From assembly GCA_018402085.1 (NCBI GenBank), contig JAGYJM010000001.1, positions 154,562 to 218,561 on the forward strand: a DNA stretch of 64,000 nt, given 5' to 3'. The position numbers and the translations under genes are program-made. The DNA comes from Flavobacteriales bacterium. Its GTDB lineage: Bacteria > Bacteroidota > Bacteroidia > Flavobacteriales_D > Sanyastnellaceae. Within the stretch, counting starts at the first letter, position 1. Each line of letters opens with the position of its first letter. Below are positions 1 through 64,000 of this stretch, one piece after another. The notes below the pieces were generated by a model, which had not been told where the DNA came from, ran no database searches, and was given only the letters and a program-made list of their open reading frames with translations.

Positions 1-798
1 GCATTGATGGTGCTTAAAGTTGTTGCTACAGGCATTACGCTCGGCGCCGGAGGCGTTGGAGGGATTTTCGCACCAACCTTATTCATGGGGGGTACCCTGG
101 GCTACCTGTTTGCCAAAGTGCTCGATCGGGGGCAGCTGATCGCAGCCTTGCCCGTTGGCAACTTTGCATTGTTGGGTATGGCCGGATTGATGGCAGGGGT
201 GCTCCATGCCCCGCTGACCTCCATCTTTTTAATTGCCGAAATCAGTGGGGGGTATGACTTGTTCGTTCCCCTGATGTTGACCGCCGGAATTGCATACTAT
301 ACCAGTAGGCTCTCCGGAAAGCACACCATCTATACCCGCGAACTTGCCGAACGAGGAGAGTTGATCACCCACAATAAAGATCAGGCGGTACTTACGCTAA
401 TGAACCTGCGTGATGAGGTCGAAAGCAATTTTACCAAAGTGAAGCCAGAAGATACACTCCGAGACTTGGTCAGGGCCGTTAGCAGTAGCAAGAGAAACCT
501 TTTTCCGGTGGTTGATCACGATGAAAAACTTCTGGGTATTGTCTTGCTCGATGACATACGTCCGATCATGTTCAATACAAACCTCTATGATGAAGTGAAG
601 GTACATGAACTCATGACCCTGCCACCTGAAGTGATCCAGATGAATGATCGGATGGAACGTGTGGTGCGGAAATTTGATGAGTCAGGAGCATGGAACCTTC
701 CTGTGGTGGATGACTCAGGAAAGTATCTTGGTTTCGTAAGTAAATCGCGGATGTTCTCAGCATACAGGGAGGTACTCATGCAGGTCACCTCTGAATAA
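1..798 (+). CDS. ClC-family chloride channel/transporter with tandem CBS domains (5' end missing)
   Basis: The C-terminal part of a ClC anion channel or H+/Cl- exchanger; the gene begins before the window. Codons are open from base 1 and end in TAA at 796-798. Fragment residues 20-25 read GGIFAP, the ClC selectivity-filter motif (GxFxP class), followed by hydrophobic membrane helices to about residue 105. Two CBS domains follow (about 140-195 and 205-260) with typical FPVVD and LPVVDD strands; these usually bind adenine nucleotides and gate transport. Inner-membrane protein. It ends in a strong terminator shared with the convergent peroxidase gene. The family call is firm; channel versus exchanger cannot be decided from this fragment. 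Confidence 0.93.
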   Translation, partial: ALMVLKVVATGITLGAGGVGGIFAPTLFMGGTLGYLFAKVLDRGQLIAALPVGNFALLGMAGLMAGVLHAPLTSIFLIAEISGGYDLFVPLMLTAGIAYYTSRLSGKHTIYTRELAERGELITHNKDQAVLTLMNLRDEVESNFTKVKPEDTLRDLVRAVSSSKRNLFPVVDHDEKLLGIVLLDDIRPIMFNTNLYDEVKVHELMTLPPEVIQMNDRMERVVRKFDESGAWNLPVVDDSGKYLGFVSKSRMFSAYREVLMQVTSE

Positions 799-829
799 AA
801 AAACGCCCCTCGGTCAGAGGAGCGTTTTT
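799..829. terminator. Bidirectional intrinsic terminator
   Basis: A-run, a stem CGCcCCTC / GAGGaGCG around loop ggtca, then a T-run. It lies between the convergent ClC gene and the di-heme peroxidase gene and has U-tracts on both strands, so it can end both transcripts. Confidence 0.85.
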
Positions 830-857
830 ATTATCCTGCCGTCAGGCAGTAAATCTT

Positions 858-2231
858 TTATTCTATACAGCCTTGATCTATTTGCGAAACTGCGTCGTTG
901 TTCGGGAAGCAGAATCCGGAAGGCAAATCCTGCGGAACATAACGAAACAAATTTGGATCGTACAGCGCGTCCTCAACGAAGTTGGTAAGGTCTGTGATCT
1001 CTTGCTCAGTGAGGTTGAGAGGATGGAATTCTTCTGACAATTGTGATTCCGGAACCTCGGGATTTTCCGGAATGGCGTTGTTTTTGTACTCAATTACCGC
1101 GCGAACGCTGTTGAGGGTTCCTCCGTGCCCGAAGAATGGCGAATCTTTTAGGTTGTAGAGCTGGGGGGTCTTGAACCTGTAGTATTCAGAAGGGTTGCCC
1201 GTGAATCCACCACGACCGAGGTCTTCATTATTCTGCCCTTCACTGTTAAGAATATCAGGCCCGTCGAGGTCTTCCATACCGAGCGCGTGAAAAGACATGC
1301 TACTAAGTGCAGGCCCCGTGTGACAGTTTGAGCATTCCGCCTTTCCGAAGAACAGCACTGCACCGCGCTTTTCGCTATCGCTGAGCGCGCTCATGTTACC
1401 GCGCAGGTATTCTTGCCAGGGCGCCTGGTTCGAAAGAATGGTACGCTCGTAGGCTGCAATAGCCAAGCCTGCGGTACGTTGTGTGTAGCGCGTAGCCTGC
1501 GGCCAACCCGGAAATGCAATGTCAAAAAGATCTTCGTAGATGCTGAACTCCTGACAAACCTGCTCATCTACAACCTGGCGGTGCACGGTCAATCCTGCGA
1601 TCGCTTGAATTTCCAGTCCCTGATGGCCAAAGTTATTGTTGAAAATAGGGGTGCCGGGCGTCCACTGGCTTTGTGTGCCCTCGTTCATGCCCTGCGCACC
1701 AAATTGCCCGTTCCAGAGCATGACTTCCTGGTAGGCACCATTCATCGCTGTTGGGGTGCGGATCGGTTGCGTGTCGATGCTATCTGTTGGGTACTCAGGG
1801 TGAGGCTCTCTTGATTCACCGGCAAGACCGAAGCCAATGCCTCCTTCACCCAAACCCTGTCGTCGGTTTGCCTGGAATCCCGCAGCGGCGTGGTGACATG
1901 TGGCACATGAGTACGTTTGGTCTCCTACTCCATCCATGCGCGGATTAAGACCGATACCCGTCTCATGAAAGAGCAACTTACCCAGCTTCACCTTGGTTTG
2001 ATTAAGGGGGTTGGTAGGGTCTTGTGGAATGTTAGCGTAATCGTTTTCGCTGGGAAGAATGAAATAATCCAGACCCTGCCCATTGGAGGCTTCCTCCAGC
2101 AGGGGGATAAGCTGAGCGTCTAGATTCGTCTGCTCCTCTGTAATCTCCTGTGGGTGGTTCTTTTTGCAACTGCTGAGCCCCAGGCTCACCAAAACTGCAA
2201 GAAAGAGCACCTTGCTGATCATGAATTTCAT
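858..2231 (-). CDS. Di-heme cytochrome c peroxidase (MauG/CcpA family) lipoprotein
   Basis: 457 aa. The signal peptide ends in a lipobox (LGLSS-C, Cys22), so this is probably a periplasmic lipoprotein. Two c-type heme sites are visible: CATCH near residue 110 and CSNCH near residue 300, the spacing expected of bacterial di-heme peroxidases that reduce H2O2 with electrons from small cytochromes. Some MauG relatives instead modify proteins or small molecules, so the substrate is uncertain. The gene stands alone: a TAnnTTTG-type box lies upstream at 2267-2274 and a terminator lies downstream. Confidence 0.9.
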   Translation of the reverse strand: MKFMISKVLFLAVLVSLGLSSCKKNHPQEITEEQTNLDAQLIPLLEEASNGQGLDYFILPSENDYANIPQDPTNPLNQTKVKLGKLLFHETGIGLNPRMDGVGDQTYSCATCHHAAAGFQANRRQGLGEGGIGFGLAGESREPHPEYPTDSIDTQPIRTPTAMNGAYQEVMLWNGQFGAQGMNEGTQSQWTPGTPIFNNNFGHQGLEIQAIAGLTVHRQVVDEQVCQEFSIYEDLFDIAFPGWPQATRYTQRTAGLAIAAYERTILSNQAPWQEYLRGNMSALSDSEKRGAVLFFGKAECSNCHTGPALSSMSFHALGMEDLDGPDILNSEGQNNEDLGRGGFTGNPSEYYRFKTPQLYNLKDSPFFGHGGTLNSVRAVIEYKNNAIPENPEVPESQLSEEFHPLNLTEQEITDLTNFVEDALYDPNLFRYVPQDLPSGFCFPNNDAVSQIDQGCIE

Positions 2232-2266
2232 TAGACGAGTGTTTAAGTATTTCAGTTGAGAGGTAG

Positions 2267-2274
2267 CAAATTTA
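2267..2274 (-). promoter_or_regulatory. Bacteroidota -7 promoter box for the di-heme peroxidase
   Basis: The minus strand reads TAAATTTG, an exact TAnnTTTG match, 35 nt upstream of the ATG at 2231. No clear -33 TTG is required for the call; it rests on the box and its position. Confidence 0.55.
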
Positions 2275-2308
2275 CAAAAATCAGTCGATAAACTGTGTAA
2301 AATCCTCG

Positions 2309-3076
2309 TTAAGTGTCCTGAAGAAAGGTACGAGTGATATCAAGAAAGGTTTCAGGAGCATCCGCGTGAAGCCAGTGTCCGGCGCCTTCTATCGTTTCCA
2401 GGCGGTGATTTGGAAAGTAGTGATCCAGGAATTGCTGGTCTTCATCCTTGATATAATCTGACAGTGCGCCGCGCACAAAGAGGGTGTCTGCAAGGCCAAT
2501 GCCTTGTTCGGTTTCATCCACGATGTCTTCAATGTGTGCATTGATGGCATCCACGTTGAAGCGCCAGGCGAGCTGACCTTTCTCTTTCCAGTAAAGATTT
2601 TTAAGGAGAAACTGGCGTATAGCCTTCTCTGAGATGAACCCGGCCAGGTGCCGGTCTACCGCAGAGCGTTTTCCGAGCGCGCTCAGGTCTGCCGAAGTAA
2701 GTGCTTTCAGAATTGTGCCATGATGAGGAGGGTATGGCTTTGGTGCCATATCTGCCACGATCAGTTTGTCAATTATCGCGCCATGGTCTGCTGCAAAGAG
2801 CATGGCCGTTTTCCCACCCATTGAATGCCCGATAATACGCAGGTGGTCAAGCGCGTGGTCTTCGGTGAATTCAAGCAGGTCATCAGCCATCAGGCGGTAA
2901 CTGAATGCTTCTGAATGAGGCGAACGTCCGTGGTTGCGTTGGTCAACAAGGTAAACGGAATGATTCTCTGCGTAATGGCGAGCAAGGGTCTGCCAGTTAT
3001 CTCCCGAGCCGAAAAGCCCGTGCAGAATGATGAGCGGCGGACCATTTTCTCCGATTTTTCGGTAGTGTAGCTTCAT
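2309..3076 (-). CDS. Alpha/beta-fold hydrolase, YbfF-type esterase
   Basis: 255 aa, cytoplasmic, without a signal peptide. The serine-hydrolase elements are in order: an oxyanion segment [11 protein letters not shown] (19-29), nucleophile Ser85 in GHSMGG, an Asp near residue 207 and His in GAGHWLH near residue 235. The DQRNHGRS segment is typical of the YbfF/EPHD11-like esterases. Natural substrate unknown (acyl-CoA and short-chain ester hydrolysis is seen in E. coli YbfF). Its start overlaps the pdxJ stop by 4 bp (ATGA), so the two are translationally coupled. The pairing with pdxJ does not itself explain its role. Confidence 0.85.
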
Positions 3077-3804
3077 GATTTTCGGAGTTCGTGCAGGTAG
3101 CGTTGAATGGTGTTTTCCAATCCGAGGTACAGCGCATCGCTGATCAGAGCGTGCCCAATTGAAACTTCAAGAAGCCCCGGAACATTCATGGCGAAATAGT
3201 TCAGATTGTCGAGGTTCAGGTCATGCCCGGCGTTAATGCCAAGACCAAGCCGTCCGGCCGCTTTCGCGGCCAAAACATAAGGAGCCACAGCTTTGTCAGG
3301 ATTCTTTTCAAACGCGTTTGCATACGCCTCTGTGTAAAGTTCTATCCGGTCGGCCCCGGTCTCGGCAGCTGCAGCGATAAGCGCTTCATCGGTATCTATG
3401 AAAAGACTAACACGTATGTTGTTCCGGTGTAGGCGCTCAACTACTCCTTTTAGCAAGTTATGTTCTGCAAGCGTATTCCAGCCGGCATTGCTGGTCAGCA
3501 CATCAGGGGCGTCGGGTACCAGTGTTACCTGAGCCGGACAAACTTCTTCAGCGAGCTGAAGGAAGTCTTCAGTAGGATATCCTTCAATATTGAACTCGGT
3601 TGCCACAACCCGGCTCAATTGTCGCACATCTTCGTACCTGATGTGGCGCTCATCAGGCCGGGGATGAACAGTGATGCCCTGTGCACCAAAAGATTCTGCA
3701 TTTTTCGCGGCGAGTACCACGTCAGGAATACGTCCTCCACGCGCATTGCGGAGCGTGGCTATCTTATTGATGTTGACACTAAGTTTGGGGTGCGTTTCAT
3801 TCAT
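3073..3804 (-). CDS. pdxJ: Pyridoxine 5'-phosphate synthase
   Basis: 243 aa, the family's normal length. It condenses 1-deoxyxylulose 5-phosphate with 3-amino-2-oxopropyl phosphate in DXP-dependent vitamin B6 synthesis. Visible family signatures: the N-terminal [17 protein letters not shown] strand, [10 protein letters not shown] near residue 46, EGYPTEDF, and INAGHDLN near residue 190. TIM-barrel cytosolic enzyme. First gene of a two-gene operon with the esterase. Residues 180-187 (LAAKAAGR) are encoded by a GC-rich hairpin that looks like a decayed copy of the palindromic repeat described elsewhere in this annotation. Confidence 0.97.
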
Positions 3805-3866
3805 AAAGAGTAAACAACTTTTGAAAAAATCCGTTCAATAAGAAACGGGTGACGTCTGCACTGCGT

Positions 3867-3874
3867 TACCTTTA
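3867..3874 (+). promoter_or_regulatory. -7 promoter box for the CBS-domain gene
   Basis: TACCTTTA, one base off TAnnTTTG, 31 nt before the ATG at 3906. It lies downstream of the alternative GTG at 3849, which therefore could not be on this transcript. Confidence 0.5.
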
Positions 3875-3905
3875 CAAAGGTACAACCCCACGAAAGTCTG
3901 AACGA

Positions 3906-4562
3906 ATGCTGATTGAAGAGATTGCAAATGCGGAAGTGCCGGCCCTTGTGACCGAAGATAAAATCGAGACCGCGCTCCAGTACATGGAAGACTGGAAGGT
4001 CAGTCATCTGCCGGTGGTAGAACGCAACCGGTATATCGGCTTGCTTGATGAGTCTGCGCTTGTAGGGCTCGAGGGCAACCATATTAAAGTCAGTGAGTTT
4101 GAGCTGCTTGATGTGTCGGTAGACCCGAAGCAGCACCTCTTTGAAGCCATCCGGGTAATGACCGATTACAAACTCAGCCTGCTGCCGGTGGTAGATAATG
4201 CACAAATGTTCATTGGGGAAATACAGCCATCAGGCATCATGGCTTGCCTTGCTGACTTATCAGCCGTTCGCGAAGACGGCTCCGTGATCGTGCTTGAAAT
4301 GGCAGACGTTGACTATTCGCTTTCAGATATTGGCAGGCACGTGGAAGAAAATGACGCGAAAATTTACAGCGCTTTTGTATCGCGACTTGGCGGTGGTAGA
4401 ATGATCGAGGTAACGCTTAAGATCAACCGCGATAACATACGAGGGGTCATTCAGACGCTTCAACGCCACGAGTACAAGATCAAGGCCTTCTATGATGCGC
4501 CCAGTTATGAAGCGGATATCCGTAACCGTTACGAAGAACTTATGCGGTACCTGAACATCTGA
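3906..4562 (+). CDS. CBS-domain protein with a C-terminal ACT-like region
   Basis: 218 aa from the ATG at 3906. An in-frame GTG at 3849 would add 19 residues, but it lies upstream of the probable promoter box, and orthologues as I remember them begin MLI(K/E)(D/E). Two CBS modules (about 8-60 and 68-120; strands SHLPVVE and SLLPVVD) are followed by a beta-alpha-beta ACT-like region (about 130-215). Probably a cytoplasmic nucleotide- or ligand-sensing protein. In Flavobacteriales this gene habitually sits just before nadK, as here, but its exact function is not known to me. Confidence 0.85.
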   Translation: MLIEEIANAEVPALVTEDKIETALQYMEDWKVSHLPVVERNRYIGLLDESALVGLEGNHIKVSEFELLDVSVDPKQHLFEAIRVMTDYKLSLLPVVDNAQMFIGEIQPSGIMACLADLSAVREDGSVIVLEMADVDYSLSDIGRHVEENDAKIYSAFVSRLGGGRMIEVTLKINRDNIRGVIQTLQRHEYKIKAFYDAPSYEADIRNRYEELMRYLNI

Positions 4563-4575
4563 GAAAATCCTCCCT

Positions 4576-4583
4576 TACCTTCG
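4576..4583 (+). promoter_or_regulatory. -7 promoter box placed 4 nt before the nadK ATG
   Basis: TACCTTCG followed by CCAC and then the ATG at 4588. With the usual Bacteroidota box-to-start-site distance, transcription would begin at or next to the start codon, giving a leaderless mRNA. Confidence 0.6.
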
Positions 4584-4587
4584 CCAC

Positions 4588-5466
4588 ATGCAGATTGCTG
4601 TTTTTGGTAAACGCTTTGATCCCTCTTATGATCGCTCCATTGCTTTTTTGTTGAATGAGCTCATTGACAGAGGATATGATCTCATTTTTGACGAAGACCT
4701 GGTGCGATTTCTTAAAAAGCGAGAGCTCTTTCCACCGCATAAACACGAGGTTTTCCCGGCAGGTGAGCCGCTTGCGGGTGTTGATCTACTGATTTCTATA
4801 GGGGGTGATGGTACCCTCCTGGATACCCTGACCATTGTTCGCGACTCAGGTATTCCAGTGCTGGGAGTGAATACGGGTCGACTTGGGTTTCTTTCAAATA
4901 TTGCCTGCGACAAAATCGGCGACGCCCTTGACGCTTTCGAAAATGAAGCATATACCATCGATGAAAGGTCATTGATTCATGTGGATGTAAAAGATGTACT
5001 GAACGGTGCTTTCCCCTACGCACTTAATGAGGTTACCATCCATAAAAAAGATGACGCTTCAATGGTGACGGTGAACGCGGCCATGGATGGCATCTTCATC
5101 AACAAGTACTGGGCTGACGGCTTGATCGTTTCAACTCCTACCGGGTCTACCGCATATTCACTCAGTTGTGGCGGGCCAATCGTAATGCCGGGTTCGAAGA
5201 ACCTGATACTGACACCGATTGCCCCTCACAACCTGAATGTGCGCCCGCTGGTGGTGCCAAACGATTCAACCATTCGTTTGTCGGCCTCAGGAAGAGCGCC
5301 CGGCTATTTACTGACCATTGACTCACAGTCTTTTGAGCTGCCCCCTGACCATGAGGTAGCACTGCGCACAGCACCATTCACCATGCGCCTGGTGAACCTG
5401 GAAGGGCAACACTTCTTTCAGACCATACGCAACAAGATGCTCTGGGGGCTTGATAAGCGGAATTAA
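4588..5466 (+). CDS. nadK: NAD kinase
   Basis: 292 aa. Phosphorylates NAD+ to NADP+ in the cytosol. Family motifs are intact: GGDGT at 72-76 (ATP and metal binding), the LNEV segment near residue 150, and the glycine-rich TPTGSTAYSLSCGGPI segment near residue 185 that contacts NAD. Length is normal for bacterial NadK. The start is fixed by a promoter box 4 nt upstream. Only 49 bp separate its stop from the preferred start of the following barrel gene. Confidence 0.97.
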   Translation: MQIAVFGKRFDPSYDRSIAFLLNELIDRGYDLIFDEDLVRFLKKRELFPPHKHEVFPAGEPLAGVDLLISIGGDGTLLDTLTIVRDSGIPVLGVNTGRLGFLSNIACDKIGDALDAFENEAYTIDERSLIHVDVKDVLNGAFPYALNEVTIHKKDDASMVTVNAAMDGIFINKYWADGLIVSTPTGSTAYSLSCGGPIVMPGSKNLILTPIAPHNLNVRPLVVPNDSTIRLSASGRAPGYLLTIDSQSFELPPDHEVALRTAPFTMRLVNLEGQHFFQTIRNKMLWGLDKRN

Positions 5467-5480
5467 ATACTTGATTCACG

Positions 5481-5488
5481 TACTTTTG
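5481..5488 (+). promoter_or_regulatory. -7 promoter box for the DUF6089 barrel gene
   Basis: TACTTTTG, an exact TAnnTTTG match, 27 nt before the ATG at 5516. It argues against the in-frame upstream start at 5450. Confidence 0.55.
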
Positions 5489-5515
5489 CAACAACTTTCT
5501 CAAATCTCCGTTTTA

Positions 5516-6373
5516 ATGCACGGTATGCGATTACTCCAAACAGCTGTAGTTTCCTGTGTCATGCTGCTCATTACGTTGCCGGCAAACGCCCAGGGTAAGA
5601 AGTTTGATCAAAGTCGAGAGTTCGGCTTGGTGGGGGGTACAGCGTATTACTTAGGTGATATCAACCCTTACCAGCATTTTGGAGGCACACTACACCCGGG
5701 TTTCGGTGCAATGTACCGTGAAAACCTCGATAAGCGCTGGTCAGTCAAAGCACAAGTCTTTTATGGTATGGTGGAAGCCTCTGACGCGGATGCAGATGAT
5801 GCCTGGCGACAGAACCGAAACCTGAGTTTCAGAAACGAAATCATTGAGGGCTCTGTCACCGTGGAGTTGAATTACCTCGATTATCAGATCGGAAACAAGA
5901 AAAACCCGATATCGCCCTATCTCTTCGCGGGTATCGGCTTCTATTCACACAAACCTCAAGCGCAATATCGCGGACGATGGTACGAACTGCAGCCGTTGGG
6001 TACAGAAGGACAGGGCACGACAGAAGGGGAGGAGCCTTATTCGCTGAATGGTATCTGCTTGCCCTTTGGCGCAGGGCTCAAAGCAAACCTGTTTAGTATT
6101 GTGGCCGTTTCACTCGAGTGGGGCATGCGGAAAATCTACACAGATTACCTCGATGACGTGAGCACCACCTACGCAAATCCTGCCGTACTTGCTGAAGAAA
6201 ACGGTGAGCTCTCATTAATTCTTGGAAATCGGAGTGAGAGTTTTCCGGAAGGCCTTGACAGCTATGCCGGACTTCAGCGGGGTGATCCCGGACGCAATGA
6301 CTGGTACGTGTTCACTACGCTTACCATCTCTATCCGCCTTGGAAAGCCACCAACTACCTGCTGGAATCAGTAA
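5516..6373 (+). CDS. DUF6089-family outer-membrane beta-barrel protein
   Basis: 285 aa from ATG 5516 (a second ATG at 5525 is also possible). A signal peptide ends at ANAQ. The mature part opens with EFGLVGGTAYYLGDINP, the hallmark of the Bacteroidota family that lies between nadK and uppS, and alternating amphipathic strands suggest an 8- to 10-strand barrel. Its fixed place next to uppS-bamA suggests a role in envelope biogenesis, but no activity is established. The two-codon LxG/YxxP features match the family rather than generic OmpA-like barrels. Confidence 0.82.
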   Translation: MHGMRLLQTAVVSCVMLLITLPANAQGKKFDQSREFGLVGGTAYYLGDINPYQHFGGTLHPGFGAMYRENLDKRWSVKAQVFYGMVEASDADADDAWRQNRNLSFRNEIIEGSVTVELNYLDYQIGNKKNPISPYLFAGIGFYSHKPQAQYRGRWYELQPLGTEGQGTTEGEEPYSLNGICLPFGAGLKANLFSIVAVSLEWGMRKIYTDYLDDVSTTYANPAVLAEENGELSLILGNRSESFPEGLDSYAGLQRGDPGRNDWYVFTTLTISIRLGKPPTTCWNQ

Positions 6374-6388
6374 GAATTCAAATTTGGG

Positions 6389-6396
6389 TACCTTTG
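6389..6396 (+). promoter_or_regulatory. -7 promoter box upstream of uppS-bamA-ompH
   Basis: TACCTTTG, an exact consensus match, about 100 nt upstream of uppS. It would give the envelope operon a leader of roughly 95 nt, much longer than those of neighbouring genes. The leader contains an inverted repeat, cgtgatgcttttcacg (6447-6462). Confidence 0.55.
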
Positions 6397-6496
6397 CGCC
6401 CCAAACAGACAATGAACCTTGTTAAATTGTCTGAATGGCGAATAACGTGATGCTTTTCACGTTACTGCTATGACCGGATAGAAGCGCTACTGCCTT

Positions 6497-7240
6497 ATGG
6501 TGGATATCGAAGGTATAGACCAAAACAACATACCGAATCATGTTGCCATTATCATGGACGGCAACGGACGCTGGGCGCGTGAGAAGGGGCATGAACGGAT
6601 TTTCGGCCACCTCAACGGCGTTGAGGCTGTGCGCGCATCGCTAAAAGCAGCGCGCAAAATCGGTGTGAAATTTCTTACACTCTATGCATTTTCAACTGAA
6701 AACTGGAACCGCCCGAAAGAGGAGGTTGATGCGCTCATGGACCTGCTCGTGAAAACGATCGTCGAAGAAGTCAAAGACCTTCATGAGAATAAGGTGAAAC
6801 TACGTGCAATTGGGAGCCTTGATAGCTTGCCTGAAGCTTGTCGGAAGGAGTTGGATGAAGCAGTTGAGCAAACCAAAGATAATGGTGAGGTAGAACTCGT
6901 ACTGGCGCTCTCCTACAGCGCACGATGGGAAATTGTTGAAGCCATTCGAAAAATTGCCGCGTCTGACGTGAAAAGCGAAGATATCGATGAAAGCCTTGTA
7001 GCAGAATACCTCGCCACACGCGACCTTCCTGATCCTGAGCTTATGATCCGTACCAGCGGTGAACAGCGGATCAGCAACTTTCTCTTGTGGCAAATCGCCT
7101 ATTCCGAATTGTATTTTACACCTAAATTCTGGCCGGATTTTCGCGAAGATGACTTCTATGATGCCATCCGTGATTATCAGCGCCGCCAGCGCCGTTTCGG
7201 CAAAACCTCCGAGCAGGTGATAATCCCTGAACAGGAATGA
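6497..7240 (+). CDS. uppS: Isoprenyl transferase (di-trans,poly-cis undecaprenyl diphosphate synthase)
   Basis: 247 aa. Elongates farnesyl diphosphate with isopentenyl diphosphate to the C55 lipid carrier for peptidoglycan and O-antigen. Catalytic MDGNGRWA starts at residue 20 (Asp21), then the FSTENW segment and the C-terminal RTSGEQRISNFLLWQIAYSE substrate-binding region. Cytosolic, membrane-associated. The stop overlaps the bamA start by 4 bp (ATGA), indicating coupled translation of lipid-carrier and outer-membrane assembly genes, as in other Bacteroidota. Confidence 0.97.
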   Translation: MVDIEGIDQNNIPNHVAIIMDGNGRWAREKGHERIFGHLNGVEAVRASLKAARKIGVKFLTLYAFSTENWNRPKEEVDALMDLLVKTIVEEVKDLHENKVKLRAIGSLDSLPEACRKELDEAVEQTKDNGEVELVLALSYSARWEIVEAIRKIAASDVKSEDIDESLVAEYLATRDLPDPELMIRTSGEQRISNFLLWQIAYSELYFTPKFWPDFREDDFYDAIRDYQRRQRRFGKTSEQVIIPEQE

Positions 7241-9762
7241 TGCAGCGCTTAATTCTCACATTGGTCAGCGCACTCTGTTGCTTTACGGTGCATGCGCAGG
7301 TGCAACAACTCGGGGGAGAAATCGACTACAGTAACCCGCATGACTACACCATTGCCGGAATCACTGTAACAGGATCGGAGTTTACAGATGTGCAAGCGAT
7401 CAAGCTGTTCAGTGGGCTCCAGGTTGGTCAGGAAATAACCGTGCCAGGTGACGATATCTCTAAAGCGATCCGCAACCTCTGGAGGCAACAACTCTTCAGC
7501 GATGTAGCTCTTTATGCCGCTGAAGTGCGCGGCGAGCAGATTTACCTCGTAATTGAAGTAGAAGAAATGCCGCGACTCGGACGGTACACTTTTCCGGGGT
7601 TGAAGCGAACTTCAAGAGAGAACCTGCGCGAGAAGCTTGATCTTGTTCGAGGGCGCATTGTGAATGAAAACCTCATTGCCACCACCCGCAAGAAGGTGAT
7701 GGATTACTACATCGACAAGGGGTTCTACAATGCGAAAGTTGATATCACTACCGAACCGTACGAAAGCATTGAGAATAGTGTCACTATGAGCATCAAAGTA
7801 GATGAAGGTGACCGGGTCAAGATTAGTGATATCAACTTTATTGGTGTAGAGATGGTCTCCGAGCGCAAGTTGCAGCGCGCCATGAAGGAAACCAGAGCAA
7901 AGGCATGGTGGCGGGTCTTCAAGAGTTCAAAGTTCATCGATGAAAACTACGAGGAGGATAAGAAAGCACTGATCCAGGTATACAATAGTAAAGGTTTCAG
8001 GGATGCGCGTATTCTTTCTGACACGGTCTATCGAACAGCAGATGATCGTGTCGCGATTGACCTCCGTATCGAAGAAGGAAATCAATTCTACTTCAGAAAT
8101 GTGGAGTTTAGCGGTAATACCAAGTATCGATCCGGACAGCTTGACTCTATTCTGAAGATTGAACCTGGTGATGTCTACAGCCAGCAAGAACTGGAGACCC
8201 GCCTCTACATGAACCCAAAAGGGGTGGATGTTACCTCTCTTTACCAGGATGATGGTTATCTCCAGTTTCAGGCCATTCCGGTGGAAGTGCAAGTCGAGAA
8301 TGACTCCATTGATATCGAAATCCGCATGTATGAGGGAAAACAGTTTCGCATCGGAAGAGTAGAGGTTGTTGGCAATACCAAAACAAACGATCATGTCATT
8401 TACCGCGAGATCCGAACACGACCGGGTGACCTCTTCAGCCGCACAGACATTATTCGTACCCAACGAGAGCTCGCTCAGCTCAATTATTTCAATCCGGAAG
8501 CCTTTCAGATCAACCCGAAACAAAACCCGGAAGAAGGAACAGTTGACGTTGAATACATCGTTGAAGAAAAACCATCGGATCAAATCGAACTCTCCGGGGG
8601 CTGGGGCGGTGGAAGGGTCGTGGGTACGCTCGGTCTTACGTTCACCAACTTCTCCATGCGGAAGATATTTGATCGAAGCGCCTACAGGCCGATCCCGTCG
8701 GGTGACGGACAGCAACTGAGCATTCGTGCGCAGTCAAACGGAATTTTCTTCCAGAGCTACAACTTGAGTTTTACAGAGCCATGGTTGGGAGGTAAAAAAC
8801 CAAACTCCCTCACTGTGGGGGTGTTCCATTCGGTTCAAACCAATGGCCAGCGCAGAGAAATTGAAGGGCAACCAAACCCACTCCGCCAGTCGCTCTACAT
8901 TTCCGGTGCCAATGTTGGCTTCGGAATGCGCTGGAAAAGACCTGATGACTGGTTCTCGATGTACGCCGGATTGAGTTACCAGCATTTTGATCTCCAAAAC
9001 TTCCAGAGCTTTTTCTCCTTTGCAAACGGACGGGCAAACAACTTCGCTGTCTCCTGGTCAGTACAGCGTAATTCGGTCAGCGATCCGATTTTCCCTGCCT
9101 GGGGGTCTAACATTAAGTTCAGCACGAAATTTACCCCGCCCTATTCCCTTTTAAACGACAAAGACTACAGTCTTCTTAGCGAACAGGAGCGATTCCGCTG
9201 GGTTGAGTACCATAAATGGAAGTTCACTGCAAACTGGTATACCCCGCTCACCAGAGGAAGTGAAGAAAACCCGAGACGACTTGTCTTAAACACCAACTTC
9301 GGTATCGGGGTGCTCGGATTGTACAACCAGGATGTGGGCCTTTCGCCGTTTGAACGTTTCTACCTTGGAGGGGTGTTCTTAACCGGGTTCATTCTTGACG
9401 GAAGGGAGATTGTCAATCTGCGCGGTTACGACGACCTCTCGGTGACTTACCCGAACCCGAATACAGGCGCACCAACTATTGCTAAGTACAGCGCTGAGCT
9501 CAGGTATCCGCTTTCTACCAATCCGAATGCAACTATTTACGCGCTGACGTTCTTGGAGGCCGGTAATACTTGGGCACAGCCACGTGATTTTAACCCGTTC
9601 AATGTGCGTCGTTCCGGTGGTGTTGGTCTCAGAATCTTCCTCCCTATGTTCGGTCTGCTCGGACTCGACTATGGCTGGCGATTTGACGACATTCCGGAGT
9701 CGCCGAATATGGCACGCGGACAGTTCCATTTCAGTATTGGCACGAATCTTGGTGAATTGTAA
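7237..9762 (+). CDS. bamA: Outer-membrane protein assembly factor BamA (Omp85)
   Basis: 841 aa. Signal peptide ending HAQ. Five POTRA domains occupy about residues 35-430 (repeated I-x-GN/V-x-G elements, e.g. VEFSGNTKYRSGQL and VEVVGNTKTNDHVI). A 16-strand barrel follows, with GGWGGGRVVGTLGLTFTN and the C-terminal FHFSIGTNLG strand. It inserts beta-barrel proteins into the outer membrane. The size and order uppS-bamA-ompH are canonical. The gene is free of stops and looks intact. Confidence 0.96.
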   Translation: MMQRLILTLVSALCCFTVHAQVQQLGGEIDYSNPHDYTIAGITVTGSEFTDVQAIKLFSGLQVGQEITVPGDDISKAIRNLWRQQLFSDVALYAAEVRGEQIYLVIEVEEMPRLGRYTFPGLKRTSRENLREKLDLVRGRIVNENLIATTRKKVMDYYIDKGFYNAKVDITTEPYESIENSVTMSIKVDEGDRVKISDINFIGVEMVSERKLQRAMKETRAKAWWRVFKSSKFIDENYEEDKKALIQVYNSKGFRDARILSDTVYRTADDRVAIDLRIEEGNQFYFRNVEFSGNTKYRSGQLDSILKIEPGDVYSQQELETRLYMNPKGVDVTSLYQDDGYLQFQAIPVEVQVENDSIDIEIRMYEGKQFRIGRVEVVGNTKTNDHVIYREIRTRPGDLFSRTDIIRTQRELAQLNYFNPEAFQINPKQNPEEGTVDVEYIVEEKPSDQIELSGGWGGGRVVGTLGLTFTNFSMRKIFDRSAYRPIPSGDGQQLSIRAQSNGIFFQSYNLSFTEPWLGGKKPNSLTVGVFHSVQTNGQRREIEGQPNPLRQSLYISGANVGFGMRWKRPDDWFSMYAGLSYQHFDLQNFQSFFSFANGRANNFAVSWSVQRNSVSDPIFPAWGSNIKFSTKFTPPYSLLNDKDYSLLSEQERFRWVEYHKWKFTANWYTPLTRGSEENPRRLVLNTNFGIGVLGLYNQDVGLSPFERFYLGGVFLTGFILDGREIVNLRGYDDLSVTYPNPNTGAPTIAKYSAELRYPLSTNPNATIYALTFLEAGNTWAQPRDFNPFNVRRSGGVGLRIFLPMFGLLGLDYGWRFDDIPESPNMARGQFHFSIGTNLGEL

Positions 9763-9807
9763 GTTGGAATGGCTAATTTCGATGACTTTCGCCGCAAACC
9801 CTTTGGT

Positions 9808-10452
9808 ATGAGAAACTTGTTCTTCGCCGCATTCTTGCTGTTGTTCACTTCTTCGCTCTCAGCGCAGAAGTTCGGTTATGTTGACACAGACTATGTGCTC
9901 AAACACATGCCCGAATTTACTGAAGCACAAGGAGAGCTTAACCGCCTCGCTGCGCAGTGGCAAGAAGAAATTGAAGCAAAGTATGAGGCAGTGCGCCTGT
10001 TAGAAGAGTCGTTTCAGGCAGAAAAAATCCTCCTGACACAAGAAATGCGCCAGCGACGTGAGCAGGAAATACAGCAAAAGCGGCAGGAAGCCCGCGAAAT
10101 GCAGAAACAGAAATTTGGTGTCGAAGGCGAGCTTTTCCAAAAACGGGAAGAACTTATACAACCCGTGCAAGAAAAAATTTATGAAGCCATTCAGGACGTC
10201 GCCTCCAGCAGGGGCTATATGGTGATATTCGATAAATCGAATAACAGCAATATGCTTTACACCAACCCCAAGTATGACCTGAGTGACGACGTCATTAAAA
10301 AAATGGGCTACACACCCGGTGAAATGGTCGAAGAAGAAGAAAAAAATAACGGCGAGGGTAAAGACCAGCGAGGAGCTGCCGGCGGACAAAACAATGACCG
10401 CGGAGGAAGCAACGCACGCGGAGGCGGCACCCAGAATGTCAGAAGAAAATAA
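9808..10452 (+). CDS. OmpH/Skp-family periplasmic chaperone with Gly/Asn/Arg-rich tail
   Basis: 214 aa from ATG 9808; an upstream in-frame ATG at 9769 would put 13 hydrophilic residues before an obvious signal peptide (to LSAQ), so it is not preferred. The mature chain starts KFGYVDTDYVL, then a long coiled coil (about 40-120) rich in Glu, Gln and Arg. This is the Skp tentacle fold that holds unfolded barrel proteins for BamA. After residue 180 the chain becomes low-complexity (repeated GG, N and R). The tail is absent from the paralogue that follows. Confidence 0.88.
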   Translation: MRNLFFAAFLLLFTSSLSAQKFGYVDTDYVLKHMPEFTEAQGELNRLAAQWQEEIEAKYEAVRLLEESFQAEKILLTQEMRQRREQEIQQKRQEAREMQKQKFGVEGELFQKREELIQPVQEKIYEAIQDVASSRGYMVIFDKSNNSNMLYTNPKYDLSDDVIKKMGYTPGEMVEEEEKNNGEGKDQRGAAGGQNNDRGGSNARGGGTQNVRRK

Positions 10453-10475
10453 TTGAGAATCATAAACTGAATAGA

Positions 10476-10970
10476 ATGCGAAAACTATTAATGAGCCTTG
10501 CGCTGACCGCAATTACACTGACCGGGATGGCGCAGAAATTCGGACACATCAATGCCAATGAACTTTTGATGGCCATGCCCGAGAGAGAGACCGCAGAAAA
10601 GCAAATTGAAGAGCAAGCCGCGATCTACGAGCAGGAACTGAGAAACATGCAAACCGAAATGCAGAAGAAGTACGAAGAGTACCAAACCAAAGCAGAGACC
10701 TGGCCTGAAGCGATCCGAAAATCAAAAGAAAAAGAAATCCGACAGATGGAACAAGGCCTTCAGGAGTTTTCGCAAACGGCACAGCAAGACCTCGCAAAAC
10801 TTGAAGAAGACCTGCTTACTCCTCTGATTGACAGCGCACGCGCCGCTATTGAAGAAGTAGGTGCTGAAAGTGGTTTCACCTATATCTTTGACATCAGTAC
10901 AGGCGCGACCCTATACAATGGAGGAGAAGATGTGATGCCACTCGTAAAGGCCAAACTTGGTATCGAGTAA
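10476..10970 (+). CDS. OmpH/Skp-family periplasmic chaperone
   Basis: 164 aa, standard Skp length. Signal peptide ends at GMAQ; the mature start KFGHINANELLMAMPE is clearly related to the preceding protein. Central coiled coil about residues 40-110, then the beta-forming C-terminal segment FTYIFDISTGATLYN. Second of two tandem ompH genes after bamA, followed at once by a strong terminator, so it closes the uppS-bamA-ompH-ompH operon. Confidence 0.92.
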   Translation: MRKLLMSLALTAITLTGMAQKFGHINANELLMAMPERETAEKQIEEQAAIYEQELRNMQTEMQKKYEEYQTKAETWPEAIRKSKEKEIRQMEQGLQEFSQTAQQDLAKLEEDLLTPLIDSARAAIEEVGAESGFTYIFDISTGATLYNGGEDVMPLVKAKLGIE

Positions 10971-10990
10971 GACTCCCGGTATACCTGTTT

Positions 10991-11016
10991 AAAGCACCCT
11001 TCAAGGGTGCTTTTTT
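10991..11016 (+). terminator. Intrinsic terminator of the bamA-ompH operon
   Basis: Perfect 10-bp stem AAAGCACCCT / AGGGTGCTTT with loop tca and a T6 run. It ends only 20 nt before the murI ATG. Confidence 0.92.
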
Positions 11017-11035
11017 GAATACTCTTTTCGCTATC

Positions 11036-11824
11036 ATGATCGGCATCTTTGACTCAGGCATAGGCGGATTAACCGTGGCAAACGCCATTCGGAAGCAGCT
11101 TCCGGAGGTGCCGATGATGTATTTCGGTGATTCGGCTCACTTGCCCTACGGCGATAAATCGCCCGAGCTTATTCGCCATTATGCAGCCAGAATTGCCCAC
11201 TACCTCGTTGATCAAGGCTGCCGGATTGTCGTCATCGCCTGCAATACAGCGAGCGCGCAAGCCTTTGAGACCGTAAAGGATGTGGCCGGGCCACACATCC
11301 CCGTGGTTAACGTGATCGACCCGGTTGCGGCAGAGGTGGCGGTGCGCTACAAAGGAGAGAAGGTAGGGGTGATTGGCACCAAAGGTACCATTCGGTCCAA
11401 GGTTTACGCAAAGCGCATTCAGAAACTGAGCCCTGACATTCGTGTAGCCTCCCTCGCTACGCCACTTCTCGCTCCCATGATCGAAGAAGGCTTTTTTAAA
11501 AATGATATCAGCCAGGCAGTGATCCATACCTACCTCGCGAAACCGGCGCTCAAAGGTATTTCGGCACTGATTCTCGGCTGTACACACTACCCGCTGATAC
11601 GAAAACAGGTGCAGGCGTACTTTGGCAATCAGGTTGAGGTGATTGACAGCACAGACACCGTCGCCGAAGAGGTCGCTGCTCTCTACCACAATCTCGATCC
11701 GCAGCCGGCAGGTGCCGGTGAAAACCACTTCATTGTCAGTGATTATACCGATGCCTTTGAGCGAAGCACGCGTATATTCTTTAAAGAAAGGGTTTCCCTT
11801 GAAGAGGTGCGCCTGTGGGATTAA
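11036..11824 (+). CDS. murI: Glutamate racemase
   Basis: 262 aa from ATG 11036; the frame also opens at a TTG inside the terminator T-run (11015), which I reject. Interconverts L- and D-glutamate for peptidoglycan. The catalytic cysteine pair is present: Cys69 in IACNTAS and Cys182 in LGCTHYPL; the N-terminal FDSGIGGLTV and GDSAHLPYG substrate loops are also intact. It has to be transcribed from a promoter overlapping the preceding terminator. Its 3' end overlaps the convergent carbonic-anhydrase-like gene by 4 bp. Confidence 0.96.
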   Translation: MIGIFDSGIGGLTVANAIRKQLPEVPMMYFGDSAHLPYGDKSPELIRHYAARIAHYLVDQGCRIVVIACNTASAQAFETVKDVAGPHIPVVNVIDPVAAEVAVRYKGEKVGVIGTKGTIRSKVYAKRIQKLSPDIRVASLATPLLAPMIEEGFFKNDISQAVIHTYLAKPALKGISALILGCTHYPLIRKQVQAYFGNQVEVIDSTDTVAEEVAALYHNLDPQPAGAGENHFIVSDYTDAFERSTRIFFKERVSLEEVRLWD

Positions 11825-12345
11825 GGCTCTCCGGGGGCAAACCAACCCTTGTACATGACATAATTGGAAGCCAGTCGCCGGAGCTTTTCCATGCTCAGGT
11901 GAGTATCGAGCTGCTTGACTTTCTTCGCCGGAATACCGGCGTATATACTTCCTGCTTCTACGCGCGTGCCTTCCAATACCACGGCGCCTGCGGCAATGAT
12001 CGCGCCAGTCTCCACTACCACATGATCCATCACTATGGCGCCCATGCCAATGAGCACTCGGTCATGCAGGGTGCAGCCATGCACTAACGCATTATGCCCG
12101 ATCGATACTTCACTGCCAATCATGGTCGCTGCTGACTCGTATGTGCAATGAATCACCGCGCCATCTTGCACATTGACCCGATCTCCAAGGCGTATGCTGT
12201 TCACGTCGCCGCGCACGACAGCATTGAACCAAAAACTGCATTCGTTGCCGCAGATCACGTCTCCTACCAATACCGCACCCTGCGCAATGAAGCACTGCGC
12301 GCCCGTTTGTGGTTCTTTTCCCCTACATGGTATCCGCATGCTCAA
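11821..12345 (-). CDS. Gamma-carbonic-anhydrase-like hexapeptide-repeat protein (YrdA/PaaY type)
   Basis: 174 aa, no signal peptide. Left-handed beta-helix built of hexapeptide repeats between residues about 15 and 145 (VLVGDVICGNECSFW, VRGDVNSIRLGDRVNVQDG, SIGHNALVHGC). The three metal-binding histidines of gamma-CA homologues (HC, GHNALVHG) are present, so a zinc- or iron-dependent trimer is likely. Enzyme activity of the YrdA branch is unproven. Single gene, convergent with murI and overlapping it by 4 bp. Confidence 0.85.
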   Translation of the reverse strand: MSMRIPCRGKEPQTGAQCFIAQGAVLVGDVICGNECSFWFNAVVRGDVNSIRLGDRVNVQDGAVIHCTYESAATMIGSEVSIGHNALVHGCTLHDRVLIGMGAIVMDHVVVETGAIIAAGAVVLEGTRVEAGSIYAGIPAKKVKQLDTHLSMEKLRRLASNYVMYKGWFAPGEP

Positions 12346-12386
12346 TAGCTTTTTCGTGAAAGTACGGCTTTGTGCCTTGATTTTTT

Positions 12387-12406
12387 CCGGCAGAAATGCC
12401 GGGATG
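12387..12406 (+). repeat. Palindromic GATG element, intergenic copy
   Basis: Stem CCGGCA / TGCCGG, loop GAAA, then GATG. It is 41 nt upstream of the carbonic-anhydrase-like gene and in the opposite orientation. Stem sequence differs from all other copies but is fully complementary. Confidence 0.75.
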
Positions 12407-12540
12407 TTAAGGTGAGACGCAATAATTGGTGCGCCCGTAATTGGCCAATATGCAGATCGTCATGTAAGGTACTCATTGATCATGTATGCTGGAGACAAAA
12501 CCGAGCTCCCTTAAAATCATAAGGCACAGCATACAACGGT

Positions 12541-13260
12541 TCAAGTGCCCTGGTACTGAAACAGGGCGTTCGCACAAGTCAGGTAAGTTTTATTACCAAA
12601 GTTGCTTTGGTCATAGAAGCCCCGCAACTTGAAGCCGCGCTTGTACAGGTAAGAGCGCACTTCCTCGAATGGAGTGTTGCGTACATTGTCTTCGTTGAAG
12701 CCTACTTCTGTCAGGATATACGTCACTTTGCCGTGGTCAATAAAATCAGAAGCCCCTTTCATTACCTTAATGTCAAGGCCTTCGGTGTCAGTCTTCAAAA
12801 GATCAATGTGCACAATGCCCCGATCGGCCGCATATGAATTGATGGTGGTTACTTCTACCTGAATCCCGCAGCCTTCTCTTGATTCTTCAGGTAAGTTCAC
12901 CCGGTCGTTCAATGAGTTGAGACCACTGTCTTGCTGCAGATAAATGGTGGCGTTTGTCTGCTCATCACTGAGTGCTTTCTGCACAGTGTGTATCTGAGCA
13001 TTACCGGCACAGCGAGAGGTAAGTTCTTCGTAGGTTGATGGCACAGGCTCAAAAGCATGTACCTGCGCCTCCGGAAAATGGCGTGCAAACTCAAGCGACA
13101 TCTCCCCGCGATTTGCACCAACGTCTATAATGGTTTTGAAAGCGGAAAGGTGCTGGTGACGTGACAGATCAAGAGGCAACGAAATACCAGAGTGCATCAC
13201 TTCTTTTTTCATGAGGGCAAATCCCAGACGGTCAAACAGCTCGTAAATCTTTGATTTCAT
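12541..13260 (-). CDS. FkbM-family SAM-dependent methyltransferase
   Basis: 239 aa. Methyltransferase_21 fold: motif I IDVGANRGEMSLEFA near residue 41, acidic loop VHAFEPVPSTYEEL, and the family-specific HIDLLKTDTEGLDIKVMKGA near residue 150 (DTEG/DVEG). Such enzymes O-methylate sugars or other small molecules, often in polysaccharide clusters. No glycan cluster is adjacent, so the substrate is unknown. Monocistronic, with a promoter box at 13291-13298. Confidence 0.88.
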   Translation of the reverse strand: MKSKIYELFDRLGFALMKKEVMHSGISLPLDLSRHQHLSAFKTIIDVGANRGEMSLEFARHFPEAQVHAFEPVPSTYEELTSRCAGNAQIHTVQKALSDEQTNATIYLQQDSGLNSLNDRVNLPEESREGCGIQVEVTTINSYAADRGIVHIDLLKTDTEGLDIKVMKGASDFIDHGKVTYILTEVGFNEDNVRNTPFEEVRSYLYKRGFKLRGFYDQSNFGNKTYLTCANALFQYQGT

Positions 13261-13290
13261 TCGTATCGGTTCAAGTGAGCGTTAGTGAAG

Positions 13291-13298
13291 CGAAGATA
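13291..13298 (-). promoter_or_regulatory. -7 promoter box for the FkbM methyltransferase
   Basis: The minus strand reads TATCTTCG (one base off TAnnTTTG), 30 nt upstream of the ATG at 13260. Confidence 0.5.
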
Positions 13299-13523
13299 AA
13301 GCAACCAAATCACAAAGGCCTATGCAAGGTGTCATCCCATGCGATCCGTAGAACGGCCAGAAGGCATGGTTAGTACAGAGCCTGTAGAAGGCAGGGTGCT
13401 TGATGGTGGCACCGGTAGTCGTCTTGATAGGGGGCGGATACGTATTCGTCGAAAAAATTGCGGAGACACAACAAAATGTGAATAATGATAGTTATACTTG
13501 CAAATAAGAAAGCAACGCTATTT

Positions 13524-13546
13524 AAAAAGCGATGAAGACGCTTTTT
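13524..13546. terminator. Terminator-like hairpin upstream of the PepSY-like gene
   Basis: Symmetric 8-bp stem with A- and T-runs on the flanks, so it resembles a Rho-independent terminator in either direction. No gene ends here, so it could be an attenuator for the gene at 13570 or the end of an unseen small RNA. Confidence 0.5.
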
Positions 13547-13569
13547 ACTCCTGAGCAAATGTTTCAGAT

Positions 13570-13938
13570 ATGAACAAAGTGATTTTGTTTGTGTGGGTGG
13601 TTGGTATGATGACCTTGTGCACTACCGGGTTTCTCGGTGTGGATGATGACGTAAACCCCGGAGGAAATGCCGGGGGCTCAGATGATGCTTGTAATTCATA
13701 TTGCGATGCAGCAGATCCCTACGGAGACTTCGACGATGACTATGATGATGACGTCGCTGACTATGCGAGCATCTCGATTGATGACCTGCCTCAGACCCCC
13801 TTGGTTTTTATCTCGGCTAACTACCCGGGAATCACTATTGTCTCTGCTCAAATAGACGACGACGGCTATGAGGTATTCCTCTCGAAAGGATTGGAGCTGA
13901 ACTTTGATTTGAATGGCAACTTCCTCTACGAAGGATAG
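13570..13938 (+). CDS. Small secreted PepSY-like (DUF2874-type) protein with Asp-rich linker
   Basis: 122 aa. Hydrophobic N-terminal segment (3-22) as a signal sequence or anchor. Residues 30-65 are extremely acidic, with runs of Asp, two Cys close together and a GGNAGG patch. The C-terminal 55 residues have the PepSY-like pattern: a helix, a strand ITIVSAQIDDDGYEVFLS and a final LNFDLNGNFLYEG. These domains are exported and thought to bind or inhibit partners; the target here is unknown. The acidic stretch suggests calcium binding, which is inference. Confidence 0.7.
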   Translation: MNKVILFVWVVGMMTLCTTGFLGVDDDVNPGGNAGGSDDACNSYCDAADPYGDFDDDYDDDVADYASISIDDLPQTPLVFISANYPGITIVSAQIDDDGYEVFLSKGLELNFDLNGNFLYEG

Positions 13939-13963
13939 TTGGGAGTATGATGTACAATGGTTG

Positions 13964-13998
13964 GATGACCCGCCGCTTCAACGGAAGCGCGGGTCATC
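13964..13998. terminator. Bidirectional terminator between convergent genes
   Basis: 10-bp stem GATGACCCGC / GCGGGTCATC continued by GCTTC / GAAGC after a one-base bulge, then TTTATT. It separates the PepSY-like gene and the PhoD-like phosphatase gene, which converge. Confidence 0.8.
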
Positions 13999-14003
13999 TT
14001 TAT

Positions 14004-15509
14004 TCAGGGGGTTTGCTTGCTAGAGTGAGGTACCTTGAATGAAGAAATCACTGCGTTTTCTTCATCGATAAGGGTCAGTTCAACGTAGTTGTTGCCCTCA
14101 ATATGCACCTTGCCAAAAGCGTTTCGCTCCTCTTTGTGGGTGATGCCGGTACCTCCCTTGTTCCAGAGGTCCTTCTTTACGCGAAATGAAAAGGTCAGTT
14201 TGCCGATAAGGTCAACGTATTTCCAAAGCGTATTGTCTGAGCGTCTTACGCTCAGACCACTGGCGTTCATTTCGGGTAAACCTGAATTGGTACCATCATC
14301 CATCGCACTGTTATGTGTATCACCGCTTATGACGATCACATCCTTGATTTGTTCTTCTTCAAGCCAGTCGTAAAACGCATTCATTTCATGCGGATAGCCC
14401 GCCCAATAGCCGCTGATCGCGTAGGCCAGGTGAAAGGCACTGTAGCCTTTCGCCGTGCGACGCTGCCACTTAAGTCCGGTATCAATCAACTTGCCAAGAC
14501 TGCGGTTCAGCGGTACACCGCTTACAATGAATTTCCAATCTGCTTCTGAGTTTTTAAGCCCTTCTTTCAGCCACTCCATCTGGGTTTCACAGAACATGCA
14601 GTGATCTTCAGGAGGATCGAACTCCCATCGCCCTCGTTTATTGCGCTTGAAGGCGTAGGAGTACGGGTATGGACGAGATGAATTGCGGTCGAGTACAAAG
14701 ATCTCCGCATTTCCGACCACAAAAGAGTGATGCGTTGCCTCGGCGGTATCCGGCAAGGGGTAGTGCGGAAAATAGTCGTCATACCCACGAATCACATTCC
14801 GCAGCCAGAAAGAAGGAAAGGTATCTGCCAGTAGTATGGCATCAGCACCAAACCATCCGGTCTTTTCAGACCGAAAGCTATTCTTGCAATACCTGCCACT
14901 GCTGCTTCCTACGTGATCATTGTCGTCAAACACATAATCAATCGGAATGCTGCACAGCATCTCTTTCATTCGATTCTCATTGTAGCGCCGCCGGTATGAA
15001 AAGGCCACCAGCGAGTCGAATGCAGAATAGTCAGGTCTGATCTGATAGTCAGGGTAGGTGTAGTCTCCCGTATGCATGAAAAAGAGCGGATCATGAGACG
15101 GAATCACATCAAAAACCTTCATGTTCGCGGTTTCTTGACATGAGCCGGTGACAAAGCTGAATGGTTCACGGCTGCCGGGTTCAGGAAAGGTGGTAAAGCT
15201 GCCGCTGACCTTTTCTTTGCTCACAGATGATTCAATATTGAAGGCATACCGCGTGGAAGGGTGAAGTCCGTACGCCTCAAAAGTGCCGAAGCCAAAGGGA
15301 TCTGAAATCAGCAAGCCCTGCTCTTGTATGGATTTACCGCTTTTAGTTTTCAGCAGGAGACGTAGGGTGTCAGCACCGGAGGTTTGCACAGTAATAGACG
15401 CTGAATGTGCGGTAACGGCACCGGTGACGGGGCCGCTCAAGAACCATTGCGCCTGGTGGGTGAACGCCAGAAGCAAAGCGGCAGTTGTAAGTAGTGATTT
15501 CGGGATCAA
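14004..15509 (-). CDS. PhoD-like alkaline phosphatase/phosphodiesterase, third gene of a phosphonate-type operon
   Basis: 501 aa, signal peptide ending THQAQ. An Ig-like N-terminal domain (about 22-115) precedes a metallophosphoesterase core: SCQETANM, MHTGDYTYPDY, VFDDNDHVG, VSGVPLNRS and VISGDTHNSAMDDG carry the Asp/His/Asn metal ligands of the PhoD class. Periplasmic or surface enzyme that releases phosphate from esters; specificity unknown. Its ATG overlaps the TonB receptor stop by 4 bp, so uptake and hydrolysis are co-expressed. It is more distant from the two PhoD-like proteins at 18.6-21.4 kb than those are from each other. Confidence 0.88.
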   Translation of the reverse strand: MIPKSLLTTAALLLAFTHQAQWFLSGPVTGAVTAHSASITVQTSGADTLRLLLKTKSGKSIQEQGLLISDPFGFGTFEAYGLHPSTRYAFNIESSVSKEKVSGSFTTFPEPGSREPFSFVTGSCQETANMKVFDVIPSHDPLFFMHTGDYTYPDYQIRPDYSAFDSLVAFSYRRRYNENRMKEMLCSIPIDYVFDDNDHVGSSSGRYCKNSFRSEKTGWFGADAILLADTFPSFWLRNVIRGYDDYFPHYPLPDTAEATHHSFVVGNAEIFVLDRNSSRPYPYSYAFKRNKRGRWEFDPPEDHCMFCETQMEWLKEGLKNSEADWKFIVSGVPLNRSLGKLIDTGLKWQRRTAKGYSAFHLAYAISGYWAGYPHEMNAFYDWLEEEQIKDVIVISGDTHNSAMDDGTNSGLPEMNASGLSVRRSDNTLWKYVDLIGKLTFSFRVKKDLWNKGGTGITHKEERNAFGKVHIEGNNYVELTLIDEENAVISSFKVPHSSKQTP

Positions 15510-18010
15510 AAAGTGTAGCGCATTTGAAAGGTGAAATTAAGGGGCGCTTCGAATTTAGCCGGACGCAGCGCGTAGATTCTGTTGGTGACGTTTTTCACAA
15601 TCAGCGAATATCGGAAACGTTCAGAAGCTTCGTAAGCGACACGTGTTCCGAGAATGAAATCACCTCGTTGGTGTTCTTCAACGTACTCAAACAGACTGAC
15701 ACCGGCTTCCTGCGCGTTTTGAACACTCTGATCGATGGGCTGTGTGAGCAATGTAAGGTCTTCAGCGATATCAATGCTGCCTTCTAGCACGCCGAACATA
15801 ATGTAGTAAAGTGCGGGTATACGCTCCGGGAAGCTCACATACTGCGCGGTGAAACCAATAGAGAATTTCCGGTAATTGAACTCGATATCGCCGGTAGCGA
15901 GGTGTCGCGGACGAATCTGCAGGAGCATATTTGTTTGATCATCCGGCACGCGTTGGAACATATAGGTGAAGAAGTTATCGAAGAAAGTGCCCAGGTTTTG
16001 GTTGTCAGGATTTCCGGGCTGTATTTCGGGTTCAGTGACGATCTCTTCATTCTCGTCACTATTCAGGTTGGCCGGGAAATTATAGGTGTATCCCATTAAG
16101 GTTCGCACCTCTACCTCTCCTATCATGCCTTTACCGGCCAGGGTCACTTCATATCCGGCGATGCGCGCCGCTTCTACGTTGAACGGACGTAAGCCGGTAC
16201 CCAACGGATCCTGCAGTCCTTCTACAATCGGTTCAACACCGGGATATTGGTCGCCTGTGAATGGGTCAATGATCGAGTGCACCCCGAGGCGGTATTCGAT
16301 CATATTCTCGGTGAACTCCTGCCAGAAGAAGGCAAAATCGGCATAACCGGTCCAGTTGCCAATCCGAATACCCTGCTTCACCCCCACCTCAGCATTCCAT
16401 GAGCGCTCGGTGAGCAAATTGCGGTTCGGAAAGATGAACACTCCGTCAATCAGGTCACCTGTGACGCGTGTTTCTGCGATAGAGGGCACCCTGAACCCTT
16501 GTCCCCACGAGCCGCGCAGGTAAGTCGCCTTGCCTGAGCGGTAATTCAAACCAGACCTGAACACCGGGAAATCTGCATTGATACCGCCGTCTTGTCTGAC
16601 AGTTTCGTACCGCATACCTCCTACGAGTGAGAGGCGGTTGGTTTTCATTTCTGCCTGGGCGTATCCTGCATAACTGATGCTGCCTATCCAGCCGGCATTT
16701 TCGAAGAGGTTGCTCTGATTCACGGTGAATTCCAGTGGCATTCCGACCGTTGTTCTGATGACTACACGGTCGCGTTGCCACGAATACTGGTGCTGAGGGT
16801 GGAGGTTAAAGCCGTTTTCAGAGCTGTTGATGTCATCGCCAACTCCCTGTCGCCATTTATTGAAGTACTGTGATTGCACGTTCCAACGGTGGCCTTTGGG
16901 ACTATTGTACGTCAGAAATGGAGAAACCGCGGTGCGAAAGTAATTGTCTTCAGAGGTGAACGCTGATCGCCAGGCATCGTCGCCCATACCTTCGCTGATA
17001 ATAAAGCGGTCGCTGCTTTCCCACATCAGGTTCATACCGGTGCCGTAAACCAGGCCTTCCACCCTTGCAGAGCGCACACGTACCTTGCCGTTGGCGCGTA
17101 TCCGTGATTCATTGGCGCTCTCGAGGTAGCTGTTGATGTTGTCGATGTGGCCGCCACCGACAAAAGAGACATTTTTACCGAACTTCTGCTTGTGGTTGAT
17201 GAACATTCCGGAGAAGTTAGGCTGTTCGCCCTCCCACCAGATGAGGTTTTTGTTGGTTGGATCAGCGAATAAGCCGTAGTAGGTGGTCACAGAGGTTTCC
17301 GGAACGGTATCTGTAGGCCATGCCGTGCGGATATTGACCACTCCGTTCAGGGCTGACGATCCGTAAACTACTGAAGACGCGCCTTTGATAACCTCTATCT
17401 GCTCTACGTTTTCGAGAGGCGCAAACTTGAGGTCTGCTGACTGAAAAGCCCCGGTTTGCAGCGTATTGCCGTCAACCAGTACAGCCGTTCGAGAACCTAC
17501 TCCGTAGCTGTAAGAGCTCCCGCCGCGAATGCTGATTTGCTCATCAATGACCTGAACGCCGGGAGTTTTTGCTACCCCTTCGCCGAGGTCTCTGACATTG
17601 CTGTTCTCCAGCAGTTGCTCGTCGAGTACATTGACGGAAACCGTTTCTTCGGCAATGTTTTTCTCGAATTGGCTGGCGCTGATGACGACCTGGTCTATAC
17701 TGATGCCGTCTGCTTTGAGGCCTATGGTGAGCTCTTTACGCACAGCAGGTGCTATTTGCACCTCAACCGTATCGCGCTTATAGCCGACGAAAGAGACCAC
17801 GAAACGGTAGGTGCCTTTGGGTAGCTTCAGGGTGAATTCACCGTCAAAATTGCTTGCCGTACCACGTTTGAGATCCGGTTCAAACAGCGTGGCGCCGATC
17901 AGCGGCTGACCGGTGGTGGCGTCAAGTATCCTTCCGCTGAGAGTGCCGTCTTGTGCAGTGACTGCCAGTGCGAAAAGAAAGAACACTGACAGCGTAATAA
18001 GCCGTTTCAT
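15506..18010 (-). CDS. TonB-dependent outer-membrane receptor with carboxypeptidase-regulatory-like N-terminus
   Basis: 834 aa. Signal peptide to VTAQ; then a CarboxypepD_reg-like domain (about 22-105, GTLSGRILDATTGQPLIGATL), a plug (about 115-230, with IDQVVISASQFEKN and the IEVIKGASSVVYGSSALNGVVNI signature) and a 22-strand barrel ending in LNFTFQMRYTF with a terminal aromatic. Imports a large or scarce ligand using TonB energy. It is sandwiched by 4-bp overlaps between a PhnZ-like oxygenase and a PhoD-like phosphatase, so a phosphonate, phosphoester or metal ligand is the best guess. No SusD partner is present. Confidence 0.93.
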   Translation of the reverse strand: MKRLITLSVFFLFALAVTAQDGTLSGRILDATTGQPLIGATLFEPDLKRGTASNFDGEFTLKLPKGTYRFVVSFVGYKRDTVEVQIAPAVRKELTIGLKADGISIDQVVISASQFEKNIAEETVSVNVLDEQLLENSNVRDLGEGVAKTPGVQVIDEQISIRGGSSYSYGVGSRTAVLVDGNTLQTGAFQSADLKFAPLENVEQIEVIKGASSVVYGSSALNGVVNIRTAWPTDTVPETSVTTYYGLFADPTNKNLIWWEGEQPNFSGMFINHKQKFGKNVSFVGGGHIDNINSYLESANESRIRANGKVRVRSARVEGLVYGTGMNLMWESSDRFIISEGMGDDAWRSAFTSEDNYFRTAVSPFLTYNSPKGHRWNVQSQYFNKWRQGVGDDINSSENGFNLHPQHQYSWQRDRVVIRTTVGMPLEFTVNQSNLFENAGWIGSISYAGYAQAEMKTNRLSLVGGMRYETVRQDGGINADFPVFRSGLNYRSGKATYLRGSWGQGFRVPSIAETRVTGDLIDGVFIFPNRNLLTERSWNAEVGVKQGIRIGNWTGYADFAFFWQEFTENMIEYRLGVHSIIDPFTGDQYPGVEPIVEGLQDPLGTGLRPFNVEAARIAGYEVTLAGKGMIGEVEVRTLMGYTYNFPANLNSDENEEIVTEPEIQPGNPDNQNLGTFFDNFFTYMFQRVPDDQTNMLLQIRPRHLATGDIEFNYRKFSIGFTAQYVSFPERIPALYYIMFGVLEGSIDIAEDLTLLTQPIDQSVQNAQEAGVSLFEYVEEHQRGDFILGTRVAYEASERFRYSLIVKNVTNRIYALRPAKFEAPLNFTFQMRYTF

Positions 18011-18555
18011 GCGATGTGGTCGAAATAATTGAGAAAGTGGGATATTTCGGGAGTCTCCATATAAGGATCTTTAGCGGTGTCATCAATGACCCGCAAGGCA
18101 ATGGCCTCGCGATGGTGAGGGTTTTGCTCGAATTGTAAGAGTTCCGATTCGTTCATAACGCCCCCCTGATCAAGGAAGCTTTTGTACGAAGTGGGGGAGA
18201 GTACGTTCAGGTAATTACGGTCAGTTGTGCAGAGGTAGCGTTTTGCTGATACATGCAAGCGCACCGGCTCAGCGATTTGATCACCGAGATTTTTCTTAAG
18301 CCACTGGTAAGCGCGCTCTTCATGTTGGTCGTGCAGGTTTTCTTCGGTGCTTTCAGGCAGCTTCACCGCTGCATCCATGATGTGGCCAATGTCATGAAGC
18401 AGGCAGGCCACAATGAGTGGGGAGGTGTATCCCCGTTGTTCTGCGAGTGTGGCACTCTGAAGAGCATGCTGCAGTTGGGTGACCTGCTCATCGGCATATT
18501 GCAGCGAGCCCTTAGCGTCAAAGATATGCAGGATCTGGTGCTTAAATTCAGTCAT
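18007..18555 (-). CDS. HD-domain mixed-valent di-iron oxygenase, PhnZ-like
   Basis: 182 aa, cytosolic. Resembles PhnZ, which cleaves the C-P bond of 2-amino-1-hydroxyethylphosphonate to glycine and phosphate, and the related TmpB. All key positions known to me from PhnZ have counterparts: Tyr20 and Glu23 (lid), His30, His54-Asp55 and His58 (LLHDIGH), His78, His101 and Lys105 (LHVSAKRYL), Asp158. The VLSPTSYKSFLDQGG segment is also family-typical. PhnZ normally follows the 2-oxoglutarate enzyme PhnY, which is absent from the window, so the hydroxylated substrate is either imported or made elsewhere. First gene of the operon; its stop overlaps the TonB receptor start. Confidence 0.85.
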   Translation of the reverse strand: MTEFKHQILHIFDAKGSLQYADEQVTQLQHALQSATLAEQRGYTSPLIVACLLHDIGHIMDAAVKLPESTEENLHDQHEERAYQWLKKNLGDQIAEPVRLHVSAKRYLCTTDRNYLNVLSPTSYKSFLDQGGVMNESELLQFEQNPHHREAIALRVIDDTAKDPYMETPEISHFLNYFDHIA

Positions 18556-18570
18556 AGGTGAAGGTTGTGG

Positions 18571-20253
18571 TTAGTCATGGAAGAACAACATGCTGTTGCG
18601 TACAGGTCTTCGGTTGTCGAGGTTGTAGAGGTTCAGGTGCAGGGTTTCTCCGGCGTAATCTTCGAAATACTCGATGGTAACGGGGTGCATTCCTTCACGA
18701 AGTCCGATCTCAATCTCAACAGTGCGTGCACTGTGCGAATCGTCGTTATCAAGCACGAGGTCTTCACCGAGGTACAAACGTGCGCCGTCATCTGAGGTGA
18801 TTGAAAGTAGGTAGGTTGCGGTCTCTTTGATGCGCAGGTATCCGTTGAAACGAATGGCATAGTGATCTTCGCGTTTGCGAATATCCAGCACATCAAGGTC
18901 GGTGCTGACACCTTCACCGAGCACCTCTTCGTCTTCAAAATCAGGCAGTTTCTTGAACTTACCCTCCACATATTGGTAGGTTAAGCCATTGCGGAGTTCA
19001 CCGGTCTCGATCGCATCCCGCGCTTCTGCGCGGTTTAACGAATGCTCAAACACCCGACTTCGGGGAGTACCTTCTGAGGTGAAGAGCTGCGCTTTGATCA
19101 CGGAAGGTTCAGCCGTGTAAAACGCCAGCGGACGCGCAGGTAGGTTCGCGGATGGCGCATTTCCATCAAGGGTGTAGCGCAGTTGAAGGTCAGGGTAGCG
19201 ATGGTTGAGGCGCACCATCGCTCGATCGGTAATCAAGGTCTGACGTGGCATTTCAATGGTGGTCTCGAGTTCACTGAAATTCACTCGGTACTGCACTTCG
19301 AGGGCATCCGTTTCTGCGTTACGTATGGTGTAGAGTATATGTGCGGCTTGCTCATCGCTGTCTTCAAACTGCACATCAATGCTGGCATAGCTGTGTTTTG
19401 AACGGCAAACGTCACTCACGCGATAGGATGAAAACTCAGGTGACTCGATTTGATTCAGTCCGGCAAACTGCAGCTCAACCGCATCAAAGTCGAGGGCGCC
19501 GGGCATGCGCAGCACCTCGCCATAATGCTGGTCACCGGTCAGGAAAAGGGTATGCTCTGCGCCCGTACTGCGAATGAGATCGAACAACCGTTCACGCTCG
19601 GTAGGATATTGCGCCCAGGTTTCAGAGCCGCGATCGGCCTCGAGCAGAACCTGAGATCCTGAAACGATAAAGCGGAGCTCAGCGGGTTTGCGCAGCTCTT
19701 CTTCAAGCCACTGCCATTGCGCTTCCCCCAGCATGTCACCATAGGTGAAAGGGTCATCGCGATGGTAACGCACATCAAGTAACAGAAACTGAACCGTGTG
19801 TCCTTCATGCTCAAGGTACTCGGCGTGGTACACTCCCTCGCGGTCAGCCAGCGCCTCCTCGAGCTCCCAGAACTCAGCGAAAATCGCCTTACTTTCAGCC
19901 TTTCTTATATACGCTTTCCCGGCGTTATTCTGTCCGTAGTCATGATCATCCCACGTGGCAAAATGCCGCCCTTTGCGACGTACTTTATCATAGTACGGCT
20001 GCGCTGCGAGCTCTGCGTAATCTTGGCGAATCTCTTCAGGGTCATCGGTGTCTGAGTACACATTGTCGCCCAGCCACACGTACACATCGGCATCCATTTC
20101 TGCATATTTTTCAAAAGCCGGAACGGGCTCTTCATGCCTGATACAGCCCAGCATACCGATGGTCAGGGTTTCGTCTTGTGCAACTCCAAAGGTTGCCGAA
20201 AGTAGTGCAATAAGCACCATGCTAAATGGCGCCAGGGGAGTGGCTAAGGACAT
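18571..20253 (-). CDS. PhoD-like metallophosphatase with C-terminal hexosaminidase-type and PA14 domains
   Basis: 560 aa from the ATG at 20253, where a normal signal peptide (to FGVAQ) begins; an upstream in-frame ATG (20310) would add a hydrophilic leader. Phosphatase core, residues about 25-310: GCIRHEEPVP, WLGDNVYSDT, TWDDHDYGQNNAG, VSGSQVLLE, LTGDQHYGEVLR. A short chitobiase/hexosaminidase C-terminal-like beta domain (about 330-400) and a PA14 domain (about 430-550, YLLSITSDDGARLYLG) follow and suggest carbohydrate or surface binding. The residues NRAEARDAIE between them are encoded by a palindromic element. Ends 16 bp before the PhnZ-like gene, on the same strand. Confidence 0.88.
   Translation of the reverse strand: MSLATPLAPFSMVLIALLSATFGVAQDETLTIGMLGCIRHEEPVPAFEKYAEMDADVYVWLGDNVYSDTDDPEEIRQDYAELAAQPYYDKVRRKGRHFATWDDHDYGQNNAGKAYIRKAESKAIFAEFWELEEALADREGVYHAEYLEHEGHTVQFLLLDVRYHRDDPFTYGDMLGEAQWQWLEEELRKPAELRFIVSGSQVLLEADRGSETWAQYPTERERLFDLIRSTGAEHTLFLTGDQHYGEVLRMPGALDFDAVELQFAGLNQIESPEFSSYRVSDVCRSKHSYASIDVQFEDSDEQAAHILYTIRNAETDALEVQYRVNFSELETTIEMPRQTLITDRAMVRLNHRYPDLQLRYTLDGNAPSANLPARPLAFYTAEPSVIKAQLFTSEGTPRSRVFEHSLNRAEARDAIETGELRNGLTYQYVEGKFKKLPDFEDEEVLGEGVSTDLDVLDIRKREDHYAIRFNGYLRIKETATYLLSITSDDGARLYLGEDLVLDNDDSHSARTVEIEIGLREGMHPVTIEYFEDYAGETLHLNLYNLDNRRPVRNSMLFFHD
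19013..19033 (-). repeat. Palindromic GATG element inside a coding region (encodes RAEARDA)
   Basis: Sense strand: stem CCGCGC / GCGCGG, loop AGAA, then GATGC. Sits in the linker between the hexosaminidase-like and PA14 domains of the PhoD-like protein, in the same orientation and frame as the other coding copies. Confidence 0.85.
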
Positions 20254-20273
20254 TTGATTGTAGTTGTGGTCAA

Positions 20274-20281
20274 CGAAAGTA
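20274..20281 (-). promoter_or_regulatory. -7 promoter box for the PhoD-PA14 gene
   Basis: The minus strand reads TACTTTCG, 20 nt before the ATG at 20253. It supports that start over the one at 20310, which would be upstream of the promoter. Confidence 0.5.
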
Positions 20282-20390
20282 CGGACTTCAGTCGCTAAAA
20301 AAGTTAACAAATAGTTACCTCATGCGGGTTCACTTGCAGGTGAAGACTGAAGCGATGTTAATTCGTCTTATCTAACTTCAAATTTAAAGT

Positions 20391-21365
20391 ATGCGTCTGC
20401 TCTTCGTTTTACTGTTTACTGCTCTTTTTTTCTGCGCAAAAGCGCAGGATGCGAACGCGACCCTTATCAATATTGTAGGGTGTCACAATCAGCACGATCC
20501 TGCTCCTTCGCTGGTTTACATGGCTGATTCGATCAAACCGGATTTCACGCTTTGGGTAGGAGACAACGTGTACGCCGATACCCGCGATGATGCCTCACAC
20601 ATCGATAGGCAGCTTCGGGTGCTGGAGCAAAAGCCCGGGTTCGCTGACCTGCGGGAGCGATCAACGTTTTATGTGACGTGGGATGATCATGACTACGGAC
20701 TGAACAATGCGGGCAAAGAGTATGCCCTGAAAGAGGAGAGTAAGCAGATTCACCGTCGTTTCTGGCAACTCGAAGATGAAATCCCGGAAGAACGGAATGG
20801 GGTGTATTACAGCAATGTAGAGGTGCTACCCAATGGCAAGCGCCTTCAGTTCATCATGCTGGATATTCGCTATAACCGCGACAAACCCGGCCGCAACGGA
20901 GACCCGCTCGGTGAAGAGCAATGGACGTGGCTCGAAGAACAGCTCAAGAAGCCTGCCGACCTTCGCTTTGTGGTTTCGGGCTTCCAGATTCTCCTGAACA
21001 AGCCCACCCGCTGGGAGGCGTGGATCAAGTTTGGCGGACAGCGCAAGCGTTTGTTTGACCTTATTGAGCGTACTTCAGCAAAAGGAGTTGTTTTCGTGAC
21101 CGGCGACCAGCACTATGTTGAGGTGCTTCGCCGCAAAGGTGATCTGGGCTACGATGCTTACGAGATCATGGCTGCAGGTATCAACAAAAATGAGCGTCCC
21201 GGAAAAGCGCGTTGCCGTGTGGCGGGTCCAGACATCACGGTGCACAGTGCGCCGCTCATGGCTATTGAATGGGCAGACCGCCGCATTGTTTTCACCAATA
21301 CCGACGTCGAAACAGGCGAAGAAACCCTGCGCTATGAGATTCCTTTTGGCCGTATTGGCCTGTAA
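20391..21365 (+). CDS. PhoD-like metallophosphatase, single-domain paralogue
   Basis: 324 aa. Signal peptide to about residue 19 (CAKAQ-DANA). Same core as the divergent neighbour: VGCHNQHDPAP, WVGDNVYADT, TWDDHDYGLNNAGK, VSGFQILLN, VTGDQHYVEVLR, but without the accessory domains. Close similarity and divergent arrangement point to an inverted duplication. Periplasmic phosphoesterase; substrate unknown. The signal-peptidase site itself is encoded by a palindromic element. Confidence 0.9.
   Translation: MRLLFVLLFTALFFCAKAQDANATLINIVGCHNQHDPAPSLVYMADSIKPDFTLWVGDNVYADTRDDASHIDRQLRVLEQKPGFADLRERSTFYVTWDDHDYGLNNAGKEYALKEESKQIHRRFWQLEDEIPEERNGVYYSNVEVLPNGKRLQFIMLDIRYNRDKPGRNGDPLGEEQWTWLEEQLKKPADLRFVVSGFQILLNKPTRWEAWIKFGGQRKRLFDLIERTSAKGVVFVTGDQHYVEVLRRKGDLGYDAYEIMAAGINKNERPGKARCRVAGPDITVHSAPLMAIEWADRRIVFTNTDVETGEETLRYEIPFGRIGL
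20432..20453 (+). repeat. Palindromic GATG element inside a coding region (encodes CAKAQDA)
   Basis: Stem CTGCGC / GCGCAG, loop AAAA, then GATGCG. It covers the end of the signal peptide and the first mature residues of the PhoD-like protein, so the element supplies the AxA/AQ cleavage site. Confidence 0.8.
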
Positions 21366-21375
21366 AAGAATGGCG

Positions 21376-21383
21376 TATCTTTA
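21376..21383 (+). promoter_or_regulatory. -7 promoter box placed 4 nt before a start codon
   Basis: TATCTTTA, then AGGT and the ATG at 21388. The spacing suggests a leaderless transcript, although AGG could also act as a minimal ribosome site if transcription starts further upstream. Confidence 0.5.
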
Positions 21384-21387
21384 AGGT

Positions 21388-22059
21388 ATGCTTCGCCACC
21401 TGAGTCTATGCCTGGTATTCATGTTCGCTGCGACAAGCTTCGCATCAGCACAACCTGCCGAGTTCGGTGTGCAGGCGGGCTCCGGGTGGAACATTTTACG
21501 CAACCGAGGGGGCGCATTCTTTCATGAACCCTTGGTGATGACCGGCATTGGTTTTGGCAGCCTGGGAGCTTATGCGAGAATTCCGCTTAAAGACTCTTTT
21601 GTCTTGCGTTCTGAACTTCACTTGAACTACCGCTCTATCGCGGGTCTGCTGGTGCTGAGTGTGGATGAAGAAGAAGAGGAGGTGCAGCTCGGACTCGAGA
21701 AAAGCGGGGTGAAAGACCTGTTCATCGAATTGCCCCTGCTCGTAGAGTATCGGATCAACAAAGAGATTAGCACCATTGCCGGAATTTCGCTGAATGGCCT
21801 GCTGTATTCAGAGAAGGAACAGCTACCGACCGACAGTCTCACGTCGGTGGCGCCCGTGCTCACCGGAGCTGTAGCCCTGGAGAACCGCAACCGTCTTGAG
21901 TTGGCTTACATCATTGGCGGACAGTTCACATTCTCGGAGCACTGGGGCATGGGCTTTCGCTTTATGCGCTCGCTGACCAATTTCTACCGGGCCGCATCGT
22001 ACCGCAGCTTTTCGTTGCGCTATGCCACGTGGTCATTGAATGGCACTTATCGGTTCTGA
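21388..22059 (+). CDS. Outer-membrane beta-barrel protein (OMP_b-brl type), first of three tandem
   Basis: 223 aa. Signal peptide to ASAQ. Mature part has the pattern FGVQAGSGWN, a central FIELPLLVEYRI strand and a final YATWSLNGTYRF strand with terminal Phe, as in PorT-like barrels of Bacteroidota. No enzymatic feature. Shares strand layout with the next two genes. Starts 22 bp after the PhoD-like gene but has its own promoter box. Confidence 0.8.
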   Translation: MLRHLSLCLVFMFAATSFASAQPAEFGVQAGSGWNILRNRGGAFFHEPLVMTGIGFGSLGAYARIPLKDSFVLRSELHLNYRSIAGLLVLSVDEEEEEVQLGLEKSGVKDLFIELPLLVEYRINKEISTIAGISLNGLLYSEKEQLPTDSLTSVAPVLTGAVALENRNRLELAYIIGGQFTFSEHWGMGFRFMRSLTNFYRAASYRSFSLRYATWSLNGTYRF

Positions 22060-22174
22060 CATTCCGATTACTCTTTCAAATCTACCTGCGGCTCATTCTG
22101 AGCGCGTAGTACTGCGACTCATCTGCAACTTGCCCGCAGAATTAACCCTTTCAAGTTTTCTAAAGCGATTGAAT

Positions 22175-22873
22175 ATGATGAGGAATGTAGCTTTAACAGG
22201 TATCCTGACGCTTTTTTTAAGTGTGACGGCATCAGCACAGCTGACTTACGGGCCTATGCTCGGTCTGGGGGCGAATGTCATTTCGGTAAACGCGAATCCC
22301 GAGCCCGCAGGGTTTGACGCAGAAAATTCTTCGGGTTTCGGATTCTTTGTGGGCGGTTTCGCCGCCTATGACCTGGGTGACGGCCTCTTTGCCCGACCTG
22401 AGTTGCACCTGGCCATCCGCCGCTTTTCAGATAAAGAGGACATTACGGAAACAGACACCGATTTCTTTGGGAATACCGTTCAGACGCGGATCGAAAGCGA
22501 CTTTACTTCACGGGATACCTTTCTTGAGATACCATTGTTGATGGGGTACGAGTTTTCTGAGGGTTTGTCGGTGCTGGCAGGACCGTCGGTAGGGCTTTTG
22601 CTTGGCAGCCGGATGAAAGGCGAGCAAACGATCACGATCGATGGAGATTCATATACCGACAGCATTGACGACAGCGGAACCACAGGCCGGAGAGGAGCTG
22701 AACTCGGTCTTGCGCTCGGCCTGCACTACGAGCTGCCGATGGGCTTGAGTGTAGGAGTACGCTATACCCGTGCGTTGACTAATATCCTTGAAAACAATGA
22801 ATTTGGTGGTATCAAAACTCGTCAGAACTACAACCTGATCAGGGTAAATTTCTCTTACCTGCTCGATCTCTGA
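22175..22873 (+). CDS. Outer-membrane beta-barrel protein, second of three tandem
   Basis: 232 aa from ATG 22175 (or 22178), where the signal peptide MMRNVALTGIL...ASAQ starts; the frame opens 45 codons earlier but that part reads as non-coding. Mature strands: YGPMLGLGANV, FLEIPLLMGYEF, LSVLAGPSVGLLLG, VGVRYTRALTNI, LIRVNFSYLLDL. Same OMP_b-brl architecture as its neighbours. Followed by a terminator. Confidence 0.85.
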   Translation: MMRNVALTGILTLFLSVTASAQLTYGPMLGLGANVISVNANPEPAGFDAENSSGFGFFVGGFAAYDLGDGLFARPELHLAIRRFSDKEDITETDTDFFGNTVQTRIESDFTSRDTFLEIPLLMGYEFSEGLSVLAGPSVGLLLGSRMKGEQTITIDGDSYTDSIDDSGTTGRRGAELGLALGLHYELPMGLSVGVRYTRALTNILENNEFGGIKTRQNYNLIRVNFSYLLDL

Positions 22874-22895
22874 GAACAGTACGGATCGAATTGAG

Positions 22896-22926
22896 AGAGG
22901 CCGTCTGTTCTGCAGGCGGCCTCTTT
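22896..22926 (+). terminator. Intrinsic terminator after the second barrel gene
   Basis: 8-bp GC-rich stem AGAGGCCG / CGGCCTCT with a 13-nt loop and TTTA tail, 22 nt after the stop codon. Confidence 0.8.
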
Positions 22927-23032
22927 ACATTCAAGGGGGTGAAACGGTATTGAATAACTGACTAATGTCAGACTGGTGAATTAACGTCTTTAAATGTTGC
23001 ATCTTACGGATGCAGAAATAGAATGAATTGTT

Positions 23033-23740
23033 TTGATACGCCTGTTCCTCCTCTCTGTGTTCTTCTTGATGGTGAATTCTCTGTTTGCGCAGTCAGTTTC
23101 TTTTGGGGTTGTAGCGGGTGGAGGATGGAATGAGCACCACAGGGAGTCACGCTATGACCGGCTAAGCCCTCAGGGAGTGAATTATTTTGTGGGCCTTAAC
23201 GTTCATGCTCAACCCAAAGACCGTTTCTCTGTTCGTTTGGGTATGCGACTCTCAAATCGTTATGTTTTCGATAATGACAGGTTTCTGTACCGAAGAGCTT
23301 TGTATACCTCGGGTGCGGCATATGTTACTGAATTTGAAGTCCAGAACAACATGACAATCAGAGATAGCTTCTTTGAAGTGCCTCTCAGTGGTATGGTTCG
23401 CGTTTTTAAAGGGCTTCACGTTTTCTGTGGGTTTCAGCTTTCTATAGTGATGACGTCAAATGTCACCGGAAATTACACCAGGTATTTCCCGGATGGTGCT
23501 ATTGTCGAATCACCTGCAGATGGTTGGTTTTCAGAGCCTGGTGTAGATGAGTTTGCTGTTATCGGAGGCTTGAATTATGCGTTTCCGTCGGGCATTGGCG
23601 TTGACTTGAAGTACTATTCGGCTACCTCCTACAGGTACGATAGCGAACTACCAACGAACCCTGCCTATGACTACAGTGAATTTTCGAGAATGATTCAGCT
23701 GGCGATTTCGTACCGGTTGAAAAAGAACGGTAAGCAGTAA
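23033..23740 (+). CDS. Outer-membrane beta-barrel protein, third of three tandem
   Basis: 235 aa. Apparent TTG start at 23033: the signal peptide IRLFLLSVFFLMVNSLFAQ follows at once, and no in-frame ATG or GTG precedes it after the last stop. Mature strands FGVVAGGGWNEH, SFFEVPLSGMVRV, FCGFQLSIVMTS and IQLAISYRLKKN match the family of the two preceding genes. Base composition looks more AT-rich than its neighbours. Function unknown. Confidence 0.75.
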   Translation: MIRLFLLSVFFLMVNSLFAQSVSFGVVAGGGWNEHHRESRYDRLSPQGVNYFVGLNVHAQPKDRFSVRLGMRLSNRYVFDNDRFLYRRALYTSGAAYVTEFEVQNNMTIRDSFFEVPLSGMVRVFKGLHVFCGFQLSIVMTSNVTGNYTRYFPDGAIVESPADGWFSEPGVDEFAVIGGLNYAFPSGIGVDLKYYSATSYRYDSELPTNPAYDYSEFSRMIQLAISYRLKKNGKQ

Positions 23741-23800
23741 TTTGCTGAATAGCGCCGATGTGTCGATCAGGCATTGCGAACCGCACATGGTCATTCCTCG

Positions 23801-23808
23801 TACCTTTG
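23801..23808 (+). promoter_or_regulatory. -7 promoter box placed 4 nt before the DUF4286 ATG
   Basis: TACCTTTG, exact consensus, then TAGC and the ATG at 23813: the leaderless layout again. Confidence 0.65.
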
Positions 23809-23812
23809 TAGC

Positions 23813-24127
23813 ATGATCATGTACAATGTCACTATCAATGTGGACGAAAGCATTCACGAAGAATGGCTCCGCTGGATGAAAGAGGTGCATATTCCGGATG
23901 TGATGGCCACCGGTATGTTTACCGAGAACCGGATCTGCCGCATTGAGGCCTTTGAGCAGGGGGGCATTTCATTCGCCATTCAGTACATCGCACCTGACCG
24001 TGAGCATTACGATCGCTACCAGGAAGAATTTGCCCCGAAGCTGCAGAAAGAACACACTGCTCGGTACCAGGGGAAATTCGCCGCTTTTCGCACAACCCTT
24101 GAGGTGATTCACCAGGTACGTCAATGA
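23813..24127 (+). CDS. DUF4286-family protein
   Basis: 104 aa from ATG 23813 (a second ATG is at 23819). Ferredoxin-like alpha/beta pattern: strand MYNVTINVDESIHEEWLRWM, loop HIPDVMATGMF, strand ISFAIQYIA. This small family is regularly found before rsmA in Flavobacteriales and has the look of a dimeric ABM-type domain. No activity known. Its stop overlaps the rsmA start by 4 bp, so the two are co-translated. Confidence 0.85.
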   Translation: MIMYNVTINVDESIHEEWLRWMKEVHIPDVMATGMFTENRICRIEAFEQGGISFAIQYIAPDREHYDRYQEEFAPKLQKEHTARYQGKFAAFRTTLEVIHQVRQ

Positions 24128-24906
24128 GCGTTCGTCCGAAAAAAGCGCTCGGGCAGCACTTTCTGAACTCGCCAGGCACAGCCCGCAAAATTGCTCAGGC
24201 ACTCACGCTACAGTCAGACCCAGAGGTACTGCTTGAGATTGGCCCGGGTACCGGAGCTCTGACAAAGCACCTCATCGAGCTTTACCCCCAAATAGACCTG
24301 AGGGTGATGGAGATCGACCTTGAGAGCGTGGCCTTTCTCGAAGAACAAAAAGTGCTGCCGGCAGGGTCGATTTATCCGGTCAATTTCCTAAAGGCTGACC
24401 TCACGGCATTGCTCGGTGATTCCTTCGCGGTGATCGGGAATTTCCCGTACAACATTTCGACGCAGATCCTTTTTCGGGTTTTTGACTACCGTGAGCACGT
24501 AACCGAGGTTGTTGGGATGTTCCAGAAAGAGGTTGCTGAGCGCGTAGCAGAGCCGCCTGGAAGTAAAAAGTATGGGATCCTATCGGTGCTGCTGCAGGTT
24601 TTTTTCGATATCGAATACCTGTTCACGGTACCGCCCGGAGCCTTTCATCCGCCGCCAAAGGTTGACTCAGGCGTAATTCGGATGCAGCGGAATGACGTCG
24701 TAGACCCCGGGTGTGACACTCGTTTGCTCGTACGAGTGGTGAAAGCCGGATTTAATCAACGCCGCAAGATGCTGCGCGGGTCGCTGAAATCGATTCTACC
24801 GAAGGGAACTGAAATTCCTGAAGTATACGCCACGAAGCGCCCCGAGCAACTCAGCAAAGAAGAATTCATAGACCTTACGGCACAGCTCACTCCGTATCTG
24901 CAGTAA
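24124..24906 (+). CDS. rsmA: 16S rRNA (adenine1518-N6/adenine1519-N6)-dimethyltransferase
   Basis: 260 aa. Dimethylates two adjacent adenines in the 3'-terminal hairpin of 16S rRNA. Motifs: KKALGQHFLNSPG at the start, SAM motif I LEIGPGTGALT near residue 38, and catalytic motif IV NFPYNIST near residue 107. The C-terminal helical domain includes NQRRKMLRGSL. Intact and of normal length. Its last 20 bp overlap the 3' end of the convergent glycosyltransferase gene. Confidence 0.97.
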   Translation: MSVRPKKALGQHFLNSPGTARKIAQALTLQSDPEVLLEIGPGTGALTKHLIELYPQIDLRVMEIDLESVAFLEEQKVLPAGSIYPVNFLKADLTALLGDSFAVIGNFPYNISTQILFRVFDYREHVTEVVGMFQKEVAERVAEPPGSKKYGILSVLLQVFFDIEYLFTVPPGAFHPPPKVDSGVIRMQRNDVVDPGCDTRLLVRVVKAGFNQRRKMLRGSLKSILPKGTEIPEVYATKRPEQLSKEEFIDLTAQLTPYLQ

Positions 24907-26530
24907 TTTCTGCAAAGATGCGGTGACTGTTGATGGTGTGCGGCCAGCCGCGCTGGCGGCCTCCAACTTTGAACCAGAATGAACCGGTGGTATCGGGCAG
25001 CTCCAGCTCGAATGTTGCCCTCGCTGAAGCGCCCCCTTCGAGTGTTGATGGCCAGTGGATGCGCCTGACATCCGTGATGATTTCACCGGGGTATTTGTGG
25101 TTGAAGAACAGCGTTACGTCAAACCGGCTGAGGCTGTCGTAATTGATCGTGACCAGGCTGCGGTTTTCTACCGTCACTTCAATCAGCTGCTTGCCGGGCT
25201 TCAGGTGGATTTGATCATCGTCAAAGACCAGCCACGTTTTCGCCAGTGGCTGGTAGCTTTCAATCCATTTTACCCGTCGTAGCTTACCGGCGAGAGTGAG
25301 TGTGTCGAAATCCGGCTTATCGTAGCTGGCCATCCACAGAAAGGGTTGATTGACAAGTGCCGTGTCGAAGTGCCATAGCTGGTACTGGCTCAATCCGCCC
25401 CACATGTTGTTAATGGAGTGGGCCACCTTGCCGGTATGAAAGCGGTAGAGCGACGGACGCTGGTATGAGTTCATAAAACACACCGGAGCGTCTTCTGCCT
25501 TTTCGTGGAGGTCAAGCATGAGTTCGCGCTCTTTAAAAGCATGAAGCTTAAGAGGAGAATCGAAGAACAAAGGAACCCGGATCAATAGCAGGACAGCAAT
25601 GGTCGGCACGGCCCATCGGCGCAGTTGGCGCATATTTAAACCGGGCATTTCACTGATCAGAAAGAGCAGGCTGAAAGCCGCTGCTGCTGCCCAATGCGCT
25701 TCTGCTCGTCCGCGTAACGTCATTAGCGTGAAAAACAACAAGAGTCCGACCACCACTCTCCAGTGCAGTTGCTGCCAGGCATCCCGCGCTTTTGCGCGGT
25801 GAAAAAGAAGCACCCACAAATAGGGATGAAACAGCACCACCTGCGCACCAACGAAGGCGAGAAGGTTCTCCCATTCAAAAATGCCACCACGATCAACGAA
25901 ATGGTAGCGAAAGGTGTCAAAATCATGCGTGTATTGCCACCAGAGGTGGGGAAAGAAGAGCACAAGGGCGAGGAGAGCGGCAATGATTGGTAGCGGTTTC
26001 CAGAAGCGTCGCCAGAGCATGAGCGACAAAAAAATCAGCAGTGCAGCGTGGTACTTGCTGTACATCAGGGCGGCGAGAATCGGAATCAGCCAGAGGCTCA
26101 GGCGATCGTTATCGGATTGCTGCCAGCGGTGCAGCACCAGCCAGAGCAGCATGGTGAAGAAAAGCAGTGGTACGTCGGGAGTGATGATGATGCTGTAGAG
26201 GTGTAGAAGCGGGATCATCCACCAGCCGAGGTGGAAGGCCATAAGGTTGCCCTTGCGTTCCTTTACGATTACCGAGCCGATCCACAATGCGGCCGTCGAA
26301 GACAGCACCGCGCCAAGTCTGACTGCCAGTTCAGTGCGGAATATATTACCCAATGCGGTGAACAGAGCCACCATTGGCGGGTGATCGTGAAAACCCCAGT
26401 CGAGATGGAGACCGTAGACATAGTACAAAGCCTCGTCATCTGTCAGCGGAAAGATCCCGGCCACGAGCATCGATGCAACGAGCCAGGAAAGCACAGAAAG
26501 GCGGGAGGAGTTGCGCAGAATCATAGCCAT
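24887..26530 (-). CDS. GT39/ArnT-type membrane glycosyltransferase
   Basis: 547 aa from the ATG at 26530; the frame extends to 26620 but that would run into the fbp promoter. Starts with a membrane helix followed by PLTDDEALYYVYG and HDHPPMVALF, the acidic first loop typical of dolichyl/undecaprenyl-phosphate-sugar mannosyltransferases (GT-C fold). About 10 further membrane helices reach residue 340, then a soluble periplasmic domain. It probably transfers a sugar from a lipid carrier to a protein or lipid. Residues RAKARDAW in a loop are encoded by a palindromic element. Confidence 0.85.
   Translation of the reverse strand: MAMILRNSSRLSVLSWLVASMLVAGIFPLTDDEALYYVYGLHLDWGFHDHPPMVALFTALGNIFRTELAVRLGAVLSSTAALWIGSVIVKERKGNLMAFHLGWWMIPLLHLYSIIITPDVPLLFFTMLLWLVLHRWQQSDNDRLSLWLIPILAALMYSKYHAALLIFLSLMLWRRFWKPLPIIAALLALVLFFPHLWWQYTHDFDTFRYHFVDRGGIFEWENLLAFVGAQVVLFHPYLWVLLFHRAKARDAWQQLHWRVVVGLLLFFTLMTLRGRAEAHWAAAAAFSLLFLISEMPGLNMRQLRRWAVPTIAVLLLIRVPLFFDSPLKLHAFKERELMLDLHEKAEDAPVCFMNSYQRPSLYRFHTGKVAHSINNMWGGLSQYQLWHFDTALVNQPFLWMASYDKPDFDTLTLAGKLRRVKWIESYQPLAKTWLVFDDDQIHLKPGKQLIEVTVENRSLVTINYDSLSRFDVTLFFNHKYPGEIITDVRRIHWPSTLEGGASARATFELELPDTTGSFWFKVGGRQRGWPHTINSHRIFAEITADTE
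25779..25799 (-). repeat. Palindromic GATG element inside a coding region (encodes RAKARDA)
   Basis: Sense strand: stem CCGCGC / GCGCGG, loop AAAA, then GATGC. It lies in a predicted inter-helix loop of the GT39-type protein. The core is identical to the intergenic copy at 48685. Confidence 0.88.
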
Positions 26531-26562
26531 AGCAAGGTACAATTGCCCTGCATGAAATGGGC

Positions 26563-26570
26563 TATCTTCG
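26563..26570 (+). promoter_or_regulatory. -7 promoter box for fbp
   Basis: TATCTTCG, 18 nt before the fbp ATG. An AAGGAAA purine-rich ribosome site (26582-26588) lies between, so this transcript has an ordinary short leader. Confidence 0.6.
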
Positions 26571-26588
26571 CAACAGAAAACGAAGGAA

Positions 26589-27590
26589 ATGCATAAGGTG
26601 GTCACACTCAGTGAATTCATTCTTGACCGGCAATCTGACTTTCCCTACGCTACAGGAGAGCTGACCCGCTTGCTGGCAGATATCGGTATCGCAGCGAAAA
26701 TCGTTAACCAACAGGTCAACAAAGCCGGCCTGGGGGATATTCTGGGCGCCCACGGCAGCGAGAATGTACAAGGAGAACAGCAGCAAAAGCTTGATGTCTT
26801 CGCTGATGAGGTGTTTATGCAGGCGTTTAAGGCAGGCGGACAGGTTTGCGGTATCGCGAGCGAAGAGCAGGATGAGTTTGTCGCATTTGATTCTGACTTT
26901 TGTCGCGACGGTAAGTACGTAGTGCTCTTTGATCCGCTTGACGGGTCTTCGAATATCGACGTCAATGTGTCTATCGGCACCATATTCAGCATTTTCCGTC
27001 GCAAGAGTGCGCCGGGTAAGCCGGCTGAGGTGCGCGACTTTCTGCAAAAAGGAACGGAGCAGGTCGCGGCGGGTTATGTGCTGTACGGCTCTTCAACCAT
27101 GTTGGTTTACACGACCGGGAAAGGAGTCAACGGATTTACCCTCGAACCCACCATCGGTGAGTTCTGCCTCAGCCACCCTGATATGCGGATACCCGAAATG
27201 GGCAACATTTACAGTGTCAATGAAGGCAACTGGGAGGTGATGTCAGAAGGCGTCAGACAATATGTGAGGGTGTGCCGTGAAAGGGAGTTGCGCGGACGAT
27301 ACATCGGCTCGCTCGTGGCAGACTTTCATCGCAACCTCATTAAAGGTGGTATTTACATTTACCCCGGCATCACCAGCGCGCCAAACGGCAAGCTTAGACT
27401 GCTCTATGAGTGTGCGCCGCTCGCCATGATCGCAGAGCAGGCCGGAGGGAAAGCTTCTGACGGTCGGCGAAGGGTGCTTGATATTGCTCCAGACGAACTG
27501 CACCAACGGCTGCCCTACTTCGTAGGTTCAGCGGCCATGGTTGACGAGGCGATGGCACTGGTTCGAGAGCACGACAAAGTGGAGATTTGA
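26589..27590 (+). CDS. fbp: Fructose-1,6-bisphosphatase, class I
   Basis: 333 aa. Gluconeogenic enzyme removing the 1-phosphate from fructose 1,6-bisphosphate. Metal site [24 protein letters not shown] near residue 110, upstream acidic residues [10 protein letters not shown] near residue 90, and the substrate segment [26 protein letters not shown] near residue 260. Normal length and intact. Monocistronic. Confidence 0.97.
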
Positions 27591-27658
27591 CGGTGGGGTG
27601 CGCAGAAAGCACCCGGGTACTGAACAAATTGAAGTAAGATGCAGTAGTGTGAAGGTTG

Positions 27659-27666
27659 TATCTTTG
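27659..27666 (+). promoter_or_regulatory. -7 promoter box for mfd
   Basis: TATCTTTG, exact consensus, 24 nt before the TTG start of mfd. Confidence 0.6.
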
Positions 27667-27690
27667 CAGCCCTAATCGCGTGTCGTTCCG

Positions 27691-30600
27691 TTGACTCCAT
27701 CAGAATTTACATCCATTTATTCACAGGATGCCGTTGTCAGACACATCGGTGATGTGCTGTCGCATGATAAGTCGCATGTTGCGATAAAGGGTGCGGTGGG
27801 CTCTTCGGTGGCGATGATTGCTGCGGCGCTTATTGAAGATTTACAGGGAGACCATCTTTTTATTCTTGAAGACAAAGAAACGGCAGCTTACTTTTTTAAT
27901 GACCTTGAATACCTGTTGCCGGGGCGTAAAGTACTCTTCTATCCTCGCTCAGCAAGGGTGCCCTACCAGGCAGAGAATACGGAGAATTCGAACATTGCCA
28001 TGCGGGCGGAGGTGCTGAGTGAGATCCAGAAACAGAAAGGCAACTCGATCACCGTTTCGTTTCCGGAGGCACTGGCAGAAAAGGTGGTCACTCGCAGAAA
28101 GCTCTCTGAGCAGACCTTCAATATCCACCTCGAAGAGAGCTACTCTATGGAGTTCATCGACGAAGTTATGCAGGAGTATGGCTTTGAGAAGGTGGATTAC
28201 GTATACGAACCCGGTCAGTATAGCATTCGCGGCGGCATCGTAGATGTTTTTTCTTACAGCTACGAACAGCCTTACCGCATTGAATTCTTTGGTGACGAGG
28301 TAGATTCTATTCGCAAGTTCGACCCAAGTACACAGTTGAGCACAGGTAAGCTGGTAAAGGCCACGATCGTTCCGAACGTAGGCAAAAAGATGTTGTTAGA
28401 ATCACGTGAAACCTTCTTCGAGTTTATACCTCAAAGTACGCTTTGCTGGTTCAAGAGTATTTCACATTGTCACGATGAGATTGACAAGGCAATAGAGAAG
28501 GCCCAACATCACTTTGAGAAATTGCAGGGAGCGACCAAACAGCTTCCACCTGAAGAGCTTTACATGTCAGGTATTGACCTGAAAAGACTGATCGAAGGCT
28601 TCCGTACGGCGGAGTTCGGCGGAGTGCAGTGGTTTCCGGAGAGCACTATTGTGCAATTTGACATGACTCCGCAGCCCAGTTTTAATAAGAATTTCGAATT
28701 ATTGGGAAAGAACCTGCGTAAAAACGCAGGAAGCGGCTATGTGAATGTGATCACGAGCGGACAGCCTAAGCAAATTGAACGGTTGTACGATATCTTCGAA
28801 GATCGCGGTGAGGAAGCGCCCTTCCACCCCCTTCCAATGGAGCTCAGCGAGGGCTTCGTGGATAAAGAGCGCAAGGTGCTCTGCTATACAGATCATCAGA
28901 TTTTTGAACGCTATCACCGTTTCAAGCTGAAGGAGGGCTTCAGGAAGAACAAAGAGGCACTCACCCTCAAAGAGCTCAGCAACCTGGAGCCCGGTGACTA
29001 TGTGGTGCATATTGATCACGGTGTTGGAGAGTTCAGCGGCTTGCAGAAGATTGATGTGAATGGGAAAGAGCAGGAGGCCATTCGCCTGACGTACAAAGGC
29101 GGCGATATTCTTTACGTATCTATTCACTCCTTACACCGGATATCCAAATACAGCGGTAAGGAGGGAACGCAGCCAAAGATTGACAAACTCGGGAGCCCGG
29201 CGTGGCAGAATAAGAAGAACAAAACCAAAAAACGTGTCAAGGAGCTCGCCTTCGACCTTCTTAAGCTCTATGCCAAGCGGAGAGCAAGTAAGGGGCACGC
29301 TTTCACCCCTGACGGCTATCTGCAGAATGAGCTCGAAGCCTCCTTCATGTACGAAGATACCCCTGACCAGCTTTCTGCGACACAAGCCGTAAAAGAAGAC
29401 ATGGAGCGCGAGGCTCCAATGGATCGTCTGGTATGCGGAGATGTTGGCTTTGGCAAAACAGAAGTGGCCATTCGTGCCGCATTTAAAGCAGCCACCGACG
29501 GTAAGCAAGTGGCCGTGCTTGTGCCTACAACCATTCTCTCTTTACAGCACTACAGGAGCTTTAAAGAGCGATTGAAAGACTTTCCTGTGCGGGTAGAGGT
29601 TCTTAACCGTTTCAGAACGGGTAAAAAACTCAAAGAAACCATGCAGGGGCTCAGCGATGGTAGCGTCGATATTGTGGTCGGAACCCATAAGCTGGTGGGC
29701 AAGCAGGTGAAGTTTAAAGACCTCGGGCTTCTCGTCATCGATGAGGAACAGAAATTTGGCGTTTCAGTTAAAGACAAGCTTAAAACGATGCGCGCGAATG
29801 TAGATACCCTCACCTTAACGGCGACTCCGATTCCGCGCACACTTCAATTCTCATTACTGGGAGCCCGCGACCTCTCCATCATCAATACCCCACCACCGAA
29901 TCGCTATCCGGTAGAGACCCTTCTGCAACCATTCAACGAAGAGATCATCCGCGACGCAATTGCTTATGAGGTAGAGCGCGGTGGCCAGGTATATTTCGTA
30001 CACAACAGGGTGCAGAATATCAAAGAAGTTGCCGGAATGATTCAGCGGTTAGTGCCCGATATCCGGGTGGGGATTGGCCATGGTCAAATGACAGGAGATC
30101 AACTCGAGGAAGTCATGACCAGCTTCATCGATGGCACCTATGACGTTCTCGTTGCGACCACCATTGTGGAGTCAGGCATTGACATCGCCAACGCGAACAC
30201 CATGATCATCAATGACGCACAGAACTTTGGCCTCAGCGACTTGCATCAATTGCGCGGACGGGTTGGGCGTTCTAACAAGAAGGCGTTTTGTTACCTGCTC
30301 GCACCACCGATCTACGCGCTACCTGATGAATCGCGCAAGCGCCTTCAAGCAATTGAACAGTTCAGTGATCTCGGAAGTGGCCTCAATATCGCGATGCGCG
30401 ACCTTGATATTCGAGGAGCAGGAAACATGCTTGGTGGCGAACAGAGTGGCTTTATCAGTGACATTGGCTTCGATATGTACCAAAAGATCCTTGATGAGGC
30501 CGTGCGTGAACTGAAAGAAGAAGAGTTCAAGGACCTGTTTGATGAAGAGCAGGTGCGCACACAGGATTTCGTTCCGGAGACTGTGCTCGAAACCGATTTT

Positions 30601-31035
30601 GAACTCCTCATTCCCGATGATTATGTGACAAGTATTTCTGAGCGTATTCAACTATACCGTCAGCTCGACGAAACACCTAATGATGACGAGCTCGAGCGAT
30701 TTCGAGAGGCTATGCGCGATAGATTTGGTCCGATTCCTCAAGAAACCGAAGACTTGCTGGAGTCTATCCGCCTTCGTCGCATGGCCAATGCTATTGGCTT
30801 TGAGAAGCTGATCCTGAAAAGCGGGAAGATGATCGGACACTTTATCAGTAACCAGGAGTCAGCTTATTTTCAAAGTGAGAAGTTCACACGCGTGCTTGAG
30901 TTTTTGAAAAAGTACCCCAACCAGGGGAAGATGTACGAGAAGAACAGCAAGCTTCGAATGAGCTTCGCCGACGTTGAACGCATTGATCAGGCGATGGATT
31001 TATTACGCAAGTTTTTACCCCACGAGTCGGTGTAA
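27691..31035 (+). CDS. mfd: Transcription-repair coupling factor
   Basis: 1114 aa. Removes stalled RNA polymerase at DNA lesions and recruits UvrA. Order of domains: UvrB-homology module (1-~330), RNAP-interaction (CarD-like) domain near 430-500 with PGDYVVHIDHGVGEFSGL, then superfamily 2 helicase motifs: Walker A CGDVGFGKTEVA near 583, DEEQ near 684, TATPIPRT near 710, and TRG motif region SGIDIANANTMII near 830. C-terminal UvrA-binding domain from about 970. The start is TTG at 27691, just after the promoter; there is no in-frame ATG before the conserved start. Confidence 0.97.
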   Translation: MTPSEFTSIYSQDAVVRHIGDVLSHDKSHVAIKGAVGSSVAMIAAALIEDLQGDHLFILEDKETAAYFFNDLEYLLPGRKVLFYPRSARVPYQAENTENSNIAMRAEVLSEIQKQKGNSITVSFPEALAEKVVTRRKLSEQTFNIHLEESYSMEFIDEVMQEYGFEKVDYVYEPGQYSIRGGIVDVFSYSYEQPYRIEFFGDEVDSIRKFDPSTQLSTGKLVKATIVPNVGKKMLLESRETFFEFIPQSTLCWFKSISHCHDEIDKAIEKAQHHFEKLQGATKQLPPEELYMSGIDLKRLIEGFRTAEFGGVQWFPESTIVQFDMTPQPSFNKNFELLGKNLRKNAGSGYVNVITSGQPKQIERLYDIFEDRGEEAPFHPLPMELSEGFVDKERKVLCYTDHQIFERYHRFKLKEGFRKNKEALTLKELSNLEPGDYVVHIDHGVGEFSGLQKIDVNGKEQEAIRLTYKGGDILYVSIHSLHRISKYSGKEGTQPKIDKLGSPAWQNKKNKTKKRVKELAFDLLKLYAKRRASKGHAFTPDGYLQNELEASFMYEDTPDQLSATQAVKEDMEREAPMDRLVCGDVGFGKTEVAIRAAFKAATDGKQVAVLVPTTILSLQHYRSFKERLKDFPVRVEVLNRFRTGKKLKETMQGLSDGSVDIVVGTHKLVGKQVKFKDLGLLVIDEEQKFGVSVKDKLKTMRANVDTLTLTATPIPRTLQFSLLGARDLSIINTPPPNRYPVETLLQPFNEEIIRDAIAYEVERGGQVYFVHNRVQNIKEVAGMIQRLVPDIRVGIGHGQMTGDQLEEVMTSFIDGTYDVLVATTIVESGIDIANANTMIINDAQNFGLSDLHQLRGRVGRSNKKAFCYLLAPPIYALPDESRKRLQAIEQFSDLGSGLNIAMRDLDIRGAGNMLGGEQSGFISDIGFDMYQKILDEAVRELKEEEFKDLFDEEQVRTQDFVPETVLETDFELLIPDDYVTSISERIQLYRQLDETPNDDELERFREAMRDRFGPIPQETEDLLESIRLRRMANAIGFEKLILKSGKMIGHFISNQESAYFQSEKFTRVLEFLKKYPNQGKMYEKNSKLRMSFADVERIDQAMDLLRKFLPHESV

Positions 31036-31084
31036 ACACCCTCTGCTTTCCGATGAATCACGGCAGGTTTCGCAGGGTTAAAAG

Positions 31085-31579
31085 TTATTCTACCACCACA
31101 TTGTAGCGCTCGGCGAATGCTTCCTGGTGTTTCGCGTATGATTGATGCAGGCTCTTACTACCGTCGATGATTTCATCTTCGAGCTCAAATGCCTGGAGCT
31201 GTTGACTCGGTTTGAAGGCTGAATCAGGAAGCGTAATCAGGGTGATCAGGCTATTGTAAGGACCAGCGACGAGATCATCATATCCCCGCATGAGGTCAAG
31301 GGTGGCTTTCCTGAAGCTGTCGTCACCTTTAAAATCCTCCATTGCTTCCACTTCGCGGATTGACTCCTTGATTCGTCCGCGCAAAATGTGATAGGCCTCG
31401 TCGATTCTTGTTGTGTCTACGTCGTTAAGCGAGCTGTCGAGTATATTGAAGCCCTGAAGCACATAGTGCTGCTGCTCGATCAGTCGATCGTTGTAATCTG
31501 CGGCTTGCTCAGAGCGCGATTCGCACCCTACATTCAGCAGAATAACTGCTGAGTAAAATAAGAATGACCATTTTTTCAT
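31085..31579 (-). CDS. Helical lipoprotein of unknown function
   Basis: 164 aa. Signal peptide with lipobox LLNVG-C (Cys19). The mature part is almost wholly alpha-helical and acidic, with regularly spaced Leu/Ile, like a four-helix bundle. I recognise no family with certainty (a faint likeness to LIC11966/DUF-type Leptospira-Bacteroidota lipoproteins). Its ATG overlaps the stop of the Kelch gene by one base, so it is the second gene of that operon and may assist the secreted Kelch protein at the cell surface. That is inference. Confidence 0.75.
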   Translation of the reverse strand: MKKWSFLFYSAVILLNVGCESRSEQAADYNDRLIEQQHYVLQGFNILDSSLNDVDTTRIDEAYHILRGRIKESIREVEAMEDFKGDDSFRKATLDLMRGYDDLVAGPYNSLITLITLPDSAFKPSQQLQAFELEDEIIDGSKSLHQSYAKHQEAFAERYNVVVE

Positions 31580-32955
31580 TAGCGCTGAACCTTCTGAAAG
31601 GTATGGCTTTCTGTGCGCCCGTCAAGGGCCAGGTGGATCACGTAGGTTCCGGCAGCGAGGTCATTGACCGCAACGATATTCTGCTTGATACCGTTTCGCA
31701 ACAAGCGACCGTTCAGGTCGAAAAGCTCCCAGCGGTCGGGCAGCTTTCCACTGATGTACATGTTGTCGATTGCCGGGTTGGGGAAGAGCGACCACTGATC
31801 ACGGTCGGCCTCATCTATGCTCAGGTCATAGGTGTAGAACAGGGTAGAAGAACCAACTTCGGCTTCATCTCCACCGCAGATCAGGTAATACGGGCTGTTC
31901 AGGTAGCACCCGGCACTCCGGTATCGATTGTCATAGGGTGTTTCCTCAATGTTCATCAAAGCGGTGCTCTCCTCTGAAGTGACGTTGAATTGAAAAGGAG
32001 GACTGTAGGTTGTAGTCACACCATCACCGCTTTGATAGGCCGCCGGAGGAGCAAGAACGAAAATGCCGTAGTATCCCAGCGCAAGATGATTATACGAATG
32101 AGGGTGTAACGTAGAGACGGTCGTCCATTCGTCAGTTGTGATATCGTAAATCTCTGCATTTGCGATTCCTTCAAACAAGTTGAGTTCACCGTTGAAGGTT
32201 CGCCCTCCGTTAACCATGATGATATTGTTTTCGCCCACACCGAGGTAGTTGCTGAGTGCAGCGTGGTTGTCGCGTGCCATATTCAACGGTGCAATTTCGG
32301 TCCATGTATCGAGGAAAGGGTCATAGATTTCACATTCGTCCATTTGAAAACCGAGGTCAGGGTTGAAGCCGCCGGCAACGAGTACACGGCCGTCTTCAAG
32401 AAGTACTGCTGTGTGTGAACTACGCGCATAGTTCATCGGCGTCGCAGCAGAAATAGTGTTGCTCACAGGATCATAGATGTCTGCCGTTGCGACATTCACG
32501 CTACCGTTGAAGCCTCCCGTAAACAGTATGCGTCCATCGCTGAGTTTGGTCGAACGCAGAAATGAGCGCCCCTCAGTCAGGTCAGGACCTTCCATCCATT
32601 CATCGAGTTCAGCATCGTAAATTTCAGTTGTTGCGAGCGATGGGCCACTGTTGCCGTCCCAACCTCCCGCTGCGATCACATAGCCGTTGTTCAGGTCACA
32701 CATCGCAAAGGTCGAGCGTGGTGTGGCCATTGAAGCTACCGGCAACCACTCTTCTGTGGCTGAATCGAACGTTTCTGCGGTATTGGTAACCTCAGAACCA
32801 TTCCAGCCGCCTGCAGCGATTGCAAGGTCTCCTAATGCAGCAACCTGATGGTTTTCACGGTACTCGTTCATGAAACTCTGGCTAATGACCCACCATTGTG
32901 CCGTAGCGAAGAATGTAATAAGCGTAAATGAGAGGGTAATAAAGACTCTTTTCAT
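31579..32955 (-). CDS. Secreted Kelch-repeat protein with T9SS sorting domain
   Basis: 458 aa. Signal peptide to TTAQW. Five or six Kelch-type blades between residues about 35 and 330 (repeated AAGGWNG, AAGGWDGN, TGGFNGS, AGGFN with following Y/W), forming a beta-propeller. The C-terminal 80 residues (LFPNPAIDNMYI ... GTYVIHL) are a type A T9SS sorting signal, so the protein is exported through the outer membrane and probably surface-anchored. Ligand unknown. Confidence 0.88.
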   Translation of the reverse strand: MKRVFITLSFTLITFFATAQWWVISQSFMNEYRENHQVAALGDLAIAAGGWNGSEVTNTAETFDSATEEWLPVASMATPRSTFAMCDLNNGYVIAAGGWDGNSGPSLATTEIYDAELDEWMEGPDLTEGRSFLRSTKLSDGRILFTGGFNGSVNVATADIYDPVSNTISAATPMNYARSSHTAVLLEDGRVLVAGGFNPDLGFQMDECEIYDPFLDTWTEIAPLNMARDNHAALSNYLGVGENNIIMVNGGRTFNGELNLFEGIANAEIYDITTDEWTTVSTLHPHSYNHLALGYYGIFVLAPPAAYQSGDGVTTTYSPPFQFNVTSEESTALMNIEETPYDNRYRSAGCYLNSPYYLICGGDEAEVGSSTLFYTYDLSIDEADRDQWSLFPNPAIDNMYISGKLPDRWELFDLNGRLLRNGIKQNIVAVNDLAAGTYVIHLALDGRTESHTFQKVQR

Positions 32956-32972
32956 AGAGGTAAGATTTCACA

Positions 32973-32980
32973 CGAAAATA
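32973..32980 (-). promoter_or_regulatory. -7 promoter box for the Kelch-lipoprotein operon
   Basis: The minus strand reads TATTTTCG, 17 nt upstream of the ATG at 32955. Confidence 0.45.
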
Positions 32981-33029
32981 AGGCATGAATCATTACTCTC
33001 GCAGGGTCTGCGTAATTTGCGCACCTGAG

Positions 33030-33746
33030 ATGATTGACAGACCCAATGAATTTACGTCGCTTAGCGACTTCCAGGAAGGCCGACTTCTGCTTATTGACAA
33101 GCCTTTAGAGTGGACATCTTTCGACGTGGTGGCCAAGATGCGAGGGCTTTTGCGCCGTGCGCTGGGGGTGAAGAAGATCAAAGTAGGGCACGCCGGTACG
33201 CTTGATCCGCTGGCGACCGGACTTTTAATCGTGTGCACCGGTAAAATGACTAAGCGCATTCAGTACCTGATGGAAGAAGGTAAAACCTATACCGGAACGA
33301 TTCAGCTCGGTGCGACAACGCCATCTTATGACCTTGAAACGGAAGTGGATGCGGTCTTTTCTACCAGCCACCTGAGCGAAAAGATACTCCTTGAGGCGGC
33401 ACAGAGCTTCGAGCCGGGCTACATGCAACACCCGCCGGTATTCTCGGCAAGAAAAGTAGGAGGAAGGCCGGCTTATCTTGCCGCACGAAAAGGACAGGAT
33501 GTAAAACTGGATCCCCGTTATGTGCTAATTGAACGCTTCACACTCTCCTCTGTTGACCTTCCCTCGGTTGGGTTTGAAGTGGAGTGTTCAAAGGGAACCT
33601 ACATTCGCAGCCTAGCATTCGATCTCGGAAAGAAGGTGGATTCAGGTGCTCATTTAACGGCGTTAAGACGCACCGCAAGTGGAGTCTATCATGTAAAAGA
33701 CGCAATGACCATCGAAGCATTTGAGGCGAGACTGAATGCATTGTGA
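33030..33746 (+). CDS. truB: tRNA pseudouridine(55) synthase
   Basis: 238 aa from ATG 33030. The frame opens 15 codons earlier, but those residues are unlike the family, which starts close to the FQEGRLLLIDKP segment. Isomerises U55 in the T-loop of tRNAs. Catalytic Asp59 in VGHAGTLDPLATGLLI; KPLEWTSFDVV before it and the C-terminal CSKGTYIRSLA(F/Y)DLG are also present. Bacteroidota-type short TruB without a PUA domain. Divergent from the Kelch operon. Confidence 0.95.
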   Translation: MIDRPNEFTSLSDFQEGRLLLIDKPLEWTSFDVVAKMRGLLRRALGVKKIKVGHAGTLDPLATGLLIVCTGKMTKRIQYLMEEGKTYTGTIQLGATTPSYDLETEVDAVFSTSHLSEKILLEAAQSFEPGYMQHPPVFSARKVGGRPAYLAARKGQDVKLDPRYVLIERFTLSSVDLPSVGFEVECSKGTYIRSLAFDLGKKVDSGAHLTALRRTASGVYHVKDAMTIEAFEARLNAL

Positions 33747-33747
33747 T

Positions 33748-34179
33748 TCACCACATCAATACGTTCGGGTTGTTGACGAAGCGACTGAGGTCTTTGGTGA
33801 AAATCAGGTGAAGTAGATCCACAAAGGGTACAATTCCCACTCCGCCTCCGAGTGTAAGCGTGTAAAACACCGGTACGATCTCGCGCGTGCCCAGATAGAT
33901 GCGGTGTGCTCCAAACGGACCTAGCAACACCGTCAAAGCGATTGCGACCAGCCGTGGATGCTCTTTCAACGAAAATGCTGACGAAGCCTTACTGTTTTTC
34001 AGCTTGTGAACAAGCTTTTTCACCCAAACAGGCGCGTCGGTCACCGCAGCTTGAGATATACTCAACGCTACTTCCCCGGATAAAGGCAAGGCCAGAGAAG
34101 CTTCCTGCGCGTTTGCTCGTCCGATAAGAACCAAACATCCGATGGTAAGAATAAGAATGAAATGGTTCGTCACCTGCAT
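33748..34179 (-). CDS. TM2-domain membrane protein
   Basis: 143 aa from the ATG at 34179, chosen because a TATCTTCA box lies exactly 4 nt upstream; a start at 34197 would precede the promoter. Signal sequence (to RANAQ), a polar segment with Lys-rich KKLVHKLKNSK, then a TM2 module (about 80-140): hydrophobic helix, LLGPFGAHRIYLGT(R/K)-, second helix ending in VPFVDLLHLI. TM2 proteins are membrane-bound and of unknown role. Very short spacing to truB (convergent) and queA (upstream). Confidence 0.82.
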   Translation of the reverse strand: MQVTNHFILILTIGCLVLIGRANAQEASLALPLSGEVALSISQAAVTDAPVWVKKLVHKLKNSKASSAFSLKEHPRLVAIALTVLLGPFGAHRIYLGTREIVPVFYTLTLGGGVGIVPFVDLLHLIFTKDLSRFVNNPNVLMW

Positions 34180-34183
34180 GACG

Positions 34184-34191
34184 TGAAGATA
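34184..34191 (-). promoter_or_regulatory. -7 promoter box placed 4 nt before the TM2-protein ATG
   Basis: The minus strand reads TATCTTCA followed by CGTC and the ATG at 34179. Two mismatched positions relative to TTTG, but the spacing repeats that of other leaderless candidates. Confidence 0.45.
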
Positions 34192-34205
34192 GGGCAAAGA
34201 GATGC

Positions 34206-35255
34206 TTAGATAATTAGCATCGCATCACCATATGCATAGAAGCGGTATTTTTCCTTAATCGCCTGACGGTATGCCTCCATAACCAGGTCATATCCTCCGA
34301 ATGCCGCTGCCGTCATCAAGAGCGTAGATTCAGGCGTGTGAAAATTCGTGATCATGGTGTTGGCGATCTTGAAATCGTAAGGAGGAAAGATGAACCGGTT
34401 GGTCCAACCGTCAAAAGCGTTTAGACGATCGTAAGTGCTTACCGACGACTCGATAGAACGCATGACCGTTGTGCCCACGGCGCAAACACGCTTTTTATGA
34501 TCTTTCGCCTGGTTCACCTTATCGGCAGTTTCTTGCGGTATCATTACCTTTTCACTGTCCATCTTGTGCTTGGTGAGGTCTTCGACTTCAACCGGACGAA
34601 AGGTACCGAGCCCAACATGGAGTGTCAGCTCAGCAAAACCGACACCTTTGAGCTCGAGGCGTTTCAATAGCTCACGGCTGAAGTGAAGCCCGGCCGTTGG
34701 GACAGCCACCGCGCCCTCATGTTTCGCGTAAATGGTTTGGAAACGCTCTGCGTCATCAGGTTCTACATCGCGCTCAATGTACTTTGGGAGTGGAGTCTGA
34801 CCCAATTTGTAAACGGTCTGTTTGAACTCTTCATGGGTGCCGTCAAAAAGGAACCGAAGGGTACGTCCGCGTGAGGTCGTATTGTCAATCACCTCCGCTA
34901 CGAGCTCATCGTTTTCGCCGAAGTACAGCTTATTGCCGATACGTATCTTACGCGCCGGATCTACCAGTACATCCCACAACAAACTTTCACGGTTCAGCTC
35001 ACGCAGCAGGAAAACCTCAATCGTTGCCCCGGTTTTCTCTTTGTTGCCAAAAAGACGGGCCGGAAAAACCTTGGTGTTGTTGAGAATCATCACATCACCC
35101 TCATCGAAGTAGCTCAGCACATCTTTGAACATCTTGTGTTCAATCTTACCACTGTCACGATGGAGGACCATTAGCCGTGACTCGTCGCGATTGTCAGATG
35201 GGTGCTGAGCGATCAGCTCTTTAGGGAGATCAAACTTGAACTGAGATAATTTCAT
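34206..35255 (-). CDS. queA: tRNA preQ1(34) S-adenosylmethionine ribosyltransferase-isomerase
   Basis: 349 aa. Transfers the ribosyl moiety of SAM to preQ1 in the queuosine pathway. Typical segments: [11 protein letters not shown](S/A)xxRDxSRLMVL at the start, [26 protein letters not shown] near residue 185, [13 protein letters not shown], and [11 protein letters not shown] near residue 310. Full length. A consensus promoter box lies upstream. Confidence 0.96.
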
Positions 35256-35286
35256 AGCGCGAAGATGGGTTTCGAATAAAGGGGTG

Positions 35287-35294
35287 CAAAAGTA
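35287..35294 (-). promoter_or_regulatory. -7 promoter box for queA
   Basis: The minus strand reads TACTTTTG, exact consensus, 31 nt upstream of the queA ATG. Confidence 0.55.
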
Positions 35295-35357
35295 GGTAAA
35301 AACACCTTTCGAATCCAGTAGAAAGCTGAATGTCTGTGCGCTTACTGATATCGTGAC

Positions 35358-37175
35358 CTACAAAGAGTCGCCTCGCAAGGCCCTGAAACGCTTCCTGGCT
35401 TCTACCACGAATAAACTACCCGGATACTCCAGCAGGAGGCGTTCGTATAACTCTTTTGCCTTTTCAGAGTTGCCGTAAATTTGCTCGTGGAGCTCCGCCA
35501 GACGAAAGAGTGCATCGTCAGCCAGAATATCTGCGAAGTGATACTCCAGAATTTCGTTCAGGTACGATTCTGCTCGCTCGTATTCGCCACGACCCATATG
35601 CATATCTACCTTCATCATCAGGATCTCATCTTTGAGGCTGTGCATAGGCCAATCTGCCAGAATGGAGTCTACCTTTAACATGGCCTCGTCCCATTGCCCC
35701 TGGTAACCTAGTAAATCGGCTTGCGCGAACATCCGCATGGGAATGGTCGTGGTATCCATGTTGAAGTTGTCAGTAATAAGCAAACTCAGGTCGATTGCGT
35801 CGTTTGATATGAGCTTTGAAGTGCTCGCTTTCAGCACATCCAGTTGGGCCTGAGCCCATTCGAAATCACCGGTGAAATATGATATACGTGCGTTTCGGAA
35901 TTTGGACTCTGCCCCGAGCGGGTCTTCTTTAAAGGCAAGCTCTACCTGTGAATAGTAAAGAGAAGCTTCCCAGATGTCGCCCTGCAAGAGCAGAATGTCA
36001 GCCAGTTCAAGCTTGCACATGGCTTCTGCCCTGTCATACAAGCCGGGAAGCGCAAGTGCTTCTTCGAGCACAGAGATGGCTTCTTGAGGTTTTTGAAGAT
36101 AAAAAGCTTTAATGCGGGCCAACTCTCGCATAATATCAACTGACGAAGCGTCGCGCCCGACCACCTGTAGCGTTTCTTCATACTCGGCCTCCAGTTCGCT
36201 GTACGCAGCGCCATCTGCAGACAATGTTGTTTCTAGTTCGGCCAGACGCGCTTCAAGCATCGACCCGTGAGCTGAAATGAAGTAGTCGTACTGCGGACCT
36301 TTGTCTACAATGTAACGAAAGGCTTCGTAAGCTGTTCCGTAATCTTCATTGCGCCGAGCCATGTTGCCGATTTCCATGACACGGATGCCGTTTTCCCGGA
36401 GGCGTTGGTCAAGGGCTTTCGCCTGTACGAGAGAAGCGCTGAATTCTTTGCGTTGATTGAATAACCAGATAAGGAGTTCAGAGTAAATCAGGTCATCAGG
36501 ATAGCGCTGTGTACGCATGATGAGCTTCTCGCGCAGCATCTCTGCTTTCTCTTCATCTTCACCCACATTCAGGTTGCGGTTCATCGAATTCTGCACCGTC
36601 TGGATGTAATTCGGGCTCGTTTGAAGCAGGTCGAGAAATGCTTCTACCATCTCTTCATGCTGACCCATCATCCCTCTCAGGTTACCCAGCTCGTAGTGAA
36701 AAGGATAACCGTCGCGCGATATCTGCTGCGCCTTTTCATAAGTCTTCAAGGCATAGTCGTACAAACTGAGCTTGATAAAGGAGTTCGCCAGTCGTATGGC
36801 CTGACTTCGGCCGGGTTCAAGCATGTCAATGGCATTGTCAAACTCCCGCTCTGCTTTTTTGTCTTCTCCGAACTGACGGTACAGGGAACCAAGGTCAACG
36901 TATGCCACAGCGCTGTTGTCACGGCCACGTAATTTGCGTTTGACCAGTTTTTCAGCCTCTTCAAGATCTTCGAGCGCAATAAGGGTAGCGAGGTAATTGG
37001 TATAGACCTGGTTGGTGCGGTTGGTTTTCCAGATTTTATCGTAGTACAGTCGGGCCTGTTCGTATTCACCATTATTGAAATAATACTCAGCAAGTTCTAT
37101 ATCTGCTTGCGCAACTCCGGTAAAGGGCAGCAGCAGCAAAAGAAAGAATGAAAGAATACCGGGTATATTTCTCAT
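35358..37175 (-). CDS. Exported tetratricopeptide-repeat protein
   Basis: 605 aa. Signal peptide ending GVAQA. At least ten degenerate TPR/SEL-like helical hairpins run through the chain (AEYYFNNGEYEQARLYYDKIW, VDLGSLYRQFGEDKKAEREF, SYFTGDFEWAQAQLDVLKAS, LAELHEQIYGNSEKAKELYERLL). The final LYERLLLEYPGSLFVVEARKRFRAL is typical of Bacteroidota TPR proteins related in layout to BamD or CDC27-like scaffolds. Probably periplasmic protein-interaction scaffold. Its start overlaps the upstream lipoprotein stop by 4 bp. Confidence 0.85.
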   Translation of the reverse strand: MRNIPGILSFFLLLLLPFTGVAQADIELAEYYFNNGEYEQARLYYDKIWKTNRTNQVYTNYLATLIALEDLEEAEKLVKRKLRGRDNSAVAYVDLGSLYRQFGEDKKAEREFDNAIDMLEPGRSQAIRLANSFIKLSLYDYALKTYEKAQQISRDGYPFHYELGNLRGMMGQHEEMVEAFLDLLQTSPNYIQTVQNSMNRNLNVGEDEEKAEMLREKLIMRTQRYPDDLIYSELLIWLFNQRKEFSASLVQAKALDQRLRENGIRVMEIGNMARRNEDYGTAYEAFRYIVDKGPQYDYFISAHGSMLEARLAELETTLSADGAAYSELEAEYEETLQVVGRDASSVDIMRELARIKAFYLQKPQEAISVLEEALALPGLYDRAEAMCKLELADILLLQGDIWEASLYYSQVELAFKEDPLGAESKFRNARISYFTGDFEWAQAQLDVLKASTSKLISNDAIDLSLLITDNFNMDTTTIPMRMFAQADLLGYQGQWDEAMLKVDSILADWPMHSLKDEILMMKVDMHMGRGEYERAESYLNEILEYHFADILADDALFRLAELHEQIYGNSEKAKELYERLLLEYPGSLFVVEARKRFRALRGDSL

Positions 37176-37744
37176 CGGGTTTTAAACTCGTTCAATTTGG
37201 CTTTAATCTGTGGTTCAAGTGTGTAAAACGATTGAAGGGCGCGCTCGGCATAGTCAATCGTGTATCCAATTTCCTCGATCAGTGAGTTAGCGACACGCGT
37301 TTCGTTTTCCATATTGGTTCTAACGTAAGCCGTGTCAATCGGGTTTCCGTCACGATCGTTTGAAGCATGGTTTTCCAATGCGGCACGGAAAGAAGATAAT
37401 TGCCCTTTGGTTCGCTCAATTTCCTGAGTGATGCGGTCATGGCGCTGCGGAAAATCTTTAATCAATCGCTTCGCGCTGTTGTAAGAAGCGAACATTGCGG
37501 CATCTGCAGAGTCAAGGGCTTCTTTTACAGACATACGCATAGAGGCCATATCGTTCTTGATGGTGTTAAGTGCCTCCATTACTTCCTGATGGTCGAGCTC
37601 ATCGTAGACCAGGGCTGCAGAGTCTACACGCTCCATGAGTGTATTCAGTTCCAAGACTTCCTCATTGTATGAGGTGTCTGTTGTTTGACAGGCGGCTAAC
37701 AAAATTACAACAGCCAGAAATGAGAGGTAGACAATACGTTTCAT
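37172..37744 (-). CDS. Helical lipoprotein of unknown function, cotranscribed with the TPR protein
   Basis: 190 aa from the ATG at 37744; lipobox LLAA-C at Cys17. The mature chain is long amphipathic helix with heptad-like Leu/Met spacing (about 30-180), probably a coiled coil. No family recognised beyond that. A TACCTTGG box lies exactly 4 nt upstream of this ATG. The two-gene lipoprotein-TPR operon suggests an envelope complex, by inference only. Confidence 0.75.
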   Translation of the reverse strand: MKRIVYLSFLAVVILLAACQTTDTSYNEEVLELNTLMERVDSAALVYDELDHQEVMEALNTIKNDMASMRMSVKEALDSADAAMFASYNSAKRLIKDFPQRHDRITQEIERTKGQLSSFRAALENHASNDRDGNPIDTAYVRTNMENETRVANSLIEEIGYTIDYAERALQSFYTLEPQIKAKLNEFKTR

Positions 37745-37748
37745 AGTA

Positions 37749-37756
37749 CCAAGGTA
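37749..37756 (-). promoter_or_regulatory. Possible -7 box 4 nt before the lipoprotein ATG
   Basis: The minus strand reads TACCTTGG; it departs from TAnnTTTG at one base. Included because the 4-nt distance to the ATG recurs. Confidence 0.35.
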
Positions 37757-37813
37757 ACGCAGTTTCACTATGTTTATGTTCGTGACGTGCCTTAATCTTC
37801 ACCTTGATGTGCT

Positions 37814-39085
37814 TCAGTGAATGGCATCGAATCCGGTGTAGCGGTGAAGCACTTCCGGAATACGAATACCTTCAGCATCCTGATTGTTCTCAAGAATGGC
37901 GGCAACGATGCGGGGCAAGGCCAATGCACTGCCATTCAGTGTGTGAACCAGTTGGGTTTTGCCGTCTTTTCCTTTGTAACGACACTTCAAGCGGTTCGCC
38001 TGAAAGGTCATGAAATTGGAGATAGACGACACCTCGAGCCAACGATCCTGACCCGCAGAATACACTTCCATATCGTAGGTGATACCCGCCGCAAATCCGA
38101 GGTCTCCTCCGCAAAGGCGAAGGGTTCTGAATGGCAACTCCAGTTTCTTCAGTAAGCTGACAACGTGCGCCACCATCTCATCAAGCACTGCTTGCGAACG
38201 CTCGGGGTGAACAACCTGTACAATCTCAACTTTATCAAACTGGTGTAGACGGTTGAGTCCGCGAACGTCTTTACCGTAAGAACCGGCCTCACGGCGAAAA
38301 CATGGGGTGTAGCCACATAGCTTTTTCGGGAGCTCGTCTTCCTTTAAAATGACATCCCGGTAGATGTTTGTCAGGGGCACTTCAGCGGTGGGGATGAGGT
38401 ACAGGTCATCTGCCGGCATGTGGTACATCTGACCCTCTTTGTCAGGTAACTGCCCGGTACCGATACCTGAAGCCTCATTGACGAGAAATGGTGGTATAAA
38501 CTCGGTGTAGCCCGCATCATTTGCTTCGTCAAGGAAAAACTGAATCAGTGCACGCTGCAGCCTGGCGCCTTTTCCGGTGTAAAAAGGAAAACCGGCTCCT
38601 GTCACCTTGGCTCCGAGGTCAAAGTCGATGAGGTTATATTGCTGGCACAGCTCCCAGTGCGGCAGCGCGCCTTCGCCAAGCTGCGGAAGCTCACCATAGC
38701 GATTTACCTCTTCGTTGTCTGCGTCGCTTTTTCCGGCAGGCACGAGCTCATGCGGGGCGTTGGGCAGACTGAATAAAAGCTGCTCCAGTGATCCTTCAAG
38801 GGTGCTCTGTTCTTCGCGAAGCTCCTGCGTACGTTCTTTTAGTCCGCTGGTCTGCGCCTTCAATGCCTCTGCTTCATCACGCTTTCCTTCTTTGAACAAC
38901 TGCCCAATTGACTTTGAAAGCCGGTTGCTTTCGGCCAGCGTATCGTCAAGCTTCGCCTGCGTTTGGCGGCGTTGCTCGTCGAGTTCGAGGATGTTGTCAA
39001 GCGTGTTGCCCACTTCAAGCATTCGCTTGGCAAGGGCCGCTTCGATTTCGTTGCGCTTCGCGCGGATGTCACTTAAGGTGAGCAT
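37814..39085 (-). CDS. serS: Seryl-tRNA synthetase
   Basis: 423 aa from the ATG at 39085 (MLTLSDIRAKR); the extension to 39124 falls in the rpmA terminator and is rejected. N-terminal antiparallel coiled coil (about 25-100), then the class II catalytic domain: LIPTAEVPLTNIYRD, motif 2 CFRREAGSYGKDVRGLNRLHQF, motif 3 near the end (NGSALALPRIVAAILENNQ). Cytosolic. Confidence 0.96.
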   Translation of the reverse strand: MLTLSDIRAKRNEIEAALAKRMLEVGNTLDNILELDEQRRQTQAKLDDTLAESNRLSKSIGQLFKEGKRDEAEALKAQTSGLKERTQELREEQSTLEGSLEQLLFSLPNAPHELVPAGKSDADNEEVNRYGELPQLGEGALPHWELCQQYNLIDFDLGAKVTGAGFPFYTGKGARLQRALIQFFLDEANDAGYTEFIPPFLVNEASGIGTGQLPDKEGQMYHMPADDLYLIPTAEVPLTNIYRDVILKEDELPKKLCGYTPCFRREAGSYGKDVRGLNRLHQFDKVEIVQVVHPERSQAVLDEMVAHVVSLLKKLELPFRTLRLCGGDLGFAAGITYDMEVYSAGQDRWLEVSSISNFMTFQANRLKCRYKGKDGKTQLVHTLNGSALALPRIVAAILENNQDAEGIRIPEVLHRYTGFDAIH

Positions 39086-39104
39086 GGCTGCTAAATTAAG
39101 CCCG

Positions 39105-39143
39105 TAAAAATAACAAACTCCCAACCGTCAGGAAGGGAGTTTG
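39105..39143 (-). terminator. Terminator of the rplU-rpmA operon
   Basis: Stem CAAACTCCC / GGGAGTTTG (9 bp) with a 12-nt loop; on the minus strand it is followed by TTATTTTTA. 22 nt after the rpmA stop. Confidence 0.85.
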
Positions 39144-39164
39144 CACATTCGTTTTATGCCTGTA

Positions 39165-39434
39165 TCAGTCCTGACCGTTTTCGAACGGACGAACCGACAC
39201 GTAGCTTCGGTCATTGCGTTTCTTGCGGAATTCAACAACTCCGTCACTGAGTGCGTAGAGGGTGTGGTCTTTGCCAATTCCTACGTTCTCGCCCGGGTGG
39301 TGTTGAGTGCCGCGCTGACGAACAATAATATTGCCGGCAATCGCTGCTTGTCCGCCGAAAATTTTAACCCCGAGTCGTTTACTTTCCGACTCACGGCCGT
39401 TCTTGGAACTACCTACTCCTTTCTTATGTGCCAT
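39165..39434 (-). CDS. rpmA: 50S ribosomal protein L27
   Basis: 89 aa, normal. Starts [24 protein letters not shown], with the flexible N-terminal arm near the peptidyl-transferase centre intact and no N-terminal cleavage extension. [17 protein letters not shown] follows. Second gene of the rplU-rpmA operon, 46 bp after rplU. Confidence 0.97.
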
Positions 39435-39458
39435 AGTTCTATGCGTTTTGCACTATAC

Positions 39459-39479
39459 CGCCGTAAAAACGGCGGATGG
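39459..39479 (+). repeat. Palindromic GATG element between rplU and rpmA
   Basis: Stem CGCCGT / ACGGCG, loop AAAA, then GATGG. It fills most of the 46-bp rplU-rpmA spacer, antisense to the operon, so the mRNA carries the complementary UUUU-loop hairpin immediately after the rplU stop. This is the second copy within 170 bp. Confidence 0.85.
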
Positions 39480-39480
39480 A

Positions 39481-40017
39481 TTAAGCATCCTGAAGTGCGT
39501 CGATCAATTCTGCTTTTTTCATTGAAGAATAACCCGAAATCTCCTTCTCTTTGGCGAGATCGCGCAATTCTGCAACGGTCATGTTTTCGTAATCGCTACC
39601 GGCGCTTCCCGCATCCGCCGCTTTCGCGGCGTTCTCAGCTTTAGCCTCAACAGCAGGCTTCTCTTCTGAGACCGGAGCCTTTTCCTGCTTCGCCGGCGTC
39701 GCTCCACTGGCCACAATGCCATCAATGCGGATCTCCGTCAGATATGCCCGGAAACCGTTTTTACGGCGGTAACCTTTACGACGTTTCTTCTTGAAGACGA
39801 TAACCTTATCGCCTTTCAGGTGCTTTTCTACTTTAGCGGTCACCTGTGCACCGCTGATAGCTGGGGCGCCAACTGTCACGTTGCCGTCATTGTCGATGAG
39901 AAGCACACGGTCAAATGAAACCTTGTCGCCTTCGTTCGCACTCAGACGGTTGACGTAGATCAGCTGATCTTTTTCAACCTTATATTGATGCCCTGCTATG
40001 TCTACAATAGCGTACAT
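39481..40017 (-). CDS. rplU: 50S ribosomal protein L21 with C-terminal SAP/Rho-N-like extension
   Basis: 178 aa; ordinary L21 has about 103. Residues 1-102 are standard L21 ([40 protein letters not shown]). Then a Pro/Ala/Glu/Lys linker (about 103-145), and a helix-extended-helix module ([30 protein letters not shown]) like the SAP/Rho-N nucleic-acid-binding fold. The linker segment NAAKAADAG is encoded by a palindromic element. First gene of the operon. Confidence 0.94.
39611..39631 (-). repeat. Palindromic GATG element inside rplU (encodes AAKAADA)
   Basis: Sense strand: stem CGCCGC / GCGGCG, loop GAAA, then GATGC. Located in the linker between the L21 core and its SAP-like tail; same orientation and frame as the other coding copies. 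Confidence 0.85.
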
Positions 40018-40037
40018 ACCTTTGAATTTAGGGACGG

Positions 40038-40045
40038 CAAAGATA
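40038..40045 (-). promoter_or_regulatory. Promoter of the rplU-rpmA operon
   Basis: The minus strand reads TATCTTTG, 20 nt before the rplU ATG, with a TTG about 21 nt further upstream, which fits the Bacteroidota -33/-7 layout well. Confidence 0.7.
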
Positions 40046-40080
40046 CGAAAGTTTTCAACAAATCCGCAATCATCAGTCGG

Positions 40081-40992
40081 TTAAGATGCAACCCGTGCTT
40101 TACCGGCATTCACGAGGTAGACTCCGCTAATGATTACCGCCGCAAACAGCAAGTGAACCCAACTCAGGGTCTCACCGTCAACCCATCCCCACAGGGTGGC
40201 GAAAACCGGTATTACATAGGTCACTGAACTGGCGAAAATCGCACTGGTCTGCTTGATGAGGCCATTGAACACCACTACCGCCGCCGCGGTGCCGATCGCT
40301 GCCAGGCCAATGACCGATACCATACCAATCATGCCGTCTTCACGTTCAAGTGTGGTAGCTATGATGTCTCTTGATAAGAGCCAAAGCATGTTCGGAATCG
40401 CAACCATCAGCAGAGAGGTGGCTGCGAGTGAAACAGATGGAACATTGCCCAGTTTGTTGCGGATGATGTTTACGCTGGTGGCATAGCAGAAGGTGGCCAG
40501 CACCACAAGTAAAGCGCTTTGTAGATGAAAGTCACCACTGCCCTGACCGGCTTGTATCAAGCCAATTGCCCCGGCCAGTCCAATAAGTAGTCCGATGATT
40601 TGTACAGCCTTGTAGCGCACTCTGAAAACAGCCATGGCGATCACAAGCGTAAACAATGGCACAAGCGAATTGAGCATGCCGGCAAAGCTGCTGGCAAGCC
40701 TGGTCTGAGCCGCAGTGAAAAGAAAGGCCGGAATCGCATTCCCGATAAGTCCGACTAAAAACACCCAGATGAGCTGCCGGCGCGGAATATCTCGCACAGT
40801 GCGCATTGCCCAGGGTGCAAGCACCAACCCCGCGATCGCTATCCGCATGGCACCGATCTCCCAGCTTGTGAACAAGGGCTCACCGGTGGTGCCGAAAAGA
40901 CCGATTTTCATCAAAATGAACGAACTGCCCCAGGTGAAAGCCAGCAGAATTAATAGCAGAAAATGAACACCTTGCGGCTTTTGATCAGACAT
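40081..40992 (-). CDS. EamA/DMT-family transporter
   Basis: 303 aa from the ATG at 40992; a promoter box at 41011-41018 excludes the longer frame. Ten hydrophobic helices in two EamA repeats (about 8-145 and 155-295), with WGSSFILMKIG in helix 1 and a repeat-end motif SVTYVIPVFATLWGW. Inner-membrane exporter or importer of small metabolites; substrate unknown. Monocistronic. Confidence 0.9.
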   Translation of the reverse strand: MSDQKPQGVHFLLLILLAFTWGSSFILMKIGLFGTTGEPLFTSWEIGAMRIAIAGLVLAPWAMRTVRDIPRRQLIWVFLVGLIGNAIPAFLFTAAQTRLASSFAGMLNSLVPLFTLVIAMAVFRVRYKAVQIIGLLIGLAGAIGLIQAGQGSGDFHLQSALLVVLATFCYATSVNIIRNKLGNVPSVSLAATSLLMVAIPNMLWLLSRDIIATTLEREDGMIGMVSVIGLAAIGTAAAVVVFNGLIKQTSAIFASSVTYVIPVFATLWGWVDGETLSWVHLLFAAVIISGVYLVNAGKARVAS

Positions 40993-41010
40993 TTGAAGAC
41001 CTAATGAGTG

Positions 41011-41018
41011 CGAAATTA
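41011..41018 (-). promoter_or_regulatory. -7 promoter box for the EamA transporter
   Basis: The minus strand reads TAATTTCG, 18 nt upstream of the ATG at 40992. Confidence 0.45.
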
Positions 41019-41052
41019 ACATTCCTTATCGCGGCCTTGTTGATTTCGTCTG

Positions 41053-41060
41053 TAAATTTG
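41053..41060 (+). promoter_or_regulatory. -7 promoter box for the HMA lipoprotein
   Basis: TAAATTTG, exact consensus, 25 nt before the ATG at 41086; an in-frame TTG at 41077 is less likely as the start. Confidence 0.5.
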
Positions 41061-41085
41061 TTGTTCAATCCGTTCGTTGAATCAT

Positions 41086-41562
41086 ATGAGAGCACTTTGG
41101 ATCACATTTACTGCAGCTGCGTTCATCATTGGCTGTGAGTCTGCAGAAGACGTTAAGGTCACGTATGCTGAGAAAGAAGCAAAGGTTGAGAAAACCATTG
41201 CCAGGATCAGTGTAGAAGGAATGATGTGTGAGATCGCCTGTGGCGGGAAAATCCGAAAAGAGTTGTCTGAACTGGATGGCGTTGCCAATGCCTCAATCGA
41301 ATACCGAGATGGGGAAGCCGTGAATTTCGCACTCGTCGAGTTCAATCCCGAGCGCATTCATGAGGCTGATCTCGCAGATTGCATCAATAGAATCAGCGAC
41401 GGCAAACTCTACTCCGTAAGCGAAATGGAAGTGACGCATTACGCGCCCGGAGCATCCCTCAGCCGCACCGTGGGTGCTGACGACGTGAACATGTCGCGCG
41501 GTTTTGAACTGCCGGGCATTTCTAATATCCTCCGTTCTTTTTTGAGCGGAATACGAAATTGA
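41086..41562 (+). CDS. Heavy-metal-associated (HMA) domain lipoprotein
   Basis: 158 aa. Lipobox AFIIG-C near residue 17. An HMA-like ferredoxin fold (about 38-110) carries the metal site as GMMCEIACGGKI, that is Cys-x3-Cys instead of the usual CxxC, a form seen in other Bacteroidota periplasmic HMA lipoproteins. The last 45 residues have no recognisable domain. Probably binds copper or zinc in the periplasm. It stands next to ctaA, whose product needs heme and whose terminal oxidase needs copper, but it has its own promoter and terminator. Confidence 0.82.
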   Translation: MRALWITFTAAAFIIGCESAEDVKVTYAEKEAKVEKTIARISVEGMMCEIACGGKIRKELSELDGVANASIEYRDGEAVNFALVEFNPERIHEADLADCINRISDGKLYSVSEMEVTHYAPGASLSRTVGADDVNMSRGFELPGISNILRSFLSGIRN

Positions 41563-41583
41563 GCATTACCATTCCATTTTATT

Positions 41584-41610
41584 AAGGTGACCTGAGGGTT
41601 GCCTTTTTTT
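41584..41610 (+). terminator. Intrinsic terminator after the HMA lipoprotein
   Basis: Nine-pair stem aaggtgacc / ggttgcctt (two G-U pairs), short loop and a T7 run, 21 nt after the stop codon. Confidence 0.7.
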
Positions 41611-41684
41611 ATGCCCCTGTCGGAAACCTTCGTTTCAACTGCGTGTTTTCTGAAAGAGCATGAACTAGAGCCCTGTTGATGGGC

Positions 41685-41692
41685 TATCTTTG
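41685..41692 (+). promoter_or_regulatory. -7 promoter box for heme A synthase
   Basis: TATCTTTG, exact consensus, 18 nt before the preferred ATG at 41711. Confidence 0.6.
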
Positions 41693-41710
41693 CAAACCCA
41701 CTCCGTTCGT

Positions 41711-42748
41711 ATGGAAAGAAACATCCGCAAATTCGCCTGGATCAGTCTCGTTTTCGTGTACCTGGTCATTACCGCAGGGTCAATCGTACGAATGACAGGC
41801 TCCGGTATGGGGTGCCCGGATTGGCCGAAGTGCTTCGGCTATACGATTCCGCCTACCGATGCTGAACAAGTAATGTGGGAAGAAGGACGTGATTTTCGGC
41901 GCGGACAAATGATCGTGCACGAAGTCGAGTATGCAGGCAAGATGCAGGAGCGGCTTCTCAGAGCGCGTATGCACTTCACGTCAGGTGAACGCTTTGACGA
42001 GCAAAACTGGGAAGTCTTTACCAGGCACGATTACACCACCTTCAATGCCACACATACATGGATCGAGTTCATCAACCGGCTGATTGGTGCACTCACCGGC
42101 ATACCCGTGCTGATCCTCTTTGTGATCAGCTTCATATTCAGCATGCGCACCCGCAACTGGTCGTACTTTTTACTGGCTGCAGCTGTGTTGTTCATGCTTG
42201 GCTTCGAGGCCTGGCTGGGTAAGCTCGTTGTTGATGGCAACCTCATTCCAGGGTCGATCACCATCCACATGTTCGGTAGCATGGTGCTGGTGGTGCTGTT
42301 GCTGCTCATCATCCGGAAAAGCCGAGGCAACAAACAAGCGGTGCATAAGCGCACCCGAGGTCTCTTGCTGGCTACCTTCTCGCTTACCATTATCCAGATT
42401 CTGCTCGGCACTCAGGTACGTGAAGAAGTGGATGTGATCGCGAAAAGCGGAATCGACCGGAGCGACTGGATCGCACAACTACCGATCATTTTTGAGGTGC
42501 ACCGCAGCTTCTCCTGGGTATTGCTGATCCTGACCGCGACCTGGTTATTTTACGCCGCACGTGAAAAATGGCTTATACGCGAACAGTTCCTTGCCGGAGC
42601 ACTCATGGCATTTCAGATTTTGGCCGGTGTGATTCTAACCTACGCCGGGATGCCACAGTTTCTTCAGCCGGCACATCTCGTTGCAGGGATTCTCCTTTTT
42701 GGTGTGTTCTGGAGTGCAGCCTTGAAGGTTTCTACACGTACCGTCTGA
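41711..42748 (+). CDS. ctaA: Heme A synthase (COX15/CtaA family)
   Basis: 345 aa from ATG 41711 (MERNIRKFAW); the seven upstream codons overlap the promoter. Oxidises the C8 methyl of heme O to a formyl group for cytochrome aa3-type oxidases. Eight membrane helices; TAGSIVRMTGSGMGCPDWPKCFG near residue 20, heme-ligand His in NATHTWIEFINR and EVHRSFSW, and a late HLVAG. It has the long first loop of type 2 (COX15-like) enzymes and the single CPDWPKC cysteine pair. Implies aerobic respiration with heme A. Confidence 0.94.
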   Translation: MERNIRKFAWISLVFVYLVITAGSIVRMTGSGMGCPDWPKCFGYTIPPTDAEQVMWEEGRDFRRGQMIVHEVEYAGKMQERLLRARMHFTSGERFDEQNWEVFTRHDYTTFNATHTWIEFINRLIGALTGIPVLILFVISFIFSMRTRNWSYFLLAAAVLFMLGFEAWLGKLVVDGNLIPGSITIHMFGSMVLVVLLLLIIRKSRGNKQAVHKRTRGLLLATFSLTIIQILLGTQVREEVDVIAKSGIDRSDWIAQLPIIFEVHRSFSWVLLILTATWLFYAAREKWLIREQFLAGALMAFQILAGVILTYAGMPQFLQPAHLVAGILLFGVFWSAALKVSTRTV

Positions 42749-42855
42749 GCATCCGGGATTTGTTTTTTTTACGGCAGCTTTCTTTCATGCAGCAAAAGCG
42801 CTTGTCTCGAGCTATTCGGGAGCGGATGCGAACACGGGATGTTTATCTGAAGGGA

Positions 42856-43968
42856 TTACTGATCCTGTTTGAAGAGGTTCAGTTTGAGCGAAAAAATGTT
42901 GGAGTAGAGCGCGGTGCTCTGATCTCCGATGTCGGTCAGGGCATAATCAATGTAGATGCGCTTGATGCGAAGGCCGATGCCGATGTTCGGTTGAAAGGTT
43001 AGCACACGATCACCGGCAATTTCAGTGATGTACTGTGCATTACCTACCCCGGCTCTGACAAATACCGTTTGGTCATAATCGAATTCCATGCCAAAAGCGG
43101 GGTCTATGCTGAAGGGGTCACTGCTGATGACGGTGTTTCGACGTCCGTCTGTGGTAATATTCAGATCAAGTGCTGCGAGCATACCAATCTTCCGGGAGAG
43201 CTGAAAAGAGCGCGCTCCGCCAATGATGAGCCTCGGCAAGGTTAGTTCAAGGGAGTTTTCCGGAATTTCGTTACCGGTCAGCAGAAAGGTTTGACGTGTA
43301 GTTTCGTCGAGGGTGAAGTTCCAGGCGTTGAATGTACTGGTTACATCACGTGCCATCGCGGCAAACCGCCACTTTCCCGTTTCGTATGCAACGCTCGCAT
43401 CAAGTCCGAAGCCCCAACTGCTGGCAAAGTCACCCACTTTTCGGTAGATCACTTTGGCATTACCGCCTACCCGAAGTCCGGGCACGCCCAATTTGCGGGC
43501 ATAGCTCACGATAAAGGCATAGTCAGCCGCTGAGAAGGAGGTAATACGCTCATAATTGATATTACCGTCAGCATCGATCAGCTCGGTAGTATTCGGAATA
43601 TTGTCAACTCCGAAGCGAATGACGGAGAAACCCACCGCAGAAAGGCTGTCAATGCACTTGCCTATTGCCGCGAAATCGTATTGCGCGATATTGGCGAAGT
43701 AGTTTGCGTGCATCGCAGAAATCTGGAGGTCGCTCTTGATGTCGAGCAGGCCGGTTGGATTCCAGTAGCCTGACGTGACATCATTGGTAATCGCAACCTG
43801 GGCGTTCGACATGCCCAGGGCCCGCGCACCTACGCCAATGGCAAGAAATTCATTGCTGTATTTAGGAGCTATGGTTGAGCTGCTTTCGGAAGCAGCACCA
43901 CCTTGCTGAGCTGAAGAGCTAAGGCTGATTGCAAGGAGAGTGAGTATGAGCGCTACACGCAATTTCAT
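42856..43968 (-). CDS. PorV/PorQ-family outer-membrane protein
   Basis: 370 aa from the ATG at 43968, where the signal peptide (to SSSAQQ) begins. N-terminal plug-like segment KYSNEFLAIGVGARALGMSNAQVAITNDVTSGYWNPTGL split here by strands, the signature of PorV/UPF0164 FadL-like barrels. A 14-strand barrel ends in ...IFSLKLNLFKQ. PorV is the T9SS shuttle protein; family members also include PorQ and uncharacterised porins, so T9SS function is likely but not proven. T9SS cargo occurs at 31.6 and 47.9 kb. Confidence 0.85.
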   Translation of the reverse strand: MKLRVALILTLLAISLSSSAQQGGAASESSSTIAPKYSNEFLAIGVGARALGMSNAQVAITNDVTSGYWNPTGLLDIKSDLQISAMHANYFANIAQYDFAAIGKCIDSLSAVGFSVIRFGVDNIPNTTELIDADGNINYERITSFSAADYAFIVSYARKLGVPGLRVGGNAKVIYRKVGDFASSWGFGLDASVAYETGKWRFAAMARDVTSTFNAWNFTLDETTRQTFLLTGNEIPENSLELTLPRLIIGGARSFQLSRKIGMLAALDLNITTDGRRNTVISSDPFSIDPAFGMEFDYDQTVFVRAGVGNAQYITEIAGDRVLTFQPNIGIGLRIKRIYIDYALTDIGDQSTALYSNIFSLKLNLFKQDQ

Positions 43969-44030
43969 TGTGTTCGGTTGGGGCGAAGTTCGGGAGAAGT
44001 ACCGAAATATCATCGGTCTTCTCCGAATCC

Positions 44031-44696
44031 CTAACTGTCGATCGCCGAAAAAATTGCACGAGCAAGTGCTTTCTGGCCGTAATCTTCTGCGATTCGAGGA
44101 TTCTTTTCCTGTTTTCGAAGGGCCTCAGCGGTTGATTGACCAATGGCGACGTAGGCAGCGTCATGGTCTACACGCTGTGTGCTGAAGAAGGATTCAACGT
44201 TAGACGGACTCGTAAACGCATACACTGCACAGGTCGGTATGTGCACCTTGCGGTTGCGAGTGTGATAGACAATGACTTCTTCAAATTGCTGCGGGTTAAG
44301 GGCTTTCTGCAGCCTGCGAAAGCTACGATCACCACACGGAATGAGCACTTTTGCGGCAGGAAACTCTTTAATAAAGGTGTTGATCACCTCAGGTGCACTG
44401 TCGACTCCGGTAAAGACCTGAGTAATATGTCGGGGTATTTGTCGTGCTGTGCCTGCACCAAGTGAGGCAGCGGGAAGGTCGTTGTGCGGAAAGGCTGCAT
44501 AAAATGCACGTGCGGTCTGCGGTGAAGTGAAGAATACCAAGTCGAATTTTCGAGATGGAAGTGCAGGAAAAAGCTGCTCAAATTGGATCATGGGCTCGTC
44601 AATCCAGACCATTTCCGGGTGCCGCGCCTCCACAAAACGGCGCAGAGGTTCATCGGGCAAGAGCTTGCGCGAAATGAATACGCGTGTGGGCTTCAG
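44031..44696 (-). CDS. hemD: Uroporphyrinogen-III synthase, start codon unclear
   Basis: About 221 aa. Closes and isomerises hydroxymethylbilane to uroporphyrinogen III. The N-terminal strand KPTRVFISRK and the two-lobed layout (VFFTSPQTARAF; YAFTSPSNVESFF; AAYVAIGQSTAEAL) fit HemD. No ATG or GTG precedes the conserved region: the options are CTG at 44696, forming a CTGA overlap with the hemC stop; TTG at 44660, which would delete the first strand; or readthrough from hemC by -1 slippage on its A9 run. I annotate from CTG. Third gene of hemA-hemC-hemD. Confidence 0.88.
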   Translation of the reverse strand: MKPTRVFISRKLLPDEPLRRFVEARHPEMVWIDEPMIQFEQLFPALPSRKFDLVFFTSPQTARAFYAAFPHNDLPAASLGAGTARQIPRHITQVFTGVDSAPEVINTFIKEFPAAKVLIPCGDRSFRRLQKALNPQQFEEVIVYHTRNRKVHIPTCAVYAFTSPSNVESFFSTQRVDHDAAYVAIGQSTAEALRKQEKNPRIAEDYGQKALARAIFSAIDS

Positions 44697-45589
44697 GCTT
44701 TTTTTTTAATCGTATTGAGCATGCGTTCAATCAGAAGCTCCGGATCCCGATCTTCGAGTGTCAGGAAGGTGGCCGGAGTGCTTGCATTTTCAGCGAAAGC
44801 AGCACGCAAGGTATAGGTTCCGTCTTCGTGAATGGTGCAGTAAGTGCCCAGTGGTAACTGGCAGCCACCTTCGAGTTTGCGCAGCACTTCGCGTTCAACT
44901 GCAACACGTTTGCGCGTAGCTTCGTGTGTTAGCTTTCGGACTTCATTGATTCGGTGGTCGCTTGCCCTCATTTGGAGGGCAAGGGCGCCTTGTGCAGGTG
45001 CAGGAATGAAGGCCGTCGGGTTCAGTTCTACGACTTCGAAGGCGCTGAGATCCATCTCAAGCCGAACAAGTCCTGCACGGGCAATCACAATCGCGTCGTA
45101 TTGTCCGTCTGCAAGTTTGCCTACTCGAGTGGGCACATTGCCTCTGAGGTCTTTCACCTCGCAATCGGGGATATGATGCAAGAGTTGCGTTTTGCGACGT
45201 GCAGAGCTGGTGCCGATCACGGCATGGGCTTTTACTTTAAAAGGCGATTGAGGGTTCGCGGCATCTTTGTGCACAAGCAGCATATCTTCAACAGGTCCGC
45301 GTTCAGGGACGGCAATGACGGCCAAACCGGGAGGGTCGCTTGTTTCAAGATCTTTATGCGAATGCACGGCAAGGTCAACTTCATCTGACAGCAGTGCTGC
45401 TTCGATCTCTTTTGTGAAGAATCCTTTGCCCTCCATTTTATCGAAGCTTAGATGCTGTATGCGGTCACCCTGTGTCTTGATGATCTTCAGGGTTGAGTGA
45501 ATGCCGCCTGCCTTCAAAAGGTCTTGCACGTGGTGAGCTTGCCACAGTGCCAGATCGCTGCCCCGCGTACCGATAATGAGGTCTTGCAT
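44693..45589 (-). CDS. hemC: Porphobilinogen deaminase (hydroxymethylbilane synthase)
   Basis: 298 aa. Polymerises four porphobilinogens on a dipyrromethane cofactor. LIIGTRGSDLALWQA at the start, AVHSHKDLETSDPPGL near residue 75, and the cofactor cysteine in LEGGCQLPLG near residue 241. The last codons are AAA AAA AAA GCC TGA: an A9 homopolymer (minus strand, 44699-44707) just before the stop and the hemD reading frame. Starts 1 bp after the hemA stop. Confidence 0.97.
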   Translation of the reverse strand: MQDLIIGTRGSDLALWQAHHVQDLLKAGGIHSTLKIIKTQGDRIQHLSFDKMEGKGFFTKEIEAALLSDEVDLAVHSHKDLETSDPPGLAVIAVPERGPVEDMLLVHKDAANPQSPFKVKAHAVIGTSSARRKTQLLHHIPDCEVKDLRGNVPTRVGKLADGQYDAIVIARAGLVRLEMDLSAFEVVELNPTAFIPAPAQGALALQMRASDHRINEVRKLTHEATRKRVAVEREVLRKLEGGCQLPLGTYCTIHEDGTYTLRAAFAENASTPATFLTLEDRDPELLIERMLNTIKKKA

Positions 45590-45590
45590 A

Positions 45591-46808
45591 TCAGTTCCGG
45601 CTGGTGTTTTCGAGCATCACCTCACGAGCGAGTTTCATGGGCACACTGATGTATTTCTTTTCCATGTAGCCGAGGATTTTCTCGAGTAGCTCAAGGGATT
45701 TCTCATCGAGTTGGTCGAGCTCTTTGGCAAATACTTCACCCATTGCCGTGTGGCGAATCGATTTGATCAGGTCAGGGATTTCCCGCATGGCGAGTTCAAT
45801 TTCACGCTGACGCAGCACCTTTCGAAAGTCTTCCATCGCTTCATCGAGGATGATCTGACAGCGGTCAACTTCTTGTTTACGAACGGCCAGGTTGGCCTCG
45901 GCTTGTTCGCGCAGTTCATTCATTCCGAGGTAACGCACATTTTTGAGACGTTGTACCGGAGCGGCAACATCAGCGGGTACAGCGAGGTCGATGATATCTA
46001 CCGTGCTGGCGGTGATTCCGGAAAGAAAGTCTCGTGTCACGAGGGGTTCTTCACTACCGGTACACGTAACAATCACCCGATATTGCCTGCGTGCAGGGAT
46101 ATGGTATAGCTGGACGGCCTTCCATGAGTTTGGCTCGGCAAGTGTTTTGGCTCGTTCAACCGTGCGGTTAGCGATGGTCACATTGGTGTATCCGGTTTTT
46201 GCCAGGAAGCGGGCAAAGTTTCCGTTTGTCTGGCCGGCACCAATCAGAAGAATAGGGGTGTCGGCTTGAAATCTATGCGACTTGAACCAGCTCCAGGCGA
46301 GGGATACAACAGAAACCGGACGTGTGCTGATGGCTGTTTCGGTGTAAACGCGCTTGGCAGTCTCGACCACTTTTTTGCAGACCAGTCGAAGCAGGTCTCC
46401 TGAAATACCGGCGTTTCGCGCATCTTCAAAAGACTTGCGCACCTGCGTGATGATCTCTCGTTCTCCCAAGACCATTGAGTCAAGGGATGCGCCAACTTCA
46501 AGCAAGTGTCGCATGGCTTCTTCGCTGCGTGTACTCTTTATACGTGCCAGAATTTCTGCCTTTTCTTTACCGGTGATCCCGAGGTGTTCGAGCAATTGAT
46601 GCTCACGACCCTTGCAGAAGTATTTATCATCGGCAATGATGAATTCTACGCGGTTACACGTAGACAGGTATGCCAACTCTTTGACTTCAAGCCGCTCTTT
46701 CAGGGATGCCAGCACGTTTATGCGCCGATCCTCTTCAATGTGCAATTTGCCAATGAGTTCGAGGGGGGCATTGCGATGCGTCAGTGATATGATTTGCAGG
46801 TTCTCCAC
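45591..46808 (-). CDS. hemA: Glutamyl-tRNA reductase
   Basis: 405 aa. Reduces charged tRNA-Glu to glutamate-1-semialdehyde, the first step of C5 heme synthesis. Nucleophile Cys51 in LSTCNRVEF, ASLDSMVLGEREIITQV near residue 107, NADPH motif LIGAGQTNGNFA near residue 187, and a C-terminal dimerisation helix. First gene of the hemACD operon; with ctaA near by, this makes a heme-centred neighbourhood. Confidence 0.96.
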   Translation of the reverse strand: MENLQIISLTHRNAPLELIGKLHIEEDRRINVLASLKERLEVKELAYLSTCNRVEFIIADDKYFCKGREHQLLEHLGITGKEKAEILARIKSTRSEEAMRHLLEVGASLDSMVLGEREIITQVRKSFEDARNAGISGDLLRLVCKKVVETAKRVYTETAISTRPVSVVSLAWSWFKSHRFQADTPILLIGAGQTNGNFARFLAKTGYTNVTIANRTVERAKTLAEPNSWKAVQLYHIPARRQYRVIVTCTGSEEPLVTRDFLSGITASTVDIIDLAVPADVAAPVQRLKNVRYLGMNELREQAEANLAVRKQEVDRCQIILDEAMEDFRKVLRQREIELAMREIPDLIKSIRHTAMGEVFAKELDQLDEKSLELLEKILGYMEKKYISVPMKLAREVMLENTSRN

Positions 46809-46898
46809 GCGGTACTATTTCTTCCAACAGTACAAAGATCGCACCCGAAAAGGCTGCAAATGTCATCAAATTGTCAGGAGGGCATAGATTGACGAAGA

Positions 46899-47747
46899 TC
46901 AGTCTTCACACTGATCACCGATAACAGAAAGCATGACCAGGATGTCAGAAACGAACACATATCCGTCATTATCGAGGTCAAAAGCACAGTTAGAAACGCA
47001 GCCAAACTCAGATAGCACGTTTAGCAAGTCAGCTACACCCACAACACCGTCGCTGTCAAAATCGCCTAAACAGGGCGCGGAAGACTGTGCACTGAAGGTG
47101 AGGTTCTCTGCGACGAAAGTCTCTGCAAGGGCGGGCCCGGGAGGGTCAAAGATGCTACCGTCAGGATTGAGTCTTCTGATTTGAAGGCTGAGCATCCCGT
47201 TGAGTTCTCCTGAGAAGGTGAACTGACCAATGAGTACCCGTCCGTTTTCGTCAGGGGTATTCTGCTCAATGGCAGATTCAGTGGTGATGTACACGCCCCC
47301 GCCAAAAGGGCCATCAATAAGCAGTTGGTTGCTTCCTGCTTCCCATGCGTCAAAAATGATACCATCAGGCAGCACTTCCATTTCGTTGCCTACATTGTCT
47401 TCGTCACCAATGGTCAGCCAGGAATCAAACGGAAGGGTCGGTTGAACGGGGTAGACATCCGGATTGATGATCAAGGTGCTTCCGCCGCCAAGCGGATCCT
47501 GGTAGAATCCACCCGAGGCCGTGATGTCAATGGGCGTATCAAGCAATCCGTAGATAAATTGCAGCTCATAATTGTCAGGAAAACTCGCATAAACGCGGTA
47601 GCATGAGGGATTGTCGAGCTCGGTGGCGATCGCATCCAGCGCTTCTGCGCTGATAGAAACCTCTTCCACTTCGAGAATAACAGCGGGGTCTTGAGCCTGC
47701 AGTTTAGTGAATCCAAGTAGAGCGATGAGCAGAATGATAGGGCGCAT
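46899..47747 (-). CDS. Secreted protein with C-terminal dockerin-like EF-hand repeats
   Basis: 282 aa. Signal peptide to LQAQ. The middle (about 35-220) is a beta-rich domain similar to a recurrent Bacteroidota/Planctomycete secreted type (CYRVYASFPDN ... LQFIYG). The C-terminus has two dockerin-like calcium loops: DFDSDGVVGVADLLNVL and DLDNDGYVFVSDILVML. No T9SS tail is visible. SISAEALDAIA near the mature N-terminus is encoded by a palindromic element. Single gene; function unknown. Confidence 0.8.
   Translation of the reverse strand: MRPIILLIALLGFTKLQAQDPAVILEVEEVSISAEALDAIATELDNPSCYRVYASFPDNYELQFIYGLLDTPIDITASGGFYQDPLGGGSTLIINPDVYPVQPTLPFDSWLTIGDEDNVGNEMEVLPDGIIFDAWEAGSNQLLIDGPFGGGVYITTESAIEQNTPDENGRVLIGQFTFSGELNGMLSLQIRRLNPDGSIFDPPGPALAETFVAENLTFSAQSSAPCLGDFDSDGVVGVADLLNVLSEFGCVSNCAFDLDNDGYVFVSDILVMLSVIGDQCED
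47632..47652 (-). repeat. Palindromic GATG element inside a coding region (encodes SAEALDA)
   Basis: Sense strand: stem CAGCGC / GCGCTG, loop AGAA, then GATGC. Close to the mature N-terminus of the dockerin-like protein; same orientation and frame as the other coding copies. Confidence 0.82.
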
Positions 47748-47827
47748 GGGTCAGGGCTTTTGAATGACAGTATGTTACTCGGTATGAAAGATGCAACAAA
47801 ATTCTCATAGCAGAGGTTCTCCTGACG

Positions 47828-47857
47828 AAAAAAGGCCGGAGCAATGTTGCCCCGGCC
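47828..47857 (-). terminator. Intrinsic terminator after the T9SS-cargo gene
   Basis: 11-bp stem GGCCGGGGCAA / TTGCTCCGGCC (one G-T pair) and, on the minus strand, a T6 run. Lies 26 nt after the stop at 47883. Confidence 0.88.
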
Positions 47858-47882
47858 CCGCGTAGATAGATCAGTTGGTTGA

Positions 47883-48602
47883 TTACTTCAGAAAATCAGC
47901 CTTGGCTCTGCGTCCGTTTTGATCAAGAACCACCATGTAACGTCCCGCAGAAAGATCACTTACGTCAATAGATAAGCGTGACGACTCGTCATGGATGTCG
48001 CTCAATACCGTTTCACCGCTGGCGTTGATTACTTGCCACGTTGCATTGAACCAGGCGGCGTCAATATCAAGATGAATGGTGTTCACTGCCGGAACCGGAT
48101 AAGCCTGTAGCGAAGTATTGAGGTTTTGCTCGTTCACAACCGTACCACCTCCCGGTGTAAAGTCAAAAGCATCGTCTGCACTCGTAGCCAGAAACAGGGC
48201 GTTATCTGACTCATCGGTTTCCGAAATGTCGTCGTCTGCATCTACGACTGCCACCACAAGATAGCTACCCGCCGGTAAATCAAAGTCGTTCAGGTTTTGC
48301 GATGACCAGTTATCAACCGTAATGGCATTGAAGGCCGGCAGCCCTTGTGTGATGGTTTGGCGATCAAGCTCAGTGTAAGAGCCGGGATCATTCGGGTCAG
48401 ATTGTACACCCCATGCGACTACGAAGTCGTCGTCAACATCAGTGCCATCGCCTTCTGCCGGATTGAAGGTGACATTGGAGATAAGCCCCGTTTCGGCATC
48501 ATAATCAAAGCCCCAATTGCTTGAGAGATTTTGAATTTGAAGGTTTTGTGCGTGTGCACCACAAGTCAGCGTAATAAGCAGTAGTGTGTAAATATGCTTC
48601 AT
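47883..48602 (-). CDS. Secreted protein with CARDB-like domain and T9SS sorting domain
   Basis: 239 aa. Signal peptide to AHAQ. Residues about 25-140 form one Ig-like CARDB-type domain (DYDAETGLISNVTFNPAEGDG ... LPAGSYLVVAVVDADDDISETDESDN). The last 75 residues (LQAYPVPAVNTIHLDI ... AGRYMVVLDQNG) are a type A T9SS sorting signal. Probably surface-exposed; ligand unknown. Has its own promoter box and terminator. Confidence 0.85.
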   Translation of the reverse strand: MKHIYTLLLITLTCGAHAQNLQIQNLSSNWGFDYDAETGLISNVTFNPAEGDGTDVDDDFVVAWGVQSDPNDPGSYTELDRQTITQGLPAFNAITVDNWSSQNLNDFDLPAGSYLVVAVVDADDDISETDESDNALFLATSADDAFDFTPGGGTVVNEQNLNTSLQAYPVPAVNTIHLDIDAAWFNATWQVINASGETVLSDIHDESSRLSIDVSDLSAGRYMVVLDQNGRRAKADFLK

Positions 48603-48625
48603 GTTTGAAGATTTTTAGTTCGCGT

Positions 48626-48633
48626 CGAAGGTA
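48626..48633 (-). promoter_or_regulatory. -7 promoter box for the CARDB/T9SS gene
   Basis: The minus strand reads TACCTTCG, 23 nt upstream of the ATG at 48602. Confidence 0.5.
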
Positions 48634-48684
48634 TTTCGGTTTGCAGGCGAATCACGAATCAGAAGCCACTACATGTTCTTTACA

Positions 48685-48705
48685 CCGCGCAAAAGCGCGG
48701 GATGG
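48685..48705 (+). repeat. Palindromic GATG element, intergenic copy
   Basis: Stem CCGCGC / GCGCGG, loop AAAA, then GATGG. In the 153-bp gap between the TPR/LuxR gene and the T9SS-cargo gene, antisense to both. Core identical to the copy inside the GT39-type gene. Confidence 0.88.
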
Positions 48706-48755
48706 ATTTCTTAACATATAGAATCCAACGTACTGATAATCAAGAGTTGTAATCT

Positions 48756-50603
48756 TTACAATTCCGCAAAACGATCTAAAAAAGCGTCAATGGCCTCTTC
48801 TCTGGGGATATCGAGTTTTTTGCGCAACCGGTGTCGGGCGATATCCACACTTTTGTCAGAGATATTGAGCATACCGGCAATTTCTTTGGATGTGAGTCCT
48901 TGCCTTAAAAAGGCACATAGTCGCAGGTCTTTTTCAGTAAGCGAGGGGAACTGTGTGAGCAATTTACTGCGGAAGTCTGCAAGCAGCCGATTGCTTTCTT
49001 CATAATACGCTTCGAGGGCTTTTGAAGAGGTGAGGTACTGCCTGATGCGTTGCCTTATGGCGTTGGTGTCACCGGGCTTTTTCATTTCAGTCAGGATGTC
49101 TTGCAGAAAGAGGTTTTTCTCAGACAGGTGAAGTGCATAGCGGGTCAGCCACTCGTTTTTCTCTTCTACCGTTTGCTGTAAGTTTTCGTTGCGCAGGCGG
49201 GCGTTTTCAAGTTTCAGGTGCGAGATTTCTATTTGCAGGCTTTTGCGCTTTTGTTTACGGTAGAGCGCGCGGATGATGAAGAGTGCGATCAAGAGTGTCA
49301 ACCCTGCTATACTGAGCAGCAACCATGTGCGGAGGCGTTCAATATGTCGCTCTTGTTTCAGCCTGTCGAGCTTGAGCCTGGTAGTTTGGATTTCTTCTTC
49401 TTTTTCTTCAATCGCGAAGCGGGTTTGCAGGTCGGCTATGCGTTGCTTTTGCCGGTTTTCATTCAGGGTTGACTGCCATTGATCAATGGAGTCAGCAATA
49501 TGGAGGGCGTCTTTCCATTGTTCCCGGTCAGTCAGCAGCTTTTTAAAGTAGCGGTGGGCTTCAATTTGCTGACGCAGACTTTGCACTGTAAGGCTGTTGT
49601 TTTTAGCAGTGGTGAGAAGCGCAGTCGCCTTGCTCAGATTACCTGTTCTGCGGTAGGCTTCGCCGAGAAAATACTGGGTTTCGGTGAGAGCAGATCGGTC
49701 ATTGGAGGCGGCAAAGATGTCAAGTGCGCGTTGGAGGGGATCGATCGCCAGCTTTGGTGAGCCATCAGCTAGCCGTGTTTGACCGATATTTACCAGTGCA
49801 TAGCCAACGCCTATAAGGTCATTTGCTGCTTCAGAGGTCTGGAGCGCTTCAGCAAAGTACATGCCGGCAGAATCAGTAGTGTTTTGCTGGAGGTAGACGG
49901 CTCCGATGTTGGTCAAGCTAGAGGCGATTCCGATGGCGTTGGCCGTGTTCCTGAATTGTCGGAGAGCCTTATGGTATTGAACGAGGGCTTCATCGTACCT
50001 GCTTTGCTCTTTGAGCAGGATGCCCAGGTTGAGTCTGAGTGTTGCGGCGGTACGTGTTTCGATGAGGCTGTCACTGAGGTGCAGTGCGCGCATGTACGTT
50101 CGCATCGCCGAAAGGGTATAGCCTTGCTTACTGTATACGTTACCGATGTTGGTGAGGGTGCGCAGCGCACCACGCGTATCATGCAGCGATTCTTTGATGG
50201 AAAGCGCGCGGTCAAAATGCTCAAGTGCCAGCTTGTATCGGGCCTGTTGCCGGCAAAGGGCACCAAGGTTATTGAGTGCGCGAGCGAGCTGTGCGCTGTC
50301 ACCAGCAGTTTCGAACCAAAGCACAGACCGGCTTGAGTGGTAAAGTGAACGATCGGTTTTGCCTTTGAGGTAAAAAGCATTGCCGAGCAGTAAATGACTT
50401 TCGCCGGTCAACTTCGGCAATGCGAGGGTGTCATTTTTCTCCAGTGCACCTTGCAGAAGTTCAATCACAAGCTGGGGGTCATGGCTTAGTGTTGAAGCAG
50501 CTGAGTCGATGAGTATTTTCCAGTCTTGCTCCTGTGCGTATGTGTGGTTGCCGATCAAGAGAGAAACGCAGAAGAACAAGAAGAAGCGAGTAGCCTTGAT
50601 CAT
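48756..50603 (-). CDS. Membrane-bound TPR regulator with C-terminal LuxR-type DNA-binding domain
   Basis: 615 aa from the ATG at 50603, which a TATCTTTG box precedes by 6 nt. Signal peptide (to TYAQ), about seven TPRs in the periplasmic part (50-370: ALNNLGALCRQQARYKLALEHFDRAL and repeats), a membrane helix near residue 430 (LLLSIAGLTLLIALFII), a cytoplasmic coiled coil, and a terminal GerE/LuxR helix-turn-helix (LTEKDLRLCAFLRQGLTSKE ... VDIARHRLRKKL). A one-component transmembrane transcription regulator typical of Bacteroidota; signal and targets unknown. Confidence 0.9.
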   Translation of the reverse strand: MIKATRFFLFFCVSLLIGNHTYAQEQDWKILIDSAASTLSHDPQLVIELLQGALEKNDTLALPKLTGESHLLLGNAFYLKGKTDRSLYHSSRSVLWFETAGDSAQLARALNNLGALCRQQARYKLALEHFDRALSIKESLHDTRGALRTLTNIGNVYSKQGYTLSAMRTYMRALHLSDSLIETRTAATLRLNLGILLKEQSRYDEALVQYHKALRQFRNTANAIGIASSLTNIGAVYLQQNTTDSAGMYFAEALQTSEAANDLIGVGYALVNIGQTRLADGSPKLAIDPLQRALDIFAASNDRSALTETQYFLGEAYRRTGNLSKATALLTTAKNNSLTVQSLRQQIEAHRYFKKLLTDREQWKDALHIADSIDQWQSTLNENRQKQRIADLQTRFAIEEKEEEIQTTRLKLDRLKQERHIERLRTWLLLSIAGLTLLIALFIIRALYRKQKRKSLQIEISHLKLENARLRNENLQQTVEEKNEWLTRYALHLSEKNLFLQDILTEMKKPGDTNAIRQRIRQYLTSSKALEAYYEESNRLLADFRSKLLTQFPSLTEKDLRLCAFLRQGLTSKEIAGMLNISDKSVDIARHRLRKKLDIPREEAIDAFLDRFAEL

Positions 50604-50609
50604 AATCAA

Positions 50610-50617
50610 CAAAGATA
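50610..50617 (-). promoter_or_regulatory. -7 promoter box 6 nt before the TPR/LuxR ATG
   Basis: The minus strand reads TATCTTTG, exact consensus. The short distance to the ATG at 50603 suggests a leaderless or nearly leaderless mRNA. Confidence 0.55.
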
Positions 50618-50642
50618 GGGTTGTCACTCAGGGTGTGGTGAA

Positions 50643-50671
50643 CAAAAAAGGTGCCACTACGGGCACCTTTT
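50643..50671 (-). terminator. Terminator of nrdA
   Basis: Stem GGTGCC / GGCACC with a 6-nt loop; on the minus strand T6 follows, 26 nt after the nrdA stop. The plus strand also has a short T-run. Confidence 0.85.
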
Positions 50672-50697
50672 CTGAATCATTCAAGAAACAACGCTTA

Positions 50698-53073
50698 TCA
50701 ACCGCTACACATCTCACAATCGGGGCCGTTTTCGATGCTGCATGCTGCAGCAGCGGCTTCCTGTTCAGCTTGTGATAGCTTGACTTTGTCTTCTGTTTGC
50801 GGTTGCTGGCTGTATTTTTTGTCAACGGTAAACTTAATCGCGTCGCGGGCAGCTTTAGTACGGAGGTAGTACATACCGGTCTTGAGACCTTTTTTCCAAC
50901 CATAGAAGTGCATTGACGTGAGTTTAGCGAAGCTGGCATTTTCCATGAAGATATTGAGCGACTGTGACTGGCAGATGAAGGCGCCGCGGTCTGCAGCCAT
51001 ATCGATCAGTGCTTTTTGTGAAATCTCCCAGGCGGTCTGGTAGATCGCTTTGATATTGTCAGGGATTTCAGGAATGTTCTGCACGGATCCGTTGTTAGCG
51101 ATCAGTTTGTTCTTCATCTCACCGTCCCACAGTCCGAGTTTAGTCAGATCGCGGAGCAGGTGTTTATTAACGACGATGAACTCACCTGAAAGCACACGTC
51201 GGTTGTACATGTTCGAGGTATAAGGCTCGAAGCATTCATTGTTTCCGAGGATCTGGGCAGTAGATGCCGTTGGCATTGGAGCCAGGAGCAGTGAATTGCG
51301 AAGGCCGTGTTCTTTGATTTCTTCTTTGAGGGTGTCCCATTCCCACCGGCTACTTGGCTTAACATTCCACATGTCAAATTGCAGGATGCCTTTTGAGGCG
51401 GGTGAACCCTGGAAAGTTTCGTACGCACCTTCTGCCTTGGCGAGATCTTTCGAAGCGGTGCACGAAGCGTAGTAAATGGTTTCGAAGATATCTCGGTTCA
51501 GTTGGCGGGCCTCATCAGAGTCAAAGGCGTAGCGCATCATAATGAAGGCGTCGGCAAGACCCTGTACGCCAATTCCGATGGGGCGGTGGCGCATATTTGA
51601 ATTACGCGCTTCCGGAATCGGGTAGTAATTGCGGTCAATGATGCGGTTCAGGTTTCGGGTCACGCGGTAGGTAACCTCAAAGAGTTTATCATGGTCGAAC
51701 TTGCCGTCTTTGATAAACTTCGGCAGCGCTATTGAAGCGAGGTTGCATACGGCAACTTCATCGGGTGCTGTGTACTCGATAATTTCAGTGCAGAGGTTTG
51801 AAGAACGTATGGTTCCGAGATTTTGCTGGTTCGACTTGCTGTTGGCAGCATCTTTGTACAGCATGTACGGCGTACCGGTCTCGATCTGCGACTCTACAAT
51901 TTTAAACCAGAGATCTTGGGCCTTCACCGTTTCACGTCCGAGCCCTTCTTTCTCGTACTTGGTGTAGAGTGCTTCAAACTCTTCACCCCAAGAATCAGTG
52001 AGGCCGGGGCATTCATTCGGACACATCAGTGTCCAGTTTCCGCCTTCTTCAACACGTTTCATGAAGAGATCGGGCACCCACAGCGCATAGAAGAGGTCAC
52101 GCGCACGTTGCTCTTCTTTACCGTGGTTTTTCTTAAGATCGAGGAAGTCTTTGATGTCAGCGTGCCACGGCTCGAGGTAGATGGCAAAAGAACCCTTGCG
52201 CTTGCCGCCGCCCTGGTCAACGTAACGTGCAGTGTCATTAAATACACGGAGCATTGGAACAATGCCGTTTGAGGTGCCGTTGGTTCCTTTGATGTAAGAA
52301 CCTTTGGCGCGAATGTCGTGAATGGCAAGACCAATACCACCGGCATTTTGCGAAATCTGCGCGCACTGCTTGAGGGTGTCATAGATTCCGCTGATGCTGT
52401 CTTCTTTCGCGGTGAGGAGGAAGCATGAAGACATCTGCGGCTTTGGAGTTCCTGAGTTGAAGAGGGTAGGTGTGGCATGTGTGAACCAGCCTTCACTCAT
52501 CATATTGTAAGTTTCCAGCGCGGCATCAATATCATCTTTATGAATACCAACGGCAACGCGCATCAACATTTGTTGCGGGCGCTCGGCGACTTTACCATCC
52601 ATTTTAAGAAGGTAGGAGCGCTCGAGTGTTTTAAAGCCGAAGAAGTCATAGCTGAAGTCGCGGTCGTAGATGATGTTGGAGTCGAGTTTATCACCATACT
52701 CGCGAATTACTTCAATGACATCATCAGCGATGAGAGAAGCGCGTTCGCCGGTTTTCGGGTCTGTGTAGTTGTGAAGGTCCTCCATCACTTCAGAGAAACA
52801 CTTCTTGGTGTTCTTGTGCAGGTTAGAGACGGCGATTCTTGATGCGAGTAAGGCGTAGTCTGGGTGGGTTACACTGTTGGTGGCAGCAACCTCAGCGGCG
52901 AGGTTGTCAAGTTCAGAGGTGGTGACACCGTCGTAAACACCCTCAATGACACGCATGGCCACAGTTACGGGGTCAACATTTTCATGAAGACCGTAGCACA
53001 GCTTTTTAATGCGTGCCGTGATCTTATCGAATTTGACCGCTTCTTTACGGCCATCGCGCTTGATAACGTACAT
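50698..53073 (-). CDS. nrdA: Class Ia ribonucleoside-diphosphate reductase, alpha subunit
   Basis: 791 aa. Reduces ribonucleotides to deoxyribonucleotides. N-terminal ATP cone (about 1-90, [16 protein letters not shown]) for dATP allosteric control. First active-site cysteine in PQMSSCFLL near residue 210; NLCTEI with radical Cys and Glu near residue 425; C-terminal CEMC pair that shuttles reducing equivalents. Followed by a terminator. nrdB lies upstream on the same strand, 141 bp away. Confidence 0.96.
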
Positions 53074-53214
53074 TACTTCCTCGGTTTTAGAATGATAGGG
53101 TTCTCAAAATATTTGGGAGAATACTCCCCCTTACACGACGCGTCGTGCATTCTCAGGCTTAATTTATAAAGTCAGGTAGGTATTAACTGACGCGGGATAC
53201 AGCGTTCCCGGCGT

Positions 53215-54261
53215 TTAGAAATCTTCGTCGAGCGTAAACTTCTTCGAACTGGAGTTATCACCGGAACCTACGCCGGCTTTCTGGTATTCAGCCACCCGTT
53301 TCTCGAAGAAATTTGTTTTACCCTGCAGGGAGATCATTTCCATGAAATCAAACGGGTTGGTCACATTGTAAATTTTCTCATTACCAAGCTCAACCAGCAA
53401 TCGGTCTGCCACAAACTCAATGTACTGAGACATCAGGTTTGAGTTCATTCCAATCAGCTTTACAGGCAGGGCGTCGCAGACGAACTCTTTTTCAATGTCA
53501 ACGGCGTCAGTGATGATCTTTTCAACAGTCGACTTCGGCAGTTTATTGACGAGGTGTTGTGTGTAAAGCAGGCAGGCAAAGTCGCAGTGCATGCCCTCAT
53601 CTCTTGAAATCAACTCATTCGAGAAGCTCAGCCCGGGCATCAACCCGCGCTTCTTTAGCCAGAAGATAGAGCAGAAACTTCCGGAGAAGAAAATTCCTTC
53701 GACGGCTGCAAAAGCGACGAGACGTTCGGCAAATGATCCGTTGTCGATCCAGTTGAGGGCCCAGTCGGCCTTCTTCTTCACGCAATCAAGCGTTTCGATT
53801 GCGTTGAAGAGGTGGTCTTTCTCCTTCTTATCCTGAATATAAGTATCGATCAGTAGCGAGTAGGTCTCGGAATGGATATTCTCCATCATGATCTGGAACC
53901 CGTAGAAAAACTTGGCTTCTGTGTACTGCACCTCAGCGACGAAGTTCTCTGCGAGGTTTTCGTTGACAATCCCATCGCTTGCCGCGAAGAATGCCAGCAC
54001 GTGCTTAATGAAGTAGCGCTCATCATCGTTCAGCTTCTGATTCCAGTCAACGAGATCTGCACCGAGGTCAATTTCTTCGGCTGTCCAGAAGCTGGCCTCC
54101 GACTTCTTGTAGAAAGCCCAGATATCATCGTGCTGGATAGGGAACAGCACAAAACGATTTGGATTATCGGTGAGAATCGGTTCGTCGGTAGTGGTGTTCT
54201 CCGGAAGGGCTTCTTCAATGGCCATTTGCTTGTCTTTTTCGCTGGAAGCTACGTTTTCCAT
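53215..54261 (-). CDS. nrdB: Class Ia ribonucleoside-diphosphate reductase, beta subunit
   Basis: 348 aa from the ATG at 54261; the frame runs 16 codons further but those residues are not conserved. Generates the tyrosyl radical for NrdA. Di-iron ligands in [21 protein letters not shown] and [11 protein letters not shown]; the Tyr in SETYSLL is the expected radical site. C-terminal FTLDEDF tail binds NrdA. The 141-bp gap before nrdA shows no terminator, so nrdB-nrdA probably form one transcript. Confidence 0.95.
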
Positions 54262-54537
54262 TATACGGTTCGCATTTCGTTCGTTTAACGCCGGAGGCGT
54301 TGCAATCATTGTTCTAATTCGGGTTGAGAACGGAGGTGCTCTCGGTCAAATCGTCGGGCGTGATGCTGGCCACTGTGAGGTGAATTGACTTCACAAAAGT
54401 TGCCATAAATCCTCCGTCAGTCAATCTGAAACAATCCACATTTGTCTGAAGTTTTTAACACGCCATTCTGGCGCTGGTCGCAATCCCGCACCCCGCGCGA
54501 GATCGAGCTTTAAGAGGCTTGTTATAAACCACTTTTG

Positions 54538-54561
54538 TGTAGGAATTCGCCTACATTTTTT
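54538..54561 (+). terminator. Isolated terminator-like hairpin
   Basis: Stem TGTAGG / CCTACA, loop aattcg, then T6. No plus-strand gene ends nearby, so it may end a small RNA or block transcription into secA. Confidence 0.5.
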
Positions 54562-54608
54562 GGCACTATTTTCGCTGTGGGTTACATGAAAATGCGGCTC
54601 ATGCGTTG

Positions 54609-54629
54609 CCATCCCGCGCTTCTGCGCGG
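54609..54629 (-). repeat. Palindromic GATG element, intergenic copy
   Basis: Minus strand: stem CCGCGC / GCGCGG, loop AGAA, then GATGG. About 100 bp upstream of the secA promoter box. Identical core to the copy inside the PhoD-PA14 gene. Confidence 0.85.
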
Positions 54630-54725
54630 AAAAGCCAGCAGAATTGAAGCTGCCACTCTGGCAGGTCTTTAAAATCGGCACAGTTTTTAGCCACTTTTAT
54701 CTGATGGGAAGCCTCCTGAACATTG

Positions 54726-54733
54726 TACCTTTG
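54726..54733 (+). promoter_or_regulatory. -7 promoter box for secA
   Basis: TACCTTTG, exact consensus, 42 nt before the secA ATG. Confidence 0.6.
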
Positions 54734-54775
54734 TATTTCGCTGCGCAGAAATGTCGGTGAACGATTCAAACGATT

Positions 54776-57700
54776 ATGCTAGGAACAGTCAATAAGCTAT
54801 TGAAGAAATTTCTCGGCGATAAGGCAGAGAAAGACATACAGGAAATTGAACCAATTGTAGACCAGGTCAATCAGATTTACAATGACTTGCGTAAGGTTTC
54901 GGCCACCCAATTGCGCGAGAAGGCCAATGCACTGAGGGTGAAGATCAGCGATGCAGTGAACGACCTTGAGGAGGAGATCCGCCAGCTTAAGCTGCAGGCG
55001 GAAACCGATTCTAATCTGGATCTCGATGCCAAAGAAGCCATTTACGAGCGCGTTGATGGCATTGAACAGCAAATCAATGAACGCATCGAAACGGTGCTCG
55101 AAGAAATTCTGCCCGAAGCATTTGCGATCGTGAAAGATACGGCTCGCCGCTTCTGCGAAGAGGCGCCAGTGCGCGTGAAAGCGAACGATTTTGACCGCAA
55201 CATGGCCGCAGAACGCAAACACGTCGAAATTGACGGCGATGAAGCCCTCTGGCATAAAAAATGGATGGCCGCAGGGGCAGAGGTCGAATGGAATATGATC
55301 CATTACGACGTGCAGCTCATTGGCGGGGTGGCTCTCCATCGGGGCAAAGTCGCCGAAATGCAAACAGGTGAGGGTAAAACGCTTGTGGCTACACTCCCGG
55401 TGTTTCTCAATGCCCTGGCCGGAAGAGGCGTGCACCTTGTTACGGTAAACGATTACCTCGCCAGACGCGATGCTGAATGGATGGGGCCGCTGTTCGAGTT
55501 TCACGGCATGACCATTGACTGCATCGATAAGCACCAGCCAAACTCTGAAGAACGACGTAACGCTTACCGGGCTGACATTACGTACGGCACCAACAACGAG
55601 TTTGGCTTCGATTACCTCCGCGACAACATGGCCAGCAGCCCTGATCACCTCGTGCAGCGTAAACACCACTATGCCATCGTTGATGAGGTTGACTCGGTAT
55701 TGATCGATGAAGCCCGTACGCCGCTTATTATCTCAGGTCCCACCCCAAAAGGCGATCAACACGAATTCAATGAGCTGAAACCCAAGGTGCAACTGCTCAT
55801 GAATGCCCAGAAACAAGTGGTTACCGGATTCATCACAGAGGCCAAAAAACTACTCACGAAAGACGGCGCATCAAAAGATGAAAATACAGCTGGTGGATTG
55901 GCGCTGTTCAGAGCCTACCGGGGTCTTCCGAAAAATAAAGCGCTGATCAAGTTTCTGAGCGAAGAAGGCATGAAGCAGACCCTTCTGAAAACCGAAGGCT
56001 ACTACCTCCAAGACAACCAACGCGAAATGCCTAAAGCCGATCAGGAGCTCTTCTTCGTGATCGATGAGAAAAACAACCAGGTTGAACTGACCGAAAAAGG
56101 CATTGAGCTGATCTCCAAGAATATGGACGATGACGGCTTCTTCACAATGCCGGATATTGCCACCGAAATCGTCAAAATTGATCAATCTGAAGCAAGTGAT
56201 GACGAGAAACTTGCCAGCAAAGAAGAGGTCATCAGCGACTACAGCGTTAAATCAGCGCGTATTCACACCATGAACCAGCTGCTCAAGTCGTACGCGCTGT
56301 TTGAAAAGGATGTGGATTATGTGGTGATGGACAATAAAGTCAAAATTGTCGATGAGCAAACCGGGCGGATCATGGAAGGCCGACGCTATTCAGATGGCCT
56401 TCACCAGGCCATTGAGGCCAAAGAAAATGTGAAAATCGAGGCCGCTACTCAGACCTACGCCACGGTTACATTGCAGAACTACTTCCGGATGTACCACAAA
56501 CTGGCCGGTATGACCGGTACTGCCGAGACGGAAGCACAGGAGCTTTGGGATATCTACGAGCTCGACGTCATGATCATCCCTACCAACAAACCGATCGCCC
56601 GAGACGACAAGCAGGATCTGGTTTACCGCACCAAACGTGAAAAGTACAATGCGGTGATCGACGATATCGTGAAACTGCACGAAGCAGGGCGTCCGGTGCT
56701 CGTCGGTACGACTACTGTGGAGGTCAGTGAGCTGCTTTCAAAAATGCTCAGCATCCGCAAGATCAATCACCAGGTGCTCAACGCGAAGATGCACCAGAGG
56801 GAGGCTGAAATTGTAGCGCATGCCGGTGGGGCAGGGGTCGTGACCATCGCCACCAACATGGCCGGTCGCGGTACTGATATCAAACTCAGCAAAGAAGTTA
56901 AAGAGGCCGGTGGTCTCGCCATCATCGGCACTGAGCGCCATGACTCCCGTCGCGTTGACCGCCAGTTGCGAGGTCGCTCAGGTAGACAGGGAGACCCGGG
57001 TTCAAGCCAGTTCTATGTCTCGCTCGAAGATGACCTTATGCGCCTTTTCGGGTCTGACCGGATCGCGAAGATGATGGATCGACTGGGCATCGAAGAAGGT
57101 GAAGTGATTCAACACTCGATGATCACCAAGAGCATTGAGCGCGCGCAGCGAAAAGTGGAAGAAAATAACTTCGGCATACGTAAACGTCTTCTCGAGTATG
57201 ACGATGTCATGAATGCTCAGCGCGAGGTCATTTATAAGCGCCGCCGCCATGCACTCTTTGGTGAGCGACTCAAAATGGACATTGCCAACATGCTCTTCGA
57301 ACTTGCTGAGGTTACTGTCATGCGTTACAGTGCTGATAAAGACTTCAACGGACTGCAGCTTGAAGTGCTCACCAATTTCGGTATCGAGCCTCCGTTCAAT
57401 GCAGATGATCTCGGCGCAAAAGCGCCGGATGCCCTCGCATTTGATCTGTACAAGGCCGCCAATGAGCACTACCAGCGAAAATTGCAGCTTCTCGGAGAGC
57501 AGGCCTTCCCGGTCATCAAGGAGGTATTTGAAGATGAAAGCAACACCTTCAGGAATATCGCTGTTCCGTTTACAGACGGACGCCGCAACCTGCAGATTGT
57601 GGCTAATATCGAAGAGTGCTATGAAACCAGGGGCAAGGCCCTGGTCACGGCCCTCGAGAAAAATGTGGTGCTGTCACTGCTTGACAATGCCTGGAAAGAA

Positions 57701-58117
57701 CACTTGCGGGCAATGGATGATCTGCGCTCGAACGTGCAACATGCCAGAATTGAGCAGAAAGACCCCTTGCTGATTTACAAATTTGAATCCTACGAACTCT
57801 TTAAGGGTCTTGTGCAGCGATTGAACAGCGATGTGGCTTCTTTCCTCGTGAAAGCGCAGTTGCCTTCGCAACCCGAAAATGTGCGGGCAGCGCAGGCTCC
57901 GCGTCGTGAAGCACCAAAGGTGCAGACCAATAAAGAAGGTGTTGATAACATCAGTCAACGGGCATCTTCGATGCGCCTCGGCGGAGGATCAATGCAAGCA
58001 CAGGCTCAGGCACCACCAAAACCGGTTCAACCAAGAAAGACAGATAAACAGGTCGGACGAAACGACCTCTGTCCTTGCGGATCCGGCAAGAAGTACAAGC
58101 ACTGCCACGGTAAATAG
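54776..58117 (+). CDS. secA: Preprotein translocase ATPase SecA
   Basis: 1113 aa, the long Bacteroidota form. Drives preproteins through SecYEG. Walker A MQTGEGKTLVAT near residue 197, DEAD-type VDEVDSVLIDEARTPL near residue 301, second ATPase lobe TNMAGRGTDI near residue 700 and RQLRGRSGRQGDPGSS near residue 730. The bacteroidete insertion in the first lobe (about 325-490) is present. C-terminal zinc motif CPCGSGKKYKHCHG. Residues GAKAPDALAF near 880 are encoded by a palindromic element, in the helical wing/scaffold region. Confidence 0.97.
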   Translation: MLGTVNKLLKKFLGDKAEKDIQEIEPIVDQVNQIYNDLRKVSATQLREKANALRVKISDAVNDLEEEIRQLKLQAETDSNLDLDAKEAIYERVDGIEQQINERIETVLEEILPEAFAIVKDTARRFCEEAPVRVKANDFDRNMAAERKHVEIDGDEALWHKKWMAAGAEVEWNMIHYDVQLIGGVALHRGKVAEMQTGEGKTLVATLPVFLNALAGRGVHLVTVNDYLARRDAEWMGPLFEFHGMTIDCIDKHQPNSEERRNAYRADITYGTNNEFGFDYLRDNMASSPDHLVQRKHHYAIVDEVDSVLIDEARTPLIISGPTPKGDQHEFNELKPKVQLLMNAQKQVVTGFITEAKKLLTKDGASKDENTAGGLALFRAYRGLPKNKALIKFLSEEGMKQTLLKTEGYYLQDNQREMPKADQELFFVIDEKNNQVELTEKGIELISKNMDDDGFFTMPDIATEIVKIDQSEASDDEKLASKEEVISDYSVKSARIHTMNQLLKSYALFEKDVDYVVMDNKVKIVDEQTGRIMEGRRYSDGLHQAIEAKENVKIEAATQTYATVTLQNYFRMYHKLAGMTGTAETEAQELWDIYELDVMIIPTNKPIARDDKQDLVYRTKREKYNAVIDDIVKLHEAGRPVLVGTTTVEVSELLSKMLSIRKINHQVLNAKMHQREAEIVAHAGGAGVVTIATNMAGRGTDIKLSKEVKEAGGLAIIGTERHDSRRVDRQLRGRSGRQGDPGSSQFYVSLEDDLMRLFGSDRIAKMMDRLGIEEGEVIQHSMITKSIERAQRKVEENNFGIRKRLLEYDDVMNAQREVIYKRRRHALFGERLKMDIANMLFELAEVTVMRYSADKDFNGLQLEVLTNFGIEPPFNADDLGAKAPDALAFDLYKAANEHYQRKLQLLGEQAFPVIKEVFEDESNTFRNIAVPFTDGRRNLQIVANIEECYETRGKALVTALEKNVVLSLLDNAWKEHLRAMDDLRSNVQHARIEQKDPLLIYKFESYELFKGLVQRLNSDVASFLVKAQLPSQPENVRAAQAPRREAPKVQTNKEGVDNISQRASSMRLGGGSMQAQAQAPPKPVQPRKTDKQVGRNDLCPCGSGKKYKHCHGK
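57412..57433 (+). repeat. Palindromic GATG element inside secA (encodes GAKAPDA)
   Basis: Stem CGGCGC / GCGCCG, loop AAAA, then GATGCC. Same orientation and frame as the other coding copies. It falls in a poorly conserved helical part of SecA, where it adds little or no length. Confidence 0.82.
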
Positions 58118-58120
58118 TAC

Positions 58121-58500
58121 TTACCCGAAAGGATCATCAGCAGGCTCCCACAGCTCAACTTTCCGTCCGTCACAGTCGATAAAATGAGCAAACTTGCCGT
58201 AGCTGTAAACCTGGATGTCGCCAATGATCCTGACGCCTTCCGCATGAAGCTTCCTGACCATTTCTTCCAGGTCATCTACCCGGTAGTTGATCATGAATTC
58301 GGACTGTCCGGGTGAGAAGTGTTCGGTATCGTGCTGAAAAATACTCCATTGGAGAAAGGTCTTCTTCTGTGGTGCTTTAGCGTCACGACCTTCAAACATA
58401 ACGCCGTATTCGTCAGTGTCGAGACCAAGGTGCCGTCGGTACTCTTCTCAGGGTCGGGCGACCGAAAGAAGATACCTCCAATGCCTTCAATTTTAGCCAT
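58121..58500 (-). pseudogene. VOC/glyoxalase-superfamily gene broken by a frameshift
   Basis: On the minus strand the ATG at 58500 opens with MAKIEGIGGIFFRSPDPEK, then the frame becomes unrelated. The rest of a VOC protein continues in another frame (YRRHLGLDTDEYGVMFEGRD ... HFIDCDGRKVELWEP) down to the stop at 58121. Family members have about four more residues (LxxWY) at the junction near 58440, so a deletion of about 10 bp fits. It begins 2 bp after the DUF72 gene stop and would be its operon partner. An assembly error is possible but less likely, since the junction is not a homopolymer. Confidence 0.85.
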
Positions 58501-58501
58501 G

Positions 58502-59422
58502 TTAAAACAATCTTTGGTCTGTGATCAGTTCAGGGGTGTGAATATCAACGCCCAGTTTTTCTTTTGCGAGCTTACCGAAAAGGATGCATGTTTCAGGCGT
58601 GGTGATGCTGTCAGCCTGGTGAACAAGCAGGTAGGCATGTTGCAATCCGCGCGCCTTCCAGTTTTGAAGTCGGTCAACCCAGTCTGTGAGTCTCCGGGTG
58701 TCGCTCGGGTCGAGGTCATAGCCGCCAAAGCGCAAGACAAGAAACGGAGCCGTACATCGCATGTGAACCGCATCACGACGTCCGGCCGTATCACTGATCA
58801 CCGCCCCGATACCCCGCTCACCAAGCAATTGCCACACATCTTCAGCCGGTGGTTCACCACTGAACCATTCAGGATGCCTGAATTCAATCGCGAGCTCAAG
58901 CTCGAGGGGCCACTTCTTCAGGTAGTCAATCAGTTGAGGCGCGTGCTTCGGGCCGAAATTCGGCGGAAGTTGTATGAATGAGGGTCCGCGCTTCTTGCCG
59001 AAAGCCAGAATTGCATTGATGAATTCATCCGTGAGCCCTTCGCAGTTTTTGAAACGCCTGAAGTGCGAAATTAACTGCGGAAACTTAGCACAAAACCGAA
59101 AGCGTTCCGGCGCTTCAGAGGCCCAGCGTGAAGTCGTTTCCGGAGGGTGAATTTTGTAGTGAGTTGCGTTTAATTCTATAGTGCCAAATTGCCTGCAGTA
59201 TTCACCGATCATCGCCTTTGCGGGCGTTTTTTGCGGAAATACCTTTCCTTTCCACGCAGGGATGTTCCACATGGTACCTCCCGCGAACAATTCGAACGGA
59301 ACTGTCGCGTCGTTGTTAAGAACCTGCAAGGTCTGGGGATGATCCTGCGGAAGCGAAAAATCAATCCCGCGGATGTCGTCAACTTTACCGTATTTCACAC
59401 GAGAAAGTTGCAACAAGCCCAT
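58502..59422 (-). CDS. DUF72-family (YecE-like) TIM-barrel protein
   Basis: 306 aa, cytosolic. Typical DUF72 segments: WNIPAWKGKVFP near residue 52, YCRQFGTIELNATHYKIHPPET, RFCAKFPQLISH, LPPNFGPK, LAIEFRHPEWF and the C-terminal TPETCILFGKLAKEK. Structure is a TIM barrel with a conserved pocket, but no reaction is established. Upstream of the broken VOC gene in the same operon; divergent from the small membrane protein gene. Confidence 0.88.
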   Translation of the reverse strand: MGLLQLSRVKYGKVDDIRGIDFSLPQDHPQTLQVLNNDATVPFELFAGGTMWNIPAWKGKVFPQKTPAKAMIGEYCRQFGTIELNATHYKIHPPETTSRWASEAPERFRFCAKFPQLISHFRRFKNCEGLTDEFINAILAFGKKRGPSFIQLPPNFGPKHAPQLIDYLKKWPLELELAIEFRHPEWFSGEPPAEDVWQLLGERGIGAVISDTAGRRDAVHMRCTAPFLVLRFGGYDLDPSDTRRLTDWVDRLQNWKARGLQHAYLLVHQADSITTPETCILFGKLAKEKLGVDIHTPELITDQRLF

Positions 59423-59439
59423 GAAAGAGGCAAGCCTGA

Positions 59440-59808
59440 ATGAAAGACGATAACGAAATCCTTGATATGCCTGAGGCGCGGCGCGAGCGTCGCAAAGAAT
59501 TCTTTGTGCTTCGGTTTGTGTCTATTGCACTGGTAGCTTATGGTCTCACTGCAGATATGGTGGGCTGGCCGGGGCATTTGTTCGGGCTCATCAGCGGCGT
59601 GTCGCTATGGACCTTCTGGAATTTCCTTCAGTATTTTTCTCGAAAATCTCCGGAATTTTGGGAAAGCGCTTACTTCGGAGGTCGATTCATGCTGGCGGTG
59701 GCGCTTTTTTTGCAGTTTTTCGGCCAACAGGGGTACGCATTTTACACCTTTGGAGGCGCTGCGCTGAGTTTCATCTTCGGCTATTTCGCGTCTTCAAGAA
59801 GTAATTGA
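59440..59808 (+). CDS. Small membrane protein of unknown function
   Basis: 122 aa. Charged N-terminus (about 1-22), then four hydrophobic segments (23-43, 46-64, 78-97, 100-117), so an inner-membrane protein. No motif I recognise. Occupies the gap between the divergent DUF72 gene and comF. Weakly similar in layout to other short Bacteroidota membrane proteins with a WxFWNFLQYFSRK loop. Confidence 0.65.
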   Translation: MKDDNEILDMPEARRERRKEFFVLRFVSIALVAYGLTADMVGWPGHLFGLISGVSLWTFWNFLQYFSRKSPEFWESAYFGGRFMLAVALFLQFFGQQGYAFYTFGGAALSFIFGYFASSRSN

Positions 59809-59844
59809 TTTCACACGTAAAATAGATCCGGCCGTTTATAAATT

Positions 59845-59866
59845 CGCCGCAAAAGCGGCGGATGCG
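59845..59866 (+). repeat. Palindromic GATG element in the comF promoter region
   Basis: Stem CGCCGC / GCGGCG, loop AAAA, then GATGCG. Ends 5 nt before the TATCTTCG box of comF, so it covers the space where the -33 element would be. Confidence 0.88.
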
Positions 59867-59871
59867 AATCC

Positions 59872-59879
59872 TATCTTCG
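59872..59879 (+). promoter_or_regulatory. -7 promoter box 5 nt before the comF GTG
   Basis: TATCTTCG followed by GACTC and the GTG at 59885. Leaderless layout with a GTG start. Confidence 0.5.
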
Positions 59880-59884
59880 GACTC

Positions 59885-60574
59885 GTGATCCATGATTTGC
59901 TATCGGTGTTTTACCCCCCCGTGTGTGTGGTTTGTCAATCGGGACTGCCGCTGCACAACAGCGTCATGTGCCTGCGTTGTGAGTCAGAATTGCCTGTCAT
60001 GCTGGTGCCAGACGGCATCCAACCGGTAGAGAAGGCCTTTTGGGGCAGGGTAGAGCTCGAGGCTGCGTATGCCTGGCTAAGGTTCAGACGCGAAAATTTA
60101 GCACGCCCTCTGTTGCACCGGGTCAAGTATGGAGGCGATCCTGAAATTGCGCGGGAGGCAGGACAAAGATTTGCCGCCTCTTTGCAGCAATTGAAGCGCA
60201 CGGTGAAGGTTCCTGACGCTTTGATTCCGGTGCCGCTGCACCCACGAAAGCTTCGTTCGCGCGGCTATAACCAGGCGGCAGAAATTTGCAGGGGAATGGC
60301 TTCTGTATTAAACTGTAGAGTGGCTGAAGATACGCTGGTGCGTGTCATGCACCGCTCGTCGCTCACTAAACTCAGTCGTATGGATCGCTGGGAACAATTG
60401 AAATCGAATTACATGGCGAATAGAAAAGCCTGTATCGGGTTGAAGCGTGTATGGCTGGTAGACGACGTGATAACCACTGGGGCCACACTTGAAGTTTGCA
60501 GCAGTTTGTTGAAAGATGAGGGTGTTGAATATGTTTCAGTTGCGGCTTTGGCCTACGCTGAACGAATGTTTTGA
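59885..60574 (+). CDS. comF: ComF-family phosphoribosyltransferase-like protein
   Basis: 229 aa, GTG start. N-terminal zinc ribbon with Cys14, Cys17, Cys29 and Cys32, then a type I phosphoribosyltransferase fold: PVPLHPRKLRSRGYNQAAE near residue 118 and the PRPP loop VWLVDDVITTGAT near residue 195. In naturally competent bacteria ComF helps to process incoming single-stranded DNA with ComFA/DprA; in other species it is a conserved protein of unclear role. No other competence gene is in the window. Confidence 0.9.
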   Translation: MIHDLLSVFYPPVCVVCQSGLPLHNSVMCLRCESELPVMLVPDGIQPVEKAFWGRVELEAAYAWLRFRRENLARPLLHRVKYGGDPEIAREAGQRFAASLQQLKRTVKVPDALIPVPLHPRKLRSRGYNQAAEICRGMASVLNCRVAEDTLVRVMHRSSLTKLSRMDRWEQLKSNYMANRKACIGLKRVWLVDDVITTGATLEVCSSLLKDEGVEYVSVAALAYAERMF

Positions 60575-60589
60575 CGCATTGAATAAAGG

Positions 60590-60597
60590 TATCTTTG
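60590..60597 (+). promoter_or_regulatory. -7 promoter box 4 nt before the msrC ATG
   Basis: TATCTTTG, exact consensus, then TGGT and the ATG at 60602; a TTTG lies 16 nt upstream of the box as a possible -33 element. Confidence 0.65.
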
Positions 60598-60601
60598 TGG
60601 T

Positions 60602-61093
60602 ATGGCAGATAGTTTAACGATCCGTGAAGGATTGACAAGAGAGCAGAAGTACAAGACACTGCTTCCCCAGGTGAAGGCATTGATCGGTGGTGAAACCAGC
60701 CTGATTGCCAACATGGCGAACCTTTCAGCCGTGGTGCACGCTACCTTAGGTTTTCACTGGGTAGGCTTCTACCTCGTTGAAAATGATGATGAACTGGTGC
60801 TGGGGCCTTTTCAAGGGCCGGTCGCTTGCACGCGCCTGAAGAAAGGCCACGGAGTGTGCGCGGCAGCATGGGAGAAAGCGCAAACCATTATTGTTCCGGA
60901 TGTGCATGCTTTTCCAGGACACGTGGCTTGCAGTCCGTTCAGTAAGTCTGAGATCGTGGTTCCGGTAAAGAATGCCGAAAATGAAGTGATAGCCGTTTTC
61001 GATATTGACAGCGATAAGCTTGATGACTTCAGCACCTCAGATCGCGACGGACTTGAGGCCTTTGTTGAAACCCTCAAAGACAGCAGGCTATGA
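60602..61093 (+). CDS. msrC: GAF-domain free methionine-(R)-sulfoxide reductase
   Basis: 163 aa. Reduces free Met-(R)-SO; the GAF fold spans residues about 25-160. Three cysteines sit at the catalytic positions of fRMsr: Cys76 (GPVACTRL), Cys86 (GHGVCAAAW) and Cys110 (HVACSPFSKSEIVVP), where Cys110 is the expected nucleophile. Cytosolic, 4-bp overlap with the next lipoprotein gene. Confidence 0.93.
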   Translation: MADSLTIREGLTREQKYKTLLPQVKALIGGETSLIANMANLSAVVHATLGFHWVGFYLVENDDELVLGPFQGPVACTRLKKGHGVCAAAWEKAQTIIVPDVHAFPGHVACSPFSKSEIVVPVKNAENEVIAVFDIDSDKLDDFSTSDRDGLEAFVETLKDSRL

Positions 61094-62661
61094 GGTACTT
61101 GTTGGCCCTTTTGGTCATCTTTTCGCTTGCGTCCTGTGCGAAAATTGTTCCGCCGGATGGCGGCCCAAAAGACACTGCACCTCCTGAAGTGGTGGCGATG
61201 GTGCCGGGGGCGCTCACCACGAATTTTAACTCAGCCAATGTCTATATTGAGTTCAATGAGTACGTGCGGCTCAATGATATCTACAACCAACTGGTTGTTT
61301 CACCGCCGCTTAAGAAGCGGCCGGTTATCACCCTTAAAGGCAAAGCGGTGACTATTGAGTTCGAAGAAGAGCTCGAGCGGGATGTAACCTATAGCCTGCA
61401 GTTCGGTGAAGGCATTGTCGATTTGAACGAGGGAAATCCGGCGAAAGGGTTGCAATATGTCTTCTCTACCGGAGATCAGCTTGACAGCCTCGTAGTGCGC
61501 GGACGCGCATACGATTTGGTCAGCGGAGAACCGCTGGAGGGGGCAAAAATCATGCTGTATAGCAACTTTGCCGACAGCATGCCATTGACCTCAAAACCGT
61601 CTTACTTCGGATTATCGGGCCCTGACGGTAAGTTTGAGCTTAACTACCTCGCTTCCGGAGACTATCGCCTGTTCGCGCTGAAAGAAGAGAACTTCAACTA
61701 TTTGTATGACGATTTTTCAGAGCTCATAGGGTTCCGAACCGACACGCTTCAACCATCAACACCGCTAGACACTGCGCAGTTCATTGAGGTGCCTTTGAGC
61801 AAAGAGCCCGACACATTGCAATACCTTGTGACCTATGACGCCGACAGCACAGGACTGATTCGGGCACAGCTTTTTCATGAGCCGGAGAATACACGTGCTT
61901 CGTTTAAGCTTGATCTTATAAACGAAGACATCTTTCGTGGCCATGTGGTAAGAATGAACGATTCACTTTTTGCCTGGCATGACCTACCCAATGACGGAGA
62001 GCAGCTGCAGTGGGTTTTTTCGTCACCCTCAGCGAACGATACCATCGAAGTAGAGGTATTCAACTACCAGGTCAGAAAGCTCCGATCGCGCAATCTGCCG
62101 CCTCAAAGCCTTGCGCGTGAAGACACCCTCAGGTGGTCTTTTGCCAGGCCCATAGCGCGCGCAGACACGTCATTGATCTCTTTTTACCGCGATAGCATAC
62201 CCGTCAATGGAACAGCGACCTTGGTGCCGGGTAGTTTTGATGTGTTTTTTGACATGGAGCTGTCAGATGGGGGCAATTATGCGATTGAATTGCTTCCGGG
62301 AGCCATAGAAAGCCGCGAAGGTTACCGCAATGACACCTTGCGCTGGGCATTCAGCACATGGAAGACAGATTATTTTGGAAAAGTGATTGTCAAGGTGCTC
62401 CGCAAGGTGCCTGAAAGTGCGCTGTTGCAGCTTCTTGACAAAAACGGAGTGGTGCGTCAAAAGATGGTGTCATCCGGTGAGGTGGTGGTATTTGACCGGC
62501 TCCTTCCATCAACCTACAGTCTTCGGGTGTTGAACGATGAAAACCAGAATGGGAAATGGGACCCTTCAAATTATTCTGAGTCCCGTCGGGCTGAACAACT
62601 TGAACACTTTATGAGCACAGTGCAGGTGAGATCGAACTGGGAAATGGAGCTGGAGTGGTAA
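61090..62661 (+). CDS. Ig-like (Big_5) domain lipoprotein
   Basis: 523 aa. Lipobox SLAS-C at Cys16. The family opening AKIVPPDGGPKDTAPPEVV is followed by a Big_5-type Ig domain (about 35-130: FNEYVRLNDIYNQLVVSPP...). A carboxypeptidase-regulatory-like segment follows (about 135-200) and further beta domains to the end, with a last TYSLRVLNDENQNGKWDPS metal-loop-like turn. Widespread Bacteroidota surface or periplasmic lipoprotein with no known function. Coupled to msrC by a 4-bp overlap. Confidence 0.87.
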   Translation: MRYLLALLVIFSLASCAKIVPPDGGPKDTAPPEVVAMVPGALTTNFNSANVYIEFNEYVRLNDIYNQLVVSPPLKKRPVITLKGKAVTIEFEEELERDVTYSLQFGEGIVDLNEGNPAKGLQYVFSTGDQLDSLVVRGRAYDLVSGEPLEGAKIMLYSNFADSMPLTSKPSYFGLSGPDGKFELNYLASGDYRLFALKEENFNYLYDDFSELIGFRTDTLQPSTPLDTAQFIEVPLSKEPDTLQYLVTYDADSTGLIRAQLFHEPENTRASFKLDLINEDIFRGHVVRMNDSLFAWHDLPNDGEQLQWVFSSPSANDTIEVEVFNYQVRKLRSRNLPPQSLAREDTLRWSFARPIARADTSLISFYRDSIPVNGTATLVPGSFDVFFDMELSDGGNYAIELLPGAIESREGYRNDTLRWAFSTWKTDYFGKVIVKVLRKVPESALLQLLDKNGVVRQKMVSSGEVVVFDRLLPSTYSLRVLNDENQNGKWDPSNYSESRRAEQLEHFMSTVQVRSNWEMELEW

Positions 62662-62753
62662 TTGTGCTCGTTTTTTGTTTCGAAGAGGCAACCTTGTTTC
62701 TTGATTATGAGTCATATTTAAGCCTTGAGATTATAATACTGAACTTTTAACCA

Positions 62754-64000
62754 ATGCGTGGATTAATCATACTTCTTTGCGGGCTGTCACTTCTGGGGCA
62801 AAATGCGCTTTTGGCACAAGGTTCCGGTCCTACCAAGGGAAAGGAGTTCTGGGTGGGTTTCATGCAGAATTTTGAGATTCAGGAAGGAGCGGAAGAACTC
62901 AGTTTTTTCGTGACATCTTCTCAGAACACGACGGGCACCATTGAAGTACCTAATCTTGGGTATTCAGAGCCTTTCAACGTCACTGCAAACCAGACCACCA
63001 CCGTGAGCATAGACAATGCGCTGGTAGAACACTTCACCTCAGAAGTGATCGAAGACAAAGGCATTTTCATCAGCACGCAGGATACCGTTTCGGTGTTCGC
63101 GATTAACTTCAACAACTTTACTGCTGACGCTACCAAAATCCTGCCTATCCAGTCACTGGGCATTGAGTATATGGTGAGTTCTTATCCTTCTGGCTTTCAA
63201 GATTGGGGCTCAGAGCTGTTGATTGTGGCCACAGAAGATGACACTGAAATAGAAATAACCCCTTCCACACTGACACAAGGAGGCAACGCTGCGGGTGTTC
63301 CTTTTGTGGTACAGCTTGATGAAGGGCAGAGTTACCAAATTAAAGTGGGTGAGCTGGGAGGAGACCTTACCGGCACCCTTATACAGGGCACTGAAAGCAG
63401 TGGCGATTGCCGGCCTTTCGCCGTATTCTCCGGAACGAGTTGTGTCAACATACCACAGGAATGTTCTGCCTGCGATCACGTCTTTGAGCAGAATTTCCCA
63501 GTGGAAACCTGGGGCACGGAGTTCCATGTCATCCCATTTAATTTGTCTGAATCGTGCACATACCGTGTGCTGGCGAGAGAAGACAACACTGAAGTCTTTG
63601 CGGATGGTGCACCGCTTGTAACCCTAAATGCGGGTGAAGTGGTTGAATATAATTTTCAGGAGGTTCCGGTATGTATCACTGCGAATAATGGGATTTGCGT
63701 CACTCAGTTTATGGAAGGTGTGACGTGCACAGGTTATGGTGACCCCGCCATGATGATCCTGAACGATGCGACGCAGAAGATTGACCAGATTACTTTCTCG
63801 ACTGTAAACGTGAATGTTATCAATGAGCACGGACTCACAGTCATTACAGCAACTGCTGACATCAATAGCGTTCTCTTCGACGGAGCGCCGCTTGATGCAG
63901 ACATCTTTGAGCAGATGCCGGGTTGCCCGGGCCATTCATTTGCCCGCTTTTCGATTGCAGAAGGCAGTCACACACTGAGCGCTGCAAACGGGGTGATTGG
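62754..64000 (+). CDS. Secreted IgGFc-binding-like protein (3' end missing)
   Basis: At least 415 codons, open to the end of the window. Signal peptide to LLAQ, then GSGPTKGKEFWVGFMQNFE, the start of the IgGFc-binding N-terminal-like domain (as in FCGBP and many Bacteroidota adhesins), about residues 25-340. Paired Cys occur near residues 220-240 (CVNIPQECSACDHVFEQ). In related proteins this domain is followed by gliding-motility or T9SS modules, which lie beyond the window. Probably a surface adhesin; ligand unknown. Confidence 0.85.
   Translation, partial: MRGLIILLCGLSLLGQNALLAQGSGPTKGKEFWVGFMQNFEIQEGAEELSFFVTSSQNTTGTIEVPNLGYSEPFNVTANQTTTVSIDNALVEHFTSEVIEDKGIFISTQDTVSVFAINFNNFTADATKILPIQSLGIEYMVSSYPSGFQDWGSELLIVATEDDTEIEITPSTLTQGGNAAGVPFVVQLDEGQSYQIKVGELGGDLTGTLIQGTESSGDCRPFAVFSGTSCVNIPQECSACDHVFEQNFPVETWGTEFHVIPFNLSESCTYRVLAREDNTEVFADGAPLVTLNAGEVVEYNFQEVPVCITANNGICVTQFMEGVTCTGYGDPAMMILNDATQKIDQITFSTVNVNVINEHGLTVITATADINSVLFDGAPLDADIFEQMPGCPGHSFARFSIAEGSHTLSAANGVI

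Follow-up and report, generated by a model that had tools for sequence, protein, structure and literature searches.

A candidate split-locus system for oxidative scavenging of alpha-hydroxylated phosphonates in a Flavobacteriales genome

We propose that a Flavobacteriales bacterium carries a split-locus oxidative system for scavenging phosphonates that arrive already alpha-hydroxylated, a reading of its gene content that we hold with slightly better than even confidence. The first locus lies within a stretch of 64,000 nucleotides (the window) and combines a candidate HD diiron oxygenase of the Phn-HD type (hereafter HD) with a TonB-dependent receptor and three PhoD-like proteins (Table 1). The second, elsewhere in the genome, pairs a DUF5690 protein with a TIGR03366-like dehydrogenase. 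The original prediction for this DNA had described three of the window genes as an organophosphonate acquisition operon, and its phosphonate theme is supported by the results given here.

Table 1. Features of the window locus (positions are those of the window)
Feature	Position	Strand	Basis or remark
PhoD1, PhoD-like metallophosphoesterase	14004..15509	-	Begins with TTG; signal sequence seen by eye at the N-terminus
TonB-dependent outer-membrane receptor, 834 aa	15506..18010	-	CarbopepD_reg_2, plug and barrel (Pfam)
Phn-HD diiron oxygenase candidate (PhnZ/TmpB-like), 182 aa	18007..18555	-	Profile scores, ligands, YxxE, trees
PhoD-PA14, PhoD-like phosphoesterase with C-terminal PA14 domain	18571..20310	-	Pfam
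Divergent intergenic region, PhoD-PA14 / third PhoD	20311..20390	.	Probable promoter region
Third PhoD-like protein (PhoD3), 324 aa	20391..21365	+	Pfam, BLAST, PhoD tree

The three minus-strand genes of that prediction are present with 4-bp overlaps at both joints, ATGA at 18007-18010 between HD and the receptor and TTGA at 15506-15509 between the receptor and PhoD1, the latter depending on the TTG start of PhoD1. Overlooked were PhoD-PA14, which shares the strand of HD and ends 15 bp ahead of it, and PhoD3, which is divergent from PhoD-PA14. The operon very probably begins one gene earlier and comprises PhoD-PA14, HD, receptor and PhoD1, four genes in all, and the 4-bp overlaps speak for coexpression of the receptor and PhoD1 with HD. 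Scanning the divergent region for sigma-70-type promoters gave 0 matches, the sigma-70 model being uninformative for this bacterial group, and Rfam (gathering scores) and tRNA scans of the window gave no match.

The only PDB matches of HD at E up to 0.001 were TmpB (6npa, E 1.9e-34) and PhnZ (4mlm, E 2e-20). It scored 25.7 bits with Pfam HD and 195.7 bits (E 4.6e-58) with TIGR03276 (Phn-HD), under the curated cut-off of 214.6, which is also missed by 10 of the 17 Phn-HD genomes of our phylum draw (described below). Its scores with the TmpB model NF049941 (151.1 bits) and the PhnZ1 model (131.9 bits) lie far under their cut-offs of 300. According to the available text of a review, H..HD..H..H..D ligands and a YxxE loop are the marks of HD phosphonate oxygenases (PMC8177086), and HD carries both, retaining Y20, E23, H30, H54, D55, H58, H78, H101, D158 and K105. 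The Tyr20/Glu23 lid and all metal-ligand positions of PhnZ are thereby kept, as first predicted, both in the alignment with TmpB and PhnZ and among 104 aligned rows of the protein family, where the ligands are conserved in 104/104, Y20 in 103/104 and E23 in 95/104. Residues this close to universal in the family mark HD as an oxygenase of that family and do not tell its substrate. Clustering with non-phosphonate oxygenases was seen neither in the PDB matches nor in our trees, which were built without myo-inositol oxygenase.

In a 104-row tree, HD grouped with the proteins of L057 (a Pirellulaceae MAG) and L055 (a Verrucomicrobiota-labelled MAG) at 100/97. TmpB stood apart from it, and HD also fell outside the clade that unites PhnZ with the phylum-draw proteins linked to SusCD. 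A 69-row tree, in which 27 new rows joined the two references and 40 of the 102 rows from earlier loci and whose bootstrap had not settled, placed HD with L055, L057 and L229 at 100/95, and L229 also holds the closest HD by BLAST (50.9% over 171 residues). This placement does not point to a particular substrate. A clade of the window HD with the HD of L105 was absent from the tree but not rejected, its constraint giving p-AU 0.15, or 0.319 with L055 and L057 added. By protein search, Phn-HD occurs in 4 of 399 genomes of the order and, among 114 genomes of the host's family, in the host only. Rare in the family and placed among proteins with Planctomycetota and Verrucomicrobiota labels, HD probably came by transfer, horizontal gain being the simplest reading of the trees and counts; no HD was confirmed in viral contigs.

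The original prediction also held that the locus has no PhnY partner, and it proposed a search of the genome for phnY/tmpA. Positions 5001-30000 of the window gave no match to one PhnY-like reference, the PhyH protein of L105, which itself scores 142.6 bits with the methylphosphonate hydroxylase model NF052437 (cut-off 500). Genome-wide we found no TauD-family (TmpA-type) gene and one PhyH-family gene, located elsewhere next to a purK-like gene (by eye) and without an NCBIfam match, PhnY model included, at 1e-10. The claim is supported for the locus, and within the reach of these searches relatives of PhnY and TmpA are likely absent from the genome; with none found, we take the substrate to arrive already alpha-hydroxylated.

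We compared 130 Phn-HD loci, made up of the window, 16 loci from a phylum draw, 80 from a scan of named genomes (the best 80 of at least 205 confirmed relatives), five others (L051-L054 and L167) and 28 from a class draw. The phylum draw covered 395 genomes, of which 32 matched at E up to 0.001; we kept 17 as genuine Phn-HD genomes (>190 bits) and discarded 15 that scored near 20 bits. The class draw covered 395 genomes with 48 matches, 40 of them >100 bits, and 28 of its 29 new places were used. A PhoD gene directly adjoins Phn-HD on the same strand, no more than 159 bp away, in 7 of the 130 loci: the window, L105 (Halieaceae MAG), L057, L229 (G947), L224 (G803), L233 (G872) and L230 (a G917 contig). 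Since L224 and L233 belong to one genus, the seven loci represent six lineages, distributed by label over three phyla, Bacteroidota (inferred), Pseudomonadota and Planctomycetota. The remaining 123 have no directly flanking PhoD; in L046 one lies 1.8 kb from HD, and control windows contained none (0/20). None of the reference genes was present in the stretch examined for 59 of the 102 earlier loci.

L105 contains, in a row, DUF5690, PhoD-PA14, HD, a TonB receptor and an exported LamG metallophosphatase; a PhnY-like PhyH gene in divergent orientation and a gene for a regulator accompany them. Relatives of its PhoD-PA14 (41% identity), receptor (37%), phosphatase (40%) and HD (39%) occur in L230. 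The PhoD-PA14 of the window has a relative beside Phn-HD in both, at 38% over 558 aa in L105, where Pfam also finds PA14, and 45% over 515 aa in L230. No such relationship to the L105 and L230 counterparts was found for the window receptor and PhoD1, the receptor giving no BLAST match to that of L105 at 1e-4. Roles recur across these loci although the proteins differ. L230 of G917 may be contamination, because by eye it contains frames resembling an integrase and regulators, and its HD forms a pair with an Asticcacaulis plasmid row (100/100 in the 69-row tree with unsettled bootstrap).

Of the 16 neighbourhoods of 12-17 kb that the phylum draw gave around Phn-HD, 15 contain a TonB receptor or SusC, as do 6 of 20 control windows, each 17 kb long and taken from these genomes (p 1e-4). 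A receptor flanks Phn-HD in the Halieaceae MAG, the Asticcacaulis plasmid and the G917 contig too. In the protein family this linkage is mostly to SusCD. The window receptor scores 110.2 bits with the NCBIfam SusC model (cut-off 368.25), and no SusD match was found at positions 5001-30000; judged by these profiles, it is not part of a SusC/SusD pair of the SusCD-like kind that defines PUS, and its type is not conserved. For the nearest relatives of HD, those of L055, L057 and L229, stretches of 16.5, 16.5 and 8.5 kb showed no receptor, and none was seen near HD in the stretch examined for L224 and L233. The conserved receptor linkage that the original prediction wanted checked is thus borne out for the protein family and fails for the nearest relatives of HD.

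The receptor results bear on an alternative that we regard as unlikely, if the best placed of the three considered here: that PhoD-PA14 and HD (with DUF5690 and the dehydrogenase) are one unit, while the receptor and PhoD1, a pair serving uptake, came into the operon by chance once HD had been gained. It would suit the lack of HD in 113 of 114 family genomes and its grouping at 100/97 with proteins labelled Planctomycetota and Verrucomicrobiota, as well as the closest HD relatives without a receptor in the stretch examined and the window receptor without a BLAST match in L105. Against it, a receptor and an exported metallophosphatase lie close to PhoD-PA14 and HD in L105 and L230 too, the genes concerned being unlike the window's, and the overlaps favour coexpression.

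All three PhoD-like proteins of the window exceed the Pfam PhoD (PF09423) gathering cut-off of 27, with 81.3 bits for PhoD1, 55.5 for PhoD-PA14 (PA14, 60.1 bits) and 45.4 for PhoD3. PhoD1 matched 9uya (E 2.1e-5) and the PhoD 2yeq (E 0.0027) in a phmmer search of the PDB. The likely start of PhoD-PA14 is an ATG at 20253 (by eye), which gives a clean signal sequence, and its PhoD part shares 41% identity over 325 aa (BLAST) with PhoD3. A structure model of PhoD-PA14 was poor (pLDDT 57.2) and was set aside. A 17-row PhoD tree unites PhoD-PA14, PhoD3 and the PhoDs of L229, L105, L230, L224 and L233 in one clade at 100/100, thereby holding PhoD3 and six of the seven HD-flanking PhoDs; that of L057, a classical PhoD of 377.8 bits, was left out of the tree. 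Outside the clade fall the L046 PhoD and nine PhoD-like proteins of family genomes without Phn-HD, taken from 9 of 29 such loci.

PhoD proteins are phosphate ester hydrolases, and three of the seven PhoD-type frames of the host genome stand at the window locus, so the set might be thought to serve general phosphate scavenging, with the PhoDs and the receptor using ordinary phosphate esters and HD as a cheap extra activity. Pi-induced receptor and phosphatase loci (PUS) are established in Flavobacterium, as the available text of their description has it (PMC8115612). Yet the HD-linked PhoD clade leaves out the nine sampled PhoDs of HD-less family genomes, and PhoD-HD adjacency recurs in distant genomes, which makes this reading improbable in our view. 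We give very little credence to the mechanism first predicted, which has a hydroxylated or phosphorylated phosphonate enter through the receptor and makes the downstream PhoD1 the characteristic, ester-removing enzyme: gene order and overlaps suit it, but among the other 101 earlier loci not one frame had a BLAST relative of PhoD1 as its best reference, the four PhoDs found in the 28 class-draw loci (PhoD matches pooled) are all closest to PhoD-PA14, and the recurrent partner is that upstream gene instead.

The split-locus reading that we favour draws on a second locus, whose connection with the first is one of co-occurrence only. The host genome has a single DUF5690 gene (529.2 bits; G000:C2:906941-908083), and the next gene, convergent with it, encodes the TIGR03366-like dehydrogenase (273.9 bits versus a cut-off of 328); the pair is unlinked to the window locus. 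The same convergent pair adjoins HD in L055, and in L224 and L233 HD, PhoD, DUF5690 and dehydrogenase form one strand-consistent run with overlaps or gaps of 2 bp, the dehydrogenase there being 40% identical to that of the host. Among the 114 family genomes DUF5690 is found in one, the same that has Phn-HD. In the phylum draw, whose genomes agreed with those of the Phn-HD search as far as listed, 42 of 395 genomes are over the DUF5690 cut-off, among them all 17 Phn-HD genomes and 25 of the 378 without Phn-HD (hypergeometric p 9e-19, or 9e-18 with the host excluded). Counted by genus, which removes relatedness in part only, DUF5690 is present in 13/13 Phn-HD genera versus 31/171 genera overall (p 2e-11). 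It lies within 13 of the 16 phylum-draw Phn-HD neighbourhoods versus 0/20 controls, and by record label it adjoins Phn-HD in four phyla.

An AlphaFold2 model of DUF5690, made from the L055 copy and not that of the host (pLDDT 81.8, pTM 0.83), has an MFS fold. Foldseek ranks 1-11 were all SLC37A transporters, and the best VIA-align match was the human glucose-6-phosphate transporter SLC37A4 (Z 33.7, rmsd 3.2, 362 aligned), a carrier that swaps sugar phosphate for phosphate. With other MFS carriers scoring close behind (NorA, Z 31.5), the model tells the fold of DUF5690 but not its cargo. A DUF5690 sequence profile had no match among PDB sequences at E up to 1, and it is therefore the fold comparison alone that ties DUF5690 to solved carriers. 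By its modelled fold, DUF5690 is a candidate for the inner-membrane step that the mechanism first predicted lacked. A pairing of the host and L105 DUF5690 proteins at 95/95 became 92/84 with more rows and involves long branches, and was not relied on; a dehydrogenase tree of six rows with very long branches was hardly informative.

From the observed genes, domains, residues, gene order, co-occurrence and trees, we infer activities, compartments, substrate and flow as follows. PhoD-PA14 and PhoD3, as exported esterases, would cut a glycan- or lipid-bound phosphonate ester outside the cell or in the periplasm and release an alpha-hydroxyphosphonate, and PA14 would perhaps hold one PhoD-type esterase to the glycan or surface. 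This ester step would fit the postulate of Sosa et al. (2017), in whose available text an alkaline-phosphatase-like enzyme, with PhoD homologues named, is proposed for polysaccharide-phosphonate esters (PMC5649143). The TonB receptor may take either the ester or the product of its cleavage across the outer membrane, and DUF5690 may serve as the inner-membrane carrier. In the cytoplasm, HD would convert the alpha-hydroxylated phosphonate and O2 to phosphate and a carboxylic acid, splitting the C-P bond; PhnZ and GmPhnZ are described, in the text available, as turning 2-amino-1-hydroxyethylphosphonate into glycine and hydroxymethylphosphonate into formate (PMC8177086, PMC10574752). The dehydrogenase might invert or oxidise the hydroxyl carbon, or handle the product, a role suggested by analogy with PbfF, an NAD-dependent HAEP racemase of another protein family (pfam02826) according to the accessible part of its description (PMC12366243). 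More tentatively, it is possible that a dedicated PhoD subfamily, with or without PA14, frees phosphonates bound to glycans or lipids, that DUF5690 is their inner-membrane carrier, and that the TIGR03366 dehydrogenase, acting on alpha-hydroxyphosphonates as a racemase or dehydrogenase, supplies Phn-HD with the right enantiomer wherever PhnY is missing.

Part of marine dissolved organic phosphorus is phosphonate ester-bound to polysaccharide, as stated in the available text of Sosa et al. (2017) (PMC5649143). A PhoD subfamily travelling with a candidate C-P cleaving oxygenase makes their ester postulate directly testable, and DUF5690 gains a testable role as phosphonate carrier. Receptor-coupled phosphonate use in Bacteroidota is an idea already known (Lidbury et al.); our literature search, which covered few subscription papers, found no published link of PhoD or DUF5690 to Phn-HD and no paper on DUF5690.

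In common with PhnY*/PhnZ, TmpA/TmpB and GmPhnY/GmPhnZ, the window has an HD diiron oxygenase with the YxxE loop and H..HD..H..H..D ligands. Those systems have a hydroxylase partner, of which no relative was found within the limits of the searches above; the window adds esterases and a receptor, and its HD falls outside the PhnZ/TmpB clades. The phylum-draw clusters L031-L046 resemble it in Phn-HD, DUF5690 (13/16) and outer-membrane import (15/16), but their HD is in another clade, they have TIGR03364 and TIGR03351 proteins in place of TIGR03366, their outer-membrane import is of the SusCD kind, and PhoD is absent except in L046. Closest in arrangement is L105 (CAJXNM010000038.1), with the order PhoD-PA14, Phn-HD, TonB receptor and exported phosphatase in common and DUF5690 standing at its head; it differs in having a PhnY-like PhyH, and its receptor and last phosphatase are unlike those of the window (BLAST). 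With the Flavobacterium PUS, as far as the available text describes it (PMC8115612), the window shares TonB-linked outer-membrane import and exported phosphatases; it differs in a receptor that is not SusCD, in predicted C-P cleavage of the Phn-HD type and in PhoD-PA14. With the window locus, the PUS idea would also take in oxidative C-P cleavage and a receptor that has no SusD beside it.

Every Phn-HD genome of the phylum draw (17/17), that is, every genome carrying the candidate PhnZ/TmpB-like HD oxygenase, also carries DUF5690. In the window's own genome, the convergent DUF5690 and TIGR03366-like dehydrogenase genes overlap by 4 bp.

In the 16 Phn-HD neighbourhoods of this draw (L031-L046), Phn-HD is clustered with SusC/SusD, with SusD present in 13, and the clusters include a TIGR03364 FAD oxidoreductase (13/16), a TIGR03351 phosphonatase-like HAD (11/16), an HTH-cupin regulator (9/16) and an exported phosphodiesterase (7/16). 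These clusters are probably SusCD-type phosphonate utilisation loci.

The window's 3.8 Mb genome contains seven PhoD-family open frames, three of which lie inside 7.4 kb of the window. The three proteins encoded after the third PhoD have, by eye, the look of small outer-membrane barrels.

Features near Phn-HD or PhoD genes and at the DUF5690 locus
Feature	Location	Strand	Context
DUF5690 gene and TIGR03366-like dehydrogenase	G000:C2:906842-909177 (= L168:8843-11178)	convergent	window's own genome (G000), outside the window
Three consecutive proteins, 223-277 aa	window 21388-23740	+	after third PhoD
Type I phosphodiesterase (domains: chitobiase-C, PA14)	L167:7355-9007		Asticcacaulis plasmid NZ_AP029026.1
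LamG metallophosphatase	L055:4-1662	opposite to Phn-HD	Verrucomicrobiota-labelled MAG, ~6 kb from Phn-HD

In another family of the class, two loci (L235, L236) carry a PhyH-type dioxygenase ~0.7 kb from Phn-HD (centre to centre) on the same strand, an arrangement that resembles the classical oxidative pair. The Asticcacaulis phosphodiesterase, ~12 kb from the plasmid's Phn-HD, ends in a PA14 domain like that of the window's PhoD-PA14 but has a different catalytic domain. The LamG metallophosphatase shares its domain pair with the last gene of the Halieaceae MAG operon (L105).
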